DNA from: a virus | IMG/VR virus record: IMGVR_UViG_3300032954_000001 | Span: 1-64,000 of that record | Length of the DNA stretch: 64,000 bases | Direction: 5' to 3' (one strand) | Shown: positions 1-64,000 of the stretch, one piece after another | Position numbering within the stretch: position 1 is the stretch's first letter | Layout: each line of letters opens with the position of its first letter | Notes under the pieces: model-generated | Database searches by the model: none | Seen by the model: the letters and a program-made list of their open reading frames with translations, nothing else | Told to the model about the DNA's origin: nothing | Translations under genes and position numbers: made by a program

Positions 1-197
1 CCATCGGTGACACTTACGACATCGATAGCAAGACTGAAGAAATTGTCAGCGTCTATAACGTCGAAAGCCTGATGACCCGCACGGATACCATCCCTAATCT
101 TCGTTGGCTGGTGCAAATGGCGTTGTCTTTTGAGTATGGCGAGTCCTCCGAAAAATTTGTTGCACAGGAAGTCGCTCCAGTCGGTATTACTCAATAA
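1..197 (+). CDS. C-terminal end of an unknown protein (partial)
   Basis: An open frame (codons from base 3) enters from the left edge and stops with TAA at 195-197, giving 64 residues ending in VGITQ. The last part is acidic and helical. I do not recognise it; the start is outside the window. Confidence 0.6.
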   Translation, partial: IGDTYDIDSKTEEIVSVYNVESLMTRTDTIPNLRWLVQMALSFEYGESSEKFVAQEVAPVGITQ

Positions 198-238
198 GCT
201 CGCAATGAGCCCACAATTCAACGAGGAGGCTTCAAGAG

Positions 239-844
239 ATGTACGAAGCGCAAAGTTTTCGCAACCAACTCGTCGAATGGATGAAGGAAATCATCCCCTA
301 CTCCAACTTCGACAAATACGCTCGCAAAACACGCGAGGGTATCGAGACCAACCCACACAACACCGACCGTCACGCTAACCACGTGAACTACGTCATCTAC
401 ACCGCACGACACAGCTACAGCATTTCGGCTACGCCGACGTACCTTGGCTGCATCGCCTCGACCACATACTATCGCCCCGGTGAGAACTGGACACGCGGCA
501 ACGATCTCCCGGATGGCAAGTTTTCCCGTGAGACGTGGGAAGCCATCAAAGACGCGATCATCCGCTTCGAACTGGAGAAGATCGAACAGACAGTAGTGGG
601 CGGGGTTCCCGATGGTCCGCCAAGCAACTACAAGCCGACGCCCATCGACGAGGAGTATTTCGCGGCTCGTCATGCGGCTTTCTTAGCACAGGAACGCCTG
701 AGCAAGGCCGAGCGTGCCATGAACGGGCAGGACAAGAAAGACCCCGAAATGCCGTCCACTCGTGCAGCCGTAGAGCCCGAAGTGGATATGGACGCTTTCG
801 TAGTTGTAAAAACACCCGACAACGAACCCAAGGTCAGCGCATGA
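239..844 (+). CDS. Unknown protein, 201 aa
   Basis: The ATG follows an AGGAGG Shine-Dalgarno at 224-229. The protein begins MYEAQSFRNQLVEWM, is cytoplasmic in composition, and ends in a charged, probably disordered tail. Its stop overlaps the thyX start as ATGA, so the two are translationally coupled. No family recognised. Confidence 0.75.
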   Translation: MYEAQSFRNQLVEWMKEIIPYSNFDKYARKTREGIETNPHNTDRHANHVNYVIYTARHSYSISATPTYLGCIASTTYYRPGENWTRGNDLPDGKFSRETWEAIKDAIIRFELEKIEQTVVGGVPDGPPSNYKPTPIDEEYFAARHAAFLAQERLSKAERAMNGQDKKDPEMPSTRAAVEPEVDMDAFVVVKTPDNEPKVSA

Positions 845-1782
845 AAATCGAAAGCAAGTTGATTCTCGCAAGCAAATCAGCGGTGACAGGCGTGAACCTG
901 TACACCTTCGTTCTCACCTATCCCCGCGTCATCCTTGCGGAAGTCAACACGCATCGTATGCTGAGCCGCAACACTGCGTCTTCGCGTGCGATTCCTTCAA
1001 AGAAACAGAGAGAGCGGGTCTTACAAGACCCGTTTCTCCCTGTCACCATCGGGCAAAACCAGAAGGGGATGCAGGCCGGGGCGGAACTTTCCGGCTGGCG
1101 TCGTACTGCCGCCTACAAGACGTGGGAGTACACCCGTTATGTTAACGTCTTCGCCTCCTACTTGCTCGACAAGCTGGGAGCCCACAAGCAGGTGGTCAAT
1201 CGCATCGTCGAGCCGTGGACGTACACCCAGCAGGTAGTCACCGCGACCGACCTGAAGAATGTATTCAAGCTCCGCAACCACAAGGATGCTGAGCCCCACT
1301 TCCAGATCATCGCTAAGCAGATGCAAGAGCAGGTTGAGTACGTCGAGCTTCTGTTTGAAAAAGCTTTGCCGCCTGAGATGTGGAAAGATGACAAGCTGTA
1401 CCGCCGCCGTCTGGAACTGTATGGGATGCCGAAGGGTATCGGTGTGATCCAAGTGCTTCGCCCCGGTGAGTGGCATCTACCATTCGTCGATGACGATGAA
1501 CTCTGGCCCGGCCACAACTACGATTTGGCGATCAACTGGGAAGAACTCAAGCAGGTCTCAACCGCCCGTGACGCCCGTGTCAGCTACTTCCTGCCGGAGA
1601 ACGGGCAACGTTCCGACTACAGCCGTGATCTCGAACTATGCGGTCGCCTGTCCACATCCGGGCACATGAGCCCGTTCGAGCACATTGCCACGCCTCTTGA
1701 AACTGCCACATATATGGGCAATTTCAAGGGCTGGAAGCAGTACCGCAAAGAATTTGAGCAGGAGGCTGGCGGCGACCGCTGA
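841..1782 (+). CDS. thyX: Flavin-dependent thymidylate synthase ThyX
   Basis: Makes dTMP from dUMP with FAD/NADPH and methylene-tetrahydrofolate, feeding phage DNA synthesis. Residues 37-48 (THRMLSRNTASS) fit the ThyX RHR-x7-S signature with T in place of the first R, and the segment around 130-150 (WTYTQQ... LRNH) fits the conserved C-terminal helix. The length of 313 aa is somewhat above typical ThyX. I chose the ATG at 841 because it overlaps the upstream stop; an open extension to 535 is only the upstream gene read in another frame. It is followed by a dCMP deaminase, a consistent pyrimidine pathway pair. Confident family call; activity not tested. Confidence 0.9.
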   Translation: MKIESKLILASKSAVTGVNLYTFVLTYPRVILAEVNTHRMLSRNTASSRAIPSKKQRERVLQDPFLPVTIGQNQKGMQAGAELSGWRRTAAYKTWEYTRYVNVFASYLLDKLGAHKQVVNRIVEPWTYTQQVVTATDLKNVFKLRNHKDAEPHFQIIAKQMQEQVEYVELLFEKALPPEMWKDDKLYRRRLELYGMPKGIGVIQVLRPGEWHLPFVDDDELWPGHNYDLAINWEELKQVSTARDARVSYFLPENGQRSDYSRDLELCGRLSTSGHMSPFEHIATPLETATYMGNFKGWKQYRKEFEQEAGGDR

Positions 1783-1800
1783 GTCGCAGTATTACTCCGT

Positions 1801-2313
1801 ATGGCAACCTTGTTTGTACCGGGGCTTTACCCCACAAAAGACGTTACACCTTCACGGTGGGATATCTTCTACCTCAAGATGTCCCATCTGGTCTCTCAAA
1901 TGTCGAAAGACCCCTCGACTCAAACTGGGGCGGTTATTGTCCGCCCGAACAAGTCCGTGGTGTCGGTCGGCTTCAACGGCTTCCCCAAGGACATGCCGGA
2001 TAAGCCGGAATACTACGCCGACCGCGAACAAAAATACTCTCGCATCGTGCATTGCGAGATGAACGCCCTGCTGTTTACGAAAGAGTCGGTGCTGGGTTAC
2101 ACTCTCTACACGTGGCCGTTTGCTTCCTGTGACCGTTGCTGCGTATCCATGCTTCAGGCTGGGATTACACGTTTCGTCTTTCCGGAACTGCCGGAAGACA
2201 AGAAAGAACGCTGGCAGAAGCCCTTGGATTTGACCAAGAAGTACATTGAGGAATGCAACCACCAGTGGCTTGAGATTGGGCTGAAGGAAATCTATCCTGA
2301 TGGCACGGTGTAA
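1801..2313 (+). CDS. Deoxycytidylate (dCMP) deaminase
   Basis: Zn-dependent deamination of dCMP to dUMP, the substrate of the adjacent ThyX. The zinc signature is present as H84-x-E86 (HCEMNAL) and C110-DR-C113, and residues 38-46 (PSTQTGAVI) match the usual N-terminal substrate loop. The common PCxxC has SC instead, but both Cys ligands remain. Length 170 aa is normal. No clear Shine-Dalgarno precedes ATG 1801; a TATTAC box ends five bases before it, so a leaderless start is possible. Confidence 0.88.
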   Translation: MATLFVPGLYPTKDVTPSRWDIFYLKMSHLVSQMSKDPSTQTGAVIVRPNKSVVSVGFNGFPKDMPDKPEYYADREQKYSRIVHCEMNALLFTKESVLGYTLYTWPFASCDRCCVSMLQAGITRFVFPELPEDKKERWQKPLDLTKKYIEECNHQWLEIGLKEIYPDGTV

Positions 2314-2413
2314 ACGGCATCGCTTCGACACGTTGATTCGCAGCGCAACACGCCCGTGGATGTGCGGCAAGTGCGGATACTGGCCCCCAGCCAATAAACA
2401 GCCGAAGAAATGA
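2300..2413 (+). CDS. Small zinc-knuckle-like protein, 37 aa
   Basis: Short ORF overlapping the end of the dCMP deaminase gene and sharing ATGA with the next gene. It begins MARCKRHRF and carries MCGKCGYW, a CxxC knuckle, in a basic background. Tight overlap on both sides supports it as real; function unknown. Confidence 0.5.
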   Translation: MARCKRHRFDTLIRSATRPWMCGKCGYWPPANKQPKK

Positions 2414-2862
2414 TTAAGAACTACCCCAACCACCGCTGGCAGGATGTCTACCGCCATGGACGCATCTACAGGGAATGGTACCGCTTAAAGCCGGAATACG
2501 GCGAGAAATTGCACCTGACGCGGGCGGACGTTTCCAAGGGGCGGGCATTCTTCGACACCTTCCAGTTCTGGATTAACCTCAAGCCTTGGAATGGGTTCCG
2601 CAATAAAGCAGGAGAACGGCACGCCAATACTATGGTCGCTCTGCCGTTATGGTACCGTTCTAAGTACGATTACCACGATTTCGGACAGCACCGCTGGGAG
2701 ATTGAAATTTGCTTCCTGAATGTGCTATATATACAGTGGCACCGAAATCGGGATTTAGATACCAAGGTCGCCCTGCGATTCAAGAAAATTTTTGGAAGGG
2801 ATGTACACCCGTATGCCAGAGTCCAAACCGAAGCGGAAGCAAGACAAGCAGCGTCCGTATAG
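2410..2862 (+). CDS. Unknown protein, 150 aa
   Basis: ATG overlaps the preceding stop (ATGA). Rich in W, Y and R (for example HRWQDVYRHGRIYREWYRLK), soluble, no membrane segment. Its 3' end overlaps the next gene by about 50 bases. No family recognised. Confidence 0.7.
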   Translation: MIKNYPNHRWQDVYRHGRIYREWYRLKPEYGEKLHLTRADVSKGRAFFDTFQFWINLKPWNGFRNKAGERHANTMVALPLWYRSKYDYHDFGQHRWEIEICFLNVLYIQWHRNRDLDTKVALRFKKIFGRDVHPYARVQTEAEARQAASV

Positions 2863-3880
2863 AATCGACTACTTCATTCACGATGAGATGTTGAAGGATC
2901 GGGCGCTCGTCCGTTCTATTGTCATCCGCGATGTTACTGCCGATGACGCGGAGCAGAAGTTGGCTCAGCATCTCGGTTTCGACCGCACGTTCACCGTCAT
3001 CCGCTCCTACCGCTTCTACAAGAAGCTGACAGCCGAACCCAAGAAGAAAGTCTACAAAGCAGTTGATGAACTGCTGTCGGCGAAGAAGGCCATTGAAGTC
3101 ATGACGGAGATCGAGAATCGCAAGGCTCCAATTGTCATTCGCCCCGAAGACCTGCAAAAGGAAGAGCGCGTTGCCAAAGTCATGGACGCAATCGCTGCTG
3201 TTGATCCAACCACGCTGCCTCCCGATCATCCGGAACATGTCTGCTCTGACGAGTGTTACGACATCGTGGAAGTCGCACCCAAGGACGTGAAACTGCCTGC
3301 TGAATATTTTGACACGTCCGATTGTTCTGCTGGTCGTCCGGCACCCATGCCAACGGCTCCAACGGGAACTTGTGAGGCAACTGCCGCCGCGATCAAGCTG
3401 CTATCCACGCTGAACGCCTGCAAGTGGCATGGCGAAAAGTACGTCGATCAGGATACGGGTCGATGCACCGCTCTCGACTCCGGTTCTGAGTACCTGAAAA
3501 CCCTGTACAGTGCGAACTTCTATCCGACGAAGGCGTTGCCGAAAGAGACGGAAGTCCGCACGGCATTCGGCGGCCCGGTTGAACATTACGCGGCAGCCGA
3601 AGCCGCCGCACTGTCTTTTCCAGATAAACCAGTGGTGCCGACGCAGCCTGCTGTGTTCGATGACAACGATCTGGCTGCCAAGCTGGACGAACTTGCGCCA
3701 ATTATCCATCCTCCGGCAAAGACGGAATCGCCGTTCGAGGTTGGTTCCGAGTTTCCGGCTGAGGAAGTTGTGCAAGAAGTTTTGACGGGTCACAAGAAGG
3801 GTGCCCTGTTTGCGGCTGGGGCGGCGATCATCGCGATCCTCGGCTGCGTGTACGTTTACCTTCACTATTTCGCGAGGTAG
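2813..3880 (+). CDS. C-tail-anchored membrane protein, about 355 aa
   Basis: Long soluble region (basic N terminus KPKRKQDKQRP, HVCSDECYD Cys/His motif near the middle) followed by one hydrophobic helix at the very C terminus (ALFAAGAAIIAILGCVYVYL), suggesting a tail anchor with the bulk in the cytoplasm. In-frame starts exist at 2792 (TTG), 2801 and 2813; GGAAGGG at 2794-2800 fits 2813 best. Function unknown. Confidence 0.7.
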   Translation: MPESKPKRKQDKQRPYRIDYFIHDEMLKDRALVRSIVIRDVTADDAEQKLAQHLGFDRTFTVIRSYRFYKKLTAEPKKKVYKAVDELLSAKKAIEVMTEIENRKAPIVIRPEDLQKEERVAKVMDAIAAVDPTTLPPDHPEHVCSDECYDIVEVAPKDVKLPAEYFDTSDCSAGRPAPMPTAPTGTCEATAAAIKLLSTLNACKWHGEKYVDQDTGRCTALDSGSEYLKTLYSANFYPTKALPKETEVRTAFGGPVEHYAAAEAAALSFPDKPVVPTQPAVFDDNDLAAKLDELAPIIHPPAKTESPFEVGSEFPAEEVVQEVLTGHKKGALFAAGAAIIAILGCVYVYLHYFAR

Positions 3881-3957
3881 GCATGTTGGGTGACGATTGC
3901 AAGAACCCGCAAGGCCGACACGGGCGAAGTTACTAGCCAAAAGGTCCTAGTCGGCAA

Positions 3958-4170
3958 ATGATCTACCCACCAGCCAACGCAGAATTGCGTGACTGTCCAA
4001 AGTGTCGCGGCAAAGAAACCGTCTGGGCTCGGACAGTCACGATCTGTGGCATGGCGTTCAGTTACAAAGCGTGGTGCTGCTCCGAACTGGACTGTGATTA
4101 TGAAGAGCCCTTGAAGCACACCCATCTACCCGGTACTCGCGACGATTCTTGTCCAGCTTGTGATCTTTAG
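3958..4170 (+). CDS. Zinc-ribbon protein, 70 aa
   Basis: Contains CPKC, CCSELDC and a final CPAC, so it probably folds around one or two zinc ions. No clear Shine-Dalgarno. Function unknown. Confidence 0.65.
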   Translation: MIYPPANAELRDCPKCRGKETVWARTVTICGMAFSYKAWCCSELDCDYEEPLKHTHLPGTRDDSCPACDL

Positions 4171-4178
4171 ACTATTCG

Positions 4179-4196
4179 CCCCTCTTAGGTGAGGGG
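4179..4196 (+). promoter_or_regulatory. Hairpin containing the Shine-Dalgarno
   Basis: CCCCTC at 4179-4184 pairs with GAGGGG at 4191-4196 around a TTAGGT loop. GAGGGG is the Shine-Dalgarno for the GTG at 4201, so the hairpin could mask translation initiation. It is one of several such hairpins in the window. Confidence 0.55.
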
Positions 4197-4200
4197 TGAT

Positions 4201-4737
4201 GTGAATTACTACATCGTCGAAGCGTCCCACCTATTCCGGGCTGGGGACAAATTCCAAACACAATTTTTCGTTGTGGACGTTGTTGGCTTTCTGAACCGAG
4301 AGTATTTCGATTCCAGAGAGTCTAAAACAATTGTTCTCCACGGCTCCGTAAAAGCGGAGCAGGCGGACCGTTACGCCGCCGCGTTAGAGCGCCATGATGT
4401 GCGGGTCATCCGCATGAAACCGATTGCCAGTATGACGGGCAACGGTAAGTGGTATTTCAAACCGACTTGGTACTGCCACAGGATGATGGGTACCGATATT
4501 CCGAAAGGAAATCGGGTTGTACTTGTGGGTTTTCATAACCCGCGCTACAAAACCTTCATCGAAAAGTACGTGAAGGATTTTGAAATTTCAATGGCTGCGT
4601 TCAAAACCCCGTCGAAAAAGCAGGGCTGGATGTCCATTCCGGAAGATTTCAAGCCTCTTCTCAAGCACGCCATCGATCTCGACGAATGCGCTGCCAAAAT
4701 CAAGGCGGAATTCCGCCGCAATCGCAGTAGTAAATAG
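4201..4737 (+). CDS. Unknown protein, 178 aa (possible NYN/PIN-like fold)
   Basis: GTG start chosen for the GAGGGG Shine-Dalgarno five bases upstream. An alternating strand/helix pattern with VVLVGFHNPRYKTFIEKYVKDF vaguely recalls NYN-type nuclease cores, but the acidic active-site residues are not obvious, so I treat this as weak. C terminus basic. Confidence 0.6.
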   Translation: MNYYIVEASHLFRAGDKFQTQFFVVDVVGFLNREYFDSRESKTIVLHGSVKAEQADRYAAALERHDVRVIRMKPIASMTGNGKWYFKPTWYCHRMMGTDIPKGNRVVLVGFHNPRYKTFIEKYVKDFEISMAAFKTPSKKQGWMSIPEDFKPLLKHAIDLDECAAKIKAEFRRNRSSK

Positions 4738-4740
4738 TGG

Positions 4741-4841
4741 GGCGGCTCCGAGCCTAAAGTCTCGATAGGAGCTAGTGACTCCCCTGACTGTTGATGTCTG
4801 GCTCATCGATTGGTCGGGAGAGAATGCAACTCGGAGCCGTT
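4741..4841 (+). ncRNA. Folded intergenic RNA with three-way junction (candidate)
   Basis: The 118-bp gap before the MazG gene forms a closing stem of 10 perfect pairs (4743-4752 with 4830-4839). Inside are a short hairpin (CCTA 4753-4756 with TAGG 4766-4769) and a long arm: CTCCC/GGGAG (4779-4783, 4816-4820), GAC/GTC (4786-4788, 4813-4815) and GTTGATG/CATCGAT (4790-4796, 4804-4810) around a 7-nt loop. Pairing found by eye. It could be a cis leader of the next gene or a free RNA. Confidence 0.55.
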
Positions 4842-4855
4842 CTACTGAGGATTGA

Positions 4856-5248
4856 ATGCCACTTACACGCAAAGAAATGTTAGAGAAGTTCCCGCTGCTG
4901 GACATGTACCAGAGCCTCTCTGGTGAAACTGCCGTCTATGACGGTCAAGGTGAATTCCAAGGTTTGTGCTACTGCCTGTTCAAACTGGGCGGCGAGGCTG
5001 GCGAAGTCTTGGAGAAAATGGGCAAGTTGCTCCGTGATCGTGGTGTCCGCTGGAACTCCGATCCAAAAAGCTGGCCTGACGATGTCCAAGAGGCGCTCAA
5101 GAAAGAACTGGGTGACGTGCTTTGGTATGTTGCCGGGGTCGCCCGTGAACTTGGTTTCTCACTGCAATCGGTCGCCGAATGCAATCTGGAAAAACTTGAA
5201 GACCGTGAGAAACGTGGTAAGATTCACGGTAGCGGGGACAATCGTTGA
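4856..5248 (+). CDS. MazG-like nucleotide pyrophosphohydrolase
   Basis: Predicted to hydrolyse (d)NTPs to monophosphates, tuning the nucleotide pool or lowering alarmone signals. The metal-binding EAGE motif is at 47-50 and the second motif ELGDVLWY at 84-91; the tail N-x4-KL-x2-R-x3-RGKIHGSGDNR is the usual MazG C-terminal signature. 130 aa, single-domain size. Shine-Dalgarno TGAGGA upstream; preceded by the folded RNA at 4741-4841; overlaps the next gene. Confidence 0.85.
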   Translation: MPLTRKEMLEKFPLLDMYQSLSGETAVYDGQGEFQGLCYCLFKLGGEAGEVLEKMGKLLRDRGVRWNSDPKSWPDDVQEALKKELGDVLWYVAGVARELGFSLQSVAECNLEKLEDREKRGKIHGSGDNR

Positions 5249-5769
5249 TAACCTGCGTCACAGCGCCGAGCCGGAGCGGAACTAGCCTGACCATGCAGAT
5301 GTTGCTGGCGGCTGGCTATCCTTTGGCTTGGAACGGACTTCCGAATCGCAATAAATGGAATGAGCGCGGTTTCTACGAAATGGATTGGAATAAGGGCACA
5401 CTCGCCGAGTGCGAGGGTAAAGCGGTGAAAGTCATGCCGTTCGATCTCTACCGCCTGACGCCGGATCACGAGTATCGGTTCATCACGATTCTGCGGAATA
5501 TCGCCTGTATTGAGGCGTCGATGGAGCACACGGTGCAGTGGCGCGGTAAGGAAATGTTCGACGCTCATCATGCCTCGGACTGGCAGGCACGCACGCTGGA
5601 CTTTATCAAGGATTATTCGCGTGTCATCGTCGAATTCAGTGACCTTTTCAACGGCAAAGCGCAGCAGCAGATTGGAGAATTCTTGGGGTTCGATGAATTA
5701 CAGATTGCGAAAATGAACGACTGCGTGGACCCAAGTATGTGGCACTTCAAGCCGGGGGAAAACCAATGA
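5245..5769 (+). CDS. Sulfotransferase-like P-loop protein
   Basis: 174 aa starting at TTG 5245, overlapping the MazG stop. Near the N terminus APSRSGTSLTMQMLLAAGYP resembles the PAPS-binding P-loop of sulfotransferase-like proteins, and ITILRNIACIEASMEH resembles the second (3'-phosphate) motif. Small single domain as in other phage members. Substrate unknown. Moderate confidence from motif resemblance only. Confidence 0.6.
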   Translation: MITCVTAPSRSGTSLTMQMLLAAGYPLAWNGLPNRNKWNERGFYEMDWNKGTLAECEGKAVKVMPFDLYRLTPDHEYRFITILRNIACIEASMEHTVQWRGKEMFDAHHASDWQARTLDFIKDYSRVIVEFSDLFNGKAQQQIGEFLGFDELQIAKMNDCVDPSMWHFKPGENQ

Positions 5770-5945
5770 GATGCCTGCGCTGCGTTCGCGAGAATTTGAA
5801 GAATCAGCAGATCACCCTCAGCGTTGTTCAGATGGCGGTTGATGGGGCCAGAACGGGCGTGGTTGTCCGTAACGGAGAGTCCATCTGCACCGAGCATTTG
5901 TACAACATCGTCATCGAAGAGGCGATTCCGGTACAGTTCAAATAA
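5766..5945 (+). CDS. Small protein, 59 aa
   Basis: ATG overlaps the preceding stop. Begins MRCLRCVREN with one CxxC; the middle resembles small beta-rich phage proteins. Unknown. Confidence 0.6.
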   Translation: MRCLRCVRENLKNQQITLSVVQMAVDGARTGVVVRNGESICTEHLYNIVIEEAIPVQFK

Positions 5946-5996
5946 TTCCATTTTTCATGGGATTTTCGACTGCTACCGCAAATTTCATCTCTCCGA

Positions 5997-6009
5997 CTCT
6001 TAATTAGAG
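5997..6009 (+). promoter_or_regulatory. Short hairpin before GTG start
   Basis: CTCT 5997-6000 pairs with AGAG 6006-6009 across TAATT. AGAGGG is the likely Shine-Dalgarno for GTG 6020. The stem is weak. Confidence 0.35.
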
Positions 6010-6019
6010 GGCATCGATA

Positions 6020-6661
6020 GTGAACACGGAATACATCGAAACTACCGAGGAACAACTACTCGGACTTCGCGACAGCCTTGACTTGCTGGGGCAGCTTAAT
6101 CGCGACAAGATCAGAGAATTGGACATCTATCTGTATGGCACGACCACGGATCGTGGTCTAGTCGATGCCGCCAAGGAAGCCATTGCCGACAGTTCCTATG
6201 AAGTCGAAATCACCGAAGAAGACGTAAACCTGACTGAGATTGCGGTCGCCATTCCGATCTCCGGTGACACCATCTACGCCCTGACTGGGTCTGGTTTTCG
6301 TGTAGATCGCCACATCAGTTTTGCTTACCAAAGCGAGGGTGAAGGACCGAGAGACTTGAACTACGGTGCCTCATCCTATCGTCCGAATATTAGTTTTTCA
6401 GTCCTCAAAAATCCTGCTCTCGCCGATTCAGACTTGAATCTCGGCGAGTACCTGAAGCAGTACGGAACCGGGGGAGCCGCGCAAATCAAACCAAAGGTCA
6501 GACGGACAGAAGAAGCCACGCAACCGGGCATACCCGCCCCTGCGCAGGCTCCGGAGACTCCGGCACAGGCTCCCCCAGCAACTCCCGCCCCGGCACCGCA
6601 GGGGCAGCCGAAGCGAACCTCGGTGAACATCCCCTACTTGGTAGAGAAGTTCCTTGGTTAA
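6020..6661 (+). CDS. Unknown protein with Pro/Ala-rich tail, 213 aa
   Basis: GTG start after AGAGGG. The first 150 residues look globular (beta-rich ISGDTIYALTGSGFRVDRHI); about residues 160-200 form a Pro/Ala/Gln linker, and the end is a short conserved-looking SVNIPYLVEKFLG, which could be a docking peptide. Function unknown. Confidence 0.7.
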   Translation: MNTEYIETTEEQLLGLRDSLDLLGQLNRDKIRELDIYLYGTTTDRGLVDAAKEAIADSSYEVEITEEDVNLTEIAVAIPISGDTIYALTGSGFRVDRHISFAYQSEGEGPRDLNYGASSYRPNISFSVLKNPALADSDLNLGEYLKQYGTGGAAQIKPKVRRTEEATQPGIPAPAQAPETPAQAPPATPAPAPQGQPKRTSVNIPYLVEKFLG

Positions 6662-7010
6662 AACCGAGCCCAAACCCGAAACGGTACGTAAGGAAAAGCT
6701 GGTCGCACCGCCGCTCACCGCCGCCAAGAAAGCGAACTACCTAAAAGTGCGGCTCTCCTATCTGACACCGGAACCAAAACACATCCGTTCGGTCGCACTG
6801 GAGCAGCAATGCCGTATCAAGCCGCCGTTTCTTGAGGACGTGTGCGTTTTGATGCCACGGCTGAAAGTCTTCACGATCCTCGAAACCTATATGCCGATTT
6901 TCGAGAAATTGCAGGCTGCTGGAATTGTCTCAAATCAGGCTAACCTACAGAGTTTTAAGGTTTTAGAGGAAGATACCACCACCCTCGCCTACATCTTCAA
7001 AAAATCCTAG
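6654..7010 (+). CDS. Unknown protein, 118 aa
   Basis: TTG start inside the end of the previous gene (frame overlap of 8 bases). Basic N terminus, then an alpha/beta pattern. The next gene has its own promoter, so this probably ends the operon. Confidence 0.55.
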   Translation: MVKTEPKPETVRKEKLVAPPLTAAKKANYLKVRLSYLTPEPKHIRSVALEQQCRIKPPFLEDVCVLMPRLKVFTILETYMPIFEKLQAAGIVSNQANLQSFKVLEEDTTTLAYIFKKS

Positions 7011-7037
7011 CCAAACCACCGCTCGTTGTTGTAGAAT
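7011..7037 (+). promoter_or_regulatory. Phage-type promoter (CCAAA - 21 bp - TAGAAT)
   Basis: CCAAA at 7011-7015 lies exactly 21 bp before TAGAAT at 7032-7037 and is preceded by CCTAG. The same arrangement recurs near 14047, 27687, 44522, 53576 and 57956. Initiation is expected near 7044. Confidence 0.65.
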
Positions 7038-7039
7038 AG

Positions 7040-7068
7040 CCCCTGATTCGCATTTTCGCGATTGGGGG
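7040..7068 (+). promoter_or_regulatory. Ribosome-binding-site hairpin
   Basis: CCCC... at 7040-7051 pairs with 7058-7068 (11 pairs, one bulged T), burying the GGGGG Shine-Dalgarno of the gene at 7073. The predicted start point near 7044 falls inside the 5' arm, so transcripts from the local promoter would lack CCCC and leave the site open. Confidence 0.55.
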
Positions 7069-7072
7069 AAAC

Positions 7073-7507
7073 ATGAAACGAACCGCGTTGATTTTCCTGA
7101 TTGTGGGGTTATTCGCAGCCGCCGCGCACGCCGCGACTGTTCACGTGCTCATTCCGAACTACGACAGCTACAGCCAAGGCATGATCTGCGTCGTCGATCA
7201 AGAGTACAACTCCCAGTTCGAGAACCTAATCCATGCCAGCGATTTCAGCGTCAGTCGCACCAACAAGAACTCTGCGCTCACCTTGATGGGCTTTTTCAAA
7301 GATGTCGATTTGAATGCCTGCTATGTTCCGAAGGGAACCTCGCAGCATGTCGATGTGCCGAACGCTGAGACGGTCTATGTCGTGACTATCGTGATGAAGG
7401 TCGCAAACGGAGCGGCGACTAACGTGTACTGGAACATCACCAACCTGAACACTGTCGGCATTGTCGGCGATAATCAGTACGTGACCGTGGACGCCCCGGC
7501 GCTATAG
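7073..7507 (+). CDS. Secreted protein with signal peptide, 144 aa
   Basis: N terminus MKRTALIFLIVGLFAAAAHAA is a classical signal peptide with an AHA-A cleavage site, so the mature protein is expected in the periplasm or outside. The rest is beta-rich with two Cys. First gene of an envelope block; own promoter and hairpin-masked RBS. Function unknown. Confidence 0.75.
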   Translation: MKRTALIFLIVGLFAAAAHAATVHVLIPNYDSYSQGMICVVDQEYNSQFENLIHASDFSVSRTNKNSALTLMGFFKDVDLNACYVPKGTSQHVDVPNAETVYVVTIVMKVANGAATNVYWNITNLNTVGIVGDNQYVTVDAPAL

Positions 7508-7514
7508 GAGCCTT

Positions 7515-7970
7515 ATGAAATCGTTTTCGGTACTCACCCTGATGTTCGTTTTGTCCTTGGCGGCTGTGGCGCAGATGCCTCAGCTACTCCCCCCGCCTCC
7601 CCCCGTGGTGCCTTCGGCTCCGGTAGTGACGCCTCCTCCCGCAATGATTCCAGCATCGCCCAACAACCCGGCTGCCGTTTATCCCCCGGACAACGTCATC
7701 GTGGTCACCGTGAAGCTGTTTGACTCGGATAACTACTGGTACGGTTCACAGTTCGAGTTGACGAGCACGGTGAATACGGACATCTGCGTGATGCCGTATG
7801 TGGTGCCCGGTTCTGCAAGCAACGTCATCGGTTCTGTGGTCCAGATGATGCCGATGAAGGCATTCGAGAAAAACGTAAACATCGGGCAGTACAAGACGGC
7901 TGATGAAAATCAACCGTGGAGAGTCATCGTGAAAGCGAAATGGCGCAAAGGCAACTGCGCCGACAAATAG
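7515..7970 (+). CDS. Secreted proline-rich protein, 151 aa
   Basis: Signal peptide (LTLMFVLSLAAVAQ), then a Pro-rich stretch, then a beta domain related in tone to the upstream product (NDICVMPY/LNACYVPK-type segments, DN.W end). Seven bases after the previous stop; likely the same transcript. Unknown function. Confidence 0.75.
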   Translation: MKSFSVLTLMFVLSLAAVAQMPQLLPPPPPVVPSAPVVTPPPAMIPASPNNPAAVYPPDNVIVVTVKLFDSDNYWYGSQFELTSTVNTDICVMPYVVPGSASNVIGSVVQMMPMKAFEKNVNIGQYKTADENQPWRVIVKAKWRKGNCADK

Positions 7971-7978
7971 GAGAATTC

Positions 7979-8617
7979 ATGAAACGCACATTGATTATTG
8001 TTCTGCTCCTGCTGACTGCCAGCATTGCATGGGGTCAGACCATCGGCGATCAAATCAACGATCTGACCAAGCAACTCCAAGATGCTCAAGCCGCGTCAGA
8101 AAGCAACGGCGCAAAGATCAAGAAGCAAGCCGCCAAGCTGGACGACATCAAATTCGCTGCTGAGGCATACAAGAAGCAGAGCGCCCGTTTGCAGAACGAC
8201 ATCAACGATCTCAACATGCGAATTCAGCAGCACAATAACAACCGCTGCACCGAAACCTGCGATCAAAATGGCGGCAACTGCACGCACAACTGTGGTGCGT
8301 ACAACGCGGAATCGGCGTCCCTCAACAACGAAGCGGCCTCGTTGCAGCAACAAGGGCAGCAACTCGATCAGATTCAGCAGACCGTTACTCAGCAATCACA
8401 GGAGTGGGTTGCGGAGACGAAAGAATTGCTGGCGGAAAATGATCGCCTGAACGCGCTCATCGCCAACATCCAATCGCGACTCGCTGACCTACGCGGTCAG
8501 TACGATCAGTGTCGGGGTTCCATTCCGGTGACGTGTGACGCTCCGAACGATCCAATCCTCAACGAGAAGTGTGAGAAAATGCACGCTTCTTGTGGTCGGC
8601 TGTTCGACGGAAACTAA
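7979..8617 (+). CDS. Periplasmic coiled-coil protein, 212 aa
   Basis: Start at 7979 gives the signal peptide MKRTLIIVLLLLTASIAWGQ. The mature part is long coiled coil (Gln/Asn/Lys heptads) interrupted by a Cys-rich loop near residues 90-105 (RCTETCDQNGG..CTHNC) and a C-terminal Cys cluster. Could be a structural envelope or spanin-like protein, but no spanin partner is evident. Confidence 0.7.
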   Translation: MKRTLIIVLLLLTASIAWGQTIGDQINDLTKQLQDAQAASESNGAKIKKQAAKLDDIKFAAEAYKKQSARLQNDINDLNMRIQQHNNNRCTETCDQNGGNCTHNCGAYNAESASLNNEAASLQQQGQQLDQIQQTVTQQSQEWVAETKELLAENDRLNALIANIQSRLADLRGQYDQCRGSIPVTCDAPNDPILNEKCEKMHASCGRLFDGN

Positions 8618-8733
8618 TGCGAAAACTCGACAACAATTTTACGGCAGCGGTACGGCGACTATGGCCTATTGGGATCGTTTTCGCCATCGTCCTTGGCGTG
8701 ATAGTATCGTTTGCAGTGGCTTGGAGCCGCTAG
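8617..8733 (+). CDS. Single-pass membrane microprotein, 38 aa
   Basis: TAATG overlap with the upstream stop. Charged start MRKLDNNF, then one helix (PIGIVFAIVLGVIVSFAVAW), ending SR. Probably a membrane micropeptide. Confidence 0.55.
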   Translation: MRKLDNNFTAAVRRLWPIGIVFAIVLGVIVSFAVAWSR

Positions 8734-8741
8734 GAGAAAAC

Positions 8742-8915
8742 ATGAAATTCATTCGCAACGTCGGATGGTGTATGTTCTTCATCGGGATCGGCTGGTCGAT
8801 TCGCAGCTTTTCCGATCCTAGCTACAACCTCGGTGCGGCAGTGATGGGCGGTCTTTTCGGCTTGGCTATCGCTCTCGGCTCCAACTACGTTATCAACAAA
8901 CGAGCGGCAAAATAA
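8742..8915 (+). CDS. Small two-helix membrane protein, 57 aa
   Basis: Good Shine-Dalgarno (AGGAGAAA) before ATG 8742. Two hydrophobic stretches, around residues 8-20 and 33-48 (AAVMGGLFGLAIALG). Stop overlaps the Thg1-like start. Confidence 0.65.
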   Translation: MKFIRNVGWCMFFIGIGWSIRSFSDPSYNLGAAVMGGLFGLAIALGSNYVINKRAAK

Positions 8916-9736
8916 TGTCTAACAGGCCAAAGAACGATGCTCTCGGCGACCGGATGAAGCGGTACGAAGACGTTTATCGTTTCCGTCTCCCCCGTCGCAC
9001 TTACACCATTGTTCGAGTTGATGGTCGTGCGTTCCACACGTGGACGAAAAGATTGCAGCGCCCATACGATCTCGAACTGATCGATTGCATGAACGCAGCC
9101 GCCCTTGCCCTCTGCGAAGAAGTTGCCGGAGCCCGGTTCGCCTATGTGCAGTCCGATGAGATCAGTCTGCTGGCGACCGACTTCGACCTCACGACCACAC
9201 AGCCGTGGTTTGATGGTATCGTGCAGAAGTGGTGCAGCGTAGCGGCATCTATCGCGACGATGGCATTCAACGAAAAGGTGAGACACTACCGTAACTGCGT
9301 TGATGGTTCGATGCTCATTAGCAAAAAAGAACCCAACGCAACGTTTGATGCTCGTGTGTTCACCATTCCTGACCACGTGGAAGTGGCGAACTATTTCGTC
9401 TGGCGGCAGCAGGACGCTGAGCGCAATTCGGTCGCGATGTTGGCGCAGCATTATGCCAGCCATAAAGAACTGCATGGCAAGGGCCGGGAAGAGCAGCATG
9501 AGGTCATCTATAAATACGGCGATAACTGGGCAAAGCACCCCGTTCGTTTTAAGCACGGTGCAGTTGTACGTCGTCATGTTGAATCTCTCTACTCAACGAC
9601 CGCTTTCTCAGGTGGGTGGGCGGTTGATGATGCAACGCCGAAGTTTACGCGCAAGCGTGCGTACCTTGAGAACCTGATCCCTATTGCATGGGAAGGCGAT
9701 TTGATTGAGCGCAAAGCCAAAGCGGAGGGTGTATGA
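8915..9736 (+). CDS. Thg1-like protein (3'-5' tRNA nucleotidyltransferase)
   Basis: Thg1 and Thg1-like proteins add nucleotides to tRNA 5' ends in the 3'-5' direction: G-1 on tRNA-His, or template-dependent repair of 5'-truncated or mismatched tRNAs. The metal-binding VRVDGRAF (D36, G37) and YVQSDEIS (D81, E82) motifs are intact, followed by the family's FDAR and WRQQDAERNS blocks. 273 aa is the usual size. The phage carries two tRNA-His genes and one tRNA with a mismatched acceptor, plausible substrates. TAATG overlap with the upstream gene. Confidence 0.88.
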   Translation: MSNRPKNDALGDRMKRYEDVYRFRLPRRTYTIVRVDGRAFHTWTKRLQRPYDLELIDCMNAAALALCEEVAGARFAYVQSDEISLLATDFDLTTTQPWFDGIVQKWCSVAASIATMAFNEKVRHYRNCVDGSMLISKKEPNATFDARVFTIPDHVEVANYFVWRQQDAERNSVAMLAQHYASHKELHGKGREEQHEVIYKYGDNWAKHPVRFKHGAVVRRHVESLYSTTAFSGGWAVDDATPKFTRKRAYLENLIPIAWEGDLIERKAKAEGV

Positions 9737-10053
9737 AGAACGGAACACTTCGTCAGGTGAAAGTCAACGACCGTACCTACAAGTACCGCGTCGTCAGCGA
9801 ACTGTCTACCGAAGTCACTATGCCGGATGGCAAGACCATCACCGCAACCAATTGGGATGTCAAAGGGGTGCGGGAAGCGTTCTATCGCGACGAGTACCTC
9901 AACCCGGAGATTCATTACAATCTGCCGAAGGGGGATGAAGTCGTGGAGTTCGGCATTCGTCCGGCAGACGTGACGCGGTTCATCACCGATGGCATCGAAC
10001 GCAACCCGGATTTGTTCGATCCTATCGAAATCGCCGAGGGAGCCAATGCTTAA
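9733..10053 (+). CDS. Unknown protein, 106 aa
   Basis: ATGA overlap with the Thg1-like gene and overlap with the next gene. Beta-rich start (VKVNDRTYKYRVVSELSTEVTMPDGKTI), acidic end. No family recognised. Confidence 0.65.
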   Translation: MKNGTLRQVKVNDRTYKYRVVSELSTEVTMPDGKTITATNWDVKGVREAFYRDEYLNPEIHYNLPKGDEVVEFGIRPADVTRFITDGIERNPDLFDPIEIAEGANA

Positions 10054-11191
10054 TTTTCTCTTGCTCATGATCGTGCCAGTGCTGATCGCTCTGGCTACCC
10101 TGCTGGTCTTCAAGGGCAAGATTCTGCTTTGGGAATTCGGAGCGCAGGTCGGCGTTGTCGCCCTTGTGATCGGTATCGCTCTTGCTGCGGCGTATGAGGG
10201 ACGGACCGAGGATGTCGAGGTTTGGAATGGGCAGGTCACCAGCCGCCAACGGCATGAAGTTTCTTGTTCCCACTCCTATTCCTGTAACTGCACCCCGGAG
10301 TACGACAGCAAGGGCAACTATACGGGAGAACACTGCGACACGTGCTATGAACACAACTACGACGTGGATTGGACAGTGTACGCTTCGACCGGAGAGTCCG
10401 TTGATATCGAACGCGAAGATCGACAGGGTTTGATCGAACCGAAGCGGTGGGACGCCGCGTACCCCGGTGAACCGTGGGCATCGGAACATTCGTTCACGAA
10501 TTACATCAAGGCAAACCCTGATTCCGTATTACTCGGTACCAAAGGCGACATGCAGAAGTGGGGCAAGCTGGTGCCGAAATACCCGGCAGATATCTACAAC
10601 TATTACTACAACAACCCGGTCATCAACATGGGCGTCCCCGGCGTCAAGGTTGAGGAGTGGAACTGGCTGGTTCGTGAGATCAACAAGACTCTCGGACCGA
10701 AGAAGCAGGTTCACATCATCGTGATTCTGGTGCCGACTAACGACCGCAGTTACCTGTATGCCCTCAAAGATGCGTGGCTCGGCGGCAAGAAGAACGATGT
10801 GGACGTGGTCATCGGTTCACAGGACGGACAGACAATCGACTTCGCCGACGTGATGTCATGGAGCACGAACAAAGCTTTGACGGTGGAACTCCGTGACGAC
10901 ATCCAAGGCATCGGCAACCTGCTTCGCAAGGACGATATCGTTGCAGCCATCAATACGCGAGTCAGTGCTGACTTCGTCCGGATGCACATGAAAGACATGA
11001 AATGGATCATGCGTTCGTACCAGCCCTCCTCGTCCACAATGATGTGGATTTTCATCGTTGGTACGATCCTGTCCGTTGGAATTTCAGTGTGGGCAGTCTA
11101 CGCGGATTTAGGCGAAGATGATGTTGACCACGATTGGGGTCACCGTCGCTACGCCGCACGTTTCAAATTTGGGAACAGCTACTTCAATTAA
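10046..11191 (+). CDS. Membrane protein with TPM-like domain, 381 aa
   Basis: Two N-terminal helices (residues 2-22 and 31-50), a Cys-rich loop (CSHSYSCNCTPEYDS..HCDTC), a central domain with HIIVILVPTNDRSYLYALKDA and VVIGSQDGQTIDFADVMSW resembling TPM/YgcG-type domains, and a C-terminal helix (MMWIFIVGTILSVGISVWAV). A LemA gene follows 21 bases on, and LemA-TPM neighbours are common in bacteria, which supports the weak domain reading. Probably acts at the envelope. Confidence 0.6.
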   Translation: MLNFLLLMIVPVLIALATLLVFKGKILLWEFGAQVGVVALVIGIALAAAYEGRTEDVEVWNGQVTSRQRHEVSCSHSYSCNCTPEYDSKGNYTGEHCDTCYEHNYDVDWTVYASTGESVDIEREDRQGLIEPKRWDAAYPGEPWASEHSFTNYIKANPDSVLLGTKGDMQKWGKLVPKYPADIYNYYYNNPVINMGVPGVKVEEWNWLVREINKTLGPKKQVHIIVILVPTNDRSYLYALKDAWLGGKKNDVDVVIGSQDGQTIDFADVMSWSTNKALTVELRDDIQGIGNLLRKDDIVAAINTRVSADFVRMHMKDMKWIMRSYQPSSSTMMWIFIVGTILSVGISVWAVYADLGEDDVDHDWGHRRYAARFKFGNSYFN

Positions 11192-11212
11192 ATCGAGTTC
11201 AGGAGAAAACAC

Positions 11213-11809
11213 ATGAAATACGCTCTGATCGTAATCGGGATTCTCGCGACACTTCTCGTCGTCGCCGGGATGGGTCTCGCCGTGGGTTACTGGAACTGGT
11301 CAAACGACTGCCGTACCGCCGAGCAGGAGATTCCGGGGCAGTACACCGAAATGCAGAATGCTTACGACAACGGCTGGAAGAAGGTCACTGAGATCGCTCA
11401 GGTGCCGCAGCAGCAGATGGACAACTACAAGACCATCTACGACGGCGTCATGAAGGGTCGCTACGGTGCTGACGGTTCCAAGGCGCTGCTCCAGTTCATC
11501 AAAGAACAGAACCCGACGCTTGACCCGGTTCTGTACACGAAGGTTCAGCAGACCATCGAAATCTTCCACGACAGCTTTCAGGCGGCTCAGACAAAGTTGA
11601 TCGCCGAGAAGGTCGCCTACAAGCAGTTGATGGACGTGGGCGCAGGTCGCGTTTACAACATCTTCGGCAGCTATCCGCGTATCAAGATCGGCTACCCGGC
11701 TGGAACGCAGGATGACTTCCAGATTGTGACGAGCGACAAGACGCAGACCGACTTCCAGAATCACAAGTCGGCCCCACTAGACATCCGTCACCCTGAGAAC
11801 AACAAGTAA
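11213..11809 (+). CDS. LemA family protein
   Basis: Signal-anchor helix at residues 3-25, then the LemA helical body with YWNWSNDC, YTEMQNAYDNGWKKVTEIAQVP (matching the N..N..KV.E.AQVP signature) and long helices. 198 aa, typical size. LemA proteins are membrane-anchored with an external helical domain; their function is poorly known. Likely co-transcribed with the TPM-like gene. Shine-Dalgarno AGGAGAAA. Confidence 0.8.
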   Translation: MKYALIVIGILATLLVVAGMGLAVGYWNWSNDCRTAEQEIPGQYTEMQNAYDNGWKKVTEIAQVPQQQMDNYKTIYDGVMKGRYGADGSKALLQFIKEQNPTLDPVLYTKVQQTIEIFHDSFQAAQTKLIAEKVAYKQLMDVGAGRVYNIFGSYPRIKIGYPAGTQDDFQIVTSDKTQTDFQNHKSAPLDIRHPENNK

Positions 11810-12048
11810 TGCCTACCGTTAAGACGCCTGCCAAGGTCAAAGTTTTCACGGGCGGTGAGGATATCGTCCTCGATGGCACAGTTGAACCCCTTCTAATCGA
11901 AGGGGTTCAACCCATCTATGACGGTGCGAAAGTCCAACTCTTTCACGCCGGACGTGTTTGGTGGTTACACTACGGGTTCGACCACAACACTGGCGGCTTC
12001 AAATCAAAAAAAGCTGCGATTCATTGGTTTGAGCACGGCGGCAGATAG
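11809..12048 (+). CDS. Unknown small protein, 79 aa
   Basis: TAATG overlap with lemA. Beta-rich sequence (KVKVFTGGEDIVLDG, VWWLHYGFDHNTGGF). An 11-bp perfect hairpin (11882-11892 with 11900-11910) lies within the coding region. Function unknown. Confidence 0.55.
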   Translation: MPTVKTPAKVKVFTGGEDIVLDGTVEPLLIEGVQPIYDGAKVQLFHAGRVWWLHYGFDHNTGGFKSKKAAIHWFEHGGR

Positions 12049-12061
12049 TATTAGTCAGTGT

Positions 12062-12712
12062 ATGAGCACTGACGTTGGATTCAAGAAAACCGCAGAAGCA
12101 GAACACCACTACAGCACAGGGATGCAACGCGACAATCGCGTCGGTAAGGGTGCCCTCCATTGGCTCCCGTGGGACGCCGTCCGGTTGGTATCCACCATCT
12201 ACGAGCACGGCAACAAAGGTCGCAGCAACGTAAACCTCCGTCCTAACAAGGACGGCAAGGACCGCAATTGGGAGAACGGCGGCGACATCGATGACTTCTA
12301 CCAGTCAGCCCTGAACCACATTTCAGCCTTTCTCGCAGGTGATCGAAGCGAAGCGCATATCCCGCAGGCGATATGGAACCTGCTCAACGGGCTCCAAATG
12401 TCGATTTGGGTGTATCTGGGATACCGTTCTCAAGAGCACAACACTTTGACGGATGCACGCCACGGCTGGAAGCCCGGTGACCCATACGTCTCTGTGTTGG
12501 CACCCATTGAGATCGAACGCCTCAAGTTTTTCGGCGTAATCCCAAAGGACTATGAACCCGCTCCGAGTGTCAATGAACCTGAATCTCAGCCGGAGGAACC
12601 AACCCCGGCACCAGAGCCGACACCCGCACTCAAGGAATTGATGCAGGAACCTGCTCCGACCGTGGTCAAGAAGAACATCAAGAAGTTCGAGGAAGGTGAG
12701 GACGAACTGTAA
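12062..12712 (+). CDS. dATP/dGTP diphosphohydrolase-like protein
   Basis: N-terminal domain (about residues 15-120) matches the phage family annotated as dATP/dGTP diphosphohydrolase (DUF5664, MazG-like): GMQRDNRVGKGALHWLPW, EHGNKGRSN, RNWENGG, ALNHISAFLAGD, HIPQAIWNLL. It may adjust purine dNTP pools. The C-terminal third is a Pro/Glu-rich linker. Start 12062 lies just after a TATTAG box (12049-12054) with no Shine-Dalgarno, so it may be leaderless. Family assignment from memory of conserved blocks. Confidence 0.65.
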   Translation: MSTDVGFKKTAEAEHHYSTGMQRDNRVGKGALHWLPWDAVRLVSTIYEHGNKGRSNVNLRPNKDGKDRNWENGGDIDDFYQSALNHISAFLAGDRSEAHIPQAIWNLLNGLQMSIWVYLGYRSQEHNTLTDARHGWKPGDPYVSVLAPIEIERLKFFGVIPKDYEPAPSVNEPESQPEEPTPAPEPTPALKELMQEPAPTVVKKNIKKFEEGEDEL

Positions 12713-12930
12713 TGGACGGCATCGAACTCACGCAACCAGCAGCAACTTACTGGGTTGTCGCTCTCTACAATGAGAAGTCGGAGATGATCTTCGGTGTCAA
12801 ACTGGATGGTTCAGTTGAGTTCGGACCGGGGTTCACAACCAAGGACGAGGCGGCTCGTGAGTTCTGGAAGCTTTTAGGACGGCATTATCCGATCTACGTC
12901 AACGAGACATACATCAAGGCAGGCGCATAA
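12712..12930 (+). CDS. Unknown protein, 72 aa
   Basis: TAATG overlap. Contains YWVVALYNEKSEMIFGVKL, a short beta pattern, and a helical EAAREFWKLLG segment. Unknown. Confidence 0.6.
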   Translation: MDGIELTQPAATYWVVALYNEKSEMIFGVKLDGSVEFGPGFTTKDEAAREFWKLLGRHYPIYVNETYIKAGA

Positions 12931-13134
12931 ATGATAGAAAATGAAAACTTACTGGATGCTCAACGTTACCGATGGTTGCGAACCCATTTAGAGTTCATCA
13001 ACTTTGCAGGAGGTCATGTTTTTGACGAGATTAAAGGTTCAGTTCATTCGGGCTTCTTAACTTGTGACACCTGTGATGTGGGGCTTGATTATGCGATTGA
13101 CAAACGAATTGCAGCCGAGAAAGGAAATGCATAA
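12931..13134 (+). CDS. Unknown phage protein, 67 aa
   Basis: Starts directly after the previous stop. DAQRYRWLRTHLEF and the C-terminal GLDYAIDKRIA match a small-protein type frequent in phages (DA-RYRWLR ... LD-AID). Contains CDTC. Function unknown. Confidence 0.6.
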   Translation: MIENENLLDAQRYRWLRTHLEFINFAGGHVFDEIKGSVHSGFLTCDTCDVGLDYAIDKRIAAEKGNA

Positions 13135-13532
13135 TGGGATTCTCTTTTGAAGAAGCATTCAAACATCTGGACGGCACCAAGCTGACCTACAGCACCCTCA
13201 TGGACGAGGTTATCGCTGTGCGTCGGAAATATCTTGGCGACCTCGCTCCGGAGATCAATTCTCATGACATGTTTTTCCAGCTTATGCAAATGGGCTGGAT
13301 CAGCTTCCCGGACGACGGAAGTTCGGGCGGCAATGAGACTTGTATCTTCGCAATCTGTGAAGATGTCCGTAAGGTTCGGGAGCGCATCGAGACCTACAAG
13401 CGGGACTTCATCACTGAACAGGCGAAACGATTCCTCCAAGAGGAGGAAGAGGACGGGCAGTTTTACCCCCACGATGTCAAGGTGGAGGAATACCGCACGG
13501 CAGTCCAAGAAGTCGCGGCTGGAAATTTCTAG
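13134..13532 (+). CDS. Unknown protein, 132 aa
   Basis: TAATG overlap with the previous gene. Soluble, helical and acidic, with an EEEEDGQ stretch near residue 110. No family recognised. Confidence 0.65.
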   Translation: MGFSFEEAFKHLDGTKLTYSTLMDEVIAVRRKYLGDLAPEINSHDMFFQLMQMGWISFPDDGSSGGNETCIFAICEDVRKVRERIETYKRDFITEQAKRFLQEEEEDGQFYPHDVKVEEYRTAVQEVAAGNF

Positions 13533-13538
13533 CTTCTG

Positions 13539-13557
13539 GAGCCTTTATTGAGGGCTC
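13539..13557 (+). promoter_or_regulatory. Hairpin over the Shine-Dalgarno
   Basis: GAGCC 13539-13543 pairs with GGCTC 13553-13557; the loop and 3' arm carry GAGGG, the Shine-Dalgarno for ATG 13560. Confidence 0.45.
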
Positions 13558-13559
13558 TC

Positions 13560-14018
13560 ATGGGCAATCCCCTACTCGATAAACAAGCAAATCCCGCAGC
13601 TACCGCTGTCAACAACGCTGGGACCGGACACGAAGAGATCGAAGGCAATCCCCTGTTCGATCACCGGGTGGGTGTGGTTGATGGTGGGTTGGGTCGCCGT
13701 CCTGATTACGGCGAGAAATCGGCTTGCGGCAACCGGGGCGGCTATACGGGCTGGTTCGAGATCGAAGCTGAAAAGGAAGCCTCCGATATCAAAGCAGAGT
13801 ATGGAATAGCGGTACAGGCGGACGCCAAAGTCGCCTCGATCCAAACCCAGATGTTCGTCTCCGGAGCCGACTGGGACGGTCTAAAGCTTAAGCAAGCCCA
13901 CCTGACAGCCGACCTGACCAAGGCCGTTTATCTGCCGTGGTTTACTGCTCGTCAAATCGCCCGTGAACTGCCCAAAATGAACTCCGGGCTCCGTACATCG
14001 TTGATTTCTAAGGCATAA
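13560..14018 (+). CDS. Unknown protein, 152 aa
   Basis: ATG 13560 follows GAGGG (a TTG at 13548 is also possible). The sequence has two NPL(L/F)D motifs near the N terminus (about residues 3 and 31), suggesting a short internal repeat, then a Gly-rich region and a helical end. Unknown. Confidence 0.6.
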   Translation: MGNPLLDKQANPAATAVNNAGTGHEEIEGNPLFDHRVGVVDGGLGRRPDYGEKSACGNRGGYTGWFEIEAEKEASDIKAEYGIAVQADAKVASIQTQMFVSGADWDGLKLKQAHLTADLTKAVYLPWFTARQIARELPKMNSGLRTSLISKA

Positions 14019-14020
14019 AA

Positions 14021-14052
14021 CCTAGACTTTTACCCGGCGAAGCTGGTAGAAT
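14021..14052 (+). promoter_or_regulatory. Phage-type promoter for a leaderless mRNA
   Basis: CCTAG at 14021 and TAGAAT at 14047-14052 within GCTGGTAGAATATAG. The -35 element is ACTTT instead of CCAAA but sits at the same place. ATG 14061 is 8 bases after the -10, so the mRNA is expected to begin at or next to the start codon. Confidence 0.6.
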
Positions 14053-14060
14053 ATAGGTAC

Positions 14061-14750
14061 ATGACACGTTTAGAGAGAGCTATCCTCTTCGCTACCACCG
14101 CTTTTGACACCAAAGGCGGAACCATCAAGAAATACATCGATGAAGATGGGATGCCGAAGATCGTCCACTGCCTCGAAGTGATGTTCGCGGTGAAGCAACT
14201 CATTGAGCGCGATCCTTCCATAATCCCTGACGGCTGTACAGCCGACGACCTTCTCGTCGCTGCCGTCCTGCACGACGTTGTCGAGGACACCAAGTTCACG
14301 AAGGAAGATATCGCACGCGAGTTCGGCGACGTGGTTGCGGAACTGGTTGATGGTGTCAGCCGCCGTGAGCACTCTCATTCCACTTGCAAGGTTGCGAAGT
14401 GCTCCGAGCACAAGGAATTCTATCGCGATTTCATCTATCGCGCCGGGGAGAAGGTCGGGACGACCATTATCAAAATCGCCGACCTGACAGTGAACCGTAA
14501 GCGCACGCACAAGATCAAGGACTTGAAGTGGCGCGACAAACTGGAGTTCAAATACGACACCGCCCTGAAAGTTCTCACTGAGGAAATTTCGTGGGAAGAG
14601 GCATCGTGGGGCTGGCACTGCGGTGATTTCGGTGGTAAGATCGGTTCCGAAGGCGGTTACTTCACCGTAGCAGACCCGAATGGGAAGAAGCTGCGGCTGA
14701 CTACGGAAGAGTTCGAGAAGTACACCGGACGAAAGGTCACAACATTATGA
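14061..14750 (+). CDS. HD-domain (p)ppGpp hydrolase-like protein
   Basis: The HD signature matches the hydrolase half of RelA/SpoT homologues: H36 (IVHCLEV), H71-D72 with ED (VLHDVVEDT), and IKIADLTVN supplying the last Asp. 229 aa, no synthetase domain, as in Mesh1-type enzymes. It may remove host alarmones during infection; a nucleotidase role is also possible. The first gene after its own promoter, with no Shine-Dalgarno. Confidence 0.75.
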   Translation: MTRLERAILFATTAFDTKGGTIKKYIDEDGMPKIVHCLEVMFAVKQLIERDPSIIPDGCTADDLLVAAVLHDVVEDTKFTKEDIAREFGDVVAELVDGVSRREHSHSTCKVAKCSEHKEFYRDFIYRAGEKVGTTIIKIADLTVNRKRTHKIKDLKWRDKLEFKYDTALKVLTEEISWEEASWGWHCGDFGGKIGSEGGYFTVADPNGKKLRLTTEEFEKYTGRKVTTL

Positions 14751-14932
14751 GAGTCGTACAGCTTGGCGGTCTCACAGTCGTCGGCATGAGCGAAGAGCAA
14801 GAAGTTTTCATGCGCAAGCGTGAAGCTTTCGTCGAACGCTGGATGAAGGAACACGGTCTGACAAAAGAGACCGCGACCATCAAACAGATTCTTGAAATGC
14901 GCCAAGAAGAAGGGTGGAAGAATCCCCAATGA
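14747..14932 (+). CDS. Unknown protein, 61 aa
   Basis: ATGA overlap. Short strand start (VVQLGGLTVVGM) then helix. Unknown. Confidence 0.6.
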   Translation: MRVVQLGGLTVVGMSEEQEVFMRKREAFVERWMKEHGLTKETATIKQILEMRQEEGWKNPQ

Positions 14933-15360
14933 AAACCCTGAGCGTCAACCGCTTCATCTGTCAACGTACCGGGCGTATCTTCGATACCGAAGCGGCCTGC
15001 CGCGTGTCTGAAAACAAATTCCCCGCCAAGAAAATCAAACAGTTGTTCGACCGCATCATGCGAGGCAAGTATTGGGTGCCGAAAGTCGGCGATCTTGTCT
15101 ATGTGCCGACGATGATGTCCATCGATCATGGCGAGGATGACGTGCAGGGTGGACGTGCAATGGTCACCCGCGTTTACAAAAACATGAGCGGCGGCGACAA
15201 GGACTGCATCTTTATCGAAATCGCGCAGCATGATCGCGGCGGCAATTGGACGCAGTTCCTTTTCCCGGAACAGAAGCAACTGATGCATCGCTTCAAGGAC
15301 ATGGTCGCCCGTCCCGATCCTGATTACGGTCCGAGCGATCCCAACGGAGGATGGAGCTAA
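14929..15360 (+). CDS. Unknown protein, 143 aa
   Basis: Overlaps the previous stop (ATGA). Contains FICQRTGRIFDTEAAC and a barrel-like middle (VGDLVYVPTMM, GRAMVTRVYKN). Unknown. Confidence 0.65.
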   Translation: MKTLSVNRFICQRTGRIFDTEAACRVSENKFPAKKIKQLFDRIMRGKYWVPKVGDLVYVPTMMSIDHGEDDVQGGRAMVTRVYKNMSGGDKDCIFIEIAQHDRGGNWTQFLFPEQKQLMHRFKDMVARPDPDYGPSDPNGGWS

Positions 15361-15581
15361 TGGAAACTCGTGAACAACATTTGAACTGGTGCAAAGAACG
15401 TGCGCTGGCGATTCTGAACACTGGTGATATCGCCGGAGCCTATGCTTCAATGGCATCCGATCTCCGCAAACACCCGGAAACCGAGGATCACATCGCTATC
15501 GGTCTAGGGATGTCGCTTTTGTTCGGTGGACACCTGAACACAACCAACGAGATGCGCAAATTCATCGAAGGCTTCAACTGA
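15360..15581 (+). CDS. Conserved phage protein, 73 aa
   Basis: TAATG overlap. The pattern WCKERALAILNTGD..AYASMASDLRKHPET...IEGFN is one I recognise from many unrelated phage genomes as a conserved hypothetical protein. All-helical, soluble, function unknown. The next 93 bp hold no convincing gene. Confidence 0.7.
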   Translation: METREQHLNWCKERALAILNTGDIAGAYASMASDLRKHPETEDHIAIGLGMSLLFGGHLNTTNEMRKFIEGFN

Positions 15582-15674
15582 GCCTGCACTGGCAGAAAGA
15601 CCTGCCGCACAAGTTCGTCTGGCGATGGGCGACTTGGATGCGCCGGGAATACAAACGACAGCAGAGAATGCGAA

Positions 15675-15998
15675 ATGAGTCGAGGCAGCAAGGTTCATCC
15701 GAAGGGCGAATTCGATATCCGCTATCCGGCTGTCGAGAAATTTGAGCAGTTCTGCGCTAACCTGCGGTCGCACATGAGGGCGCACGATAAGGGCGATCTC
15801 AAGAATGCACAGATCATTTATCGCCGAGCCGTGGGATACGCTTACGAGCGAACCAAGTCGGCGGTAGAGGCAATGAACCCGAACGATTTTACAGACGTGA
15901 TGACTCCGGCGTGGAGGCAGTTCCGATTTAATCACGGCGAGTTATCCCGGCTGATTAGCAAGTACAGATTCATCAAGCAAGAGGACATCAAGATATGA
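15675..15998 (+). CDS. Unknown protein, 107 aa
   Basis: Basic helical protein; ATGA overlap with the next gene. No family recognised. Confidence 0.6.
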   Translation: MSRGSKVHPKGEFDIRYPAVEKFEQFCANLRSHMRAHDKGDLKNAQIIYRRAVGYAYERTKSAVEAMNPNDFTDVMTPAWRQFRFNHGELSRLISKYRFIKQEDIKI

Positions 15999-16201
15999 GC
16001 CATCTCGCCGATCCCGAAACACAGCCACTCTGGAACAAGGTCATCGACATGTGCGGCGGTGACTATGACCAAGCCGTGACGTTCATTTGCCGCCTGCGGG
16101 AGTTGGTATGTGTTGTCGATCCGTCACGTGGCGAAGATGTCACCAATGCGATTCGCCGTGCGCAGTACGAAGAGGCTCTTGAGGAGGCTCTGTTTGACTA
16201 A
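15995..16201 (+). CDS. Unknown protein, 68 aa
   Basis: Acidic and helical. Its end contains GAGGAGG, which is the Shine-Dalgarno for the ligase TTG start 7 bases later, so translation is coupled. Confidence 0.6.
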   Translation: MSHLADPETQPLWNKVIDMCGGDYDQAVTFICRLRELVCVVDPSRGEDVTNAIRRAQYEEALEEALFD

Positions 16202-18308
16202 CTCAATCGACAACCCGGCAGTCATTGCGCGTATTCGGCAGCTTAATACCGAACTGGAACTGGCACGCGAGGCTTATTACAAGTCGGCTACGCCGATCAT
16301 GTCGGACGCTGAATACGACAAGAAGGAAAAGAACCTTCGCGATATCGTGAAATCAAGCCCGTGGCTGGCCGAATTTGCTCCGGTATTGACTACGGTCGGT
16401 AACGATCTGATGCCTGCCGCAGGGCGTATTCGTCATAGCCGCCCCATGCTCTCCATCGAGAACAAATACGAGAAGTCCGAGATCGATGATTTCCAGAAGA
16501 ACGTATTGCATGGCGAAGCAATGCTTCTGGAGCCGAAACGTGACGGCATTTCCTGCGAACTTCGCTACCGCGAGGGCAAGCTGCAACTGGCATTGACACG
16601 TGGTTCCGGCTCCGAGGGCGAGGATATCACGGCTCAGATTCGTGTGCTGAGAGACATCCCGAAAGAGATCAAGTATAGTGACGCATTCCCGCATAGCCTT
16701 GATGTGCGCGGTGAACTGGTCATGCGCAAGTCCGAACTGGAGCGCCTGAACAAGATCGCCCGTGAGAAGGGCGGCAAGGAATATCAGTCCACTCGCAATT
16801 TGGTTGCTGGCACCGTCAAGTTGAAGGACATGAACGAAGTTGCCAAGCGTGAGATTCTGTTTATCCCGTGGGAGATGACCGGGGATGGGCAACTGTCGGA
16901 TAGTGGCTATGTCCGTATGACCATGTTGGCAAGTGCAGGCTTCGCCAAGTACGAGGGCTATCTGGTCGATCCAGCCGACAGCACCGACGTTATTAAGGTG
17001 CTCGATCACATCCTGAAAGAGAACGAGCAATCACAGATCGTGGCTGATGGCGTAGTCGCCAAAGCTGACAGCATGAAGCTGCGCAAGGAACTCGGCGGCG
17101 GCACCAAGTTCGCTAACTATCAAGTTTGTTACAAACCGCAGACCGACTTCGCTACGACCTACTTGCGCAAGATCGTGTGGCAGACCGGGCGCTCCGGCAA
17201 ACTGACCCCGGTCGGCGAGTGCGACCCGGTTCCTTTGGCGGGGGCGGTGGTGACCCGTGCAACCCTCAATAATCTCAGTTTTATTGAGGAAATGGGACTC
17301 AAATTGAACGCCAAAGTGAAGATGCTTCGCTCTGGCGGCGTAATCCCGGAGATCGACGGAGTCATCGAAGAGGGCGACACCGCAATTAAAGCACCCGGAC
17401 ATTGTCCGGAGTGCGGCAGCATTATCGTTGCCGAGACAGATGAGCGCAGCGGCATCCTGACGCACTGGTGTCAGAACGTCGAGTGCCCCGGTCGCGTCTC
17501 CGATCTGTTCTATTTCATCGGCGGACGAGGCGTGCTGGAGATTGACGGACTCGGCCCGGAAATGGCTTTGAAGATCGTCAAGGATGGCTACGCCCGAAAT
17601 ATCGGCGAACTTTTCGAATTCCAGACTGAGGCAATGGAAGGCATCAAGACACACGGCGAAGAGAACTTCGACCGCCGTATGGCGAAACGCGGCTTCTCTG
17701 TCGTGTTCCGTAAGATGGTGCAGTCGATGGAACTCGCCAAAAAGAAAGATTGGGATCGCTGGATTATGGCTCTCGGTATCCCCATGATCGGTGGGTCGCT
17801 TTCCAAGGTTCTGGCGACGAAGTTGGAATTGATGCCGGAGTCGATGAAGTACCTGACCGCCCGATTGCTCGATGTTGAGGGCATGGAGATCGAAGGCATC
17901 GGTTTCCACAAAAAGCAGATGATTCTGGATTGGGCGAAGGATAGTCAGAATCGCAAGATTTGCGAGGCTCTGTATAACGCCGGGGTTGCTCCCAAGGCTC
18001 CTGAGAAAGTACAGGTGGTTGCCGGGGAGCCGCTTAAGAACGTGGTGTTCGTCATCACTGGCGAGTTCAGTGAGGATCGTGAGAAAATCACGGCAAAACT
18101 GGTAAAACTTGGTGCTACATCAAAGTCTGGTGTATCATCGAAGGTGAACCTGTTGATCGTCGGGGAAGCCCCCGGCAAGACCAAGACAACCAAGGCGAAA
18201 GAACTTGGGATTCAACAGGTCGGCAAGGACTGGCTGGTCAACGTGCTTCGCGAGAACGGCATGGAATTGTCCGGCTCCGGGCTCGATTTTGAAATGGACG
18301 AGGCGTAA
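16194..18308 (+). CDS. ligA: NAD-dependent DNA ligase
   Basis: Seals nicks with NAD as AMP donor. Order seen: N-terminal Ia-like region (AREAYYKSATPIMSDAEYD near 25-43), adenylation motif EPKRDG with Lys115, OB fold, C4 zinc finger (CPECG..CQNVECPG), helix-hairpin-helix (GVLEIDGLGPEMALKI) and a C-terminal BRCT domain (VFVITGEFS... GKDWLVNVL). All four LigA regions are present; 704 aa, slightly longer than bacterial LigA. TTG 16194 was chosen for the GAGGAGG spaced 7 bases upstream. It could serve replication and, with the Ku homologue at 57982, end joining. Confidence 0.92.
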   Translation: MTNSIDNPAVIARIRQLNTELELAREAYYKSATPIMSDAEYDKKEKNLRDIVKSSPWLAEFAPVLTTVGNDLMPAAGRIRHSRPMLSIENKYEKSEIDDFQKNVLHGEAMLLEPKRDGISCELRYREGKLQLALTRGSGSEGEDITAQIRVLRDIPKEIKYSDAFPHSLDVRGELVMRKSELERLNKIAREKGGKEYQSTRNLVAGTVKLKDMNEVAKREILFIPWEMTGDGQLSDSGYVRMTMLASAGFAKYEGYLVDPADSTDVIKVLDHILKENEQSQIVADGVVAKADSMKLRKELGGGTKFANYQVCYKPQTDFATTYLRKIVWQTGRSGKLTPVGECDPVPLAGAVVTRATLNNLSFIEEMGLKLNAKVKMLRSGGVIPEIDGVIEEGDTAIKAPGHCPECGSIIVAETDERSGILTHWCQNVECPGRVSDLFYFIGGRGVLEIDGLGPEMALKIVKDGYARNIGELFEFQTEAMEGIKTHGEENFDRRMAKRGFSVVFRKMVQSMELAKKKDWDRWIMALGIPMIGGSLSKVLATKLELMPESMKYLTARLLDVEGMEIEGIGFHKKQMILDWAKDSQNRKICEALYNAGVAPKAPEKVQVVAGEPLKNVVFVITGEFSEDREKITAKLVKLGATSKSGVSSKVNLLIVGEAPGKTKTTKAKELGIQQVGKDWLVNVLRENGMELSGSGLDFEMDEA

Positions 18309-18309
18309 C

Positions 18310-18651
18310 ATGAAGAGCGAAAGCACATACGTTGTCGGCACGACGGACTACTACGGTGAGTACCAAGCGGTGATGAAGCAATCCGCCGTGGGGAAAAGTT
18401 TCCATGAGTTCACAAAAGAGGACACGATCCCTATCAAGAGCGGTGACAAACTGATCGTCCGTTGGCCTGACGGCAAGTTCACGACCGAAACGATTCGTGT
18501 GCGCGACTATCGTAGTTCGGCGAAAGTGGATATGTTCGCCCCACCGGATCAATTTACCGCCCGTGTGTTGGAGGTTGTCCGCAATATCCATGGGCAAGAC
18601 GTGTTCATTCCTTTGAAGAAAGGGCAGAAAGTTCGCCTTTCCCGGAGCTAA
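18310..18651 (+). CDS. Unknown protein, 113 aa
   Basis: Begins MKSESTYVVGTTDYYG, beta-rich, with KLIVRWPDGKFTTETIRV. Starts immediately after ligA. Unknown. Confidence 0.65.
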   Translation: MKSESTYVVGTTDYYGEYQAVMKQSAVGKSFHEFTKEDTIPIKSGDKLIVRWPDGKFTTETIRVRDYRSSAKVDMFAPPDQFTARVLEVVRNIHGQDVFIPLKKGQKVRLSRS

Positions 18652-18652
18652 T

Positions 18653-19447
18653 ATGGCAGAAACCGCCACATACCCGCTCACCGCTAAACTCCAGAAAGAG
18701 GGGGCCGAGTGGTATTCCATGAGGGGCTTTAGCAAGTTCGATGACGCCCGTGATTTTATCCTCAAAGAACTCCGCGAGGGCCGAGCAGATAAAGGCATCA
18801 TGTTGGCTGAGGTTCCCGGCGATCCCACTCCCACCGAACTCCACTACCGGGCGTTCACCGATCCCATGCGTGGACGCACCGTGCTTGGCGGTGTATGCAC
18901 GGCTGAGGACGCCGATCAATACATGGCGGAAGTCAAAGCGGCTTACGTCCGTCCGGTGTTCTCTCCTCGCGAACTCTTCGAAATGAAGGGCATCGACAAG
19001 TACCCGGCTGGCAGCCTACTTGGGTTGGAAAAATACCTCTGCGAGGACGGCATTGACCTGCCTTACGACGCATGGGAAAAGATTGAGACTGAGGGTCGCA
19101 TCGATATGCGTTTTCTCGTCTCCGAGGACATGGGCAGCGATGAAACGCTGGAGATCGCCACGGTTCGGTTTATCCCGGAGGAAATCAGCCGTATTCCGGT
19201 GATGATTTGCACTCATTGCGGAGAAGATGAAGCAGACCGCTACATCGTCAATGCGGACGCTTTTGCCCGTATGGTCTCCTACCTGCGCTCGTTCATGGAA
19301 CGGGAGGAAGATCAAAAACCTTATGTGACCGACATGGACAAGAAACTCCCGGTCTTAACAGAGTTTGGCGGCTACACTATCCACGACTGGTACGACACCG
19401 AAAAGCAACAACGAAAAGAGACGAATCCCCACTCAAGACTCCGTTGA
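18653..19447 (+). CDS. Unknown protein, 264 aa
   Basis: Soluble acidic protein with a single CTHCGEDE motif near residue 185. No Shine-Dalgarno stronger than CGGAGC. No family recognised. Confidence 0.7.
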   Translation: MAETATYPLTAKLQKEGAEWYSMRGFSKFDDARDFILKELREGRADKGIMLAEVPGDPTPTELHYRAFTDPMRGRTVLGGVCTAEDADQYMAEVKAAYVRPVFSPRELFEMKGIDKYPAGSLLGLEKYLCEDGIDLPYDAWEKIETEGRIDMRFLVSEDMGSDETLEIATVRFIPEEISRIPVMICTHCGEDEADRYIVNADAFARMVSYLRSFMEREEDQKPYVTDMDKKLPVLTEFGGYTIHDWYDTEKQQRKETNPHSRLR

Positions 19448-19453
19448 CGAAAC

Positions 19454-19480
19454 CACCCCTACGACGTTAAAGTGGGGTAT
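19454..19480 (+). promoter_or_regulatory. Intergenic hairpin
   Basis: CCCCTAC pairs with GTGGGG (one bulged T) across a short loop, just before GGGAGC, the likely Shine-Dalgarno of the gene at 19492. Confidence 0.35.
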
Positions 19481-19491
19481 GGGAGCCTATA

Positions 19492-20148
19492 ATGTTCAAA
19501 GTCAGCTATCACTCTTGGCACTCGGAACTCTACCACTGGTGGTATGAGAAAAAATACGGGCATCCGAAAGCGCAGCCCGTCAGCAACCTCTGTCCGTACA
19601 TGCGTGTCGTTCTGTTCTGGGCACCGCTGCGTATCCTGTTCTGGGATTGGGTCGAAGTGTTTGGCATTCCGACTTACCTGATCTCTTTCCCGACAATTCT
19701 TGCTGCGATCCCGATCATTGGGTACCTGCGAGGTCACCACAAATTTGCTGCCCGCATGTGGGAAATCTACGGGCTCAGTATCGCCATAATTTTGGCGTTT
19801 ATTCTGCTCATTTACATCATCGCTTCCATCGAACGTTGGGCGAAGCGCCGTAAGGCTAATCGCGTAGAGAAGCCGCCGAAACCGCCCGGAGTTTTCTGGC
19901 CGATGGTGGGTGCTTACATGAAGTCCGGGCACGACCGTATCTGCCCGGAGATTTGCTTTATCGGTGCACCTGAACCCCCATGTCCCGATCCCGGCCCGGA
20001 GCCATATTGCGACTACGGCGACGAACCGCCCCATGAAGGTTGTGGCTGTCCGCTCTGCCTTGAACAGGAAAAGAACAAAGCCATCGACGAGATTCTCAAC
20101 GACAAGGATAAACCGCAAAACTGCGGCGGTGAGGGGAACATCGATTAA
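19492..20148 (+). CDS. Membrane protein, 218 aa
   Basis: Several hydrophobic helices between residues 35 and 120 (FWAPLRILFWDW, TYLISFPTILAAIPIIGYL, IYGLSIAIILAFILLIYII), then a cytosolic Pro/Cys-rich tail (CPDPGPEPYCDYG, CGCPLC). Unknown function at the inner membrane. Confidence 0.7.
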   Translation: MFKVSYHSWHSELYHWWYEKKYGHPKAQPVSNLCPYMRVVLFWAPLRILFWDWVEVFGIPTYLISFPTILAAIPIIGYLRGHHKFAARMWEIYGLSIAIILAFILLIYIIASIERWAKRRKANRVEKPPKPPGVFWPMVGAYMKSGHDRICPEICFIGAPEPPCPDPGPEPYCDYGDEPPHEGCGCPLCLEQEKNKAIDEILNDKDKPQNCGGEGNID

Positions 20149-20577
20149 ATGGCGAACTACACCGTAGGATACAAAGCGTTCCGTGTGGGAGAAGATGGGC
20201 AGCTTCGTTTCCTATTCCACAGCTACCGGGAGCCCGGTGCCGACAAGGGTTCCAGCATCGTTCCGCTTGATCGTTGGATCACGACCAAACGTCCGTGGGG
20301 GCGTGAGGCTCAGGGCAAGAAATATCGCCTTGCCTTCCACTTTCTGCGATACGAGAGGGACATCGCCGCGTTTCAAAAGCTGACAAAGCACAAGTATCTA
20401 GTGCTTCCCGTGCACGTCCGTAAGATCGAGCCGAAGCCGCGTACCAGCGTAGGATCGTGGTTAGCGGTCGAGATTCGCGTGCCATCCGCCCACGTTGCCA
20501 AGGCGAAAGCCGAATGGCACCTGACGCATACGCCTCGTCCCGGTAAGCGGGTGAAGGCGATAGGAGCAGCAGCATGA
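20149..20577 (+). CDS. Unknown protein, 142 aa
   Basis: Starts directly after the previous stop. Basic beta/alpha pattern (VGYKAFRVGEDGQLRFLFHSY). The start resembles small phage proteins annotated only as hypothetical. Confidence 0.65.
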   Translation: MANYTVGYKAFRVGEDGQLRFLFHSYREPGADKGSSIVPLDRWITTKRPWGREAQGKKYRLAFHFLRYERDIAAFQKLTKHKYLVLPVHVRKIEPKPRTSVGSWLAVEIRVPSAHVAKAKAEWHLTHTPRPGKRVKAIGAAA

Positions 20578-20882
20578 ACACTGAAGCGACGAAAATTCCT
20601 GAATTCAACGAAAGCGTCGTCATGAAGTACGCCGGGGATTTCATGCATCTCGGCGATGTGGCACAATACTACGATCCGACAGTCTGTCCGGAGTTTTTCG
20701 CACTGTCCGCCCAACTCAAGTTTTTCGCAGGTCTCATGCCTGCGGATATCACGGCGGCAGACTTACACAACCGTCTGACGGAACTGCGTCAAAAGGTGTT
20801 GGTTGCACAGGATCGTCTGAATGCGATTCTCGATGCGGTCGATACCGCACGTACACAAGTTCGCAAGGAAATCCAACACTGA
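20574..20882 (+). CDS. Unknown protein, 102 aa
   Basis: ATGA overlap. Helical with a coiled-coil-like second half (RLTELRQKVLVAQDRLNAIL). Unknown. Confidence 0.65.
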   Translation: MNTEATKIPEFNESVVMKYAGDFMHLGDVAQYYDPTVCPEFFALSAQLKFFAGLMPADITAADLHNRLTELRQKVLVAQDRLNAILDAVDTARTQVRKEIQH

Positions 20883-20889
20883 GGTTACT

Positions 20890-21426
20890 ATGCCAGACCT
20901 ACGTCCACGGGTAGACGACCAAGAGTTGTCGCCCAAAGCAAAACGCAATCTCCTCATCACCATCGCTATTCTGTTCGTAGCGGTTGTGGGGTTCTGCCTG
21001 TTCTTAAATAAGGACACGCGCATCATCGGTCAGGGTACACCGGAAACTCTAATTATGAAGCCGATTCAAAGTGCAACTATCGGAGCGAATGGTCTCGTCT
21101 GTGTTGAGATGCTTCCCGACCGCACTTTTTATGACCCGACCGCAGAAAAAGGGATTGAACAGCACTGCACACCCATCGAAAATGCATGGGTCTTGGTCAA
21201 CAAGAAACCTGAGGTCGATGGTACTGTCGCCACGATTCAATTGCTCCATGACGCCCCGAATCCTTACGGCATGGATCATTACACTGCGACCAAGAGCATC
21301 CTGATTCTGGTGCGTACTGAGAAAGAACGCGAACAGTATCAGGACGTTTTGGACGCGGTTCAAACTCGTCTGTTTAAGGAACGGGATGTTGCTTTGACAG
21401 ACCTGACCCAACAGTCAGCGAACTAA
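20890..21426 (+). CDS. Single-pass membrane protein, 178 aa
   Basis: One helix at about residues 20-42 (NLLITIAILFVAVVGFCLFL) after a charged N terminus, then a soluble domain, presumably outside the inner membrane. Unknown. Confidence 0.65.
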   Translation: MPDLRPRVDDQELSPKAKRNLLITIAILFVAVVGFCLFLNKDTRIIGQGTPETLIMKPIQSATIGANGLVCVEMLPDRTFYDPTAEKGIEQHCTPIENAWVLVNKKPEVDGTVATIQLLHDAPNPYGMDHYTATKSILILVRTEKEREQYQDVLDAVQTRLFKERDVALTDLTQQSAN

Positions 21427-21689
21427 TGTCCAAAGAGACCAAAAAGAAGGCGCAATGCCCGTCCTGCCGGAATGAGAGCAAGGGCGAGAGAAGGTACTAT
21501 TGCCACGCGGTGAACTGCACGTGGTGTGGCGGCAGCAACTTTCACATTTGCTACGATCCTTGGCACGGAGACGTGAGTGTCGTGGTAGAGTCCTCGGCTC
21601 CGAAATCGGCCCCGAAGAAAAAGGTTAAAACAGAAGCGGAAGCCGTTTTGGATATGGACGTAGACTACTTCTTAGATTCGGTGATCTGA
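21426..21689 (+). CDS. Zinc-finger protein, 87 aa
   Basis: CPSCRNE, CHAVNCTWCGG and HICYDPWH suggest two zinc sites; Lys-rich linker and acidic tail. Overlaps neighbours at both ends (TAATG, TGATG). Confidence 0.65.
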   Translation: MSKETKKKAQCPSCRNESKGERRYYCHAVNCTWCGGSNFHICYDPWHGDVSVVVESSAPKSAPKKKVKTEAEAVLDMDVDYFLDSVI

Positions 21690-21820
21690 TGCGTGGGTTC
21701 TTTCGACAAGTCGCAATCCTGATCCGGGAACTCCGCTCCCGAACCCGCTGCATCATCTGCGGCGAGAAGTACGAGGGACTGGCTCAGGACTGTAGGTGTA
21801 CAAACTATGAACGAAATTAA
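21689..21820 (+). CDS. Small zinc-binding protein, 43 aa
   Basis: TGATG overlap at the start. CIICG and CRC with a basic N-terminal helix. Its end overlaps the next gene by 14 bases. Confidence 0.5.
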   Translation: MRGFFRQVAILIRELRSRTRCIICGEKYEGLAQDCRCTNYERN

Positions 21821-22013
21821 GCCATGTCCGTTCTGCGGCGGTGTCGGGTCAGTGAGTAACGACTATGACGCCAACTCCAAGCTCCCCGACGATGAGCAAT
21901 TTTTTGTTCGCTGTTTGAGTTGTGCCTGCGAGGGTCCGTGGGCTCGACTCGCAAGCAATGCAATTACCCTCTGGAATATGAGACATGAGAACGTTCAAGC
22001 TGCTGCGCATTAG
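21807..22013 (+). CDS. Lar-like restriction-alleviation zinc protein
   Basis: CPFCGG ... VRCLSCACEGPW ... AITLWNMR matches the Lar-type pattern (CPFCGg, C-x2-C, AI-x-WN-R) found in Rac-prophage Lar and many phages. Lar modulates type I restriction; activity here is inferred from the motif only. 68 aa, typical. Confidence 0.65.
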   Translation: MNEIKPCPFCGGVGSVSNDYDANSKLPDDEQFFVRCLSCACEGPWARLASNAITLWNMRHENVQAAAH

Positions 22014-22185
22014 AGACGTGTCGGGAATCAGCGGCACTGGGTATGTTGCGGAAGGTGTCGTGTTCAGCGATAATCAGGTTGTGCTTCGTTGGTTCAACAC
22101 CGGAGCCATCACTGTGTTTGAAAATCTGGATGTGCTTGAGCGTATCCATTGCGGCGGCGGGAATTCCCGCGTGGAGTTCGTGTAA
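21985..22185 (+). CDS. Unknown protein, 66 aa
   Basis: Overlaps the Lar-like gene end. Beta-rich (VVFSDNQVVLRWFNTGAITVFENL). Unknown. Confidence 0.6.
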   Translation: MRTFKLLRIRDVSGISGTGYVAEGVVFSDNQVVLRWFNTGAITVFENLDVLERIHCGGGNSRVEFV

Positions 22186-22430
22186 TGGCAAATTACATCC
22201 ATGTAGAAGCGAAGGGCGGGGGCACCGAGGACATCGATTTCGGTTTCACGACCGAAGAAGACCCCATCGATGTAATCAAGAAGTGGCGTGCCGAAGGTGG
22301 GATTGACACCGGAACCTCTCAATCAGGCAGGACACTCCAGACGGGGTCATTCATCCCGTGGCATAGGATTCGCGATATAAAGTTTGAGCGAAATTGGAAG
22401 AACACGTATCAGGGGGACGGCTTCTCATGA
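22185..22430 (+). CDS. Unknown protein, 81 aa
   Basis: TAATG overlap; ATGA overlap downstream. IPWHRIRDIKFERNW resembles a PH-like or small beta domain. Unknown. Confidence 0.6.
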   Translation: MANYIHVEAKGGGTEDIDFGFTTEEDPIDVIKKWRAEGGIDTGTSQSGRTLQTGSFIPWHRIRDIKFERNWKNTYQGDGFS

Positions 22431-22738
22431 GGATGATTACTGGCTACATTGTTGCCGATCCGAGCAAGCTCCCACCGGGCACCTGTCAACGCTGCGGTGG
22501 TTGGTCACCGGGCTACGGGCCGTGCCATGATGGTGTCACCGGGATCGAGATGCATCACGCAGGCGGCGAAGTCCGTTGCGCGATCTGCGGTCGTTGCGGC
22601 GGCACCGGGAAAGAGCTATACTGGAAACGCATTCCACAATGGCGTTGGTACAAACCACAGACATGGGGCAAAGGTTGGTACGTGGACAACACAGGCACCG
22701 TCCAGAATCCACGATTCGGGCAGGAGTATTATCCATGA
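22427..22738 (+). CDS. Cys-rich zinc protein, 103 aa
   Basis: CQRCGGWSPGYGPC, CAICGRCGGTG: DnaJ-like CxxCxGxG knuckles. C-terminal half aromatic (PQWRWYKPQTW). Unknown. Confidence 0.6.
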   Translation: MRMITGYIVADPSKLPPGTCQRCGGWSPGYGPCHDGVTGIEMHHAGGEVRCAICGRCGGTGKELYWKRIPQWRWYKPQTWGKGWYVDNTGTVQNPRFGQEYYP

Positions 22739-23016
22739 AAGAACGCACCTGTTTTTGTGAACTCATCAACAGCGGTATGGTGGATGGCAGGAATCCTCCC
22801 CTAGTATGTCCGGAGCATCCAAGAAATTTCAGCATTCCGCCTGAGGGATACGAGCCGCCCAAACTCCACAAGTGGCAGTTCTGGTTTAGCAAGCACGCAC
22901 TGTGTTGGGGCGACCGGAAAAGCGGAACTACCTACCACGAGATCGGATACCTGTGGGTCTTCGTGATCGTGTGGGGCATCGGACATTTCGTCGTCCTGCC
23001 GCTCCTCCCAAAATAA
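22735..23016 (+). CDS. Cys-rich membrane protein, 93 aa
   Basis: N-terminal CFCELI..VCPEHP motif and one C-terminal helix (YLWVFVIVWGIGHFVVLPLL). Last gene before the first tRNA region. Confidence 0.6.
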   Translation: MKERTCFCELINSGMVDGRNPPLVCPEHPRNFSIPPEGYEPPKLHKWQFWFSKHALCWGDRKSGTTYHEIGYLWVFVIVWGIGHFVVLPLLPK

Positions 23017-23020
23017 ATTG

Positions 23021-23049
23021 TTGACAGTTTTCCGACTTTCTGGTATTAG
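23021..23049 (+). promoter_or_regulatory. Sigma70-like promoter before tRNA region 1
   Basis: TTGACA at 23021-23026, 17-bp spacer, TGG-TATTAG at 23044-23049 (extended -10). Nearly the same promoter is found at 36177, before tRNA region 2. Confidence 0.75.
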
Positions 23050-23055
23050 TATAGT

Positions 23056-23225
23056 AGTAGGAACACAAACTCGAATGGTTCGCATACACGCATTATCGTC
23101 GTCCTCAAGTAGCTCCCGTAGCGGGAGCGGCGGCGTTGGTGTGTGCTTGTAAACACTTGAAAACAAGCAAGTAAGAAACACCGATGAAGCCGCCTAGAAA
23201 CTTGGGCGGCATTTGTGTTTTTAGG
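23056..23225 (+). ncRNA. Leader RNA or small RNA with terminator and possible antiterminator
   Basis: About 170 nt between the promoter and a terminator, with no ORF of note. Helices: GCTCCCG/CGGGAGC (23112-23118, 23122-23128); GCTTGT/ACAAGC (23145-23150, 23163-23168) within GGTGT/ACACC. GGCGGC at 23129-23134 can pair with the terminator 5' arm at 23189-23194. Either a stable small RNA or an attenuator controlling the HNH/tRNA genes downstream. Confidence 0.55.
23189..23225 (+). terminator. Rho-independent terminator-like hairpin
   Basis: GCCGCC 23189-23194 pairs with GGCGGC 23205-23210, followed by ATTTGTGTTTTT. The loop region contains GCCTAGAAAC, shared with the leader at 36326. Confidence 0.6.
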
Positions 23226-23258
23226 GTAGTTTAATGGTATAGCTGGTATTGATATACC

Positions 23259-23621
23259 ATGGAGTGCCAATATCACAGATGCGGTAAGGAACTCATCGGC
23301 AGGCAGACGAAGTTCTGCTCTCCGAACTGTAAGAACAAAAACAATGTTCACCTTAGCCGTAGGCGGATGAAGCGTCGAGCAGTCGATTATCTCGGCGGAA
23401 AGTGTGTTGGGTGTGGGTATTCCAGATGTCTGGATGCCTTGGAATTCCACCACAACTGTGATGAAAAAGAGACTGAAGTTTCAAAGATGATCGCCAATAA
23501 CAGACCTTGGGAGGTCATCTTACAAGAATTGAAAAAGTGTGAGCTTAGGTGCGCCAATTGCCACGCTGAGTATCATACATTAGGTGAGTTGGGAGAGAGG
23601 CTTATCCCGCTCGGTTGCTAA
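23259..23621 (+). CDS. HNH endonuclease (zinc-type)
   Basis: Likely homing endonuclease. N-terminal Cys pairs (CQYHRC..FCSPNCK) and C-terminal HNH region: CVGCGY, EFHH, then CANCHAEYH. 120 aa. The reading frame runs into tRNA-Ser(GCT): its TAA at 23619-23621 is part of the anticodon loop, so the last ten or so residues are encoded by tRNA sequence. Start ATG lies at the 3' foot of a TGGTATA/TATACCA inverted repeat. Confidence 0.75.
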   Translation: MECQYHRCGKELIGRQTKFCSPNCKNKNNVHLSRRRMKRRAVDYLGGKCVGCGYSRCLDALEFHHNCDEKETEVSKMIANNRPWEVILQELKKCELRCANCHAEYHTLGELGERLIPLGC

Positions 23622-23674
23622 CCGAGAGTCCCCCGCGAGGGGGACCGCAAGTTCGAATCTTGCACTCACCGCCA
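23583..23674 (+). tRNA. tRNA-Ser(GCT)
   Basis: Acceptor GGTGAGT/ACTCACC, anticodon stem CTCGG/CCGAG with loop TTGCTAA, long variable arm, T loop TTCGAAT, CCA encoded. Reads AGC/AGU. Overlaps the end of the HNH gene. Confidence 0.93.
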
Positions 23675-23687
23675 AGTTTTGAAGTTT

Positions 23688-23777
23688 GGTGAGTTGGGAG
23701 AGTGGTTTAATCCGCCACGTTGGAAGCGTGGAGCACCCGTAAGGGTGCCGCAAGTTCGAATCTTGCACTCACCGCCA
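23688..23777 (+). tRNA. tRNA-Ser(GGA)
   Basis: Same acceptor as the previous gene; anticodon loop TTGGAAG on stem CCACG/CGTGG; class II variable arm; CCA encoded. Reads UCC/UCU. Confidence 0.93.
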
Positions 23778-23791
23778 AATTTTTGAAGTAC

Positions 23792-23888
23792 GGTGGGGTT
23801 GGTACATGTGGCTTAGGTCCGCTCGTCTTGAAAACGAGTATACTTCAGAGATGGAGTATTGCCAGTTCAACTCTGGCTCCCACCGCCA
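23792..23888 (+). tRNA. tRNA-Ser(TGA)
   Basis: Anticodon stem CTCGT/ACGAG with loop CTTGAAA; long variable arm; T loop TTCAACT; CCA encoded. Reads UCA/UCG. Confidence 0.9.
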
Positions 23889-23893
23889 AGTTT

Positions 23894-23989
23894 GGAGAGG
23901 TTGGTACATGTGGCAAGTCCGCTCGCCTCGAAAGCGAGTCACGGGGTTAATCACCCCGTGTGCAGGTTCGACTCCTGTCCTCTCCGCCA
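23894..23989 (+). tRNA. tRNA-Ser(CGA)
   Basis: Acceptor GGAGAGG/CCTCTCC, loop CTCGAAA on CTCGC/GCGAG, variable arm with ACGGGG/CCCCGT hairpin, CCA encoded. Completes a set reading all six serine codons. Confidence 0.92.
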
Positions 23990-23997
23990 TTTTACGT

Positions 23998-24075
23998 GCG
24001 CACGTGAAGGGAATTGGCATACCTTTCCCACTTAAAACGGGAAGCTTGTGGGTTCAACTCCCACCGTGCGCACCA
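23998..24075 (+). tRNA. tRNA with UAA anticodon and short variable loop
   Basis: Acceptor GCGCACG/CGTGCGC, D stem AAGG/CCTT, T arm GTGGG/CCCAC, discriminator A, CCA encoded. The anticodon loop reads CTTAAAA, giving TAA (Leu, UUA), but pair 31-39 is A-C and the variable region is about 5 nt, not the long arm expected of bacterial tRNA-Leu. Identity therefore uncertain. Confidence 0.7.
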
Positions 24076-24080
24076 AGTTT

Positions 24081-24175
24081 GGGGGAGAGCACTGGCTGTG
24101 CGGCTGGGCCTTATAAACCCGGAGTAGCTCCTGATTAGAGCAGACGGTGGGGTTCGAATCCCTACTCCCCTACCA
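24081..24175 (+). tRNA. Atypical tRNA, probable TAT anticodon
   Basis: Acceptor GGGGGAG/CTCCCCT (G-U first pair), T arm TGGGG/CCCTA with TTCGAAT, CCA encoded. The D region is only a short CAC/GTG hairpin. The anticodon arm CTGGG/CCCGG has a 9-nt loop (TAT if the outer C-A is counted as a pair). The D-arm-like TAGCTC...GAGCA falls where the variable arm should be. Amino acid identity not assignable with confidence. Confidence 0.55.
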
Positions 24176-24190
24176 ATTTCTTCCTTCCTG

Positions 24191-24196
24191 TAGTAT
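24191..24196 (+). promoter_or_regulatory. Possible -10 box
   Basis: TAGTAT preceded by CTG, ending 9 bases before ATG 24206, which has no Shine-Dalgarno. The CCAAA element is not at the usual 21-bp distance. Confidence 0.35.
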
Positions 24197-24205
24197 CATT
24201 CCAGC

Positions 24206-24712
24206 ATGGAACTCACCGACCGCGAATACTATCGAGCGCACATGGCGGAATATGCCAAAGACACGATGGTTCTGTCTTTCACGAAAACCAATCATCCCAG
24301 TTATCAGGCGATTCTTTCAATGGGCTCCCTTGCAGTTCCATTCTTACTTGAAGACGTGCAGTCACAGCACCCAGATGGATCATGGACGCCGGGAGAGCGG
24401 CAGTTCTCTTACTGGGGCGCAACTTCGTTGCTCTGGCAAATCACGGCAAAGTCAATTAACACACCGCCTGCTCCAATTCTGCCGGAGAAGGATCGTGGTC
24501 GGCTGGCTCCGATTCGCAAGTTGTGGGTGGACTGGGGGATCGCGAATGGCTACCTAACGCCGAATGACCCCAAGATTCCTCTTCGTTTCAATCAGGTTCA
24601 CCGCTTTGTGCCGAAGCGGTTCTTCGGGCTCCGCAATTACATCTGGCGTCTGACCACGCTGCCGAACAAGCATCGCATGAAACATTCATGGGACTACTGG
24701 AGAGCGATTTAA
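24206..24712 (+). CDS. Unknown protein, 168 aa
   Basis: Soluble, with YQAILSMGSLAVPFLLEDVQ, which looks like a single HEAT-type helical repeat, and a basic, aromatic C terminus. No family recognised. Confidence 0.6.
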   Translation: MELTDREYYRAHMAEYAKDTMVLSFTKTNHPSYQAILSMGSLAVPFLLEDVQSQHPDGSWTPGERQFSYWGATSLLWQITAKSINTPPAPILPEKDRGRLAPIRKLWVDWGIANGYLTPNDPKIPLRFNQVHRFVPKRFFGLRNYIWRLTTLPNKHRMKHSWDYWRAI

Positions 24713-24930
24713 TGGGTAACTTCAAGCCGTTCAAGATTCTTTTCTCCGGGATGGGTATCATTTTTCTTCTCATCCTTGGCTACCTCTTCCTGCACTGGGT
24801 CGGCGTACACGTCAGCTTCGTTGAGAGGCCGATTTCCGACAGCGACTTCAAGCAGTGGGTAATAGTCCTCCTCGTCGTCATCGCCTGCAAGAGCGGCGGC
24901 GATTGTAACTGCAACTGCAAGAAGGGCTGA
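24712..24930 (+). CDS. Small membrane protein with Cys tail, 72 aa
   Basis: TAATG overlap. Two hydrophobic helices (about residues 9-30 and 47-60) and a terminal CNCNCKKG. Unknown. Confidence 0.6.
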   Translation: MGNFKPFKILFSGMGIIFLLILGYLFLHWVGVHVSFVERPISDSDFKQWVIVLLVVIACKSGGDCNCNCKKG

Positions 24931-24931
24931 T

Positions 24932-25105
24932 ATGGCGCTCCATCTATACGAGACCAACGAGGGTTACATCTGCGACCACGGCAAGCCGGGATCGATGATG
25001 CTGGCTTCGGTCCCATTCATTGCTCACTGCGAAGAGTGCATCCGCAAGGCATTTGCTGAAGCTTTAGAGCGGACGTTGCGGGAAAACGGCTTCTCAACCC
25101 CTTAA
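24932..25105 (+). CDS. Small Cys/His protein, 57 aa
   Basis: ATG directly after the previous stop. ICDHG and HCEECIRKAFAEALE suggest one zinc site. Its TAA lies inside the hairpin before the next gene. Confidence 0.6.
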   Translation: MALHLYETNEGYICDHGKPGSMMLASVPFIAHCEECIRKAFAEALERTLRENGFSTP

Positions 25106-25116
25106 CTATAGGGGGT
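25097..25116 (+). promoter_or_regulatory. Hairpin overlapping stop codon and Shine-Dalgarno
   Basis: ACCCCTTA (25097-25104) pairs with TATAGGGGGT (from 25109), burying GGGGG upstream of ATG 25124 and containing the stop of the upstream gene; ribosomes finishing that gene would open it. Confidence 0.5.
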
Positions 25117-25123
25117 ACTTTTC

Positions 25124-25369
25124 ATGATCGCTGCTCTTTTGCTCTACTTTATCTCGCTGGCAATGCTCGGATTCACCGTGGGCTGTGGTGTTTATGCCTA
25201 CAAAAAGTCCACCACCTACAACCAGTTCATGAATGAACATCCGATTTTGGGTTGGACGGCTACGATCACGACAGCCGGACTGATTCTGTATGGAGAATTC
25301 CTGTTCCTTCTCTTGACGGTCGCCACGATCCTCGTTATGCTTGGACTAACCAATCTCGCAGTTCAGTAA
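25124..25369 (+). CDS. Small membrane protein, 81 aa
   Basis: Two to three hydrophobic helices (IAALLLYFISLAMLGFTVG, ILGWTATITTAGLILYG, FLLLTVATILVMLGL). Unknown. Confidence 0.65.
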   Translation: MIAALLLYFISLAMLGFTVGCGVYAYKKSTTYNQFMNEHPILGWTATITTAGLILYGEFLFLLLTVATILVMLGLTNLAVQ

Positions 25370-25380
25370 TAGGAGATCGA

Positions 25381-25617
25381 ATGCCAGCAGCAACGAAGGA
25401 TCACCGTAGCAAGAAGAACGCTCAGTCCCACGAGTCGCACCTTCGTCGGAAGCGTGAACTCAATGCCGCCAATACTACGGCGATTCAGTTCCAGCGCATC
25501 TATCGCATCAACTGTCTCAAGCAGCGCAAGGCAGAAGGTCGCCTGACCGAGAAGAACGAAAAAGAGATCGTCTCCCTCGGCATCACTACGGAAGTGCATC
25601 TCAAGAATGGCATCTGA
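25381..25617 (+). CDS. Unknown basic protein, 78 aa
   Basis: Shine-Dalgarno AGGAG at about 25371. Lys/Arg-rich (DHRSKKNAQSHESHLRRKR) and helical; might bind nucleic acid. Confidence 0.55.
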   Translation: MPAATKDHRSKKNAQSHESHLRRKRELNAANTTAIQFQRIYRINCLKQRKAEGRLTEKNEKEIVSLGITTEVHLKNGI

Positions 25618-25846
25618 ACTGGCAGTAATGCGGTTGGATCGCCTCCTCGATACTGAGGAGGGACGGCGGCTCCTGACTGATGCCGTGATGGAAATCATGC
25701 GGACACGCGCAACAGTCGATGTCGGGGCGGTTGCGGCGGATTTAGCTCCGATGCTGGATGCGCAGAAACTATCCTTCCTCGTGGAAGTGTTGCAGGAAGC
25801 CGCTCAACGTTCCGGAATCGCCATTACCCTCCCGAATCAAGCATGA
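25607..25846 (+). CDS. Unknown helical protein, 79 aa
   Basis: Overlaps both neighbours. Ala/Leu-rich helices. Unknown. Confidence 0.55.
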   Translation: MASELAVMRLDRLLDTEEGRRLLTDAVMEIMRTRATVDVGAVAADLAPMLDAQKLSFLVEVLQEAAQRSGIAITLPNQA

Positions 25847-26157
25847 CCACCGTCGTCCACGTCCGAAAATGCGATCCGCCTTTCGTCCAATTTACGTCCA
25901 ATTTCGTCTACATCGGACGAGACTTTGACGGGTTCAAAGATGAGGGTTTTGGAAATCCTTTCCATTTGGGTAAAGACGGGAACCGAAAAGAGGTATTAAG
26001 CAAATATAGGGCGTATGCCATTCACCGAATGCAGCACGACCCGGAGTTCTGGGCGCGAGTCAAGAACCTCAAGGACAAGACCCTCGGTTGCTGGTGTAAG
26101 CCTTATGATTGTCATGGAGATATTTTAGCGGAGTTGGCCTATGCGCTTTGGGTGTGA
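25843..26157 (+). CDS. DUF4326-like protein
   Basis: The pattern VYIGRD-x-GNPFHLGKDGNR and the closing LKDKTLGCWCKPYDCHGDILAEL is the DUF4326 signature as I know it: a small Cys-containing domain of unknown function common in phages. 104 aa, normal size. Confidence 0.75.
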   Translation: MTTVVHVRKCDPPFVQFTSNFVYIGRDFDGFKDEGFGNPFHLGKDGNRKEVLSKYRAYAIHRMQHDPEFWARVKNLKDKTLGCWCKPYDCHGDILAELAYALWV

Positions 26158-26320
26158 ACCGGGTGATGGAAGCATTCATATTATCCTAGAAAATGGGGAA
26201 AAACTCCCCCCTCAGTGGAACGTTCCCGGCGTCTCCGTCATGGAAGAAGTCGCCCCGATTTGCGGCGGCACGCAATACCGGATGATTAAGCAGGAGGACG
26301 AAATCCTTGCAACGACGTAA
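26141..26320 (+). CDS. Unknown protein, 59 aa
   Basis: Overlaps the DUF4326 gene. Its coding sequence carries GGAGG, the Shine-Dalgarno for the following TTG start. Unknown. Confidence 0.55.
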   Translation: MRFGCEPGDGSIHIILENGEKLPPQWNVPGVSVMEEVAPICGGTQYRMIKQEDEILATT

Positions 26321-27404
26321 TTTTCTTCGCGGTCTACTTCTCGCTCCGCTTGCCGGACTCTTCCCCACGTTCACGTGGGCTGAGGTCTGGAGCAAGTTCA
26401 CTAACTGGGTTCCGGTACGATCACTTTCCAAAACTGAGCAACAATCTGAAATGCTCGGTAAGCTACTCAAGACCGCTGGAGGTCGGCAATTGCTTGCCGC
26501 ATCTATCGGACCATCGATCCGCCGTCGTCGCGATTACACCAGTCTTATCCGCAAAGCGTTTCACACCCAAAATGATCCTGTCATTCGCAATGTGACAGAA
26601 CAGGATTTGTACGTTGTTGGTGAAGAGGGCGGCGATATTATCCGGGTGAGCAACCCCAAGATAATCAATTTCCCGACGTTCCGCATCGTAAGCAACCCGA
26701 TGATCCCGTACAGCGATGTCACCGGCAAGCGGTTCGACCTCGTCGCTCGTTGCCTCAACCTGTCCAAAGCAGAGATAGGTGCTTGCGAAGAGGGGTACAT
26801 GTTCGCCTTAATGAACGCTGCCGCCGAGGGAGCAAACGCCGGGGGTGCGGGGAATCCCGATCTCCAGTATGAAGAGAGTCTCGAATTCCTCGAACCGATG
26901 AAAGCGCAATTCGCCAAACAGGGCGTCAAAGAGATCAACTTTGCGTTTGTCCATCCTCGCGATTTCGTCACCTTACTCAAGAACCAGACGTTTATGAATC
27001 ACTTTGACCGGGAGACCAAACGTAGTTTCCTCAAAGCTGGCGTGATGGGTTACTACCAGTTGGCAGATAAAGGCGCAGTCACTTTCATTCAGAACCGTAA
27101 GGTCACATACGGATACATCTACATCACAGGCAACACTCCGGCGACCGAAACAGAACCAGCCGTTCACACTGGTTATGTCGTCGATCACGTTCCTCTGACC
27201 GTGCAATCGACAGATCGTCTTGATCTTGAACAGATCGGTTTCACGATCAGCGAAAAGGTCGGTTTCGCTTTGAATCCCATCGCCGTTCAACGTGTGAAGA
27301 TTGCAACAGACAAACCTGTTGTTGAGCCCGTGGATGAAGGTGATGATTTAGACAAGATTATCGACAAAACGGGCATCTACCCGTGGGCTGAAGTCAAAGC
27401 TTAA
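26307..27404 (+). CDS. Capsid-like protein with Tat-like leader (tentative)
   Basis: 365 aa from TTG 26307, with GGAGG 9 bases upstream. The N terminus MQRRNFLRGLLLAPLAGLFP matches a twin-arginine signal (RRxFLR plus hydrophobic stretch). The remainder, with DPVIRNVTEQDLYVVGEEGGDI, an Ala-rich long helix near 170-200 and the final IGFTISEKVGFALNPIAVQRVKI, resembles HK97-fold major capsid proteins. No other head gene is nearby. Both readings rest on pattern recognition; an exported or membrane-associated relative of a capsid protein would be unusual. Confidence 0.4.
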   Translation: MQRRNFLRGLLLAPLAGLFPTFTWAEVWSKFTNWVPVRSLSKTEQQSEMLGKLLKTAGGRQLLAASIGPSIRRRRDYTSLIRKAFHTQNDPVIRNVTEQDLYVVGEEGGDIIRVSNPKIINFPTFRIVSNPMIPYSDVTGKRFDLVARCLNLSKAEIGACEEGYMFALMNAAAEGANAGGAGNPDLQYEESLEFLEPMKAQFAKQGVKEINFAFVHPRDFVTLLKNQTFMNHFDRETKRSFLKAGVMGYYQLADKGAVTFIQNRKVTYGYIYITGNTPATETEPAVHTGYVVDHVPLTVQSTDRLDLEQIGFTISEKVGFALNPIAVQRVKIATDKPVVEPVDEGDDLDKIIDKTGIYPWAEVKA

Positions 27405-27410
27405 CGGCTA

Positions 27411-27437
27411 CCTGTATCTCTGATGAGGGGGTACAGG
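27411..27437 (+). promoter_or_regulatory. Hairpin over the Shine-Dalgarno
   Basis: CCTGTATCTC (27411-27420) pairs with GGGGTACAGG (27428-27437), 10 pairs including G-T. GGGGG is the Shine-Dalgarno of GTG 27441. Confidence 0.5.
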
Positions 27438-27440
27438 ACC

Positions 27441-27635
27441 GTGTCAATCATTCGTATCGACAATCCAAAAATCTTCATCGGGCTCAGTCCCGATGAAGCC
27501 TCTAGCCAGATCAAATCGTGCGAGTACGACGTTCGCATAATCAACAAACTGGTGCCCTATAAGCCGGACTACGATCCGCTGCGTATCTGCCTCATTGTGG
27601 AGAAAGATAAGGTGATCGATGCTTTTGTCGGCTAA
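27441..27635 (+). CDS. Small protein, possible I78 peptidase-inhibitor-like
   Basis: GTG 27441 chosen for GGGGG spaced 9 bases upstream (ATG 27423 is the alternative). 64 aa; YDVRIINKLVPYKPDYDPLRICLIVEKDKVIDAF recalls the I78 inhibitor core (VR...DYRPDRL.V.VD..G.V). Tentative. Confidence 0.5.
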   Translation: MSIIRIDNPKIFIGLSPDEASSQIKSCEYDVRIINKLVPYKPDYDPLRICLIVEKDKVIDAFVG

Positions 27636-27660
27636 ACTGTTGATTTTTAAGCCATAAAAT

Positions 27661-27692
27661 CCTAACCAAAATCGTCTCCAAGCTGGTAGGAT
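27661..27692 (+). promoter_or_regulatory. Phage-type promoter for a leaderless mRNA
   Basis: CCTAACCAAA at 27661-27670, TAGGAT at 27687-27692 inside GCTGGTAGGATATG. ATG 27699 begins 6 bases after the -10. Confidence 0.68.
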
Positions 27693-27698
27693 ATGGGC

Positions 27699-27980
27699 AT
27701 GAATGCTTATGTTCTCACCCAGATGGAGATGACGGGCGATGGTGAACAAGCTCACGTCGTCACGCGCAACCGCAGCGTTACGTTTGATGTCGAGAAGGCT
27801 CAGGCATGGGCGAATCAAGGTGTCGATTTCGATTACGAAACCTTCGACATCACCACCGAGTCTATCGTCGCCGACGCGACCGGGCAACTCTCTCAAGCCA
27901 TCGGTGAGGTCAAACAGCAAGCCATCGACTTGGGACAGGCATTCGATGAGGTAAATCGTTTGATCCGGGAGTTGAAATGA
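27699..27980 (+). CDS. Unknown protein, 93 aa
   Basis: Start placed at 27699, the position equivalent to other genes with this promoter; ATG 27693 is in frame and inside the promoter end. The C-terminal half is a coiled coil (LSQAIGEVKQQAIDLGQAF). Unknown. Confidence 0.6.
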   Translation: MNAYVLTQMEMTGDGEQAHVVTRNRSVTFDVEKAQAWANQGVDFDYETFDITTESIVADATGQLSQAIGEVKQQAIDLGQAFDEVNRLIRELK

Positions 27981-28192
27981 GAACTGCGTGGGCAATCCTC
28001 TTCACCTTCGGAATTTTCCTCGCCGTCGCTGCCGTCCTGTTCATGATGGGCTTCGGCGCTTCCCGGTTGCCGGGCCCAGTCGGTGACCCCTTCTATTTCC
28101 GGCGTCGTAAAGCCGGGAATATTCTCTTCGGCATCGGCCTCATCTGCATCACGATCTCAGCGGCAATCATTTCTTTCGGGGTGCCGCGATGA
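27977..28192 (+). CDS. Two-helix membrane protein, 71 aa
   Basis: ATGA overlap. Helices at about residues 4-27 and 49-67 with a basic loop (FYFRRRKAG). Confidence 0.65.
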   Translation: MRTAWAILFTFGIFLAVAAVLFMMGFGASRLPGPVGDPFYFRRRKAGNILFGIGLICITISAAIISFGVPR

Positions 28193-28362
28193 GTTTCGCA
28201 CGCCAAAAACTTCTTGAAGTCAAGAAAGAGTTCGGCGAACTCGTGAAGGTACTTCACGACGATTGCGTATGCGTGCGTCCAGAATGCGGATGCGAAACAT
28301 CTCGTCCGATTAACCGTATCCATGATCTGATCCAAGAACTTGAGGGAGAAATCCATGAGTAA
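28189..28362 (+). CDS. Unknown small protein, 57 aa
   Basis: Helix-CVCVRPECGCET-helix arrangement, likely one metal site. Overlaps both neighbours. Confidence 0.55.
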   Translation: MSFARQKLLEVKKEFGELVKVLHDDCVCVRPECGCETSRPINRIHDLIQELEGEIHE

Positions 28363-29098
28363 ACGCAAAGGAAACGTCCACCCGATTCTCGATCAGTTCG
28401 GTGAGAAACTTTCGCCGTTCTCATTCGACCGCCTGTACGGTGAGGAGAAGTATCGCCTCCAGAACATGGTGCTCAACATGGCGGATTTCCCGGCTGAGTA
28501 CGAAGAGGGTGTCGATCAGGTGTTCTCGATCTATGCCGACCGTGCGCACACACAATGGTGGGCTGCCGCAAGTCTGGTGGAAAGTACGTCATCCGGCGAT
28601 GCGTGGTTTAACGGCGTCTCGCATGACGACTTCCTGAAATTCGCAGGCAAGCTGTTCGGCGCTCTGAACAACCACCGCAAGTGCACCGGGGACGCTCTCA
28701 CCTACAAAGCGTACCAGTACGCAAACGAATACGAACTCCGCTACAAGGAACTCTACGGCTCCATCGCCCTATCGGGTATGTGGCGTGGGCGCGAGGACGA
28801 GTTTGAAGGTGATGAGTACCGCCGTTTCCTCGACCTGAGCATTGCGACTGACAAGTGGGCACAGAAGCAGGCGATGGAGGAAGTCGTACCATTGCCCATC
28901 ACCGGGGCACTGATGATCCGCATGACCAACGTATCGAGCGGCTATCCCTGCCCGGTGCTCATCGGCGTGATCCAGAAATCGAAGCTGCCGCGATACAATG
29001 GCGGCGGGCCGCTGATCGAATACCCGAAGATGCGCTACGGTATGGACATCTACGGTGGGCATCTGGACGAGTTAGAAGGTTTCTACCGGAGGGGTTAA
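28355..29098 (+). CDS. Unknown protein, 247 aa
   Basis: Overlap ATGAGTAA with the preceding stop. Soluble, mixed alpha/beta, aromatic-rich. No family recognised. Confidence 0.65.
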   Translation: MSKRKGNVHPILDQFGEKLSPFSFDRLYGEEKYRLQNMVLNMADFPAEYEEGVDQVFSIYADRAHTQWWAAASLVESTSSGDAWFNGVSHDDFLKFAGKLFGALNNHRKCTGDALTYKAYQYANEYELRYKELYGSIALSGMWRGREDEFEGDEYRRFLDLSIATDKWAQKQAMEEVVPLPITGALMIRMTNVSSGYPCPVLIGVIQKSKLPRYNGGGPLIEYPKMRYGMDIYGGHLDELEGFYRRG

Positions 29099-29099
29099 A

Positions 29100-29300
29100 T
29101 TGTTCCGATTCTTCGCTCTTTCGCTGATCTATCTGATTTTGATTTTCATCGCCCTCCCCCTGTGGTTGGAGGCGTTGCTGACACACAACCATCAGGAGTT
29201 GTGGTGGGCGAGTGTCGTAATCATCGCCGGACTTTTATCGTTGCCGTTCGAGTGGCAGCGTGCGAAAAAGGTCGGAATTATTGGCTGGCGTCCTCGGTAG
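29100..29300 (+). CDS. Two-helix membrane protein, 66 aa
   Basis: TTG start; hydrophobic helices (ALSLIYLILIFIALPLWLEALL and WWASVVIIAGLLSLPF). Unknown. Confidence 0.55.
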   Translation: MFRFFALSLIYLILIFIALPLWLEALLTHNHQELWWASVVIIAGLLSLPFEWQRAKKVGIIGWRPR

Positions 29301-29301
29301 G

Positions 29302-29312
29302 GATGGTATAAT
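29302..29312 (+). promoter_or_regulatory. Extended -10 promoter element
   Basis: ATGG-TATAAT with TATAAT at 29307-29312, followed by a GGAGG leader to ATG 29330. No CCAAA or TTGACA element upstream. Confidence 0.5.
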
Positions 29313-29329
29313 CTGGCTGGAGGAAACGT

Positions 29330-29596
29330 ATGGAGATAGCCGAAGCATACCGCGACACCCGCGAGTTGACGCCGGAACTTCTGCTTGAACTCACGCAGTC
29401 GTATGAGTACCATGAAACCGACATGCACACCGGGTATCACACCGATTTGTGCGTAACCGAACGGGATATCGAGGTCATGGCTGAGTCGATGAAGAGCATC
29501 CTGTTCTTCGTGACGCCTGCATGTATGAGAGCGGCGATGGAACTGGCGCGGGATCGAGGTAAGCTGATCGGCAGCCGCCGTTGGCTTAAGGAATAA
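29330..29596 (+). CDS. Unknown protein, 88 aa
   Basis: GGAGG 12 bases upstream. Helical, acidic first half. Unknown. Confidence 0.6.
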   Translation: MEIAEAYRDTRELTPELLLELTQSYEYHETDMHTGYHTDLCVTERDIEVMAESMKSILFFVTPACMRAAMELARDRGKLIGSRRWLKE

Positions 29597-29597
29597 C

Positions 29598-29819
29598 ATG
29601 GCAAACATCAGCGAGGTCGGTCGCGACATCGGCTCCATGCTGTTCGGTCTGGGTGTGGCGATGGCCGTTGGCACCATAGCGGGGCTGCTTTTCTATCGGG
29701 CATACCCGGCGTTCGGGTCTGGCAATGCGGTAGGAATCGGTTTTGTGCTCGGCGGCGGTGCGGGGCTGGCTCTCGGTTCCCTGACATGGATGTTCATTCA
29801 ATGGTCGAACAAGGAATAG
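29598..29819 (+). CDS. Two-helix Gly-rich membrane protein, 73 aa
   Basis: Helices LFGLGVAMAVGTIAGLLFY and AVGIGFVLGGGAGLALGSL with small-residue packing motifs, so it may oligomerise in the membrane. Confidence 0.6.
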   Translation: MANISEVGRDIGSMLFGLGVAMAVGTIAGLLFYRAYPAFGSGNAVGIGFVLGGGAGLALGSLTWMFIQWSNKE

Positions 29820-29821
29820 CG

Positions 29822-30070
29822 ATGGCTCAGATGCGAGTAGCGAGGAACGGCTGGATCGACGATCAGGGGCGCGTTCTTGCTCTGTTCGGCAATCCGGATG
29901 CCTCCCAGTTTCTTTTCGACCTTCTAACCGACGAACAGGCACAAAAGTTTCTGGAGTTCATGAAAGAAAACGCCTTCGTCCGGCAACAGGTTTGCTCTGA
30001 ATGCCAGACCGAACTGTTCGCCGGAAACAACATCTGCCCCAAGTGTGGGCTCGACAACGAGGACAAGTAA
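29822..30070 (+). CDS. Zinc-ribbon-tailed protein, 82 aa
   Basis: Helical N-terminal half and C-terminal CSECQTELFAGNNICPKCG. TAATG overlap with the next gene. Confidence 0.6.
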   Translation: MAQMRVARNGWIDDQGRVLALFGNPDASQFLFDLLTDEQAQKFLEFMKENAFVRQQVCSECQTELFAGNNICPKCGLDNEDK

Positions 30071-30267
30071 TGGCGATGGAAGGCTGGAACTGGATACACG
30101 GCTCCCCAAAGTGGCACTATTTCTTGGAAGATGGTCGAGCGATTTGTCGTAAGTGGATGACGTTTGGTGATAACTCCGACGCTCAGCAGGGCAACGATAC
30201 CAGCCCGGACAATTGCAAAGCGTGCCGGAAGGCTCTGGAGAAGAGGGCGGCAAAGGCGGCGAAATGA
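30070..30267 (+). CDS. Small phage protein, 65 aa
   Basis: WNWIHGSPKWHYFLEDGRAICRKW and CKACRKALE resemble a small-protein type common in phages (K-W-H-Y-F then C). Function unknown. Confidence 0.6.
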   Translation: MAMEGWNWIHGSPKWHYFLEDGRAICRKWMTFGDNSDAQQGNDTSPDNCKACRKALEKRAAKAAK

Positions 30268-30572
30268 AGCAGACGCAAATTCAGGAAATGTCGCGGATGC
30301 GAAAAGCAGTCGAACTTGCCGAGCAGAACTTGGCTCGGAAGCGCACGTCTCTCATTATCCTGCGGAACAAATGCGATCACCGCTTCTCCAATCGCCGGAG
30401 CGCAATGAAAGTCATGTCCACGCACAACGACCGCACTTGCGGGGGCTGGAAAGAGTGTGCTGTCTGTGCCGGAGAACTACCGGAGACCTTCGTCGAGGTC
30501 TGTCGCATCTGTCAACATCATGGCGAAGAATTCAGGGAACAACCGCCGCTGGCAAAACCAATCAGGCTGTAA
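30264..30572 (+). CDS. Helical Cys-rich protein, 102 aa
   Basis: N-terminal coiled coil, then CDHRF, CGGWKECAVC and CRICQHHGEEF, at least one zinc site. ATGA overlap. Confidence 0.6.
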   Translation: MKQTQIQEMSRMRKAVELAEQNLARKRTSLIILRNKCDHRFSNRRSAMKVMSTHNDRTCGGWKECAVCAGELPETFVEVCRICQHHGEEFREQPPLAKPIRL

Positions 30573-30581
30573 GGGGGATTT

Positions 30582-31526
30582 ATGGGAACAAGGGCGAAAA
30601 TCGCGGCAACCGCGAAGCTGGCGAAAAAGGGCAATACTCTGGTCTATGAGAACCGGAAGCAAGACCCGATTCGTTGGGATATTTCTACGCCGGAACTTCG
30701 GGCGAAAGGTTTTCTCGAACTGTTCGAGTTCCTCAAGCGAACATGGAAGGTTTATACCTGCGGCTTCTGGGGAACGTCCGACCGCGAGAAGATCGTGCAG
30801 AAAGATTTGTATCAGCAGGCGTGCGCAGGAGACGCCAAAGCAGCCGAGAAGTTGCTGACCATGCGCATCGACTATGAGTACGAAAACTGGTACATCCTCG
30901 ACGCTCCGGCTGCCGCCAAGGGTGAACCCAAGAAGGTGCTGGCACGCCGTTCAAACCCGGTCTACGTAAAAGACATTCGCCGTCAGGATTCCTCCGGACG
31001 CTACTCGTTCGAGTTGAGCAATGGGGAAGAGATCGAGATGATGTATGTCCCGGTCAACACGACCCGTCAGAATTGGGAGAACGGTTGGCTGATCCATCAC
31101 TTCCTGATCGACAGTTTCTACGAGAAGCTTGGTCGTGACAAGGACAACGAGAAACTGGTTGAGGAACTCCTGTCGCACATGAACTACATGCGCATGACCC
31201 TCTACTACACTCTGCATCCGGAGCAGATGCCTCTCGGCAAGTCGCTTCCGATCTGGCAGAACCGTTCCATCTCGGCGGCTGAGGGACTGATCGAGCGTCA
31301 TGGCGGCAACCCGGTCGAGAAGTTGAAGGACAAAAAGGTTCGCCCGACCGATCTCCAGAAGGCGCAGAACGCCGTCAGCGGCTTAATTCTCCAATTGGAG
31401 AGCCTGATTGGTTGCGTAAAGCGCATCAAGCAGGGCAAGTATGATCTGGACACCTTCCACGATCACGATCTGAGCCGTTACGAGGAGAAGATCGAGGAAA
31501 TCAAGAAGGGCATGATCGAGGACTAA
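30582..31526 (+). CDS. Unknown protein, 314 aa
   Basis: One of the longer unknowns here. Basic N terminus, helical, aromatic middle (FLELFEFLKRTWKVYTCGFWG), long C-terminal helices. No family recognised. Confidence 0.7.
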   Translation: MGTRAKIAATAKLAKKGNTLVYENRKQDPIRWDISTPELRAKGFLELFEFLKRTWKVYTCGFWGTSDREKIVQKDLYQQACAGDAKAAEKLLTMRIDYEYENWYILDAPAAAKGEPKKVLARRSNPVYVKDIRRQDSSGRYSFELSNGEEIEMMYVPVNTTRQNWENGWLIHHFLIDSFYEKLGRDKDNEKLVEELLSHMNYMRMTLYYTLHPEQMPLGKSLPIWQNRSISAAEGLIERHGGNPVEKLKDKKVRPTDLQKAQNAVSGLILQLESLIGCVKRIKQGKYDLDTFHDHDLSRYEEKIEEIKKGMIED

Positions 31527-31738
31527 TGCCGGACCGGAAGTACGAGCCTCGCGATTTCGTGATTGTCCGTGTCTCCAAGAAGCGGTGGAGAATCGCAGTC
31601 CTCCGGCTATCCGGGGAGAAGCTGCAAGCGGACTACATCACCGGGAAGTTCAAGTCGCAGGCTCGTGCTGCCGAAGCACTGAAAACGTGGAACAACAGTG
31701 CGTATGGCATTCAATACGGAGAGTACGCGGAGGCGTGA
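31526..31738 (+). CDS. Unknown protein, 70 aa
   Basis: TAATG overlap. Basic beta start (FVIVRVSKKRWRIAVL). Unknown. Confidence 0.6.
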   Translation: MPDRKYEPRDFVIVRVSKKRWRIAVLRLSGEKLQADYITGKFKSQARAAEALKTWNNSAYGIQYGEYAEA

Positions 31739-31739
31739 T

Positions 31740-32306
31740 ATGGGTCTTTTTCCGAGCAACATGATCGCAGAAGAAGTTAACGGCGGTGTCAAGGTGTTCG
31801 CCAACGTCGCCCGTCGCATCGCACGCGACAACCCGGAGTATCCCTACAAGTCCATCCTCCTGCCTGAGGCTCCGCAGATCGTTCAAGAGGTTAAGGACAT
31901 CATCATTGCGGAATTGGTTGAGGCTGGCATTCCGCACAAAATGAATGGCGAAGGCGTATGCGGGATGTTCGACATGTCTTTTGACGACGTAGAAAGTCTC
32001 CGTATGTCCAACGGCTACTTCCCGGAAGTTCCGTCGAAGCTGATCGGTTTTTACAACAAGTGGAAATTTGAGCGACGTTGGTATTACTATGTAGCAGAGG
32101 GTGCCGGAATCCCTCCGGAATTCGCCATCCCGTTCGACAAAGAATGGGGTCGTCAGGTCAGAGTTCACGGTGACTGCGGTTGCCGTGGGGCGGAATTTTG
32201 GGGAGAAGGCTTCGGGATCGACATGTATCACATCGATACTCCCGCAGGTTTGAAAGCATTCATCGGGCTCCTCGATAAGGTTTACAAACCACATCCGCGA
32301 GAGTAA
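31740..32306 (+). CDS. Unknown protein, 188 aa
   Basis: Soluble, mixed alpha/beta, with HGDCGCRGAEFWGEGFGIDMYHID near the C terminus. Unknown. Confidence 0.65.
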   Translation: MGLFPSNMIAEEVNGGVKVFANVARRIARDNPEYPYKSILLPEAPQIVQEVKDIIIAELVEAGIPHKMNGEGVCGMFDMSFDDVESLRMSNGYFPEVPSKLIGFYNKWKFERRWYYYVAEGAGIPPEFAIPFDKEWGRQVRVHGDCGCRGAEFWGEGFGIDMYHIDTPAGLKAFIGLLDKVYKPHPRE

Positions 32307-32307
32307 C

Positions 32308-32553
32308 GTGAAGCTGTCTAAGATCGGTATAGGTGCAATGATCGTCGCCGCTGGCGGCGGTGTCCTCTGGTTAATCTCCCACTGCAATCACAAATTCACC
32401 CGCCCGTTCAGCAACACCCCGTGGCGTCGAAAGCAGACCTACGTGGTATGCATCAAATGCGGCGGGGAGTACGAGTACGACGCTGAACTCATGGAAGTCG
32501 GCAAACGGCTACCGAATATCGTTGACTCGGCTCCGAAACATACCGTAATCTAG
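32308..32553 (+). CDS. Membrane-anchored zinc protein, 81 aa
   Basis: GTG start. One helix (IGAMIVAAGGGVLWLI) then HCNHKF..CIKCGGEYEY. Unknown. Confidence 0.55.
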   Translation: MKLSKIGIGAMIVAAGGGVLWLISHCNHKFTRPFSNTPWRRKQTYVVCIKCGGEYEYDAELMEVGKRLPNIVDSAPKHTVI

Positions 32554-32557
32554 GGAC

Positions 32558-32965
32558 ATGTTTCCCACAATCAACATCCCCCAAGCACTCAGCGTCTATG
32601 ACGATCTGGTTAAGGCGTACTACGGAGACAACCGCTACGGCGGTAACGTTGCTGAAATCTATGCCAGCCGTTGCACGGAGTACAGCGCCTCGATCTACTG
32701 TGCAGTCGGAGCCGCTGACCTTCACAAAGATGGGTTTCTTTACGACGCTCTGTTAGAGTTCACCAAGAGCGCCGGGGACAACCTGTTCTCGATCATCGAA
32801 CTGTTTAAGCAGCACTACCCGGACGCCAAAGTCCATATTCAAGGGTGGGTGGGGCCGAAGAGTCGCGAAGTCTGGCGCATTCCCCGTATCGGATTACGGG
32901 GCGGATTCAACCATCGAGTTCATGTCCGGGTCACGCATCCGGGTCAGAAAATCCACGGCGAATGA
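32558..32965 (+). CDS. Unknown protein, 135 aa
   Basis: ATG preceded by TAGGGAC. A weak TTGACT (32522) with TAATCT downstream might be a promoter. Unknown. Confidence 0.6.
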   Translation: MFPTINIPQALSVYDDLVKAYYGDNRYGGNVAEIYASRCTEYSASIYCAVGAADLHKDGFLYDALLEFTKSAGDNLFSIIELFKQHYPDAKVHIQGWVGPKSREVWRIPRIGLRGGFNHRVHVRVTHPGQKIHGE

Positions 32966-33207
32966 TCTGGCTGGCAAATGTTGCTCTCTTTCTCGCGCTC
33001 TGGCTGATCGGGAGAAAAACCTTCCGAACGGGCTATACTTTGGGCGTAATCGGGAGTATCCTGTACGCAGTGGTTTCGATTCAGATTCATCGTTGGGATT
33101 TTGCGTCATTCAACATAGCGATGACCCTGCTTAATGGGTGGAATTTATGTCAGAACTGGAACAAGACTGGAAAGACCGCTGTGACAAAATCGGAGTTGAT
33201 CCCTTGA
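32962..33207 (+). CDS. Small membrane protein, 81 aa
   Basis: ATGA overlap. Three hydrophobic stretches (IWLANVALFLALWLIG, TLGVIGSILYAVVSI, FNIAMTLLNGWNLC). Topology not certain. Confidence 0.6.
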   Translation: MIWLANVALFLALWLIGRKTFRTGYTLGVIGSILYAVVSIQIHRWDFASFNIAMTLLNGWNLCQNWNKTGKTAVTKSELIP

Positions 33208-33668
33208 CGACATCAGGAACCCCGCAAGATCAAATGATGTTCCCGGAGAAGGCGACCTATGAGGTAATGCCTTCGCGAGAGCCGCAGAAAGAACCTCGCA
33301 AGCTAGAATTTCTATTCGCTGACGTTATGGGCGTCTGGTATTCCGCCCCGGAGACGTGGGTGCGCATGGATGGCTCCGAGAAAAAGCATGTAGAGCCGGG
33401 TCAGATCGGACTGCACATCAAGTGGGGAGCCAAGAACTACGGCTTCGGCGAGTACATCGTGCGGTTCATGACGGACGGTACGATCAAGGTGCATGACGAG
33501 TATGGCGGGCCGAATTTCTCGCAACAGCTTTTCGCATTCATCGGTGAACAGATTGCCAAAGGCGAACACGACCGCGAGAGAGACGCGAAGGAAACAAAAT
33601 CGCTGGCAGAACTAGCGAAGGAAGTCGAAGAATCGAATGAAGGTTCTGGAACAACTCAAGGCGAATAA
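33147..33668 (+). CDS. Unknown protein, 173 aa
   Basis: ATG 33147 with GGGTGG upstream, inside the end of the preceding gene. Beta-rich centre (GQIGLHIKWGAKNYGFGEYIVRF), acidic C-terminal helix. Unknown. Confidence 0.6.
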   Translation: MSELEQDWKDRCDKIGVDPLTTSGTPQDQMMFPEKATYEVMPSREPQKEPRKLEFLFADVMGVWYSAPETWVRMDGSEKKHVEPGQIGLHIKWGAKNYGFGEYIVRFMTDGTIKVHDEYGGPNFSQQLFAFIGEQIAKGEHDRERDAKETKSLAELAKEVEESNEGSGTTQGE

Positions 33669-34575
33669 GTTCCCCTACGCGGGGAACCTGATCCACCTGT
33701 TCAAGGCTGGCTCCGAACTCCACGGTGCCAAGGTCGAGGGCAAGCAGGATGAGGATTGGATGGGTGTGTACGTCGAGAGCCCCAACATGGTGATTGGGCT
33801 GGACGAATACCCCCACTACGTTTGGTCATCGGCTGGCGACCACGACAAGAACAAGCCGGGGGACATGGACATCACTCTTTACAGCCTGCGCAAGTGGGTC
33901 AAGCTGGCGTGCACGGGGAATCCTACGATCCTCGGCTGCCTGTTCGCTCCCAATGTGCTGGATAACGCGCATTGGAGCAAGGTTGTGGCGAAGAAGGATT
34001 TGTTCCTCGCCAAGTCCGTGGCTGAGCCGTTCCATGGTTTCGCCGATCAGCAGCTTAAGCGGGTGCTCGGCGAGAAGGGCAAGGGCAAGCATGGTCAGCG
34101 TCCCGAACTGGAGCAGAAGTTTGGGTACGACACTAAGGCTGCCATGCACGTGCTGCGGCTCCTCGGTGAGGGCGTGGAATTGTTGATGGCGGGTAAGATC
34201 ACCTATCCTCGTCCCAACACCAAGATTCTGATTGACTGTCGGCAGGGCAAGTTTGATTTGCCGTCTGTCAAGGGAATGGCGGATATTCTCTTTGCCGATC
34301 TCGAACGGGCTCGACGCGAATCCGGACTGCCGGAGGAGTGCGACCGTGCGGGAGCTTCTCAGTTCTTGACGGATTTCTACCTTGACTACTGGCAGCAACA
34401 GGAATCGCAGATGAACCGCGTTCTAGCGAAGGGAGTAAATCTTGCTTCCCGCTGGATCGCGGGACACCTGCGCGTGTGCCCTCTGACTGACGGTCATCCG
34501 GCGTGGGAAGAGTGGAAGGAAGAAGATGTCGTGAAGATCGCCATGATCGATTTGGCGATGCGGAGCAGTGAATGA
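33637..34575 (+). CDS. Predicted nucleotidyltransferase (RlaP / pol-beta type)
   Basis: GSELHGAKVEGKQDEDWMGVYVE corresponds to the GS-x-n-D-x-D motif of pol-beta-like nucleotidyltransferases, and KPGDMDITLYSLRKWVKLACTGNPTILGCLFAP matches the RlaP-type family (PF10127), where this phrase is highly conserved. 312 aa. Target unknown; such proteins have been found near RNA-processing genes, and this phage is tRNA-rich. Confidence 0.75.
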   Translation: MKVLEQLKANKFPYAGNLIHLFKAGSELHGAKVEGKQDEDWMGVYVESPNMVIGLDEYPHYVWSSAGDHDKNKPGDMDITLYSLRKWVKLACTGNPTILGCLFAPNVLDNAHWSKVVAKKDLFLAKSVAEPFHGFADQQLKRVLGEKGKGKHGQRPELEQKFGYDTKAAMHVLRLLGEGVELLMAGKITYPRPNTKILIDCRQGKFDLPSVKGMADILFADLERARRESGLPEECDRAGASQFLTDFYLDYWQQQESQMNRVLAKGVNLASRWIAGHLRVCPLTDGHPAWEEWKEEDVVKIAMIDLAMRSSE

Positions 34576-34739
34576 ACAACGTCTACATCCCCGTATCCAG
34601 CGACACCATCGTGAAGATGGACGAACGCGGACTGCCGATGATAACGACCATCAGTCGGTTCAAAGCACCGTGCGAAGGGCCGGATTGCTGGATGTGCAAA
34701 TCACTCAAGGAAAATAAAGATGGCGGCGATTCAAGGTAA
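34572..34739 (+). CDS. Unknown small protein, 55 aa
   Basis: ATGA overlap. Beta start, then CEGPDCWMCKS metal site and charged tail. Confidence 0.5.
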   Translation: MNNVYIPVSSDTIVKMDERGLPMITTISRFKAPCEGPDCWMCKSLKENKDGGDSR

Positions 34740-34944
34740 TACGGTTTGGAACAACCGGGGAAGTAGCTGGGACTTCGAGAACAATTCCGACGCATGGCAG
34801 GCTTACGGTTTGATCTGCGACTATGAAGCCTACATCAACGATCTGATTGCTGCTGGTATCGTCGAGGTTCATCGTGGTGAGGCTATCTCGACCGAGATCA
34901 AACATCATCCCTTCGAGCGGCGAGAATCTGATGTACGAGTGTGA
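34720..34944 (+). CDS. Unknown protein, 74 aa
   Basis: Overlaps both neighbours. Acidic, aromatic (WDFENNSDAWQAYGLICDYEAYI). Unknown. Confidence 0.55.
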   Translation: MAAIQGNTVWNNRGSSWDFENNSDAWQAYGLICDYEAYINDLIAAGIVEVHRGEAISTEIKHHPFERRESDVRV

Positions 34945-35131
34945 CGGCGGCGAAGTAGTCGTTAAGGACTGCAATGAGGGGCGCTTCCGCCTCGGAGGTC
35001 TGCTCGACTTCCATACATGGCGATGCGAGGACGTGTACGTTTGGCCGAACTCATGGGGTGATCGCACAATTACCGAACGTTGCCGGGTCTGCGGAGCCGA
35101 GCGTCAGTATGATCTTCCCGGAGGGCCGTAG
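34931..35131 (+). CDS. Zinc-binding protein, 66 aa
   Basis: Paired Cys sites (MYEC, DC, WRCED, CRVCGAERQY). The final CRVCGAERQYD resembles zinc ribbons. Confidence 0.55.
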   Translation: MYECDGGEVVVKDCNEGRFRLGGLLDFHTWRCEDVYVWPNSWGDRTITERCRVCGAERQYDLPGGP

Positions 35132-35409
35132 TGAGTCACGGCACCTGCTGCCTCTGCGACCGGGAACGAGGCGACATCACCCGGCACCATCTGATTCCTC
35201 GCACCATGCACAGCAAGAAATGGGTGAAGGAACGTTTCCTCATCACGACCCTGCGGATCACGGTGCCCATGTGTAAGCCCTGTCACAAGCAGATTCACGA
35301 GTTGATTACTGAAAAAGACATGGCACGGGAGTACAATACTGTGGAAGACCTCAAGGCTCACCCGGAGGTCGCTACTTGGGTCGAGTGGGTGAGAGACAAG
35401 GCATTCTAA
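35131..35409 (+). CDS. HNH endonuclease-like protein
   Basis: GTG start. CCLCDRERGDITRHHLIPR followed by VPMCKPCHKQIHEL is a complete HNH-type layout (CxxC, HH, CxxCHxxIH). 92 aa. Possible homing or DNA-processing nuclease. Confidence 0.7.
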   Translation: MSHGTCCLCDRERGDITRHHLIPRTMHSKKWVKERFLITTLRITVPMCKPCHKQIHELITEKDMAREYNTVEDLKAHPEVATWVEWVRDKAF

Positions 35410-35756
35410 TGTGCTTTTTCGCGATGAAGCCGGAACCGAAGGGCGATGATCCCATCCCCTACACCTATTGTCCGCACATCATGACTGAGTTTGAAGGACG
35501 GCCTGTGCTCTGGTCGCGGACTGGCACCATCGGCATGTGCTCGTGCTGCTGGCATTACATGTGCGGCAAGTGCTACAGCCATCACCCGAAGCCGGAGAAC
35601 GCGCCTCACGGGATTCTCCCTTGCCATTGGGATACGCGACAGTTTATATTCATGGTTGAACGCTTCGGTGATCTACCTCAGAGCGAACAAAGCAGAATTT
35701 GGCGAGACCCAGTTGCACGGGCAAAGTTTTACCACGAGACGCCGATAAGGGGCTGA
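35409..35756 (+). CDS. Cys/His-rich protein, 115 aa
   Basis: TAATG overlap. CPHIMTEF, CSCCWHYMCGKCYSHH and CHW motifs indicate zinc binding. Unknown. Confidence 0.6.
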   Translation: MCFFAMKPEPKGDDPIPYTYCPHIMTEFEGRPVLWSRTGTIGMCSCCWHYMCGKCYSHHPKPENAPHGILPCHWDTRQFIFMVERFGDLPQSEQSRIWRDPVARAKFYHETPIRG

Positions 35757-35758
35757 TT

Positions 35759-36157
35759 ATGAATTCTTTTGGTCTTAGATTCATTGCTTTTGTGTTCGTG
35801 TTAGCCGTGCTGTTCGGTGCCATCAACGCCAATCGACTTTATGAGTCGCACGTTACGACGACAGCGACGGGACGTGAACCCGTCCAGCCAGAGCCATACA
35901 AAGCGGTGTCCTCGATCTACGTTTGGCATCAACCCCTGAAGGACATGCCCGTGGGCGCACAGGGCTGTTACGAGGTTTTCTACACGTCAAGCGGAGAGCC
36001 GTTTGTTTGGGCGTGGGAAGATTCAGACCCGATCTGCCACACTATCGTCCGGCGTGATAAGGACGGCTGGCACGCCACACAGCAGGGACCGACAGACCAT
36101 GAGCAAATCACCGGGTATGTGTCGGTCAGACAGGCTGAGGGCATCCCGATCTCGTAA
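35759..36157 (+). CDS. Membrane-anchored or secreted protein, 132 aa
   Basis: N-terminal helix FIAFVFVLAVLFGAINA acts as anchor or signal; the rest is beta-rich with two Cys. Last gene before tRNA region 2. Confidence 0.6.
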   Translation: MNSFGLRFIAFVFVLAVLFGAINANRLYESHVTTTATGREPVQPEPYKAVSSIYVWHQPLKDMPVGAQGCYEVFYTSSGEPFVWAWEDSDPICHTIVRRDKDGWHATQQGPTDHEQITGYVSVRQAEGIPIS

Positions 36158-36176
36158 AAAATTTTTTCGATAGTTG

Positions 36177-36206
36177 TTGACAAACCGACTACCGATATGG
36201 TATTAG
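36177..36206 (+). promoter_or_regulatory. Sigma70-like promoter before tRNA region 2
   Basis: TTGACA at 36177-36182, 18-bp spacer, TGG-TATTAG at 36201-36206, with an A6T6 tract upstream. Closely matches the promoter at 23021. Confidence 0.75.
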
Positions 36207-36212
36207 TAGTAG

Positions 36213-36385
36213 TGAGCTTGAGAAATTCATGACCTTCATGACAGCCAAATCGAGCCGAAAGCATCAGCGCCGGAATAATCGCTGGTTCGGCACGGGTCTG
36301 TTCTCTGAAGGGTGGGGCGCTTAAAGCCTAGAAACCCAAGAGATTAACGAGACCCGGAGCCAAAAGGCTTCGGGTTTTTTGTTTT
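36213..36385 (+). ncRNA. Leader RNA with terminator and possible antiterminator
   Basis: About 170 nt. A strong hairpin at 36254-36291 (GCCGAA/TTCGGC and CAGCG/CGCTG). CGGGTCT at 36293-36299 can pair with AGACCCG at 36350-36356, which would break the terminator stem, so an attenuator is possible. GCCTAGAAAC at 36326-36335 is shared with the leader at 23192. Confidence 0.55.
36352..36385 (+). terminator. Rho-independent terminator
   Basis: 10-bp stem 36352-36361 with 36366-36375, AAAA loop, followed by TTTTTTGTTTT. Sits just before the tRNA genes. Confidence 0.8.
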
Positions 36386-36402
36386 GGTCTTTGAAAATTT
36401 AT

Positions 36403-36481
36403 AGGGGCGTAAGACTATCTGGCGTCGTCGGCTGGTCTCCAAAACCATGCAGTGGGGGTTCAAATCCCCCCGCCCCTGCCA
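36403..36481 (+). tRNA. tRNA-Trp(CCA)
   Basis: Acceptor AGGGGCG/CGCCCCT, anticodon loop CTCCAAA, T arm GGGGG/CCCCC, discriminator G, CCA encoded. Confidence 0.88.
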
Positions 36482-36482
36482 T

Positions 36483-36570
36483 TGGGCGATGGTGTAATTG
36501 GCAACACACTTGGCTCTGAACCAAGGGACTGATAAAGCTTGTGGAGGTTCGAGTCCTCCTCGCCCAGCCA
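36483..36570 (+). tRNA. tRNA-Gln(CTG) with enlarged variable region
   Basis: Acceptor TGGGCGA/TCGCCCA, D stem GTGT/ACAC, anticodon CTTGG/CCAAG with loop CTCTGAA, CCA encoded. The variable region is 17 nt instead of about 5. A normal-sized tRNA-Gln(CTG) is at 42682. Confidence 0.85.
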
Positions 36571-36684
36571 ATATTGCAATAGGACTGGATACTTGCCGAG
36601 AAAGGGTACGGCGTTCGCGTCGGAGAGTATTTCGGGTGTCGAGAAGCCAGCCTTACGGCTACAATCCGTGAAAGCCGTTTCGAT

Positions 36685-36761
36685 GGTGGGCGTAGTTCAA
36701 CTGGTAGAACGCAGGATTGTGGCTCCTGTAGTTGCGGGTTCGAATCCCGTCGCCCACCCCA
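36685..36761 (+). tRNA. tRNA-His(GTG), copy 1
   Basis: Acceptor GTGGGCG/CGCCCAC with G at -1 (36685) opposite discriminator C73, anticodon loop TTGTGGC, CCA encoded. The G-1:C73 pair is the tRNA-His identity element. Confidence 0.92.
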
Positions 36762-36772
36762 AGTTTAGATGT

Positions 36773-36848
36773 GGTGTCATTAGCCAAGAGGTAAGGCAAG
36801 AGGTTGTGGCCCTCTCATGCGTCGGTTCGATCCCGACATGACACCCCA
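36773..36848 (+). tRNA. tRNA-His(GTG), copy 2
   Basis: Acceptor GTGTCAT/ATGACAC, G-1 encoded, C73, anticodon AGAGG/CCTCT with loop TTGTGGC, CCA encoded. Confidence 0.92.
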
Positions 36849-36886
36849 AGTTTTGAGGAGATAGCAGATTGGATCGACATAGTAAC

Positions 36887-36962
36887 GGGCTTATAGCTCA
36901 GAAGGAAGAGCACTGGAATCCGAATCCAGAGGTCGGCGGTTCGAGTCCGCCTAAGCCCTCCA
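36887..36962 (+). tRNA. tRNA-Arg(CCG)
   Basis: Acceptor GGGCTTA/TAAGCCC, anticodon stem CTGGA/TCCAG with loop ATCCGAA, T arm GGCGG/CCGCC, discriminator T, CCA encoded. Confidence 0.9.
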
Positions 36963-36973
36963 GAGTTTTGCAA

Positions 36974-37120
36974 GTGATCGCTGGCAGTCCGATTGATTTT
37001 GACTGCCCTCTTTGCGGCAAGCCGAAAGGCGTACCCTGCAAAGTCAGGATCGTGGAAGAGCAGATCGTAGAGATCGACTTCCATCTTGACCGCAAAAAGT
37101 TGACAAGATTGTCCGCATAG
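36974..37120 (+). CDS. Small zinc protein between tRNAs, 48 aa
   Basis: GTG (or TTG 36968) start in the gap between two tRNA-Arg genes. DFDCPLCGKPKGVPCKV is a metal site. The stop TAG is bases 8-10 of the next tRNA. Composition is protein-like, but no Shine-Dalgarno is seen. Confidence 0.45.
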   Translation: MIAGSPIDFDCPLCGKPKGVPCKVRIVEEQIVEIDFHLDRKKLTRLSA

Positions 37121-37187
37121 CTCAACTGGATAGAGCGCGTGCCTACGAAGCATGAGGTTGGGGGTTCGAGTCCCTCTGTGGACACCA
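37111..37187 (+). tRNA. tRNA-Arg(ACG), normal form
   Basis: Acceptor GTCCGCA/TGTGGAC, D arm CTCAACTGGATAGAG, loop CTACGAA, CCA encoded. Reads CGU/CGC/CGA if A34 becomes inosine. Confidence 0.92.
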
Positions 37188-37192
37188 TATCA

Positions 37193-37267
37193 GGGGTGTA
37201 TTGTCGGTTCGAATCCGGCTGGTCGTGGGTTTCACGATCATAGGCTCAAATGGTCAACCAACGCCCC
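37193..37267 (+). tRNA. Candidate circularly permuted tRNA
   Basis: Read in order: GGGGTGT, variable bases, T arm GTCGG-TTCGAAT-CCGGC, acceptor 3' strand TGGTCGT (37220-37226), 7-nt linker GGGTTTC, acceptor 5' strand ACGATCA (37234-37240, fully pairing with TGGTCGT), TA, D-arm-like GGCTCAAATGGTCAACC, then ACGCCCC (37261-37267), which pairs with GGGGTGT as an anticodon stem. All parts of a cloverleaf are there but the 3' half precedes the 5' half. The ends lie in the anticodon loop; the anticodon cannot be fixed. No CCA. Seen directly: pairings and T loop; function is inference. Confidence 0.5.
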
Positions 37268-37278
37268 GTCGTTTTTAT

Positions 37279-37365
37279 GCCTCCGTGTCGGCAACTGGAT
37301 GCCACCCTCGCTACGAACGAGGAGCCCGAAAGGGAATGCAGGTTCGAGTCCTGTCGGGGGTTCCA
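37279..37365 (+). tRNA. tRNA-Arg(ACG) with extra variable arm
   Basis: Acceptor GCCTCCG/CGGGGGT, D stem GGC/GCC, anticodon CCTCG/CGAGG with loop CTACGAA, a 15-nt variable arm containing CCC-GAAA-GGG, T arm GCAGG/CCTGT, discriminator T, CCA encoded. The normal form is at 37111. Confidence 0.82.
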
Positions 37366-37384
37366 TTTTGAAGTATTGAAGAGT

Positions 37385-37573
37385 ATGAGCAGACTTGAAG
37401 AGTTGTACGCGCAGTTGGAAAAGACGGAGCCCGGATCGCCGGAATCGAAAACAATAGCGGAAAAGATTCTGGAAGAGGTCTTCGGCGGCGTCCCGGAAGG
37501 GAAAGAAGGCGCGACTGTTCATGCTCCGGGTTGTAAGTGTGGTTGGTGTTTGATGGGAGATACAAAGTTTTAA
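37385..37573 (+). CDS. Small Cys protein between tRNAs, 62 aa
   Basis: MSRLEELYAQLEKTEPGSPE: helical, then a Gly-rich stretch and CKCGWC near the end. No strong Shine-Dalgarno. Confidence 0.6.
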   Translation: MSRLEELYAQLEKTEPGSPESKTIAEKILEEVFGGVPEGKEGATVHAPGCKCGWCLMGDTKF

Positions 37574-37576
37574 CAC

Positions 37577-37663
37577 TGGGATGTAGACCGTAATTGGTAG
37601 CGGGCGTGGCTGTTAACCACGTGCAGAAATGCCTTGTAGGTTCGAGCCCTACCGTCCCAGCCA
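37577..37663 (+). tRNA. tRNA-Asn(GTT) with extra variable arm
   Basis: Acceptor TGGGATG/CGTCCCA, anticodon CGTGG/CCACG with loop CTGTTAA, 14-nt variable arm with GCA-GAAA-TGC, T arm GTAGG/CCTAC, CCA encoded. Confidence 0.85.
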
Positions 37664-37669
37664 GATTTT

Positions 37670-37745
37670 TCCGGGGTAGCTCAGCGGTAGTAGCGTCCGG
37701 CTGTTAACCGGATGGTCGCAGGTTCGATCCCTGCCCCCGGAGCCA
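37670..37745 (+). tRNA. tRNA-Asn(GTT), normal form
   Basis: Acceptor TCCGGGG/CCCCGGA, anticodon TCCGG/CCGGA with loop CTGTTAA, normal variable loop, CCA encoded. Confidence 0.92.
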
Positions 37746-37763
37746 AGATGTAAACGTGCGGTT

Positions 37764-37811
37764 GGGGAGCGGAGCCCTCGGCGAGGGTGGAAAGCCTAAA
37801 CTCCGCTCCCC
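37764..37811 (+). other. Strong hairpin after tRNA-Asn
   Basis: GGGGAGCGGAG pairs with CTCCGCTCCCC (11 perfect pairs) enclosing a CCCTC/GAGGG hairpin. No U-tract on either strand, so not a standard terminator. It overlaps the stop of the minus-strand gene. Confidence 0.5.
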
Positions 37812-37981
37812 GCTGTGGGGGCTGGGTCGCCTGTATAGCGCCACTCCTCATGCTTAGGGCACGGGATGTCGTTTTCGAAGACTTCTAGGATTGGAATTGG
37901 GATGTGGCACTCGCAAAGCAGGATCGCAAAGTAGCGTTCCTCACCGTCTTCGGTTTTTGCGTAGGCACCACAGACCTGCAT
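37796..37981 (-). CDS. Small Cys/His protein, 61 aa, opposite strand
   Basis: The only plausible minus-strand gene. Starts MQVCGAYAKTEDGEERYF and contains CECHIPIP and CPKHEEWRY, a metal-site pattern like the other small proteins here. Lies in a gap between tRNA genes that is otherwise empty on the + strand. Confidence 0.5.
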   Translation of the reverse strand: MQVCGAYAKTEDGEERYFAILLCECHIPIPILEVFENDIPCPKHEEWRYTGDPAPTAGSGV

Positions 37982-38002
37982 ACTTAAAGAATACCAAAGT
38001 TT

Positions 38003-38079
38003 GGGTGCGTCGTATAGCGGCTGATTATATTCCCCTCTTAAGGGACTTGACGTTGGTTCAAATCCAACCGCACCCACCA
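38003..38079 (+). tRNA. tRNA-Lys(CTT), copy 1
   Basis: Acceptor GGGTGCG/CGCACCC, loop CTCTTAA, T arm GTTGG/CCAAC, CCA encoded. The first anticodon-stem pair is mismatched. Confidence 0.87.
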
Positions 38080-38099
38080 AGTTTGTGGTATTGTGTAGT

Positions 38100-38261
38100 A
38101 TGGCTTTTACCAAGGAACAACTCGAAGCACTGGCTGCTCCATTGCGGCATGTGATTTTCGACAAGGACACCATCGCGTACCTTGAATGGGTTAGAGATAA
38201 CCCAAACGAGTGGGCACAGATGATGCAGCAGCGCGATAAAGAACGACAATTGGGGGGTTAG
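38100..38261 (+). CDS. Small protein ending inside a tRNA gene, 53 aa
   Basis: MAFTKEQLEALAAPLRHVIF then an acidic/aromatic helix (EWVRDNPNEWAQMMQQ). The last codons and TAG are bases 1-10 of tRNA-Lys copy 2. Typical small phage protein. Confidence 0.6.
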   Translation: MAFTKEQLEALAAPLRHVIFDKDTIAYLEWVRDNPNEWAQMMQQRDKERQLGG

Positions 38262-38327
38262 CTCAACTGGCAGAGCAGGGGCCTCTTAAGCCTCAGGTTG
38301 CGGGTTCGACTCCCGTGCCCCTCACCA
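38252..38327 (+). tRNA. tRNA-Lys(CTT), copy 2
   Basis: Acceptor GGGGGGT/GCCCCTC (two G-U), D arm CTCAACTGGCAGAG, loop CTCTTAA, T arm GCGGG/CCCGT, CCA encoded. Confidence 0.9.
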
Positions 38328-38347
38328 AATCTAGTTAGGAGTTTGCT

Positions 38348-38536
38348 ATGTTCGGTCCAGCGGAAGATGTACCGGGCGAATGCAATGCTCGGTTGGAGAT
38401 CGGCGACGATTATGGCGACAATGTCGCCACGATGCGTTGCCAGCGGGAGCCGGGTCATCCGGATCGGCACCGCGAAGAATACGTGGACGTGGACAAAGGT
38501 GTTGTCACCGTCCAGTGGGGCAATCAGCCCGAATAA
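38348..38536 (+). CDS. Small Cys/His protein, 62 aa
   Basis: TTAGGAG 7 bases upstream. C...MRCQREPGHPDRH is a compact zinc-type motif. Unknown function. Confidence 0.65.
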   Translation: MFGPAEDVPGECNARLEIGDDYGDNVATMRCQREPGHPDRHREEYVDVDKGVVTVQWGNQPE

Positions 38537-38540
38537 GATT

Positions 38541-38558
38541 GGAACGTGTACACGTTCC
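38541..38558 (+). repeat. 18-bp perfect palindrome
   Basis: GGAACGTGTACACGTTCC, a dyad that could be an operator or an RNA hairpin, between a small CDS and a defective tRNA. Confidence 0.5.
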
Positions 38559-38597
38559 ATCGTCCTCGGCTCGGCGACGGTCGGGTAGCGGGGACAG

Positions 38598-38669
38598 CGT
38601 ACCGTAGCTTAGTTGGCAGAGCGTCCGCCTTGGAAGCGGAAGACGCAGGTTCGAATCCTGTCGGCTTTG
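38598..38669 (+). tRNA. tRNA-Pro(TGG) with mismatched acceptor, no CCA
   Basis: D arm GCTTAGTTGGCAGAGC, anticodon TCCGC/GCGGA with loop CTTGGAA, T arm GCAGG/CCTGT are intact. Acceptor strands CGTACCG and CGGCTTT pair only at positions 5-7 (2:71 is a wobble), and CCA is not encoded, unlike its neighbours. Either a decayed gene or a substrate for 5'-end editing. Confidence 0.6.
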
Positions 38670-38723
38670 TGTTGGCTCCGGCAGTACCTCGACGGAGGGA
38701 ATAGTCCGGAGCCGCTTACGTTT

Positions 38724-38999
38724 ATGATACCAGCGTGTGTGACATGCACCGATTGCGGGTTCGCACCATACGGGATGTACATGGTGACGAACGAGCTTTG
38801 GGCAGCGGCGGGACTGAAGCGTGACGATAACGTTTGTCCTCTCTGTCTGGAGAAGCGTATCGGGCGACCGCTGACACAAGAGGATTTTACGCCGTTCCCG
38901 TGCAATAGGATCATCCGAGCCCACGGGGTTCAGGCGCACATTGATTTTTGGAAGCCTTTAATAGAGGAAGATTATCGTGAACGACACATTGGTACTTGA
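38724..38999 (+). CDS. Zinc protein, 91 aa
   Basis: CVTCTDCGFAPYGMYMVTNELW...DNVCPLCLEKRIGRPLTQEDF: I know this layout (MV-x-ELW, CLxCLE-R-GR-L-DF) from many phages and actinobacteria as an uncharacterised zinc protein. Confidence 0.65.
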   Translation: MIPACVTCTDCGFAPYGMYMVTNELWAAAGLKRDDNVCPLCLEKRIGRPLTQEDFTPFPCNRIIRAHGVQAHIDFWKPLIEEDYRERHIGT

Positions 39000-39522
39000 C
39001 ATGAACTGGCAGCCTGTCGGCTTCTGCTCTTGGCAGAACGCCGTGAAGCTCTGGTACGAAGGGCGTGCTCAGGTCATCAAGGAAGACGAGGCGGGCCGCG
39101 TGCTGCGTTCTCCATCTTTCACGATGGGTATGCCGCGAGTCATTGTCGTTCGTAACGCTTGGACTCGTCGTCGCCGTCAGGCTGTGCCGTTCAGCCGTCG
39201 CAACATTGCTGTTCGTGACGACTCGACGTGCCAGTATTGCGGCAAGATACTGCACACCCACCAGTACACGCTGGATCACGTACTGCCGCGTTCGCAGGGT
39301 GGTGTGTCGTCTTGGACGAACCTTGTTCTGGCTTGCATCCGTTGCAACAAGTACAAGGCCGGACAGACGCCGGAGCAGGCAGGCATGACTCTGTTGAAGA
39401 AGCCTGTCGAACCGAAGTCCGATGATCCGAAGTACAACTTCAAGCTGCACATCCGCCACGTCCGTGCCGAGTGGAAGGAATGGTCAAGCTGGCTCTACTG
39501 GAACATCGAATTGGATCGTTAA
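38977..39522 (+). CDS. HNH endonuclease, 181 aa
   Basis: GTG start after GAGGAAG. The N-terminal LVLDMNWQPVGFCSWQNAVKLWYEGRAQVI domain, then CQYCGKILH..YTLDHVLPRSQGG, WTNLVLACIRCNKYKAGQTPEQAG: complete HNH with zinc Cys pairs, as in the HNH_5/McrA-like group. Probably a homing endonuclease; overlaps the GIY-YIG gene (TAATG). Confidence 0.85.
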   Translation: MNDTLVLDMNWQPVGFCSWQNAVKLWYEGRAQVIKEDEAGRVLRSPSFTMGMPRVIVVRNAWTRRRRQAVPFSRRNIAVRDDSTCQYCGKILHTHQYTLDHVLPRSQGGVSSWTNLVLACIRCNKYKAGQTPEQAGMTLLKKPVEPKSDDPKYNFKLHIRHVRAEWKEWSSWLYWNIELDR

Positions 39523-40130
39523 TGCTGCACACCGTCTACAAAACGGTTTGCCTGCTAAACGGCAAATTCTATGTTGGGTATCACAAAACTAAAGACCCGT
39601 CCGATGGATACCTCGGCTCCGGCACGTACATCCGCCGAGCAGTTCGTAAACACGGACGGGTAAATTTTAGAAAAGAAGTGCTTTTCATCTTTCCGGATGT
39701 TGAATCCGCGATGGAGAAGGAAAAAGAACTGGTTGAGTTGCATCGCACTAACCCGCTTTGCATGAATCTGAAAGACGGTGGGCTCAACGGGAAGATGCCG
39801 CCTCATGTCGGGCAAGCAGTAGCGGCAGCCAACCGAAAACGGGTTGGATGGCATCATACAGAGGATGCCCGAAACCGGATGCGAGCGTCCGGCAAAAAGG
39901 TGAAGACGCCACGAGGCGGTTGGAACAAAGGACGAGCGTGGTCGGCTGACGTGCGGGAAAAAATCAGTGAGGCGACTGGTGATCGTTCCGGTACAAGGAA
40001 TCCGAATTTCGGAAATAAAGGCTTGAAGAACCCGCTGTTTGGGACGATCCGGTCGCAGGAAACACGAGATCGCATAGCCGCTGCGCAGCGTGCGCGGTGG
40101 GCGCGGAGGAAAAATGGAATTAACGGGTAA
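39522..40130 (+). CDS. GIY-YIG homing endonuclease (Seg-like)
   Basis: Catalytic N-terminal domain with VYKTVCLLNGKFYVGYHKT (GIY..YIG as VY..YVG), YLGSGTYIRRAVRKHG and EKELV; the C-terminal half has NUMOD3-type DNA-binding repeats (HTEDARNRM, NPNFGNKGLKNPLFG, SQETRDRI). 202 aa. Mobile intronless endonuclease type. Confidence 0.88.
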   Translation: MLHTVYKTVCLLNGKFYVGYHKTKDPSDGYLGSGTYIRRAVRKHGRVNFRKEVLFIFPDVESAMEKEKELVELHRTNPLCMNLKDGGLNGKMPPHVGQAVAAANRKRVGWHHTEDARNRMRASGKKVKTPRGGWNKGRAWSADVREKISEATGDRSGTRNPNFGNKGLKNPLFGTIRSQETRDRIAAAQRARWARRKNGING

Positions 40131-40476
40131 GTATCGCATAATTCGAGAGAATGCCGTGGTAGGTGAGGCTGAGGTAGGACCTGATGGTTCAATCACTGCA
40201 ATCTACCGACCTTCTGAGAAGTGTGTGTATCATGGGAAGGGCAGCGTTCAATACGGCGGCGTACAACCCGGTCCTGTAAATGGTACGGTGAATTTCGCCA
40301 TCCAATTCGGAAGTCAACTTCCTGTGGGCGGTCCGGGAACAAAATTCGGATTCTCGTTTAACGGCAACAAAGCGGCTGATGGGTCGCTGGCGTTGCAGGG
40401 GCACCTGAGCCCGGTTGCCCCCGCGTTCCGGCAAGTTTATAAGTTTTCGGCTGAAAAAGAGGCGACCGATGGGTAA
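40114..40476 (+). CDS. Unknown beta-rich protein, 120 aa
   Basis: GGAGG before ATG 40114, inside the end of the GIY-YIG gene. Beta strands with many Gly; unknown. Confidence 0.6.
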   Translation: MELTGKYRIIRENAVVGEAEVGPDGSITAIYRPSEKCVYHGKGSVQYGGVQPGPVNGTVNFAIQFGSQLPVGGPGTKFGFSFNGNKAADGSLALQGHLSPVAPAFRQVYKFSAEKEATDG

Positions 40477-40876
40477 CGATTTCATTTGGGCACCGAAAAC
40501 CGGACTTAGCAGTCTGTTCACCTTAGAGTGTTTCTATTGCGGCATCGAGCTTAAAACTGATGATTTGAGCAAGAAATACGCAAATGATGGGGCTACGGTG
40601 GACCACAAAGACCCCGTGAGCAAATTCGGGTCTGAGTTGCCAAGCAATAAAGTGGATGCCTGTCGAAAATGTAACTCGGAGAAGAATGATCGTAGTCTCG
40701 AAGACTACCGTCAATGGCTCATTGTTCAAAATGAATTGAACACGGAAAAACCCGCAATGATTATGGGGCTTCTGGGTTGCTGGACTAGCGGTCAGTTGCG
40801 TCGTAATCCAAGCCCAATGGCTGTTCTATTCGGGATGGAGTGGTTGTTCCCCGGAGAACTGAAAGGGAAAGTATGA
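40469..40876 (+). CDS. HNH endonuclease, 135 aa
   Basis: CFYCGIEL, ATVDHKDPVSKFG, NKVDACRKCNSEKNDRSLEDY: compact HNH domain with both Cys pairs, then an unknown C terminus. Overlaps both neighbours. Confidence 0.78.
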   Translation: MGNDFIWAPKTGLSSLFTLECFYCGIELKTDDLSKKYANDGATVDHKDPVSKFGSELPSNKVDACRKCNSEKNDRSLEDYRQWLIVQNELNTEKPAMIMGLLGCWTSGQLRRNPSPMAVLFGMEWLFPGELKGKV

Positions 40877-41205
40877 ACGTCAAGCGTTGTTGTGGGTGTG
40901 GGCTTGTAACATCTCGGATCGGACCGAACAGCTTTCGAACAACGATCAACCCACTTCAGCTTGTGGGAATTACCGACGAGCATTGGGCTTCGGGCACCTG
41001 TCCTGTTTGTTATACCCCCACATTGAAAGACGGAGCAGGAATAACGATTCGTTTGGTCGGCAACTCCCTTTATGAGGTTGTGGGACAAAATAAAACTCTT
41101 GATCGAAATGAACTCGTTACGTACCTGTGGGAGCAAGGTCTGAGTGCGCGAGAAACGGCTACCGTTTCTGGTATGATCCACGGGTATCACGAAGCAACGT
41201 TTTAA
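40873..41205 (+). CDS. Zinc-ribbon protein, 110 aa
   Basis: CCGCGLVTS and CPVCYTP give one ribbon; the C terminus (YLWEQGLSARETATVSGMIHGYHE) looks like a helix-turn-helix. A DNA-binding role is possible. Confidence 0.6.
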   Translation: MNVKRCCGCGLVTSRIGPNSFRTTINPLQLVGITDEHWASGTCPVCYTPTLKDGAGITIRLVGNSLYEVVGQNKTLDRNELVTYLWEQGLSARETATVSGMIHGYHEATF

Positions 41206-41210
41206 CGGTA

Positions 41211-41249
41211 TTCCCGCACGGTAACATTCACCGTGTGATCGTGCGGGAA
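41211..41249 (+). promoter_or_regulatory. Hairpin with two alternative pairings
   Basis: TTCCCGCACG (41211-41220) pairs with CGTGCGGGAA (41240-41249), and the overlapping CACGGT (41217-41222) can instead pair with ACCGTG (41230-41235). Lies between two genes; a switch or attenuator is possible. Confidence 0.45.
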
Positions 41250-41274
41250 ACCTGATTTGTTACCGGACGGGAAT

Positions 41275-41508
41275 ATGCCACACGTGCAGGGTTGCTTGTT
41301 TTGTTTGCTGGAAAAGCTAACTGTGATCTTCGGCTTCGCGGCAATAGGGCTGGTGTGCATCTTCGGGATGCTGGTGGACGCGGTTCATTTTCGCTTCCTG
41401 ATGGCAGCCAAGGATTTGATCGGTTATTTCATCGCTATAGTAGGGATCAGCGTGGTACCGAAAATGATAGATCGGTTTCACGGTTTACTGGATCAGTGGG
41501 GATTATGA
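41275..41508 (+). CDS. Small membrane protein, 77 aa
   Basis: Two helices (VIFGFAAIGLVCIFGMLV; DLIGYFIAIVGISVV). GACGGG upstream of ATG 41275. Confidence 0.6.
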   Translation: MPHVQGCLFCLLEKLTVIFGFAAIGLVCIFGMLVDAVHFRFLMAAKDLIGYFIAIVGISVVPKMIDRFHGLLDQWGL

Positions 41509-41699
41509 AGGTCAACCATCAACGCGGGTATCGGGACGAGCGGGATTACAATGCAATCCTGCGTGGTGGTTGCTGGACATGCGGAAAGCATGGAGCCGCG
41601 AGAAACAGACGCGGTCGCAAGAAGTTTTTCAACTCTCGTGAGCGATTCCGGACGCACATGGAAACTCGGAAGCTTGCGAAAGATGGTGTGGTAGAGTAG
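41505..41699 (+). CDS. Basic Cys protein, 64 aa
   Basis: Overlaps the preceding stop. CWTCGKHGAARNRRGRKKFF is strongly basic and may bind nucleic acid. Ends four bases before a tRNA. Confidence 0.55.
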   Translation: MKVNHQRGYRDERDYNAILRGGCWTCGKHGAARNRRGRKKFFNSRERFRTHMETRKLAKDGVVE

Positions 41700-41703
41700 G
41701 ATT

Positions 41704-41779
41704 GACCCCGTAGCTCAGATGGAAGAGCGGTGCGGTCCTAACGCACAGGTCGAGAGTTCGAATCTCTCCGGGGTCTCCA
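41704..41779 (+). tRNA. tRNA-Arg(CCT)
   Basis: Acceptor GACCCCG/CGGGGTC, D stem GCTC/GAGC, anticodon GTGCG/CGCAC with loop GTCCTAA, T arm GAGAG/CTCTC, discriminator T, CCA encoded. Reads AGG. Confidence 0.93.
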
Positions 41780-41783
41780 AGTT

Positions 41784-41939
41784 ATGAACTGGATGTGGCT
41801 TTGCAGGATTGGTTTTCACGATTGGGTGTATTCAGTGTTTCGTCCTGTTGCACCTGAATGTGGTGGTGCCGTACCTTGCTACTACGAGAAACGCTGTGAG
41901 CGTTGCGGTCTCGAAGAGAAGGGCGAGGGTTGGTTTTAG
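41784..41939 (+). CDS. Small Cys/His protein, 51 aa
   Basis: MNWMWLCRIGFHDWVYS...CERCGLEEK: the C-x2-G-x-H-x-W ... CxxCG layout seen in many phage microproteins; zinc binding likely. Confidence 0.6.
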   Translation: MNWMWLCRIGFHDWVYSVFRPVAPECGGAVPCYYEKRCERCGLEEKGEGWF

Positions 41940-41946
41940 GGGGCGT

Positions 41947-42165
41947 ATGCCTACTTTGGTGATTGAGTTCAATCGCAAGATGAATGACATCCTCCAGCAG
42001 ATGGCGGATGAGAAGGGCACGACCAAGGTAGATATCATCCGGCGTGCCGTGGCGTTGTACAAGTACCTGACTAACGAACTAGCCTGTCGCCGTAAGGGTG
42101 ACACGCCGAAGAAGTTGGTCATTCGCCGGGGCGATCTGATCTTGAAAGAAGTCGTATTGCCGTGA
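41947..42165 (+). CDS. Ribbon-helix-helix regulator-like protein, 72 aa
   Basis: GGGGG Shine-Dalgarno before ATG 41947. TLVIEFNRKMNDILQQMADEKGTTKVDIIRRAVALYKYL is the strand-helix-helix of CopG/Arc-type repressors (RRAVALY). Probably a DNA-binding dimer; its target may be a nearby palindrome such as 38541, though that is a guess. Confidence 0.7.
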   Translation: MPTLVIEFNRKMNDILQQMADEKGTTKVDIIRRAVALYKYLTNELACRRKGDTPKKLVIRRGDLILKEVVLP

Positions 42166-42347
42166 GTCTTGAGTGCAGTGAGTGCGAACGCGATCTGCGC
42201 GGTCCTCATGCTGAGGATTGCTCAAGATACACGCCGCCAAGGGCTTGCAAGTGGTGCCCTCATGATGAATACGACCATGATGAGGAAGATTGGTGCTGGA
42301 AATGCGGCACCTTCGGCCCGTGTAGATTCTTTGAACCAGCTTCCTGA
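42162..42347 (+). CDS. Cys-rich zinc protein, 61 aa
   Basis: GTG start overlapping the upstream stop. Eight Cys in pairs (CSECER, CKWCPHDEYDHD, CWKCGTFGPC), likely two zinc sites. Confidence 0.6.
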   Translation: MSLECSECERDLRGPHAEDCSRYTPPRACKWCPHDEYDHDEEDWCWKCGTFGPCRFFEPAS

Positions 42348-42348
42348 A

Positions 42349-42363
42349 CCCTTAAATAGGGGG
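42349..42363 (+). promoter_or_regulatory. Hairpin before ATG 42365
   Basis: CCCT 42349-42352 pairs with AGGG 42358-42361; AGGGGG is the Shine-Dalgarno. A smaller version of the hairpins at 25097 and 53062. Confidence 0.4.
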
Positions 42364-42364
42364 C

Positions 42365-42523
42365 ATGATGAAGCTGACGGAGTACGTGATTATCGCGGAA
42401 CCGTTCGATACCTCAGACCTGACCTCGACGTTCTATGAGTCGGGCATAGACGAGGAAGACGCTCTGAAACAGTTCCGCAAGAAGCACCCAACGATGCGGG
42501 TGCAGGAAGTTCGGGAGCGGTAA
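42365..42523 (+). CDS. Unknown small protein, 52 aa
   Basis: MMKLTEYVIIAEPFDTSD, then a helix and VQEVRER. Strong GGGGG upstream. Unknown. Confidence 0.6.
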   Translation: MMKLTEYVIIAEPFDTSDLTSTFYESGIDEEDALKQFRKKHPTMRVQEVRER

Positions 42524-42676
42524 ATGGGCAAAAGGAAGCCGCAACCAAAGATCAAGTTTGTGTGCAAGTTGTGCGGTAAAGATGCGCCGAAGGATGAAGC
42601 TCAGTCCAATGAAAATTGGACAGTAGTTAGTACGACCTGTCCATGCGGCGGCACCATGAAGATTGTTGTAGAATAA
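42524..42676 (+). CDS. Zinc-ribbon microprotein, 50 aa
   Basis: ATG follows the previous stop directly. CKLCG ... CPCGGTM forms a ribbon; basic N terminus. Ends six bases before tRNA-Gln. Confidence 0.6.
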   Translation: MGKRKPQPKIKFVCKLCGKDAPKDEAQSNENWTVVSTTCPCGGTMKIVVE

Positions 42677-42681
42677 AGTTT

Positions 42682-42755
42682 AGCCCTGTCGTTCAACGGT
42701 AGGACATCTGCCTCTGGAGCAGAGTATCGGGGTTCGAATCCCTGTGGGGCTGCCA
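42682..42755 (+). tRNA. tRNA-Gln(CTG), normal form
   Basis: Acceptor AGCCCTG/TGGGGCT, D stem GTTC/GGAC, anticodon TCTGC/GCAGA with loop CTCTGGA, CCA encoded. Counterpart of the long-arm copy at 36483. Confidence 0.9.
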
Positions 42756-42888
42756 AGTGTACTCATGGGGGAAGCGAGTCGCCCCGTCCTCATGGGCATT
42801 AGAGGCGGCAGTTATCGCTCACTGTCGGAGCGGCAAAACGTCAGGATGTAAACGTGACAGCCCGGAGAGACGGGCACTTAAAGAGACC
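42756..42888 (+). other. 133-bp spacer with hairpins
   Basis: No gene seen. Contains GCCCG-GAGAGA-CGGGC just before the small CDS at 42889 and other short inverted repeats. Function unknown. Confidence 0.4.
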
Positions 42889-42990
42889 ATGAACACTGCA
42901 ATCAATCTCGTCGCAATGGCCTGCTTCGTAGCGGGTATGGTCGTATTCTATCTTGCACTGACCTCCCTTCCCCTCAGACGAAAACGTTAA
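42889..42990 (+). CDS. Membrane microprotein, 33 aa
   Basis: One hydrophobic helix (LVAMACFVAGMVVFYLALT) and a basic tail PLRRKR. Plausible single-pass microprotein. Confidence 0.45.
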   Translation: MNTAINLVAMACFVAGMVVFYLALTSLPLRRKR

Positions 42991-43000
42991 CCACAAACGT

Positions 43001-43084
43001 GGGGGCGTAGTCGGGGGGCTCTTCTAAAGCCTTAGCCGTAAACCGGAACTGCGAATGCGAGTTCGAATCTCGCCGCCCCTTCCA
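43001..43084 (+). tRNA. tRNA-Arg(TCT)-like gene lacking a D arm
   Basis: Acceptor GGGGGCG/CGCCCCT, T arm GCGAG/CTCGC with TTCGAAT, CCA encoded. Anticodon stem GGGCT/AGCCT with loop CTTCTAA begins only about 8 nt after the acceptor, leaving no D arm, while 24 nt separate it from the T arm and can form a small hairpin. Would read AGA/AGG. Confidence 0.6.
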
Positions 43085-43095
43085 TATTTTTCTTT

Positions 43096-43170
43096 GGGAG
43101 TATCGTCTAATGTCAAGACCCCCGCCTTTTAAGCGGGCCGATCTCGGTTCGAATCCGGGTGCTCCCACCA
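43096..43170 (+). tRNA. tRNA-Lys(TTT), copy 1
   Basis: Acceptor GGGAGTA/TGCTCCC, anticodon CCCGC/GCGGG with loop CTTTTAA, T arm CTCGG/CCGGG, CCA encoded. Confidence 0.92.
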
Positions 43171-43172
43171 AT

Positions 43173-43246
43173 GGGGGCGTAGCTCAGCGTAGAGCAGCGG
43201 GCTTTTAACCCGAAGCGCGTGGAATCAATCCCCACCGCCCCCACCA
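43173..43246 (+). tRNA. tRNA-Lys(TTT), copy 2
   Basis: Acceptor GGGGGCG/CGCCCCC, D stem GCTC/GAGC, loop CTTTTAA, CCA encoded. The T loop is ATCAATC rather than TTC-A-x-T, so position 54 is A, and pair 53-61 is mismatched; otherwise complete. Confidence 0.82.
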
Positions 43247-43255
43247 AATCTCTGC

Positions 43256-43261
43256 TATAAT
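43256..43261 (+). promoter_or_regulatory. -10 box for a leaderless GTG start
   Basis: TATAAT ends six bases before GTG 43268, the same spacing as at 27687 and 53576. No -35 recognised; the region upstream is tRNA. Confidence 0.45.
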
Positions 43262-43267
43262 CCTTCC

Positions 43268-43666
43268 GTGACAATCTATCATCTCAGCGTCATGACATGG
43301 TGGGGCATGTGCCCCGGTGCCATCCATTATTTCGGCACTATCGACTCTCGCGATATGGAAATGAAGACCGTCCACATCGACGGCGACCACGATCTCTACT
43401 CCGAAGAAGCCGTCATCAAGGAAGCTCGCCGCTGGTTCCGCAAGAACGCCAAGCGTGGCGACATCATGCTGCTCGGCGGTGCTGCCTATCGCGATCCGCA
43501 GAAGGTTCTGTGCGGCCCGGCAGAGTTCAAGAAGAAAGGCAATGCCTTGTACGCCAAGGCTGAGGCGATTGATTTCTGGGAGAAAGATGAAGCCCGGATG
43601 CAGAAGCTTTCCGATCAATGGGACGTACTCATCGAAAAGTATGGGACAAGTCACAAGGCAAAATAG
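43268..43666 (+). CDS. Unknown protein, 132 aa
   Basis: GTG start without Shine-Dalgarno. Alpha/beta (TVHIDGDHDLYSEEAVIKEARRWF; GDIMLLGGAAY). Unknown. Confidence 0.6.
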   Translation: MTIYHLSVMTWWGMCPGAIHYFGTIDSRDMEMKTVHIDGDHDLYSEEAVIKEARRWFRKNAKRGDIMLLGGAAYRDPQKVLCGPAEFKKKGNALYAKAEAIDFWEKDEARMQKLSDQWDVLIEKYGTSHKAK

Positions 43667-43970
43667 AATATGGCTGTTCGGCTACTGTTGGAAGTATGCG
43701 GTCGCTCTGAACATGCTCAAAGGCTGGCGGATTTGGATGTGCTCGGAGACGCCCGACCCGGATGACGGATTCTACCATGCAGTCGTGGAGCGCGACGACG
43801 GGATGCTGTATGACGCGAGCGGTGTAGTTACGACCGAGGAATTGATGAAGCGTTACAAACGTCGGGAATGCTTCCTGTGCTACCCGCAGCAACACCACTA
43901 CTACCACACCGACATGGGAGCCGCGATCAACGATGCAGCACAGCAGTTGCAAAAGGTCGGTTTGTATTGA
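43641..43970 (+). CDS. Unknown protein, 109 aa
   Basis: ATG 43641 inside the end of the previous gene. Aromatic-rich, with ECFLCYPQQHHYYH near the C terminus. Unknown. Confidence 0.55.
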   Translation: MGQVTRQNRIWLFGYCWKYAVALNMLKGWRIWMCSETPDPDDGFYHAVVERDDGMLYDASGVVTTEELMKRYKRRECFLCYPQQHHYYHTDMGAAINDAAQQLQKVGLY

Positions 43971-43998
43971 CACTTTTTTACCGCTACCGGGTTATATA
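43967..43998 (+). promoter_or_regulatory. Sigma70-like promoter
   Basis: TTGACA at 43967-43972 and GTTATATAGT ending at 44000, spacer 18-19 bp. Followed by CAGGAGGG and ATG 44017. Confidence 0.6.
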
Positions 43999-44016
43999 GT
44001 CAGGAGGGTCTACCTC

Positions 44017-44469
44017 ATGAAGAAGTTAGCGTTGATTTTCGCAGTATTGATGGCATTTTCACTCCCCGCTCTGGCACAGCATCGCGGCAGTGGGGGTGGT
44101 GGGCACTGGGGCGGCGGACGTGAACCACACGAGCACACGCAGGCGATCCGTCAGAATCACCAAGCCTATCGCGGACATGGCAGCCCGGAAATTCGCGATC
44201 ACTGGGATGGTCGCCGCTTCGACCGCGCCTATTTCGGAGCCCACTGGGGCTACGGTCACCAGTTCTACTGGTATCACTGCCGCTGGTGGGGACCGCGTTT
44301 CGTGGTCGGCAGCCGCTTCTACTATGGCGGTGCGTGGTTTATGATCGTCGATCCGATTCCGGATTACTGGGGTGATGAGTATGTCTACATCGACGAGATC
44401 GACGGTATCTACTACCTTGTCAATCCGCTGTATCCCGGCACTCACATTGTAGTCAACGTCGTGTTCTAA
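44017..44469 (+). CDS. Secreted Gly/His/Tyr/Trp-rich protein, 150 aa
   Basis: Signal peptide MKKLALIFAVLMAFSLPALAQ, then a low-complexity Gly/His region and aromatic repeats (WGYGHQFYWYHCRWW), ending YYLVNPLYPGTHIVVNVVF. This type is common in Acidobacteriota secretomes to my knowledge, so it may be host-derived. Own promoter, strong AGGAGG and own terminator make it a single-gene unit. Confidence 0.75.
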   Translation: MKKLALIFAVLMAFSLPALAQHRGSGGGGHWGGGREPHEHTQAIRQNHQAYRGHGSPEIRDHWDGRRFDRAYFGAHWGYGHQFYWYHCRWWGPRFVVGSRFYYGGAWFMIVDPIPDYWGDEYVYIDEIDGIYYLVNPLYPGTHIVVNVVF

Positions 44470-44472
44470 AAT

Positions 44473-44500
44473 GAGGGGGAGAAATCCCCCTCTTCTCTTC
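44473..44500 (+). terminator. Rho-independent terminator
   Basis: GAGGGGG (44473-44479) pairs with CCCCCTC (44486-44492), AGAAAT loop, followed by TTCTCTTC. Confidence 0.7.
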
Positions 44501-44527
44501 CCAAAACGACGGCGGTCGAGGTATTAT
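44501..44527 (+). promoter_or_regulatory. Phage-type promoter for a leaderless mRNA
   Basis: CCAAA at 44501 and TATTAT at 44522, exactly 21 bp apart. ATG 44534 starts six bases after the -10 and has no Shine-Dalgarno. Confidence 0.6.
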
Positions 44528-44533
44528 TCCAAT

Positions 44534-44935
44534 ATGACTCGTCACCCTTCCGTCATCGATGTCCGCATCAAAAACTCCGAGAACAACACGTTCTACTATT
44601 TCGCCGCACGCGAAGATCGCTTGAAGGCGTTTTACCAATTCATCGTCGCCGACCGTAAGACCGTTCCCGGCCCATTCATTCCCGGCATCTCCGGGATGGC
44701 ACTGGAAGGAAGCAAGTGTCTTTTCACTAGCCAGTTCAACAAATTTCCATCCATGGACGTGTTGGCATGGCTTCGCGATCAGCAGAAGACTTACCTCGGC
44801 GAATACCCGAATCCGAAAATCGAAATCCCGGAGATCGAGAACGCACTGGAACGTTTCGGTCTGGTAACACCACAGTTGCATCAAGACGGCAGCGGGGAAG
44901 AGATCGTAGTGGAGCCTGCATCGAATGCTGAATGA
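44534..44935 (+). CDS. Unknown protein, 133 aa
   Basis: Soluble alpha/beta protein, MTRHPSVIDVRIKNSENN; first gene of a long operon. Unknown. Confidence 0.65.
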   Translation: MTRHPSVIDVRIKNSENNTFYYFAAREDRLKAFYQFIVADRKTVPGPFIPGISGMALEGSKCLFTSQFNKFPSMDVLAWLRDQQKTYLGEYPNPKIEIPEIENALERFGLVTPQLHQDGSGEEIVVEPASNAE

Positions 44936-45407
44936 GTTGTTGCAGAAGCTTCGACAGTTGAAGCGAGATTACATCGCTGGTAAGCTGTCCAAGCAGGAAG
45001 TCGTCGATCAGATGGGGCTGTTGCTGCGTCAACGCGGCATGATGGCTCCGGATGCCACGATGCATATCGAAGACTTGCCGGAGGAATTCTGGCTACCGTG
45101 CGACTGTATCCTGTGTCGTGCTGAGCGTGGCGAAGTGCCGCTGCCAGTAGACGCTGTCATGGAAGTCGAGGCTCTGCGTACCGCCTACCAGTTCGGGATG
45201 ATGAGTAAGGTGGAAGCCTTGATGAAGATTCAAGTCGTATTCCGGCGTCACGGTGTGAGTGAAGCCGATGCGACAGCTTATTGGAAAAATCCAATGAACA
45301 AGAGGACGCCACACGACGTTGAAATCAAGCCCATGTCCGACAGTGAGAAGGATTTCTTCGCCGGGTTGGAAAAACAGATGAAGGACGTTCCAAAGGATGA
45401 AAAATGA
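44925..45407 (+). CDS. Unknown protein, 160 aa
   Basis: Two similar helical segments (LKRDYIAGKLSKQEVVDQM.. and AYQFGMMSKVEALMKIQ), each a helix-turn-helix-like pair, separated by CDCILCRAE. May be an internal duplication. Unknown. Confidence 0.6.
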   Translation: MLNELLQKLRQLKRDYIAGKLSKQEVVDQMGLLLRQRGMMAPDATMHIEDLPEEFWLPCDCILCRAERGEVPLPVDAVMEVEALRTAYQFGMMSKVEALMKIQVVFRRHGVSEADATAYWKNPMNKRTPHDVEIKPMSDSEKDFFAGLEKQMKDVPKDEK

Positions 45408-45691
45408 CTAAAGGTGCTTTAGAAGTTCTCCGTGTAGCCTTACGAAATATCTGTGCTCTCCCACAACCGGATGGACACGACTGTGATGACGACATGGTAA
45501 TCGACACCCTGTCCAAGATGATCGGGGGCGAAATGTTTGGTTTTGAGGTTTGGGCTACCCAAGGTCAGGGTGGGGTTTTGGATGAGACCTACCCAACGTT
45601 CGAAGAAGCTTTGGCTCACGTGGAGCAGCACAAGGGTGATGCTTCCTTCGGTATTAAATACCCCAACGGCAACTGGCATAAATGGGCATGA
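45404..45691 (+). CDS. Unknown protein, 95 aa
   Basis: ATGA overlap. FEVWATQGQGGVLDETYPTFEEALAHVEQH looks like a small alpha/beta fold. Unknown. Confidence 0.6.
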   Translation: MTKGALEVLRVALRNICALPQPDGHDCDDDMVIDTLSKMIGGEMFGFEVWATQGQGGVLDETYPTFEEALAHVEQHKGDASFGIKYPNGNWHKWA

Positions 45692-45954
45692 GAATCGCCA
45701 AGATCAAGTTCAGCGAAGAGCAGGTTCGAATGATGGTCGATGGTAAGACCGTCGTTGTGCGTACCACCGAGGGCGAGATGCATCTGACCATGGATCAGAC
45801 TCGTGTTGAACTTCGCCGTGCCGCCGACAAGCTGAAGGACATCGGCAAAACCAAGACCGGGTTCGAAGACCTGTTCGGTGACGGTTTCGATTTTAACGGC
45901 AAGAGTGGCGGATTCAAAGACATCTTCAACGACATCATGGGTAAGAAGAAATGA
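45688..45954 (+). CDS. Unknown protein, 88 aa
   Basis: ATGA overlap. Beta hairpins then helix; C terminus Gly/Phe/Asp-rich (GFEDLFGDGFDFNGKSGGF). Unknown. Confidence 0.6.
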   Translation: MRIAKIKFSEEQVRMMVDGKTVVVRTTEGEMHLTMDQTRVELRRAADKLKDIGKTKTGFEDLFGDGFDFNGKSGGFKDIFNDIMGKKK

Positions 45955-46346
45955 ATCTCGGTTACGGACTAATCGAACGCAAGAAACGATACACGCTGGA
46001 GGAAGTTCTTGCGTGGAAATATCCGGGCTTCAAGATCAAAAAGACCTACAGCGAACGAGAAGTGCTGCGGATGAAGGGGATGCTGGGTGGAACCGGACTA
46101 TATGCTGGTGCCCTCATGATCTATGATGACTGCCCTACTGAAGTGGGACACATCATCGACCGTCAGCTTCGCAAGCACAACATGTCATTCAGTTTCCGGA
46201 AAGGTCAGCGTTCCAAGGTGGTTCAGCTTGATGACGCCAAGCCCTTGCCGACGAATTACTTTTTCATAGCAGAGAAGATCATCGGAGAGGCATACGATGA
46301 ATATTTACGACGAGAAGAACAACGGTCCGGTAACGGAAATCGCTGA
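45951..46346 (+). CDS. Unknown protein, 131 aa
   Basis: Basic alpha/beta protein. Overlaps the next gene by 50 bases. Unknown. Confidence 0.6.
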   Translation: MNLGYGLIERKKRYTLEEVLAWKYPGFKIKKTYSEREVLRMKGMLGGTGLYAGALMIYDDCPTEVGHIIDRQLRKHNMSFSFRKGQRSKVVQLDDAKPLPTNYFFIAEKIIGEAYDEYLRREEQRSGNGNR

Positions 46347-46590
46347 TCCCGGTTTCCGCGATCAGGACATCGAGGTCGGCGACGTAGTCACGATTGTGGC
46401 TCCCCCCATTCGACGCATGGGCGGCTGGTTTGCGCACCCGCATGTGGGGCGCTCCGGCAGGGTCGTGGATTACCAGCGACGTGCGAATGGCGATCCCTAC
46501 GGTCGTGTGGTAGAATTGGCTGGGGGCGATCTCCGCAACGTTCGCGTCTGCGTATTTGATGACCGCGAACTTCGCAAGGGGCGGATGTAA
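46297..46590 (+). CDS. Unknown beta-barrel-like protein, 97 aa
   Basis: VGDVVTIVAPPIRRMGGWF and GRSGRVVDYQRRANGDPYGRVVELAGGDLRNVRV suggest a KOW/SH3-like barrel. Unknown. Confidence 0.55.
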   Translation: MNIYDEKNNGPVTEIADPGFRDQDIEVGDVVTIVAPPIRRMGGWFAHPHVGRSGRVVDYQRRANGDPYGRVVELAGGDLRNVRVCVFDDRELRKGRM

Positions 46591-46603
46591 AGGAAAAGAA
46601 AAA

Positions 46604-46867
46604 ATGAGCGTTTCTCTGTACCGACGAATACGTCAAGCGGAAAGTCTGCGAAGCAGGTTGATTGGCAGGGTGAAGCGTCGTTGCGTGTACGAACCTCACA
46701 CCATTCGGTGCTACTATCCCGCGAAACGCGGCTTCATTTACTGCCCACTGCACATCAAGGAAAATTTACAAGTGGCGCTCATATCGAGTACCATGAAACA
46801 AGCCCTTGATGCCCTCAGGGTGAAAAACAATCCTTGGGCCGTAAAGCGGCTCACCGAACGGGAGTAA
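46604..46867 (+). CDS. Basic protein, 87 aa
   Basis: Arg/Lys-rich with CVYEPHTIRCYYPAKRGFIYCPLH, a Cys/His site. May bind nucleic acid. Confidence 0.55.
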   Translation: MSVSLYRRIRQAESLRSRLIGRVKRRCVYEPHTIRCYYPAKRGFIYCPLHIKENLQVALISSTMKQALDALRVKNNPWAVKRLTERE

Positions 46868-46870
46868 TCT

Positions 46871-47263
46871 ATGTACGGAGCATTTCTCGAAACTCTAGCG
46901 GACATGGGCTTTCGCAGTTCTCTGGAAAAGATGGGAGCTATCCCCAAAGGTCCGAAATCCAAGCCCCCGGCGTTGCCGCCCGATCCGATTCTTGAAGCCC
47001 TCGGCACTCTTCATATCTGCCCTGACTGCAAAGGCAACACGTTCATCATGGGACCGCAGGGCGGCATGAGTCAGAACATCAAGTGTGAGAACCGTGAGTG
47101 CGGCTCTGAGTTTTCCGTCGCTCCGTTCGAAGATGGGCAATGGCTTGATGTGCCCATGATGGCGAAGCGCACCAACCGCAGTGAAGCGGATAGCATATCA
47201 CTATACGGTTTTGGCTATGGACGATTTCATTCAAATTCCACTTCAACCTCTGCGACTGTCTGA
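46871..47263 (+). CDS. Zinc-ribbon protein, 130 aa
   Basis: CPDCKGNTFIM ... KCENRECGSEF forms one ribbon. The C terminus overlaps the next gene. Unknown. Confidence 0.6.
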   Translation: MYGAFLETLADMGFRSSLEKMGAIPKGPKSKPPALPPDPILEALGTLHICPDCKGNTFIMGPQGGMSQNIKCENRECGSEFSVAPFEDGQWLDVPMMAKRTNRSEADSISLYGFGYGRFHSNSTSTSATV

Positions 47264-47378
47264 GTTGGACAGGCGGATGGAAGAAAGCCGACTGGCGCTG
47301 ATACGCGACATCGTCAACGCTCTCGGAATACCACCGGAGTATTTTGATGGAAAAAACAAAACTTCAAACCGTTATTGA
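47217..47378 (+). CDS. Unknown small protein, 53 aa
   Basis: Starts inside the end of the zinc-ribbon gene and ends inside the MetAP gene. Helical with IPPEYFDGK near the end, a phrase common in phage microproteins. Confidence 0.5.
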   Translation: MDDFIQIPLQPLRLSELDRRMEESRLALIRDIVNALGIPPEYFDGKNKTSNRY

Positions 47379-48042
47379 CATGATCGCGGCGTCAGTCCGC
47401 GAAGGTATCACCACGATGGAACTGGAGCAACAGGCGGTGCGTGCTTTCAACCTCCTGAACGTCCAGCCAGCGTTTTTAGGCTATCAGCCGCGAGGCGCAA
47501 AGGGCGGCTACCCGTTCGTCACCTGCATCTCGATCAATAACGAAGCCATCCACGGGTTGCCATCCGAACGAAAGATCGAGGAAGGTGACATGGTGAAGAT
47601 CGATACGGGACTTATCGACAATGGACAGTACGATGATGGAGCCACGACTGTATTGGTCGGCAAATGCTCAGCCGTTGCCCGTCGCTTGTTTTGGGCTACG
47701 CAGGCGGCACTGGAAGCCGGGGTCGATCAAGCGAAGGCTGGCAAGACCAATCACGATATCGCTCGTGCGATTCAAGAGGTCGCCGAAGACAACGAGTTCG
47801 GCATTGTCGAAGGTTTTGCTGGTCACGGCATCGGCGAGAAACTGCATCTGGAGCCGACCATTCCGAACCGTGTCGAAGGTCCGGAAGTCAAGCTAGAGTC
47901 CGGAATGCGCATCTGCATCGAGCCCATGTTCACGTCCAAGAAGGGAAACGGTCGCGTGTATACGGACGCTAACGGCTGGACAGTCAAGCTGGTCGGCGGC
48001 GGTCTGGCGGCACATTTTGAACGTTCGATCACAATCGCATGA
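47347..48042 (+). CDS. map: Methionine aminopeptidase, type I
   Basis: Removes the initiator Met from nascent proteins using two divalent metals. All ligands are visible: D86 and D97 (11 apart, as in E. coli 97/108), H160 (GFAGHGIG), E192 (IEPMF) and E225 (AHFE); catalytic H69 (AIHGLP) is also present. 231 aa, slightly short, no N-terminal extension. Clustered with other translation-linked functions of this phage. Confidence 0.92.
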   Translation: MEKTKLQTVIDMIAASVREGITTMELEQQAVRAFNLLNVQPAFLGYQPRGAKGGYPFVTCISINNEAIHGLPSERKIEEGDMVKIDTGLIDNGQYDDGATTVLVGKCSAVARRLFWATQAALEAGVDQAKAGKTNHDIARAIQEVAEDNEFGIVEGFAGHGIGEKLHLEPTIPNRVEGPEVKLESGMRICIEPMFTSKKGNGRVYTDANGWTVKLVGGGLAAHFERSITIA

Positions 48043-48374
48043 ATAACTACTGGTGCCATTGCGGGTGGGGAACATTCGTTGCGGACGGCATAGCGATGGC
48101 CGATCCGCCGCAGTGTCCGCTGTGTGAGTGCTATACTTTCTGCGAAAGGGAGAAAGGAACGTTCTGGGATTCGGACAAGCACTGTGTCGTGAAAAAGCAG
48201 AAAGAACGCTATCCGTATCTTGAAAGCGTGGTGTCGTACATAGAGTCGCTCCCGCATCGGCACATAGATTTCTACGTCAGGCATAAAGTCGGGAAACAAT
48301 TCAACCTCACCCCGGAAGAAGTTTGCGGCGTGCTGGATGAAATTGAAGAAATGAAGGAATATGCGAAACGCTAA
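48039..48374 (+). CDS. Cys/His-rich protein, 111 aa
   Basis: N-terminal WCHCGWG and CPLCECYTFCERE zinc sites, helical C terminus. Overlaps map (ATGA). Confidence 0.6.
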   Translation: MNNYWCHCGWGTFVADGIAMADPPQCPLCECYTFCEREKGTFWDSDKHCVVKKQKERYPYLESVVSYIESLPHRHIDFYVRHKVGKQFNLTPEEVCGVLDEIEEMKEYAKR

Positions 48375-48591
48375 GAGATTTCTCGAATTGCTGACAAAGG
48401 CATTTCCGATTGACGTGAACCACCGCCACAACCTCACTGTGAATAACAACGGTTTGCTCACAATCACTATTTGGCTTCCATTCCATGGCGGGTTCGCAGC
48501 CCAACCCTTCACGCTTAACGACGCCGATTTGGAAAAACCTTTGGAACAGATCGTTGAAGAGACCATGAACTGCGCACCAAAATTACTATGA
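48361..48591 (+). CDS. Unknown protein, 76 aa
   Basis: Helix then beta hairpin (LTVNNNGLLTITIWLPFHGGF). Unknown. Confidence 0.6.
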   Translation: MRNAKRFLELLTKAFPIDVNHRHNLTVNNNGLLTITIWLPFHGGFAAQPFTLNDADLEKPLEQIVEETMNCAPKLL

Positions 48592-48821
48592 AACTGATTC
48601 GACAAGGCACCAAGCACGAACGCACTTTCCGGGGAACCTGTCACCACTGCGGTTCTGAATGGGAAGCTATGGAGCAAGAGCTTCAGGGCAAGATCACGGA
48701 CGATCAACGGGACGGTGAGTTTGCTCGCACTAAATGCACCGCTCGCAACTGCGGCCATGAACTAATTTTGTATCCGGTGAAGGAAGAAGCTCCCGGCAGT
48801 CCGAGTTGGATGCAACGATGA
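48588..48821 (+). CDS. Zinc-ribbon protein, 77 aa
   Basis: CHHCGSEWEAME ... KCTARNCGHEL forms one ribbon with KLIRQGTKHERTF start. This layout (CxxCG..F/W) is common in phages. Unknown. Confidence 0.65.
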   Translation: MKLIRQGTKHERTFRGTCHHCGSEWEAMEQELQGKITDDQRDGEFARTKCTARNCGHELILYPVKEEAPGSPSWMQR

Positions 48822-49129
48822 AGTGCCCCTACCACACTTGGAGTTGCCCGATTTGCTGGACACTTCGTGCCGCCGTTGTCTTGTTCATCTTGGCGGTCGT
48901 TGTCGCTACTTGCAGAGCGGATATCCCGCGTGATCCCTTCATCAAGCCTCGCACTCCAACTTTCAAAGAGGCAAAGCACAAAAACGGCGGTCGCTGGTAC
49001 ATGGCGGCGGACGGCCATGCAGTCTACTGTTACGGTCCGAAAATGCTTGTGCGCAATGCGGTGGGTGACATCGAGCCCGTCGCAACATTTTGTCGCGATG
49101 GTCGTTCCATCGTCCCTTTGAAACAATAG
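48818..49129 (+). CDS. Membrane protein, 103 aa
   Basis: CPYHTWSCPICW followed by one helix (LRAAVVLFILAVVVATC) and a soluble domain with two Cys. Unknown. Confidence 0.6.
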   Translation: MKCPYHTWSCPICWTLRAAVVLFILAVVVATCRADIPRDPFIKPRTPTFKEAKHKNGGRWYMAADGHAVYCYGPKMLVRNAVGDIEPVATFCRDGRSIVPLKQ

Positions 49130-49146
49130 CGAAACATGGTATTAAA

Positions 49147-49168
49147 CATCAGGAGCCTTTTCCTGATG
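49147..49168 (+). promoter_or_regulatory. Hairpin containing Shine-Dalgarno and start codon
   Basis: CATCAGGA (49147-49154) pairs perfectly with TCCTGATG (49161-49168); AGGAG lies in the 5' arm and loop and the ATG start in the 3' arm, so folding would block initiation. Confidence 0.55.
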
Positions 49169-49411
49169 CGAAAGAAGATTCAGAAACTCACCGAAGAAGA
49201 CCTCGAACGGTACGAACGCGCTCTTCAACTTTGGGAAGTTGCACTTCAAAGACAAGAAGACGAACTGGAACAACGGGAAGACAACCTCCTGATGGAACTG
49301 ACGGGCAAGTCACTCATCCGAACAGCCGAGATCAATCAACTCGAAGCACTCTACAAACTGGAAGACACCCGGAAACACGAAGACCCGCCACAAGGTGGGA
49401 CGGGTCTTTGA
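49166..49411 (+). CDS. Coiled-coil protein, 81 aa
   Basis: Start chosen at 49166 (AGGAG spaced 11). Nearly all coiled coil (TEEDLERYERALQLWEVALQ). Unknown. Confidence 0.6.
   Translation: MRKKIQKLTEEDLERYERALQLWEVALQRQEDELEQREDNLLMELTGKSLIRTAEINQLEALYKLEDTRKHEDPPQGGTGL
49379..49408 (+). terminator. Hairpin at gene end, possible terminator
   Basis: AAGACCCG pairs with CGGGTCTT across the last codons of the coiled-coil gene, followed by only a short T run (TTTGA). Confidence 0.4.
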
Positions 49412-49585
49412 TCGTGCTAGATTTTAAGATCACCCCCTCTCAGAATTGGACTTTTGTTGAGATGTAACCTCCGGATGGTTGAAGCTGCGTTGAGTCGGAA
49501 AGATTCATCGGCAAGTCCTCCTGAGGGGAGTATTGAATTGTATACCGGGCAGAGCCCTCAGTAAGGGGTTCGGTAGCGGCGAAAC
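49412..49585 (+). other. 174-bp non-coding leader
   Basis: No gene seen. CTCC-TGAG-GGAG and CCCT/AGGG small hairpins, and TTGAATTGTATACC as a weak promoter-like stretch, precede the ARH gene, whose ATG has no good Shine-Dalgarno. Confidence 0.35.
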
Positions 49586-50629
49586 ATGGAACGTAGATCA
49601 AAAGTTTTCGGAGCGGTCTTCGGGCAAGCAATTGGCGATGCTCTCGGACATCCTCGCGAATTCGCTAACTCCCGTATGGTCAAAGGGGTATGGTCGCCCG
49701 TAGTTATCGAAGACCTTCCAGAAAAGAACAAATTCACCGACGATACGCAGATGTTCTGCTGCATCGGTGAGGCTCTCATATCCGACCCCCCACACGTTGA
49801 TGAGAACAAGTTCATGGAGGCGGTCAGCCGGAATTTCGTGGTGTGGAAAGACAAGCCATTAGGCGGTGACCACCGGGCACCGGGCGGCTCCTGTATGGCG
49901 GGAGTTCGGAAATTGAGTGCCGGAGTGCCGTGGCTTGAATCCGGAGGGCTACAAGCGAAGGGAAACGGCACTGCCATGCGTTCTGGCGTGGTGGGTGCCT
50001 ATTACTGGAGCACCCCGGACTATGCGTTCAGGATCGGGGCACTGACTGCCGTCAACACGCATTACAACTTGGAACCCATCATCGGAGCCGGGATAGTCAG
50101 CTACCTAGTTGCGGCGTCGATTAAGGGAATCGAATTTTCGACTGCGGTCGGCTGCGCCTTCAAGCTGGCAAGCGAATTCGATGACTTGACGGTCGTGGCT
50201 CATTATCCCCAGCAAGTGCGCCTCGGACCGGGGGAGGCGAATCAAAATCCATGGTACGCCATTGGGCATATCGCAGCCAGTTTTGCCTTCGGAAATGGGA
50301 AATCGGTCAATATCAAAGCCTTTAATAAGTGGAATGGGGATGACTTCGCGGTCATTCCAGCGGTTGCCGCAGCCGTGTTTTACAACGCACGGTACAGTAC
50401 CTACCGAGACATCGTCCTGAACTGCGTGAACAACACCGGGGACTGCGACACCACCACTGCCATCGCTGGCACCATTGCCGGAGCCCGATTTGGGACGCCG
50501 GGAATAGATCAAGAGTGGATCATGCGGGTGGAACTCAGCGAGTATTTAGCGACACTGGCGGATCAGATTTATCAGGGCAGTATTACGTTAGTAGGACAGG
50601 AGAAAGAAACGCATGGATCGCATTCGTAG
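49586..50629 (+). CDS. ADP-ribosylglycohydrolase (ARH/DraG family)
   Basis: Removes ADP-ribose from modified targets using Mg. Family motifs: GQAIGDALG near residue 13, FTDDTQMF with T51-D52-D53, KGNGTAMRSGVVG near 125, and the C-terminal NTGDCDTTTAIAGTIAGARFG supplying the second metal-binding Asp pair. 347 aa, full length. In phages it may reverse host ADP-ribosylation or process ADP-ribose; the substrate is not inferable. Confidence 0.88.
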   Translation: MERRSKVFGAVFGQAIGDALGHPREFANSRMVKGVWSPVVIEDLPEKNKFTDDTQMFCCIGEALISDPPHVDENKFMEAVSRNFVVWKDKPLGGDHRAPGGSCMAGVRKLSAGVPWLESGGLQAKGNGTAMRSGVVGAYYWSTPDYAFRIGALTAVNTHYNLEPIIGAGIVSYLVAASIKGIEFSTAVGCAFKLASEFDDLTVVAHYPQQVRLGPGEANQNPWYAIGHIAASFAFGNGKSVNIKAFNKWNGDDFAVIPAVAAAVFYNARYSTYRDIVLNCVNNTGDCDTTTAIAGTIAGARFGTPGIDQEWIMRVELSEYLATLADQIYQGSITLVGQEKETHGSHS

Positions 50630-52142
50630 CATCCTCGGCATGTTGGACGAGGGCAAACGTATTTACCGCGTGCAGGAAGGTGAAGTGCAACGCGAGGAGT
50701 TCGAGTATTGTCAGGTCATCGACCAACTCGTCTTCGGACCGAAGGGCTATGTGGAGACGCTCGGTCCGACATGGAACATGATCCATGACCCGCGCTTCGT
50801 CAAGATCGAGAACGCATTCATCATCGACCGCAAGTCCATCTTTGGCGGCGATGCCCGTGTGGGCAAGCAATACATCTCTTCGGACGGTACCTTCTCATCT
50901 ACGGTAGCCGATCTGGAACAGTACGCTGAAATCCTCGGCGAAGGCCGTCACTTCCACAACGTGCTTCAGCACCCGGATGTGAAGTGTCCGGTGCGTGCAT
51001 GGCTGGAGCGCACCTTCAAAAAGACCGAGGTCAAGCCGGATGAGACGCTGGCGTGCACCTGTCCGGAAGGAATGAAAATTGATCCCAAGAAGCTGACTCT
51101 CTGGACGGACACACAGCTTTGGGGTTTGATCCGCACCGAGTGTCCGAACTATTTCACGCAGAAGGGTAAGCCCAACAAGCTGGCTGTCCGCCTGTTCGAT
51201 TTGTTCCGTGCCGATCTTGTGGGATTGGTTGCTGACTACTGCGAGACCCCGCTGATCGATGAGTGGCAAATGCTCGACACTGGCGACGTGGTGGAGACCA
51301 CCAACGCCGAAAACGTTCTGGATGTGCAGCCGCAAGTCTTCATGGAAGTCGATATCCTCGAAAAGGCTCTGACCTACCGTGCGACCCTGCGTGCGACCGC
51401 AGCCAAGATTCTCAAGCAGTGCGGCTTCGCAAGTTATCTGAAGAACATCACAAAAGACCTGCCGGATGGGACGCCTATCCTCACCGATACGGAGACCGAC
51501 ACGTTGCTCCGCACCATCTATCAATCGGATTGGCCGAACGACAAGCCTTTGTTGATTACCAAGCTCACCACAATCGTCACAGAGGCTCTCAAGGCTCCGT
51601 ATGAACAACGTTTGGCTGAGCAGACTGCTCGTGCTTCAGAGGAGTCGAAGAAGGTCGTACAGGAACTCAAGACTGGAAAGACTCTCTGCATCAACCAGTA
51701 CACTGAGCCTGCCGCTGAAGTCGATCAAGACGCCTACGCCGCGTTGGTGGATGCGATCATTAAGAACCCACTCAAGCAGGGACTATTCTTGATTTACGCC
51801 GCCGCCGAAAAAGAAATGATGCACAAAGGCATCTCCGGCGAAGGGCTGCTGGCTACCTCCGCTCTCGCGGTCGAGGAAGCCATCGGTGAAGAGTCGATCT
51901 GCAAGGATAAAGAATGCACGGAGTGTGCGCTGGCCCGCAAGGTCGTGGACATTCTGGCTCCGATCTTCTCTGCACCGGATTTCCCGTTGTCTGAGGAAGG
52001 CTACGAGAAGTTCATGAAGGACGTGCAGGCTACGGGTTGGTTCAAGAAGAACCCACTCACTTTCGAAGGTGAGTTCCATTCCGACGAAAGTGGCGAACGC
52101 GGCTGGGAGCGTCCTATTGACCCGGATGCACCGACGCAGTAA
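50613..52142 (+). CDS. Unknown protein, 509 aa
   Basis: Large acidic soluble protein overlapping the ARH stop by 17 bases. Cys clusters CTCPEGMK and CKDKECTECALARK suggest one metal site; helical elsewhere. No family recognised despite its length. Confidence 0.75.
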   Translation: MDRIRSILGMLDEGKRIYRVQEGEVQREEFEYCQVIDQLVFGPKGYVETLGPTWNMIHDPRFVKIENAFIIDRKSIFGGDARVGKQYISSDGTFSSTVADLEQYAEILGEGRHFHNVLQHPDVKCPVRAWLERTFKKTEVKPDETLACTCPEGMKIDPKKLTLWTDTQLWGLIRTECPNYFTQKGKPNKLAVRLFDLFRADLVGLVADYCETPLIDEWQMLDTGDVVETTNAENVLDVQPQVFMEVDILEKALTYRATLRATAAKILKQCGFASYLKNITKDLPDGTPILTDTETDTLLRTIYQSDWPNDKPLLITKLTTIVTEALKAPYEQRLAEQTARASEESKKVVQELKTGKTLCINQYTEPAAEVDQDAYAALVDAIIKNPLKQGLFLIYAAAEKEMMHKGISGEGLLATSALAVEEAIGEESICKDKECTECALARKVVDILAPIFSAPDFPLSEEGYEKFMKDVQATGWFKKNPLTFEGEFHSDESGERGWERPIDPDAPTQ

Positions 52143-52151
52143 GCTAAAACA

Positions 52152-52400
52152 GTGCCGCAGCTAGTCAAAACCGAAACGGGCAGCCTCTACCTGATTGACC
52201 AAAAGAAAGGTACATGGAAGAGGGTGTCCGCCACTGAAAATTCCGGCGATTTGCGTACCGATGAGGGCACGTTTTACGAAATATCATTGAAGGTGGGCGA
52301 AGGCATGGCGATGCTCGGTCCGCCGCTCAGCGATGACGTTGATGGTCGATTCCTGTACACCAGTGACGTAGTCGAAATCGAAGAGGTTCCCGAAGCCTAA
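52152..52400 (+). CDS. Unknown protein, 82 aa
   Basis: GTG start. Beta-rich (SLYLIDQKKGTWKRVSAT). TAATG overlap downstream. Unknown. Confidence 0.55.
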   Translation: MPQLVKTETGSLYLIDQKKGTWKRVSATENSGDLRTDEGTFYEISLKVGEGMAMLGPPLSDDVDGRFLYTSDVVEIEEVPEA

Positions 52401-52579
52401 TGGCATACGTCACCTACAACGTCAATCATACGACAGGCGAGATTCGAGAACGGAAGTACCGATGGAGTACGGAGGACGATCTAATCGGTGTCTGTCCTGC
52501 TGGAGAAGACCCGATTCAATTCTGCCTTAAGCTCGCACATGAGGAACTTATCCGGAGACATAAAGAAGAATGCCGCTAG
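52400..52579 (+). CDS. Unknown small protein, 59 aa
   Basis: MAYVTYNVNHTTGEIRERKY beta start, then helix. Overlaps both neighbours. Confidence 0.55.
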   Translation: MAYVTYNVNHTTGEIRERKYRWSTEDDLIGVCPAGEDPIQFCLKLAHEELIRRHKEECR

Positions 52580-52866
52580 TATTCAGCAACGCTACATTCA
52601 CCCACGGCACATATATCATCTTCCTCAACAAGGGAATTATTCCCGGAGGGAAGACCAACGTGTACGAGGTCTGGTCGAAAGGTGCTGAGGATGAGCTAGG
52701 CGATTTGCTCGGCGAGATCAGATGGTTCGGTCGTTGGCGTAAGTATTCGTTTTTTCCGAAAGGCGACACGATCTACGAGGAAGTCTGCCTGCAAGAGATC
52801 ACGGACTTTCTCAAGGCAGCGAACATAGCACACCGAGAGGCGAAAAAACATGCTGCAAACGTTTAG
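52570..52866 (+). CDS. Unknown protein, 98 aa
   Basis: KTNVYEVWSKGAEDELGDLLGEIRWFGRWRKYSFFPKGDTIYEEVCLQEITDFL resembles small phage proteins with a G-x-I-x-W-x-x-x-W-R-x-Y-x-F core. Unknown. Confidence 0.6.
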   Translation: MPLVFSNATFTHGTYIIFLNKGIIPGGKTNVYEVWSKGAEDELGDLLGEIRWFGRWRKYSFFPKGDTIYEEVCLQEITDFLKAANIAHREAKKHAANV

Positions 52867-53059
52867 ATATTTCGACGTGCAGGGTGACTGTCGCGGTATT
52901 GCGGTCGGCACCCATAAACGCACCGAGACCGAAGAAGATGGCACCACGACAGTGTTCATTCTGAATGGTGATGCTGAAACATTTGTCGCCTGTTTTTTGC
53001 TTCTCCCCGGCGAGTTCGTTTCTGCCAATGCACCCGATTTGGAACTCACCACAGCCTGA
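52850..53059 (+). CDS. Unknown protein, 69 aa
   Basis: Beta-rich, two Cys. Starts inside the previous gene. Unknown. Confidence 0.55.
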   Translation: MLQTFRYFDVQGDCRGIAVGTHKRTETEEDGTTTVFILNGDAETFVACFLLLPGEFVSANAPDLELTTA

Positions 53060-53061
53060 CT

Positions 53062-53088
53062 TTCGTATCCCTAAACAGGGGGTACGAA
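53062..53088 (+). promoter_or_regulatory. Hairpin hiding Shine-Dalgarno and reaching the start codon
   Basis: 53062-53072 pairs with 53077-53088 (11 pairs, one bulged G) around an AAAC loop. The 3' arm contains AGGGGG and the A of ATG 53088. The strongest of the RBS hairpins. Confidence 0.6.
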
Positions 53089-53471
53089 TGGACAAGGACT
53101 GCCCACATCTCATCCCTGATGAGAACTGGAAGTGCGAAGACTGCGGAGCCGACTACCCGCAGCCAGACCTACCACCCGACTGGAATCCTGACATCGGCGA
53201 TGTAAAAGGCATCTGCACTCATCTAAAGCAGACCTGCAAGGAATTCTCCCTCATAATCAAGGCCAATACCGACGCGGATGGCAAGCCCAAAATGCGCATT
53301 ATCGGCGGTCAACTCTTCCGTCTTCCGCACGACATGATTATCCGGGCGATGATCGGTCCGTCATTCCTGAAAGCTCGAACCCTCGGCTATCGCGGCAGCG
53401 AAAGCAAATGGCGGGAGATGGTGATTGAGGAAATCTCCAATCCGAGCAAAAATTGTCAGCCTGCAAAATAG
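53088..53471 (+). CDS. Zinc-ribbon-start protein, 127 aa
   Basis: CPHLIPDENWKCEDCGADYPQ metal site, then soluble helical domain (RMIIGGQLFRLPHDMI). Unknown. Confidence 0.6.
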   Translation: MDKDCPHLIPDENWKCEDCGADYPQPDLPPDWNPDIGDVKGICTHLKQTCKEFSLIIKANTDADGKPKMRIIGGQLFRLPHDMIIRAMIGPSFLKARTLGYRGSESKWREMVIEEISNPSKNCQPAK

Positions 53472-53554
53472 GGGCTAATCTACAGAAACCGAAAGATTTA
53501 ACTTCAAAACCACCCGAAAAATTGCAAATTCAAAAAATATTTTTGGAAAGTTAA

Positions 53555-53581
53555 CCAAATCACCGATTTTGCTGGTAGTAT
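53555..53581 (+). promoter_or_regulatory. Phage-type promoter for leaderless rIIA mRNA
   Basis: CCAAA 53555-53559, 21 bp to TAGTAT 53576-53581 within GCTGGTAGTATATCGG; ATG 53588 six bases later. The upstream 80 bp is unusually A/T-rich and may act as an UP-like element. Confidence 0.7.
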
Positions 53582-53587
53582 ATCGGC

Positions 53588-56230
53588 ATGAAGCTAAACA
53601 CCCGTGGGAACGACAAGGCGACAGTCGTCGGCGGCAAGAGCCTCGGCACCTATCGCATCAACGCCAACAAAGCTGCTTTTGAAACTCTCTCCAGCCGCCT
53701 CTACTCCGATAAGATTCGGGCCGTCATTCGTGAACTGGCGTGCAACGCATACGACGCCCATGTCGCCGCTGACAAAGAGAACGTGCCCTTTGAGGTTCAC
53801 CTTCCCACGACGTTTGAGCCCCATTTCGAAATGAAGGATTTCGGTACCGGACTGGCTCACATCGACATCGTCGATCTGTTCTGCACTTATTTCGGCACCA
53901 ACAAATCCGACAGTGACAAGTTCATCGGAGCCCTCGGTCTCGGATCGAAGTCGCCGTTCTGTTTGACCATGCGCAACGAGACCACTGGTCGGGAAGAAGC
54001 GCAGGGCTTCTCGATTACCAACCGCTTCAAGGGTGACTCCGGTGAGTGCCCGGTCTGCGGCAAGTTGGTGCTCCTCGTCGATGAATGGATGCGCGATCAG
54101 CAGCGAGGTATCCGTTTCACCCGCAAGCCAATCGAACACGAAGTCGGTCGTATCAGTGAGAAGTCGGCGTTCGACCGGGTCGATACTGACGAAGAAGATT
54201 CGCATGTGAACTGCGAAGGCGTCGGGCTCCTGCCGAAGCACGGGGAGTATGAGGGTTGGGAAGCCAAGCAACCGCTGGTCGTGCGCATGTACGACGCGAT
54301 GATCGAGGACGGCGAACCGAAACTGATGCTGATGGCTGAGCGCATCGTGCCGGAAGAGCCCCTCGGAATTACCGTAAAGTTCGATGTCCAGCAGAGCCAG
54401 ATTTGGGAGTTCGAAAACAAGGCGAAAGTTGCATTCGAATTCTTCGCCCCACGTCCGATCTTCAACATCGAAGATTTTTCCATTCCTCAGGTCGAATACA
54501 GCGTCAAGACGGCTCTGTGGGGAATGCGCAAGGTCGCCGCCACGCCACAGACAAACACCGTGCGTGCGATTCAGGGCAAGGTGCAATACAGCGTCGGCAA
54601 CATCGACGTGAGCCGCACGACCGACTGGCAGAAGAAACTGCTGGCGATGCCGCTCGACCTGTTCTTCCCGATTGGGCAACTCGATCCGGCTGTCAGCCGC
54701 GAGACTCTGGAACTGAATGAGCGCACCATCAAGAACATCTTGGGGATGCTCGACAGCGTCTACGAGGAAATGCTTGCCGAGATCAAGAAAAAGATCGACG
54801 CCTGCTCACAGCCGTATGAAGCCCGGTTGCTGGCATGGGAACTGGTGCACTCGGAAGGCATCGGCAAGATCGTCAACGACGCATGGAACAAGGGCGACCT
54901 GTTCGGCAAGTACCAGAATTTCGTTCTGTCCGACAAGAAGCCCTTCCTGAATGATCTGGACATGGAGCAGACCATTCTCGTTCGATTCTCGAAGAACGGC
55001 GAGAAGAAGCGTGCCAAGAAAGAAGTTCTTACCAAAGTCTGCGAGAAGTGGAACAAGCAAACCGTCATGAGCGATGTCATGGCGGGCCGTGCGAAAAAGG
55101 AAGAGTACAACCGTGAGATCGATGTCGAGCCGAAGGTTGCGTTCCTCATCAACGATCTGAAACAGGGCGGCGACAAGTACGTCCACTTCCTGATTCAGGA
55201 GTGGACGGAACAGGATCACAAAGATTTTGGCTTGAACTGCGAGAAGTCCGTGGTCTACATGCTCAACCGTGTGGACAAGTTCGCTGATCCGAAGGAAGTG
55301 GCTAAGGAAGCCCGAAAGATGTTGAAGCGCATCGGCAATCCGCCCTTCATTCTCATGAGTGAACTCAAGGCGAAGTTGAAGCCGATCCTCGATGTGGAGA
55401 ACGACAATCCGCGCATGTCGCGTGAGCGGCGTACCATCATCGAACTGAATCTGAACCTCGGCAGCCGTCGCCATCAACGTGGTAAAGGCTGGCAGGAAGC
55501 TTGGGATAAATCGGAAGAGCAGCCGGAGGGGATCAAGTATTACATCCCGGTTGAGCGCCTCAAGGCGACCGAATCCGGATTCAACCGCTCTTATGATCTG
55601 GTCGATTTCATCAACACGATCATCAAGACTGGTATGTTCGGAATCGATAACACTACGGTGATCTACGGTCTGCGCAAGAACAGCAAGCTGCGACAGAAGG
55701 CGGAATGGGTTGATCTGATTCCGCACTTGAAGCGTATGATTCCGACCGTCCTGAACACGGACATCGAAATGCGCCTGTCGTATCTTTTGTCGCCGTTCCA
55801 GTCCGATCACAGTTCGCTGTTGAGCCGCATCGCAGATAAAAAGCTGCTTTATGCTAAGAGCCCGTTGCAGAAATTCTGCAACCAGCTTAGAGCGGCACAG
55901 AATTCGCAAACGCCGGAGCAGGATCGCGCCCTGCACGAGATCATTCGTCAGGCGCGTATCTGGGGCATCTATCACGTCACCAACACAGTCACGTTCGATG
56001 CGACGTGGAAGGAATTGAAAGAACGGTACCCACTGCTCAAGCTGAGTTGGTATGGTGCCTATGATGCGAACAAGGATGATCGTCTGATCGTGGATTATCT
56101 TCTGATGATCGATGAGCGGGACGGCATCACCGCTCCGGTCCGGGTTCAAGCGGCTGCGGCGTCCGGCGATGGTATCGTCACCGCCCCATCCGAACTAACA
56201 GTTTCCGAGACGGAGGTCTCAAATGTCTAA
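53588..56230 (+). CDS. rIIA: rIIA-like protein with GHKL ATPase domain
   Basis: 880 aa. The N-terminal GHKL (Hsp90-like) ATP site is intact: RELACNAYDAH (E49/N53, N box), KDFGTGL (residues 83-89, G1 box) and GALGLGSKSPF (114-124, G2). The following domains fit the large phage rIIA family. T4 rIIA/rIIB are membrane-associated proteins affecting lysis timing and exclusion by lambda Rex. rIIB follows with an 8-base overlap. Driven by its own promoter, with no Shine-Dalgarno. Confidence 0.88.
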   Translation: MKLNTRGNDKATVVGGKSLGTYRINANKAAFETLSSRLYSDKIRAVIRELACNAYDAHVAADKENVPFEVHLPTTFEPHFEMKDFGTGLAHIDIVDLFCTYFGTNKSDSDKFIGALGLGSKSPFCLTMRNETTGREEAQGFSITNRFKGDSGECPVCGKLVLLVDEWMRDQQRGIRFTRKPIEHEVGRISEKSAFDRVDTDEEDSHVNCEGVGLLPKHGEYEGWEAKQPLVVRMYDAMIEDGEPKLMLMAERIVPEEPLGITVKFDVQQSQIWEFENKAKVAFEFFAPRPIFNIEDFSIPQVEYSVKTALWGMRKVAATPQTNTVRAIQGKVQYSVGNIDVSRTTDWQKKLLAMPLDLFFPIGQLDPAVSRETLELNERTIKNILGMLDSVYEEMLAEIKKKIDACSQPYEARLLAWELVHSEGIGKIVNDAWNKGDLFGKYQNFVLSDKKPFLNDLDMEQTILVRFSKNGEKKRAKKEVLTKVCEKWNKQTVMSDVMAGRAKKEEYNREIDVEPKVAFLINDLKQGGDKYVHFLIQEWTEQDHKDFGLNCEKSVVYMLNRVDKFADPKEVAKEARKMLKRIGNPPFILMSELKAKLKPILDVENDNPRMSRERRTIIELNLNLGSRRHQRGKGWQEAWDKSEEQPEGIKYYIPVERLKATESGFNRSYDLVDFINTIIKTGMFGIDNTTVIYGLRKNSKLRQKAEWVDLIPHLKRMIPTVLNTDIEMRLSYLLSPFQSDHSSLLSRIADKKLLYAKSPLQKFCNQLRAAQNSQTPEQDRALHEIIRQARIWGIYHVTNTVTFDATWKELKERYPLLKLSWYGAYDANKDDRLIVDYLLMIDERDGITAPVRVQAAAASGDGIVTAPSELTVSETEVSNV

Positions 56231-57575
56231 GTGCTCAGTTGTTTCATACGTGTCGAAGCCCTCATTCGTTTCACTCTACGTGGATCGCGGCAAGGGTGTT
56301 GAGAATTTCCGCCTCAACGATACGCACCCGACTTTCAAGAGCCTGTTGCGTGCGTTGAAGCGTGGCGAAGATCGTCGCGTTCCCAAGCTGCTTTCGGCGG
56401 CTGAGAGCATTTCCAACGTCACCCACGGCAACGTGACGGTGATGAAAGACGGCGTGTACTTCAAGGGGCGCAAGGTGGAAGCCGCTCTGACTCGCCGCAT
56501 CTACGAACTGGCGTCCCAGAAGGCATCGACTCAGGCTCTCCTGAAATTCATGGACAACCTGTTCCAGAATCCTTCCGAGGAAGCGCAGAACGAGTTGTAC
56601 GAATGGCTCGTGAACTTCAATGACGGCAAGTTCGTGCCGACCGATGATGGCTGTTTCGTCGCCTACAAGGTCGTCAACCCGGACTACACCGACTGCCGTA
56701 CTGGTACGGTACTGAACAAGCCCGGTGAGCGTCCGTGGATGCCCCGCAAGGATGTCGATCCGGACCGCCGCAACGAATGCAGCCGTGGGTTCCACTTCTG
56801 CTCACGTCAGTATGTCGGCGTGTTCAATGGTTGGCAGCGTGGCTCCGGCAGCAACCGCGTGGTCGTGGTGAAAGTCAACCCGAAGGACGTGGTTGCGATC
56901 CCGAAGGACTACAGCTTCAACAAGGGGCGCACGTGGACGTATGAAGTGCTTCGCGAACTGGAAGAGTTCAACTTCAAGAACGAGCAGGAGCACCCGTACT
57001 TCCAGCAGTTGTTCGTGCCTGAGATGAAGGAAAAGGCCGACATTCTCAAGGCTCTGTACGAACTGCCGAACGTGAAGCGCATCCTCAAGAAGCGCAAGCT
57101 GACCAAGACTTCGCTGCGCAAGGCGTCGAAAGAACGTCTCCGCAACTGGTACGGTCAGTTGCACGCGATGCTGAATCCGCCTGATATGAGCAAGCTGTTC
57201 GAGAACCCGTTGAAGGCGACTCTGACGGCGACCAAGGGCGGCATCACCATCGGCATGGTCGCAGCCGAACTCGATGTGCCGTACAAGACGATCTACAACG
57301 CGGTGAACGGTAAGCCGCCGCAGGAAATGATTGATCTGATCGGCGAAGCCATTGCCAAGTTGCGTGGCACCAAGGGCAACACGTCGAACAACTCGTATCC
57401 GACGCCTGTTTCTGAAAAGCGCACCTACGCGGCGGCAGCCTCGCTGTCCGGCTCGACGGTGAATCAGGAAGGCGAAGAGTCCGAGTTCGATGGGCTGTAC
57501 GACGAATACGGCTACGGAACCATCGATGACGGGTCGGAATTCGACGAGACGGAAGAAGAACAGGATCAGGACTAA
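56223..57575 (+). CDS. rIIB: rIIB-like protein
   Basis: 450 aa. The central region FMDNLFQNPSEEAQNELYEWL, FVPTDDGCFVAYKVV, DPDRRNECSRGFHFCSRQYV, VVVVKVNPKDVVAIP is the characteristic rIIB core. An extension (residues about 340-400) contains a helix-turn-helix-like GITIGMVAAELDVPYKTIYNAV, then an acidic tail. Forms a pair with rIIA; followed by a strong terminator. Confidence 0.9.
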   Translation: MSKCSVVSYVSKPSFVSLYVDRGKGVENFRLNDTHPTFKSLLRALKRGEDRRVPKLLSAAESISNVTHGNVTVMKDGVYFKGRKVEAALTRRIYELASQKASTQALLKFMDNLFQNPSEEAQNELYEWLVNFNDGKFVPTDDGCFVAYKVVNPDYTDCRTGTVLNKPGERPWMPRKDVDPDRRNECSRGFHFCSRQYVGVFNGWQRGSGSNRVVVVKVNPKDVVAIPKDYSFNKGRTWTYEVLRELEEFNFKNEQEHPYFQQLFVPEMKEKADILKALYELPNVKRILKKRKLTKTSLRKASKERLRNWYGQLHAMLNPPDMSKLFENPLKATLTATKGGITIGMVAAELDVPYKTIYNAVNGKPPQEMIDLIGEAIAKLRGTKGNTSNNSYPTPVSEKRTYAAAASLSGSTVNQEGEESEFDGLYDEYGYGTIDDGSEFDETEEEQDQD

Positions 57576-57651
57576 CCGTCTCTTAAGTTAGAGGCGAAGC
57601 CCGATCTGTTAATCTCTCGACCAACTGACTAAACACACGGGTGGAGTCTCT

Positions 57652-57699
57652 AAGGGGAGCACTGGATATGGAAATCCAATCGCTCCCCTTCTCTTTTTT
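57652..57699 (+). terminator. Rho-independent terminator after rIIB
   Basis: AAGGGGAGC (57652-57660) pairs with GCTCCCCTT (57682-57690), inner TGGAT/ATCCA, then CTCTTTTTT. Confidence 0.85.
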
Positions 57700-57701
57700 G
57701 G

Positions 57702-57707
57702 TATTAA
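57702..57707 (+). promoter_or_regulatory. Possible leaderless -10 box
   Basis: TGG-TATTAA ends six bases before ATG 57714; no CCAAA at the usual place. Confidence 0.4.
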
Positions 57708-57713
57708 CCGGGT

Positions 57714-57905
57714 ATGAACACCATATTCCGGTGCGCAGAGCACAAACGATTCGAGACACAACGAGAAGCCGAAGAGGAACTCCCCAAGATCGCCCTGCAC
57801 GGCATGAGAAAGGGCGGCGGATCGTGGCGTTTACTTAAGGCATTCCAGTGCGGTGACCACTGGCATGTGGGCCGAGATTGGAAGAGCCGCAAAAAACCCT
57901 CGTAA
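57714..57905 (+). CDS. Small basic protein, 63 aa
   Basis: FRCAEHKRFETQREAEEELPK and CGDHWHVGRDW: short alpha/beta protein with a Cys/His pattern; lies between a terminator and the Ku promoter. Confidence 0.55.
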   Translation: MNTIFRCAEHKRFETQREAEEELPKIALHGMRKGGGSWRLLKAFQCGDHWHVGRDWKSRKKPS

Positions 57906-57934
57906 GTAGCTGAAAACACGCCAATAAAAACTAC

Positions 57935-57961
57935 CCAAAATCCCTTCCCCGCTGGTAGAAT
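57935..57961 (+). promoter_or_regulatory. Phage-type promoter for the Ku gene
   Basis: CCAAA 57935-57939, 21 bp to TAGAAT 57956-57961 in GCTGGTAGAATGTAGG. Here a short leader with GGAGGG precedes ATG 57982. Confidence 0.68.
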
Positions 57962-57981
57962 GTAGGCATCGGAGGGATTTT

Positions 57982-58992
57982 ATGGCGAAATCCAAGAAAG
58001 CTGCTCCAGCCGTTGCCGTTGCAGAAGCACCGATCACCAAGGAATCGGCTATGAGCAAGCTGGCAGCAATGCTGAGCCAGCCCGGTATCACCCCGGTCGT
58101 CGCTCCTACTCCTGAAAAGAAAACCACCAAGAGTTCGGTATTCACTGGCGAACTGGTCATCCTCGAAGGCCGCGCCACTCTCGACATCAAGTGCTATAAC
58201 GCTGCCGAAGCCGACAGCATCGAGCGCAACAACCTGCACGCCCATACCACCAAGCAGAAGAACGAGAAGGGCGAGGACGTTGAAGTCACCACCTACAGCA
58301 AGGTGAAGAACGGCACGCAGTTCTGCTCCGGCTGCAACAAGACGATCTCGAAAGACGAGATCGTGAAGGGCGTCGAAGTCGGCAAGGACAAATACGTCAC
58401 CTTGACCGATCAGGAAATTCAGGAAGTCGCACCGCTCAAGGCGAATCAGATGTTCGTTACCGCCTACGTCAAGCCGGAAGATGTCAACCTGACCTACATC
58501 GAAGATTCCGAGTACGTCTGCATCGACCCGGACAGCAAGAACCCTCGCAAGGAAGTTTTCGACACGTTCGTCGATGCGATGTTCAAGCACGGTCGTTACG
58601 GCAAGGGTGTGCGTGTGAAAGGCAATCGTGAGCAGTATTTCATCATTCGCCCGGTCATGAACAAGCTGGCGGATGGCTCCATCGCCTACGGCATGATGCT
58701 GCACCACCTGTTCGCGGAATACGAAGTCCGCGAGTGCAACAAGTTCCAGAAGGCTGAGCCGAACTCGGAATTGTCGGCAGTCATCGGTCAGTACATGGAA
58801 GAGACGACCGAGGGTTTCGTCCCGGCAAAGTACGACAGCTTCCTCGGCAACACGCGCAATCTGGTGTTGGCGAAGTCGAACGGTGCCGTTGCGTCGATCA
58901 AGCAGTCGCACATGGCGCAGGCTCCTGCGACCGATCTGATCGGTGCTTTGAAAGACGCTCTCAAGACGAAGAGCGCCAAGGCTGGCAAATAA
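57982..58992 (+). CDS. ku: Ku-like DNA end-binding protein
   Basis: Ku dimers encircle DNA ends and recruit ligase for end joining. The order matches bacterial Ku: a FTGELVI... strand region with LHAHT near 85, C115-x2-C118 (FCSGCNK), KDEIVKGVEVGKDKYVTLTDQEI (bacterial form EDIVKGYEY..YVVLTDEE), MFVTAYVKPEDVNLTYI, YVCIDPDSKN..EVFDTFVDAMFKHGRYGKGVRV and the IIRPVMNKLADGSI..MMLHHLFAEYEVRE end. An N-terminal extension of about 50 residues is unusual. 336 aa. Ku is known from a few mycobacteriophages, where it helps genome circularisation. No LigD here; LigA at 16194 is the only ligase in the window. Confidence 0.8.
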   Translation: MAKSKKAAPAVAVAEAPITKESAMSKLAAMLSQPGITPVVAPTPEKKTTKSSVFTGELVILEGRATLDIKCYNAAEADSIERNNLHAHTTKQKNEKGEDVEVTTYSKVKNGTQFCSGCNKTISKDEIVKGVEVGKDKYVTLTDQEIQEVAPLKANQMFVTAYVKPEDVNLTYIEDSEYVCIDPDSKNPRKEVFDTFVDAMFKHGRYGKGVRVKGNREQYFIIRPVMNKLADGSIAYGMMLHHLFAEYEVRECNKFQKAEPNSELSAVIGQYMEETTEGFVPAKYDSFLGNTRNLVLAKSNGAVASIKQSHMAQAPATDLIGALKDALKTKSAKAGK

Positions 58993-58996
58993 GTTC

Positions 58997-59350
58997 GTGC
59001 CGTGCGTAGTCGAAAGGCTTACACCAAGTCCGCTGTAGTCGGCAGCCAGTGCCCACACGGATTCAGGTAGCGCACGGCACATAGATTTCAACCCGGTGTA
59101 AACGGGAAGGGGTGTAAACGGTTCGCCGGAATGAAGCCCCCGGAACATCGCCGGACGAAGCCGGGTTGAGAGGAAAGAGACCACGCCCTATATAGGCGTG
59201 GCGGTGAGGCGGGTTCCGTAAAAGAGCGGCCCACGATGTACCTGACAGCATAGGGAGGGCTTAGCGACAAACACTGGTGTCCGGCAGTAAGCTACGCCCG
59301 GAGAAACAAAACGGACGCCGGAAGGAATGGTTGAGACCGAACCGCCTCAT
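58997..59350 (+). ncRNA. Large structured RNA, about 350 nt
   Basis: A 378-bp gap without ORFs folds by eye into four domains: a 10-bp perfect stem (58997-59006 with 59071-59080); an 11-bp stem (59086-59096 with 59161-59171); a CCACGCC/GGCGTGG hairpin (59181-59201); and an 11-bp long-range helix with one bulged G (59205-59216 with 59339-59349). Within the last domain, 59287-59306 matches 16 of 20 positions of the E. coli RNase P CR-IV segment as I recall it, and GTAAAAGAGCG at 59218 resembles its P12 loop. However, P4/CR-V could not be found, so RNase P identity is only a hypothesis. Confidence 0.65.
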
Positions 59351-59370
59351 GCAGATTTAGGAGGGAAGCA

Positions 59371-59568
59371 ATGGCGAAACGATATCTTGGCAGGCCATAC
59401 ATCATCGGCCTTGATCGGCGGCATGGCACGGCTGGTCTGTTGGATGAACTACGAAGGGTCGCACGAGCGACTCAGAAGGCCGATAAAAAAGCTGACGTGG
59501 TCACGAGGGGGCGACATCCGAAAAGTTCTCCGAATGCGCTCAGAAAGGCTCTCGACGAACTGGCATGA
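59371..59568 (+). CDS. Basic small protein, 65 aa
   Basis: Strong GGAGGG upstream. Lys/Arg-rich, helical (DELRRVARATQKADKKADV). Directly follows the structured RNA; might bind RNA, which is a guess. Confidence 0.6.
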   Translation: MAKRYLGRPYIIGLDRRHGTAGLLDELRRVARATQKADKKADVVTRGRHPKSSPNALRKALDELA

Positions 59569-59813
59569 GATACTTCAAACTGGTAGCTGGTGGACGCGGT
59601 GACTCAGCCTACGGCGAGTATCAGGAAATCTCCGAAGGCGAGTACAAGTTCACCCTTGAGAAGTGCATGAAGCCTGCCTATCACGAGAAGCTGTTGCAGC
59701 ACATGAACGGTTTCGTCTACATGGGTATGGCGTTTATCGCTCTGGAATACGTGAGCGATGAGACTGACATCGACCGCAAGGCGGAAGCTGAGGATCGAGA
59801 TCGTGGACGATAA
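59565..59813 (+). CDS. Unknown protein, 82 aa
   Basis: ATGA overlap. FKLVAGGRGDSAYGEYQEI; charged C-terminal tail. Unknown. Confidence 0.6.
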   Translation: MRYFKLVAGGRGDSAYGEYQEISEGEYKFTLEKCMKPAYHEKLLQHMNGFVYMGMAFIALEYVSDETDIDRKAEAEDRDRGR

Positions 59814-60036
59814 ACAGCGCAGGGTCGCGGAACTGGTCGGACTGATCGAAGTTTCGCGATTGACAATCGCAGGGCACAAGCGCAATCTTAAGATTGCCGA
59901 AAGCCTCATCCTGCAATGCACCGGGCGACTGGCGGCTGAGGAAGCAACGCTGGAACGCCTGATGAAAGAGATCAAGGCACTTGGGTTTCACGATAGTGGA
60001 CACGCCAAGGGAGAGATGAAGAAATGGACTTCTTAG
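59803..60036 (+). CDS. Coiled-coil protein, 77 aa
   Basis: GTG 59803 with GAGG upstream. Nearly all helix (heptads RRVAELVGLIEV, AAEEATLERLMKEI). Unknown. Confidence 0.55.
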   Translation: MDDKQRRVAELVGLIEVSRLTIAGHKRNLKIAESLILQCTGRLAAEEATLERLMKEIKALGFHDSGHAKGEMKKWTS

Positions 60037-60389
60037 TCGGACAACTCGTAAGATGGTCGAGTCAGTCTCGTGGCTACCAGACAACCAAAGAAGGCATCAT
60101 CTGCTGCGCCGTGCCTGCTGGTGAGAAGCCGAGCAAAGAATACAAAAACCTGCACACGGGCGCGGGATGCGGCTCCAGCCGTAAAGAAATTTCGTATGTG
60201 GTCTGCGTGGACGGCAAGTTTTATTGGCCTCGTGTCGGCAGTCTATGCGCGGTGGTGCATGACCCCAACCGCAGTATTCCTGCGGAGAACTTCGTGCAAA
60301 CTGTGGCGGCGAACGTCCACAATCCGAGCCTGACGGACAAAGGCTTCCGGGAATTCGTGAAGAGCACGTTGCCGATAGTGAGGTATTGA
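60024..60389 (+). CDS. Unknown protein, 121 aa
   Basis: Beta-rich with several Cys (IICCAV, GCGSS, VVCVDGKFYWPRVGSLCAVV). Unknown. Confidence 0.6.
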   Translation: MDFLVGQLVRWSSQSRGYQTTKEGIICCAVPAGEKPSKEYKNLHTGAGCGSSRKEISYVVCVDGKFYWPRVGSLCAVVHDPNRSIPAENFVQTVAANVHNPSLTDKGFREFVKSTLPIVRY

Positions 60390-60745
60390 TGGAATACGAA
60401 GTCACATTCAAGAAGCGGTTCAAGGTCCGCGAAGATCAGAACCCGGCTGACATCGGCAAGAACTACATCGAGACGATGGGTTTTGAAGTCGTGTCCACCG
60501 AACTGGTTTACGATCCGACCTACGGTGACGATGTTCTGTGCGAATGCGGTCATGCCTATTACCGCCACTTCGACACTTACGAGGACATGCGTCCGGTCGG
60601 CTGCAAGTATTGCGGCATGTATGTCGAGGGCATATCGCATCGCCGGGAGATTCCTGTTCCCCCCGATGCGGATGTCTCGAAGTTCACTTTCGAGGACTGG
60701 CAGAAATACGCTAGTATTTGCACGGGCTTCAAGAGGGCAAAATGA
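60389..60745 (+). CDS. Zinc-ribbon-containing protein, 118 aa
   Basis: TGATG overlap. CECGHAYYRH ... CKYCGMYVEG forms a ribbon after a KH-like alpha/beta start. Unknown. Confidence 0.6.
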   Translation: MEYEVTFKKRFKVREDQNPADIGKNYIETMGFEVVSTELVYDPTYGDDVLCECGHAYYRHFDTYEDMRPVGCKYCGMYVEGISHRREIPVPPDADVSKFTFEDWQKYASICTGFKRAK

Positions 60746-61164
60746 GAATCGATCAATTACAACCCGGTCAGCGAGTTTACAACGTCATCCGCCGCAGGAT
60801 GGGCAACACGACCCTCCGCGATACCGCCGTGTTTAGCATCGTGGTCAAGGAAATCGACCCCGCTGGTCGGTGGGTGCTGGCGTCGTGGAACTCGAATCCG
60901 CCTGAGAAGTTCCATGCCACTCAAGTTAGCAAATGGAAAAAGGACAAACCCGTCACGGTTGCTATCGGGTTCGGAGCCAGCCGTCTGGCGACACGCGAGG
61001 AACTGAAACTCATCAAGGCGCAGAAAGAGATCGACGCCGTCCAGCCTGAGGGCGACAATTGCGGAACGCATTTCACTCGTTACCGCACGCTCAAAGTTGA
61101 TGGTGGACTCACGATCAAGTATTGCAACGTATGCCGACAGGAGCAGGGGTTCAAAGAGATATGA
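60742..61164 (+). CDS. Unknown protein, 140 aa
   Basis: Barrel-like start (LQPGQRVYNVIRRRMGNTTLRDTAVFSIVVKEI) and a C-terminal CG..H..C..C site (NCGTHF, YCNVCRQEQG). Unknown. Confidence 0.6.
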   Translation: MRIDQLQPGQRVYNVIRRRMGNTTLRDTAVFSIVVKEIDPAGRWVLASWNSNPPEKFHATQVSKWKKDKPVTVAIGFGASRLATREELKLIKAQKEIDAVQPEGDNCGTHFTRYRTLKVDGGLTIKYCNVCRQEQGFKEI

Positions 61165-61493
61165 GAAACCGGGAAGCAGTCCTCAGGGAACTGGCTCCAC
61201 TGGTGCGAACGATCTATCAACGCGACGACAACGGCTGCTGCTTGCACGCGATGCTGGATGACGGGAATTGGGAACTGATCTACGAGGATGACCTGTTGGA
61301 GCACGATGACTGCCGGAAGGCTCATGAGTTGCTACAGGAACTCGCTCTGGAAGATCGGCTCCTGCTGGAACACGACGGCGGCAGGGGGCTGCATTTCGGT
61401 GAACTGCCGCAGTTCGATGACGAGTACGACCCGAACGAATACGGAGAATGGGGCGATGAGGAAGAGACTGAAACCAATTCGACTGGCGACTAA
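61161..61493 (+). CDS. Acidic protein, 110 aa
   Basis: Asp/Glu-rich throughout, helical, with an unstructured acidic tail (DDEYDPNEYGEWGDEEETE). Such acidic phage proteins can mimic DNA, but nothing here proves it. Confidence 0.6.
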   Translation: MRNREAVLRELAPLVRTIYQRDDNGCCLHAMLDDGNWELIYEDDLLEHDDCRKAHELLQELALEDRLLLEHDGGRGLHFGELPQFDDEYDPNEYGEWGDEEETETNSTGD

Positions 61494-61761
61494 GGACGGC
61501 GGCGTGCTGAAAGTGGTCGGACAGGGCAAGGACGCCTGCCTGAATTTCCATGCCGGGAATGCGCCCTACGCCCTGATCGACAACAGCCTCACTGTGCGCA
61601 ACTTCCTCCGGGATGCTCTGGAGCGGATGCGCATTCCAATCCACTGCATGACCTGTTCGGATGATCGCAAGGTACTGCAAGGTACGGGTGACCCTGAGCA
61701 TCCGCTCAAAGCAGTACCATGCCCGGATTGCACAAAGCGGAGTCAGAAACATGGCAAATGA
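61456..61761 (+). CDS. Zinc protein, 101 aa
   Basis: Starts within the previous gene. The C terminus CMTCSDDRKV..CPDCTKR is one zinc site. Unknown. Confidence 0.6.
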   Translation: MRKRLKPIRLATKDGGVLKVVGQGKDACLNFHAGNAPYALIDNSLTVRNFLRDALERMRIPIHCMTCSDDRKVLQGTGDPEHPLKAVPCPDCTKRSQKHGK

Positions 61762-62353
61762 AAAAATGGAAGCATTCTGGAAAGCCAACCCGAAGCTGGC
61801 TGCTGAGGTTGAGGAGTTGAGAAAGAAGCCGGACAACGAGATCGATTTGTCCGACATTCCGGAGATCACGGACTGGTCGGGTGCCGTGGTCGGCAAGTTC
61901 TATCGCCCGAAGCGGAAACTCTTCGTCTCGTTCACCGCCCTGCTCCGTCACTTGAAAGACGGCAACGTCATTCAGAACGACCTGAATCGTGGGCTGTTCT
62001 ATTTCGGCTGCACGCGCAGCTACGTGTTTGACGACATCCAGCCGAAGGAAGTCGAATGGTTCTTCCGCGACGACATGGAGGCGGGAGCCGCCGCCCTAGC
62101 TCAGGTGCGGGGTGCCATCGTCTTGGCTGAGGCTGAGGGTCGCTGCATCTGGCGTGAAGCACATGAGATGAATAGCTACGAGGCTCTGAACGACCTGCTG
62201 GTCAAGAGCGGCTATTCGTACAACCGTCACGGCGGTCCGGCGATTGTGTTCGAGAACGATAACCGCACCGAAAACCCGTCGTATGCGTATTGCTATCCCG
62301 GCGTCCGCGACCGCATCGCGGAAGCGGCAATCCCGCTGGAAGTGGTGATGTGA
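61751..62353 (+). CDS. Protein with BrnA-like N-terminal region, 200 aa
   Basis: Residues 30-60 (NEIDLSDIPEITDWSGAVVGKFYRPKRK) match the phrase common to BrnA/CopG-type antitoxins, but the rest (about 140 aa) is unlike an antitoxin and no toxin gene is adjacent. Function unknown. Confidence 0.6.
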   Translation: MANEKMEAFWKANPKLAAEVEELRKKPDNEIDLSDIPEITDWSGAVVGKFYRPKRKLFVSFTALLRHLKDGNVIQNDLNRGLFYFGCTRSYVFDDIQPKEVEWFFRDDMEAGAAALAQVRGAIVLAEAEGRCIWREAHEMNSYEALNDLLVKSGYSYNRHGGPAIVFENDNRTENPSYAYCYPGVRDRIAEAAIPLEVVM

Positions 62354-62514
62354 TGCCGCCGCTCATGCGCAGGTTCATAGATCGTCTGAGGCTTTCGTTC
62401 AGCAACAACCAGCTTCCCCCGGCTCAACCGGATTTCGTGGGAACTCCCGGCGATGTGTTAAAATCGAGGCTGCTGGAGATAGGAGCGATATGCGAGAAGC
62501 AGGAGACGAAATAA
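62353..62514 (+). CDS. Small protein, 53 aa
   Basis: TGATG overlap. Basic helix, Pro-rich centre. Ends inside the next gene. Unknown. Confidence 0.5.
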   Translation: MPPLMRRFIDRLRLSFSNNQLPPAQPDFVGTPGDVLKSRLLEIGAICEKQETK

Positions 62515-62927
62515 TCGGACGTGTAGTTCGAGTCGAACGATGTTCAGCACGAGAGCACGGCGATCACGATGCCTGCGTGTGCAAATTCATCGGCGAAAAT
62601 GTTCTTGTCGGTAGGAAGATCGAAAGTGCGTTCATCGGCCTGCCGAGCTACTACATTCAGGGCACCAGCTTCCGAATTCGCCGCAATGAAGTGAAGTTGC
62701 TCAAGAACCAGAAAACCAAGACCGCTTTCGAACAACCACGTCTCGGTCAGAAGGTGTATTTCAGCAGCATTGCGCACGGCAAGGGCGCACGCCGCGACAC
62801 CATCTATGCATTGGTAAATGAGGCCGACACCGGGGAATTGACTTTGAGCGCCACGCTGGACGATTGCCTGTTGAGAATCAATGAGCGTGGTTGGGTGATC
62901 GTAGATCGCCCGAAAAGTTTGTCGTAG
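62490..62927 (+). CDS. Unknown protein, 145 aa
   Basis: Beta-rich (GRVVRVERC, GENVLVGRKIESAFIGLPSYYIQ). HGDHDACVCKF may be a metal site. Unknown. Confidence 0.6.
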   Translation: MREAGDEIIGRVVRVERCSAREHGDHDACVCKFIGENVLVGRKIESAFIGLPSYYIQGTSFRIRRNEVKLLKNQKTKTAFEQPRLGQKVYFSSIAHGKGARRDTIYALVNEADTGELTLSATLDDCLLRINERGWVIVDRPKSLS

Positions 62928-62944
62928 CGTTCTTGCCAAGAACG
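62928..62944 (+). other. Hairpin right after a stop codon
   Basis: CGTTCTT pairs with AAGAACG around GCC. No U-tract; could act as an RNA-stabilising end or processing site. Confidence 0.4.
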
Positions 62945-63003
62945 TTCCCTCCGAACCAATGTGATTTTGAGCGATAACGTTTCGCCACGTTGGACTACGA
63001 CAA

Positions 63004-63027
63004 GGGGCAGGTTGCCAAACCTGCCCC
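63004..63027 (+). other. Strong hairpin before ATG 63047
   Basis: GGGGCAGGTT pairs perfectly with AACCTGCCCC around GCCA. Not followed by a T run; possibly an mRNA-end or regulatory hairpin in the 119-bp gap. Confidence 0.5.
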
Positions 63028-63046
63028 AACAGTTTAGGATAAAGTC

Positions 63047-63322
63047 ATGTTGAAGAAGCTATCGGTAGCAGCGCAGGAATCGCAGTTCGAACAAACCCTC
63101 ACCGACTACTGGAGGAAATTCGGTATCGGCACGGACACGATGGGCATTGGACATTGCTCGTTTTGCGGCAACCGGGGCATCATCGATTCACGCAGCATCA
63201 CGACACCAGCCGGACAAGTTTGCGGTCGTCTGAACTGGTGCATCTGCCCCAACGGACAGACCATGCGGCGTCAGACCAAGCAGATGTTCCCGGACGAAGC
63301 ACAGTGGGATCGAGCGAGGTAG
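63047..63322 (+). CDS. Cys-rich protein, 91 aa
   Basis: GHCSFCGNRGIIDSR and NWCICPNG: zinc site of the kind seen in small phage proteins. Unknown. Confidence 0.6.
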   Translation: MLKKLSVAAQESQFEQTLTDYWRKFGIGTDTMGIGHCSFCGNRGIIDSRSITTPAGQVCGRLNWCICPNGQTMRRQTKQMFPDEAQWDRAR

Positions 63323-63323
63323 C

Positions 63324-63527
63324 ATGGGTTGGCCTACAGGCTTTCAGTTTTCGATGGCACCGTGGGGATACACGATCATCATCGACCGGGTGCCGGACAC
63401 GTCAATGGGAAGTGTGCGATACAAGTGCCACTACGACCGCTGCACTCAGGATTTCATTTTCCCGTTGGATAGCTCTCAAGAGTCGGCGCAGCAAGTCATG
63501 CGGAAACACGTAGACGAGAAACACTGA
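63324..63527 (+). CDS. C2H2-like small protein, 67 aa
   Basis: YKCHYDRCTQDFIFPLDSSQESAQQVMRKHVDEKH has the Cys-x4-Cys ... H-x4-H spacing of a zinc-finger-like module. Confidence 0.6.
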   Translation: MGWPTGFQFSMAPWGYTIIIDRVPDTSMGSVRYKCHYDRCTQDFIFPLDSSQESAQQVMRKHVDEKH

Positions 63528-63536
63528 GGAGGCTCC

Positions 63537-64000
63537 ATGCAGGGTGAAGAGAAGCGCATCTACGTAGTCGTAGCCAACACGGTCCAGCATCCCCTATTCG
63601 AGGGACGCCGAGGCGAGGACACGCGCACTATTGTGCAGGTTCCCGGTCGGCAGATTGCTCAGGCGTGCCACGCCGTTCGCCGCATGGGGCACTACATGGT
63701 CATCCGTGCGGTTCTCGGTCTGTTCGAGGATATTCGGGGCGGCAAGTTCCGCAACTTGAAGAATCGTCTTGACACCATCCGGGCGACCATCGCCCATGAA
63801 TTGCATTACGAGCCCATCACGACTATCGTGCTCTCATGCCGCGACAGTTTCGAACTGGAGCACGTCTACGATCTGCTTCGGATCGCGGGTGTGGACGTTT
63901 TCATGTTCTTCGACACCAACCCGGCTGTTTACGGCGAGGGCGAGGTTCGCACCGCGTTCGCCACAGACCCGATTGATCCCTCCAAGACGGTGGGAGTCAT
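63537..64000 (+). CDS. PTH2-like protein (peptidyl-tRNA hydrolase 2 family), partial
   Basis: AGGAGG before ATG 63537; runs off the right edge after 154 codons. GRQIAQACHAVRRMG (37-51) matches the PTH2 motif GK-x-AAQ-x-HA, and ITTIVLSCRDSFELEHVYDLLRIAGVDVFMFFDTNPAVYGEG..TAFATDPI follows the family's KVVLKV..EEL....G....DAG.T.....T..AIGP pattern. PTH2 frees tRNAs from prematurely released peptidyl-tRNA. An insertion lies between the two motifs, and the usual catalytic Lys before the first motif is not evident, so activity is uncertain. Confidence 0.6.
   Translation, partial: MQGEEKRIYVVVANTVQHPLFEGRRGEDTRTIVQVPGRQIAQACHAVRRMGHYMVIRAVLGLFEDIRGGKFRNLKNRLDTIRATIAHELHYEPITTIVLSCRDSFELEHVYDLLRIAGVDVFMFFDTNPAVYGEGEVRTAFATDPIDPSKTVGV

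Follow-up and report, generated by a model that had tools for sequence, protein, structure and literature searches.

What is a stretch of DNA that carries the parts of a tRNA in the reverse of their usual order, lodged between two tRNA genes of a phage? Within the window analysed here (64,000 nucleotides, positions 1 to 64,000 of IMG/VR virus record IMGVR_UViG_3300032954_000001, which comprises 105,266 bases), such an element occupies 37193-37267, in the 91 nt (37188-37278) that separate two tRNA-Arg genes, both co-directional with it. A sequence-only reading had described a T arm, two complementary 7-nt strands with one G-U pair and a 7-base spacer, a following TA, and outer ends that pair in the place of the anticodon stem; direct reading and the predicted fold bear out each of these parts (Table 1). 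TGGTCGT (37220-37226) pairs at 7/7 positions with ACGATCA (37234-37240), including the G-U pair, and the outer strands GGGGTGT and ACGCCCC likewise pair at 7/7 with one G-U. The GGGGTGT strand takes the place of the 3' strand of an anticodon stem and is 2 bp longer; ATT lies between it and the T arm, while a single A separates GGCTCAAATGGTCAACC from the outer 3' strand. The downstream tRNA-Arg(ACG)-like gene reaches only 29.8 bits to the tRNA family.

Table 1 Parts of the permuted element and neighbouring genes in the window.
Feature	Position	Strand	Basis or remark
RlaP-type RNA-repair nucleotidyltransferase	33637..34575	+	2.6 kb upstream of the element
Upstream tRNA-Arg(ACG), CCA encoded	37111..37187	+	ends 5 nt before the element
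Outer stem, 5' strand GGGGTGT	37193..37199	+	sequence, fold
T arm GTCGG-TTCGAAT-CCGGC	37203..37219	+	sequence; 21-nt local match to T-arm region of tRNA-Lys 43096-43170
Acceptor-like 3' strand TGGTCGT plus G closing the 8th pair	37220..37227	+	sequence, fold
Hairpin loop GGTTT closing the acceptor-like stem, without CCA	37228..37232	+	sequence, fold, element table
Acceptor-like 5' strand CACGATCA	37233..37240	+	sequence, fold
TA and D-like segment GGCTCAAATGGTCAACC (D-like part 37243-37259)	37241..37259	+	sequence
Outer stem, 3' strand ACGCCCC	37261..37267	+	sequence, fold
Downstream tRNA-Arg(ACG)-like gene, long variable arm	37279..37365	+	starts 11 nt after the element

A four-way junction is predicted for the 91 nt that separate the flanking tRNAs (-30.8 kcal/mol, z -2.77), with 1/200 shuffles as good. 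The predicted fold extends the acceptor hairpin to 8 bp, leaving a loop of 5 nt, and gives the D part another pairing (GGCU/GGUC). When the T arm was held fixed and its flanks were shuffled, a loose descriptor was matched by 324/200,000 sequences and a strict one, demanding a 7-bp acceptor pairing, a spacer of 3-12, T followed by A or G, GG in the D loop and a 7-bp outer stem, by 21/200,000. Given this low shuffle rate and the z-score of the fold, the layout is unlikely to have arisen by chance around a stray T arm.

Likeness to tRNA is uneven along the element. To judge by its letters, the T arm appears to be the sole part recognisable as tRNA. The D-arm-like segment claimed by the sequence-only reading is present, with GG in its loop, but is weak: GGCTCAAATGGTCAACC lacks A14 and A21 (our own numbering) and its stem is imperfect. 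Compared with the phage's own tRNAs, the 5' half of the element scores 20, against a mean of 19.9 in 100 shuffles, a maximum of 26 in another 100, and a median of 34 for real tRNA 5' halves (n=73); by sequence, this D-like half is no more tRNA-like than shuffles are. CCA is encoded by 59/61 ARAGORN tRNAs from the window and five stretches of a sister record, and is missing from the element.

Several readings could be set aside. A normal-order tRNA with the outer stem as acceptor would have the anticodon loop GGGTTTC, without U33, and T-arm consensus in the D position (by eye), and an assembly from halves of two different normal tRNAs was rejected because the element's acceptor strands pair with each other. 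A search for a normal-order partner returned a single acceptor strand, which matches at 6/7 positions and lies 98 nt upstream, in the region of the neighbouring tRNA. Permuted two-piece tmRNA shares with the element the placement of T arm and acceptor 3' strand ahead of the acceptor 5' strand; tmRNA and other Rfam families were rejected, there being no match at gathering score over the element and none to tmRNA among the matches listed at E up to 10. A covariance model of a permuted tRNA, an approach that the sequence-only reading had raised and that we built solely from 31 normal tRNAs of the phage, returned 102 matches over 25 sources and ranked the element at the top with 38.4 bits, but a junction between two adjacent normal tRNAs scored 37.5 bits there and junctions in other records up to 53.1; since tandem normal-tRNA junctions score alike, the model does not discriminate.

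The same order of parts is found in bacterial Y RNAs. In the Rfam alignment of YrlA (RF02553), the consensus runs from a T arm through a closed acceptor hairpin to a UAGCUCA...GGUAGAGC D arm and an enclosing stem. A Y RNA structure (6CU1) superposes on tRNA through circular permutation (PMC11472068), and YrlA is described as an Rsr-tethering basal stem joined to a tRNA-like domain, modified by DusA and TruB and binding PNPase (PMC8394870). Some jumbo phages carry a ROT/TROVE protein, which in cells is partnered with a tRNA-like molecule (PMC7824862), and YrlA has been reported in phages (PMC7765460). Because Y RNAs share the order and YrlA is reported from phages, a phage element with permuted tRNA parts is in itself nothing new.

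The element resembles YrlA in the order of its parts, from the T arm through a closed acceptor hairpin and UA to a D-like segment and an enclosing stem, and in having neither a CCA end nor an anticodon. The YrlA model aligns it in the same register, at 11.6 bits (E 6.7) against a gathering score of 69, which is lower than many plain tRNA junctions. Among the records searched, the model matched 26/48 at E up to 1, none above the cut-off, and matched 12/14 control genomes weakly; YrlA scores in the 20s mean little, because normal-tRNA junctions and these controls also match. The element further differs from YrlA in lacking the long basal Ro stem, in its poor D arm and in that no Ro gene was found in the phage. 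Within the 91 nt there is only the 7-bp outer stem and no large basal stem, for which there is no room because the element lies so close to its neighbouring tRNAs. Folded with 60-nt flanks, the window element gains 36 flank pairs, a count above that of most Y-RNA-like modules (9 to 36), but we discount this count since its flanks are two tRNA genes that would have to be unfolded to pair. The GGTTATC-type flank of several Ro-linked elements was not seen at the element by eye. For want of its own basal stem, a Ro-site flank, a good D arm, a detected Ro gene and a high score, the element is not classed as YrlA.

Related phages were the other place in which the sequence-only reading had proposed to look for the same order, and it does occur there. 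With a conserved phage protein (window 9989-11191) we collected 80 IMG/VR loci, the best 80 of 121 relatives, and scanned 2,704,030 bases (overlapping and repeated loci included) with a descriptor that demands a T arm and, after it, two acceptor strands able to pair at 6 or 7 positions. This revealed 661 distinct T arms, 474 of them inside ARAGORN tRNAs at relaxed score, and at least 16 candidates among the other 187. The descriptor thus applied to relatives finds further permuted layouts without a normal-order partner. Permuted modules were seen in G021 (YrlA scores of 41.0 and 36.3 bits), G008 (locus L065, 40.0), G038 (L102, 33.2), G023 (30.0) and G044 (L116, 29.3), all below 69; L116 is absent from the main scan, probably since relaxed ARAGORN calls a tRNA-Leu over it, and comes from an earlier pass. 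G003 is the nearest of the diverged relatives (60% in a marker protein); the portion of its 463 kb that was scanned held one weak candidate (L152 1694; 6/7 pairs, spacer 32), which we judged to be chance. A further candidate, L074 20235, proved to be the junction of two normal tRNAs.

Some such modules, in relatives or in named phages, lie next to a Ro gene. TROVE was detected in 6/48 records searched, 5 of them over the curated cut-off, and in G008 the Ro gene starts about 1.6 kb downstream of the permuted module. Relatives of the G008 Ro protein occur in 342/50,697 named-phage records. Of six named-phage Ro neighbourhoods, scanned more loosely than the relatives (spacer to 60, no anticodon-stem filter), four contain at least one permuted module (BearBQ, Nappy, Braelyn and Trina), and those of Atu_ph07 and Sixama contain none by this looser descriptor. 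The modules of Gordonia phage BearBQ, Mycobacterium phage Nappy, Streptomyces phage Braelyn, Rhodococcus phage Trina and the IMG/VR relatives are permuted and have a 6-7 bp acceptor hairpin, as the element does, and most likewise have tRNA genes nearby. Unlike the element, which has no such stem of its own and no such flank, they have predicted basal stems and, in several cases, a TCGGTTATC-like flank (by eye).

For comparison, we tabulated 15 elements from the descriptor hits (6 or 7 acceptor pairs). Omitted were L067, L119, L152 and L174 (chance by eye), L158, L163, L191 and L223 5794, as well as L156, which the relatives' scan did not return. A GCTC/GAGC D stem is present in 8/14 of the other tabulated elements and not in the window element, which alone among the 15 shows a mismatch within the first three D-stem pairs (by eye). 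Compensatory changes occur across this wider class of permuted modules, whose members were chosen partly for pairing.

Together, these data favour a small tRNA look-alike, or the relic of one, over a reassembled tRNA gene, because known bacterial Y RNAs that imitate tRNA have the same layout. More specifically, we give roughly even credence to a stand-alone tRNA-mimicking module that has the architecture of the Y RNA tRNA-like domain and dispenses with the Ro-binding basal stem. The permuted layout, the predicted four-way junction, the low chance rate, the YrlA register and the modules in relatives argue for it, as do the RNA-repair genes of the phage, namely RlaP and the RNA ligases of the sister record G001 (one Rnl1-type, PF09511, 62.3 bits, and two others, PF09414); the low YrlA score, the lack of room for a basal stem, the missing flank, the weak D half and the failure to find Ro count against it. 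A mimic also fits better than a decoding tRNA, since the 8-bp hairpin is closed and has no CCA and the outer stem is extended through 32-33/37-38.

Such a mimic would be transcribed with the tRNA array as a unit, and processing of the flanking tRNAs would free an RNA of about 91 nt (37188-37278). Its T arm and acceptor hairpin would stack as the upper half of a closed tRNA with no 3' end. Having neither a free CCA end nor an anticodon loop, it would be unable to decode. Its targets would instead be elbow-recognising proteins, for instance T-loop modification enzymes, PNPase or a host defence that cuts tRNA; by occupying these it could serve as a decoy or tether. A tRNA-cutting defence is named as one possible target of YrlA by the authors of PMC7790460. 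Should the element be a Y-RNA-like mimic without a stem, giant phages rich in tRNA genes would hide Ro-independent tRNA decoys in their tRNA arrays, alongside tRNA-repair enzymes in the same genomes, and this would offer a testable lead on how phages shield tRNAs from host anticodon nucleases. For a permuted tRNA layout in a phage, the comparison to make first is with Y RNAs.

The main rival to such a mimic is a non-functional relic, which we consider possible though clearly less probable: the T arm would derive from a lost tRNA or a partial duplication, the pairings would be inherited or accidental, and no useful RNA would be made. It keeps this place because recognisable tRNA sequence is confined to the T arm, the 5' half bearing no such resemblance, and because no diverged homologue was found in the searches made, which returned an identical copy only. 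That copy lies in G001 (455,708 bases), where the element is unchanged and identity reaches 99.9% across 20.9 kb. An exact-pattern scan of viral contigs found the element only in this sister record, and a search with the major head protein returned the same record only. Against named phages, megablast gave no match to the tRNA array, and the element itself gave only short T-arm matches at E 0.08 or worse among the best 40 of 85 records. The large tRNA arrays of the phage (64 matches to the tRNA family RF00005 in G001) also speak for a relic. On the other hand, two 7-bp helices and a good fold persist, a combination that so few shuffles reach; a recent tandem duplication should have kept CCA between the acceptor strands, where the element reads GGG; and the outer stem exceeds the length of an anticodon stem.

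A circularly permuted tRNA gene, as the sequence-only reading had it, is improbable. Its order and pairings are real and unlikely by chance, but the step from there to a tRNA gene is unsupported, since Y RNAs have the same order and since U33, A14, A21, CCA, a bulge-type (BHB) junction and a splicing endonuclease are missing or were not found. According to a 2014 review (PMC3978253), known permuted tRNA genes come from six algae and one archaeon; their junctions are of the BHB type and their intervening sequences 1-74 bp long. As in those genes, the 3' half comes first, a short intervening sequence joins the acceptor strands and the break falls at the anticodon (PMC3978253); the complementary acceptor strands stand in the correct order, the 7-nt intervening loop is within the 1-74 range, TA occupies positions 8-9 and GG is present in the D loop. 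The element differs from them in having no BHB at its ends and no 7-nt anticodon loop with U33 (both by eye). In our numbering, C-G pairs at 32/38 and 33/37 preclude such a loop, and C stands at both 14 and 21 (direct reading). On the circularised segment, ARAGORN with relaxed thresholds finds a junction-spanning tRNA for 7/8 choices of ends, but its anticodon shifts with the ends chosen, and at the default threshold none is called for any of the 8. The tRNA splicing endonuclease (PF01974) was found in 0/4 records, as compared with matches in 4/14 control genomes, and RtcB in 0/3. In maturation without BHB splicing, processing of the flanking tRNAs (RNase P, 3' processing) would set the ends of the freed RNA, the Rnl1-type anticodon-loop repair ligase of the phage would join them within the anticodon loop, and RNase P together with 3' processing would then cleave the acceptor hairpin in its loop, yielding a decoding tRNA. 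We retain this route at low probability because an Rnl1-type ligase is present, alongside the two other RNA ligases of G001. Among the listed matches of a literature search on permuted tRNA and phage, neither term occurs in any title or abstract.

Very improbable is a genuine Ro-binding Y RNA of the YrlA family, its Ro partner coming from the host or from phage sequence that the records lack: the layout of the module is the same, and Ro-linked modules exist in relatives and named phages, but the element has neither its own basal Ro stem nor a Ro-site flank (by eye), scores far below the gathering score, and has no TROVE match (PF05731) in G000 or in the 455,708-base sister record, although these records may be incomplete and absence is thus unproven. 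The G008 Ro protein, used as query in a search that had no positive control, likewise found no Ro gene in G000 or G001.

Apart from the question of the element's nature, several features of the phage and its relatives deserve mention. In the tRNA array, the anticodons for His, Arg-ACG, Asn and Lys occur twice, and two tRNA-like genes (36403-36478 and 38602-38664) are found by the Rfam tRNA model and missed by ARAGORN at default settings. G001 contains an ARAGORN tRNA with a CTA (amber) anticodon, labelled Pyl (L035 6052, minus strand). The window also encodes an NAD-dependent DNA ligase with a BRCT domain (16110-18308), an ADP-ribosylglycohydrolase (49586-50629) and a Ku-like protein (57982-58992).

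Two permuted elements of G022 (IMGVR_UViG_3300028840_002431; L188 6543-6602 and L189 12086-12140, both minus strand) have a complete anticodon arm after the D arm, with loops CTAGAAA and CTACGGA, which places their break in the variable loop. They have predicted basal stems and the common flanks TTACATGCATAC and AAACAGGT, and L188 6543-6602 encodes ACCA after the acceptor strand; no Ro was found in G022. These elements may represent genuine permuted tRNA genes, or else RNAs of the Y-RNA-like kind. In the same record, normal-order tRNAs near 6648 and 6358 of L188 and near 12192, 11901 and 11547 of L189 (all minus strand) contain an extra stretch between anticodon arm and T arm, so that 107-128 nt run from the acceptor 5' strand to the T arm, with YTYACAWGC just before the T arm in 4/5; no Rfam intron was listed in these extended tRNAs at E up to 0.05.

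In G034 (L158 1544, minus strand) and G036 (L163 1511, plus strand), a permuted module apparently sits inside another tRNA, within its anticodon loop. One of these two modules closes its acceptor hairpin with C-G and the other with A-T, which is a compensatory change. In 4/15 modules (L168 1545, L190 7089, L223 4670 and L188 6586), the closing loop carries NCCA after the acceptor 3' strand, as compared with a chance expectation of about 0.2/15 (1 in 64). None of the modules of the four named phages is annotated as a Y RNA in the feature tables consulted. Y-RNA-like modules in Ro-like neighbourhoods lie at L219 5794, L220 5728, L221 3187 and, in Trina (L223), at 4670, 5575 and 5794; two of the Trina modules overlap 5613-5821, a feature that bears the annotation pseudo tRNA-OTHER.
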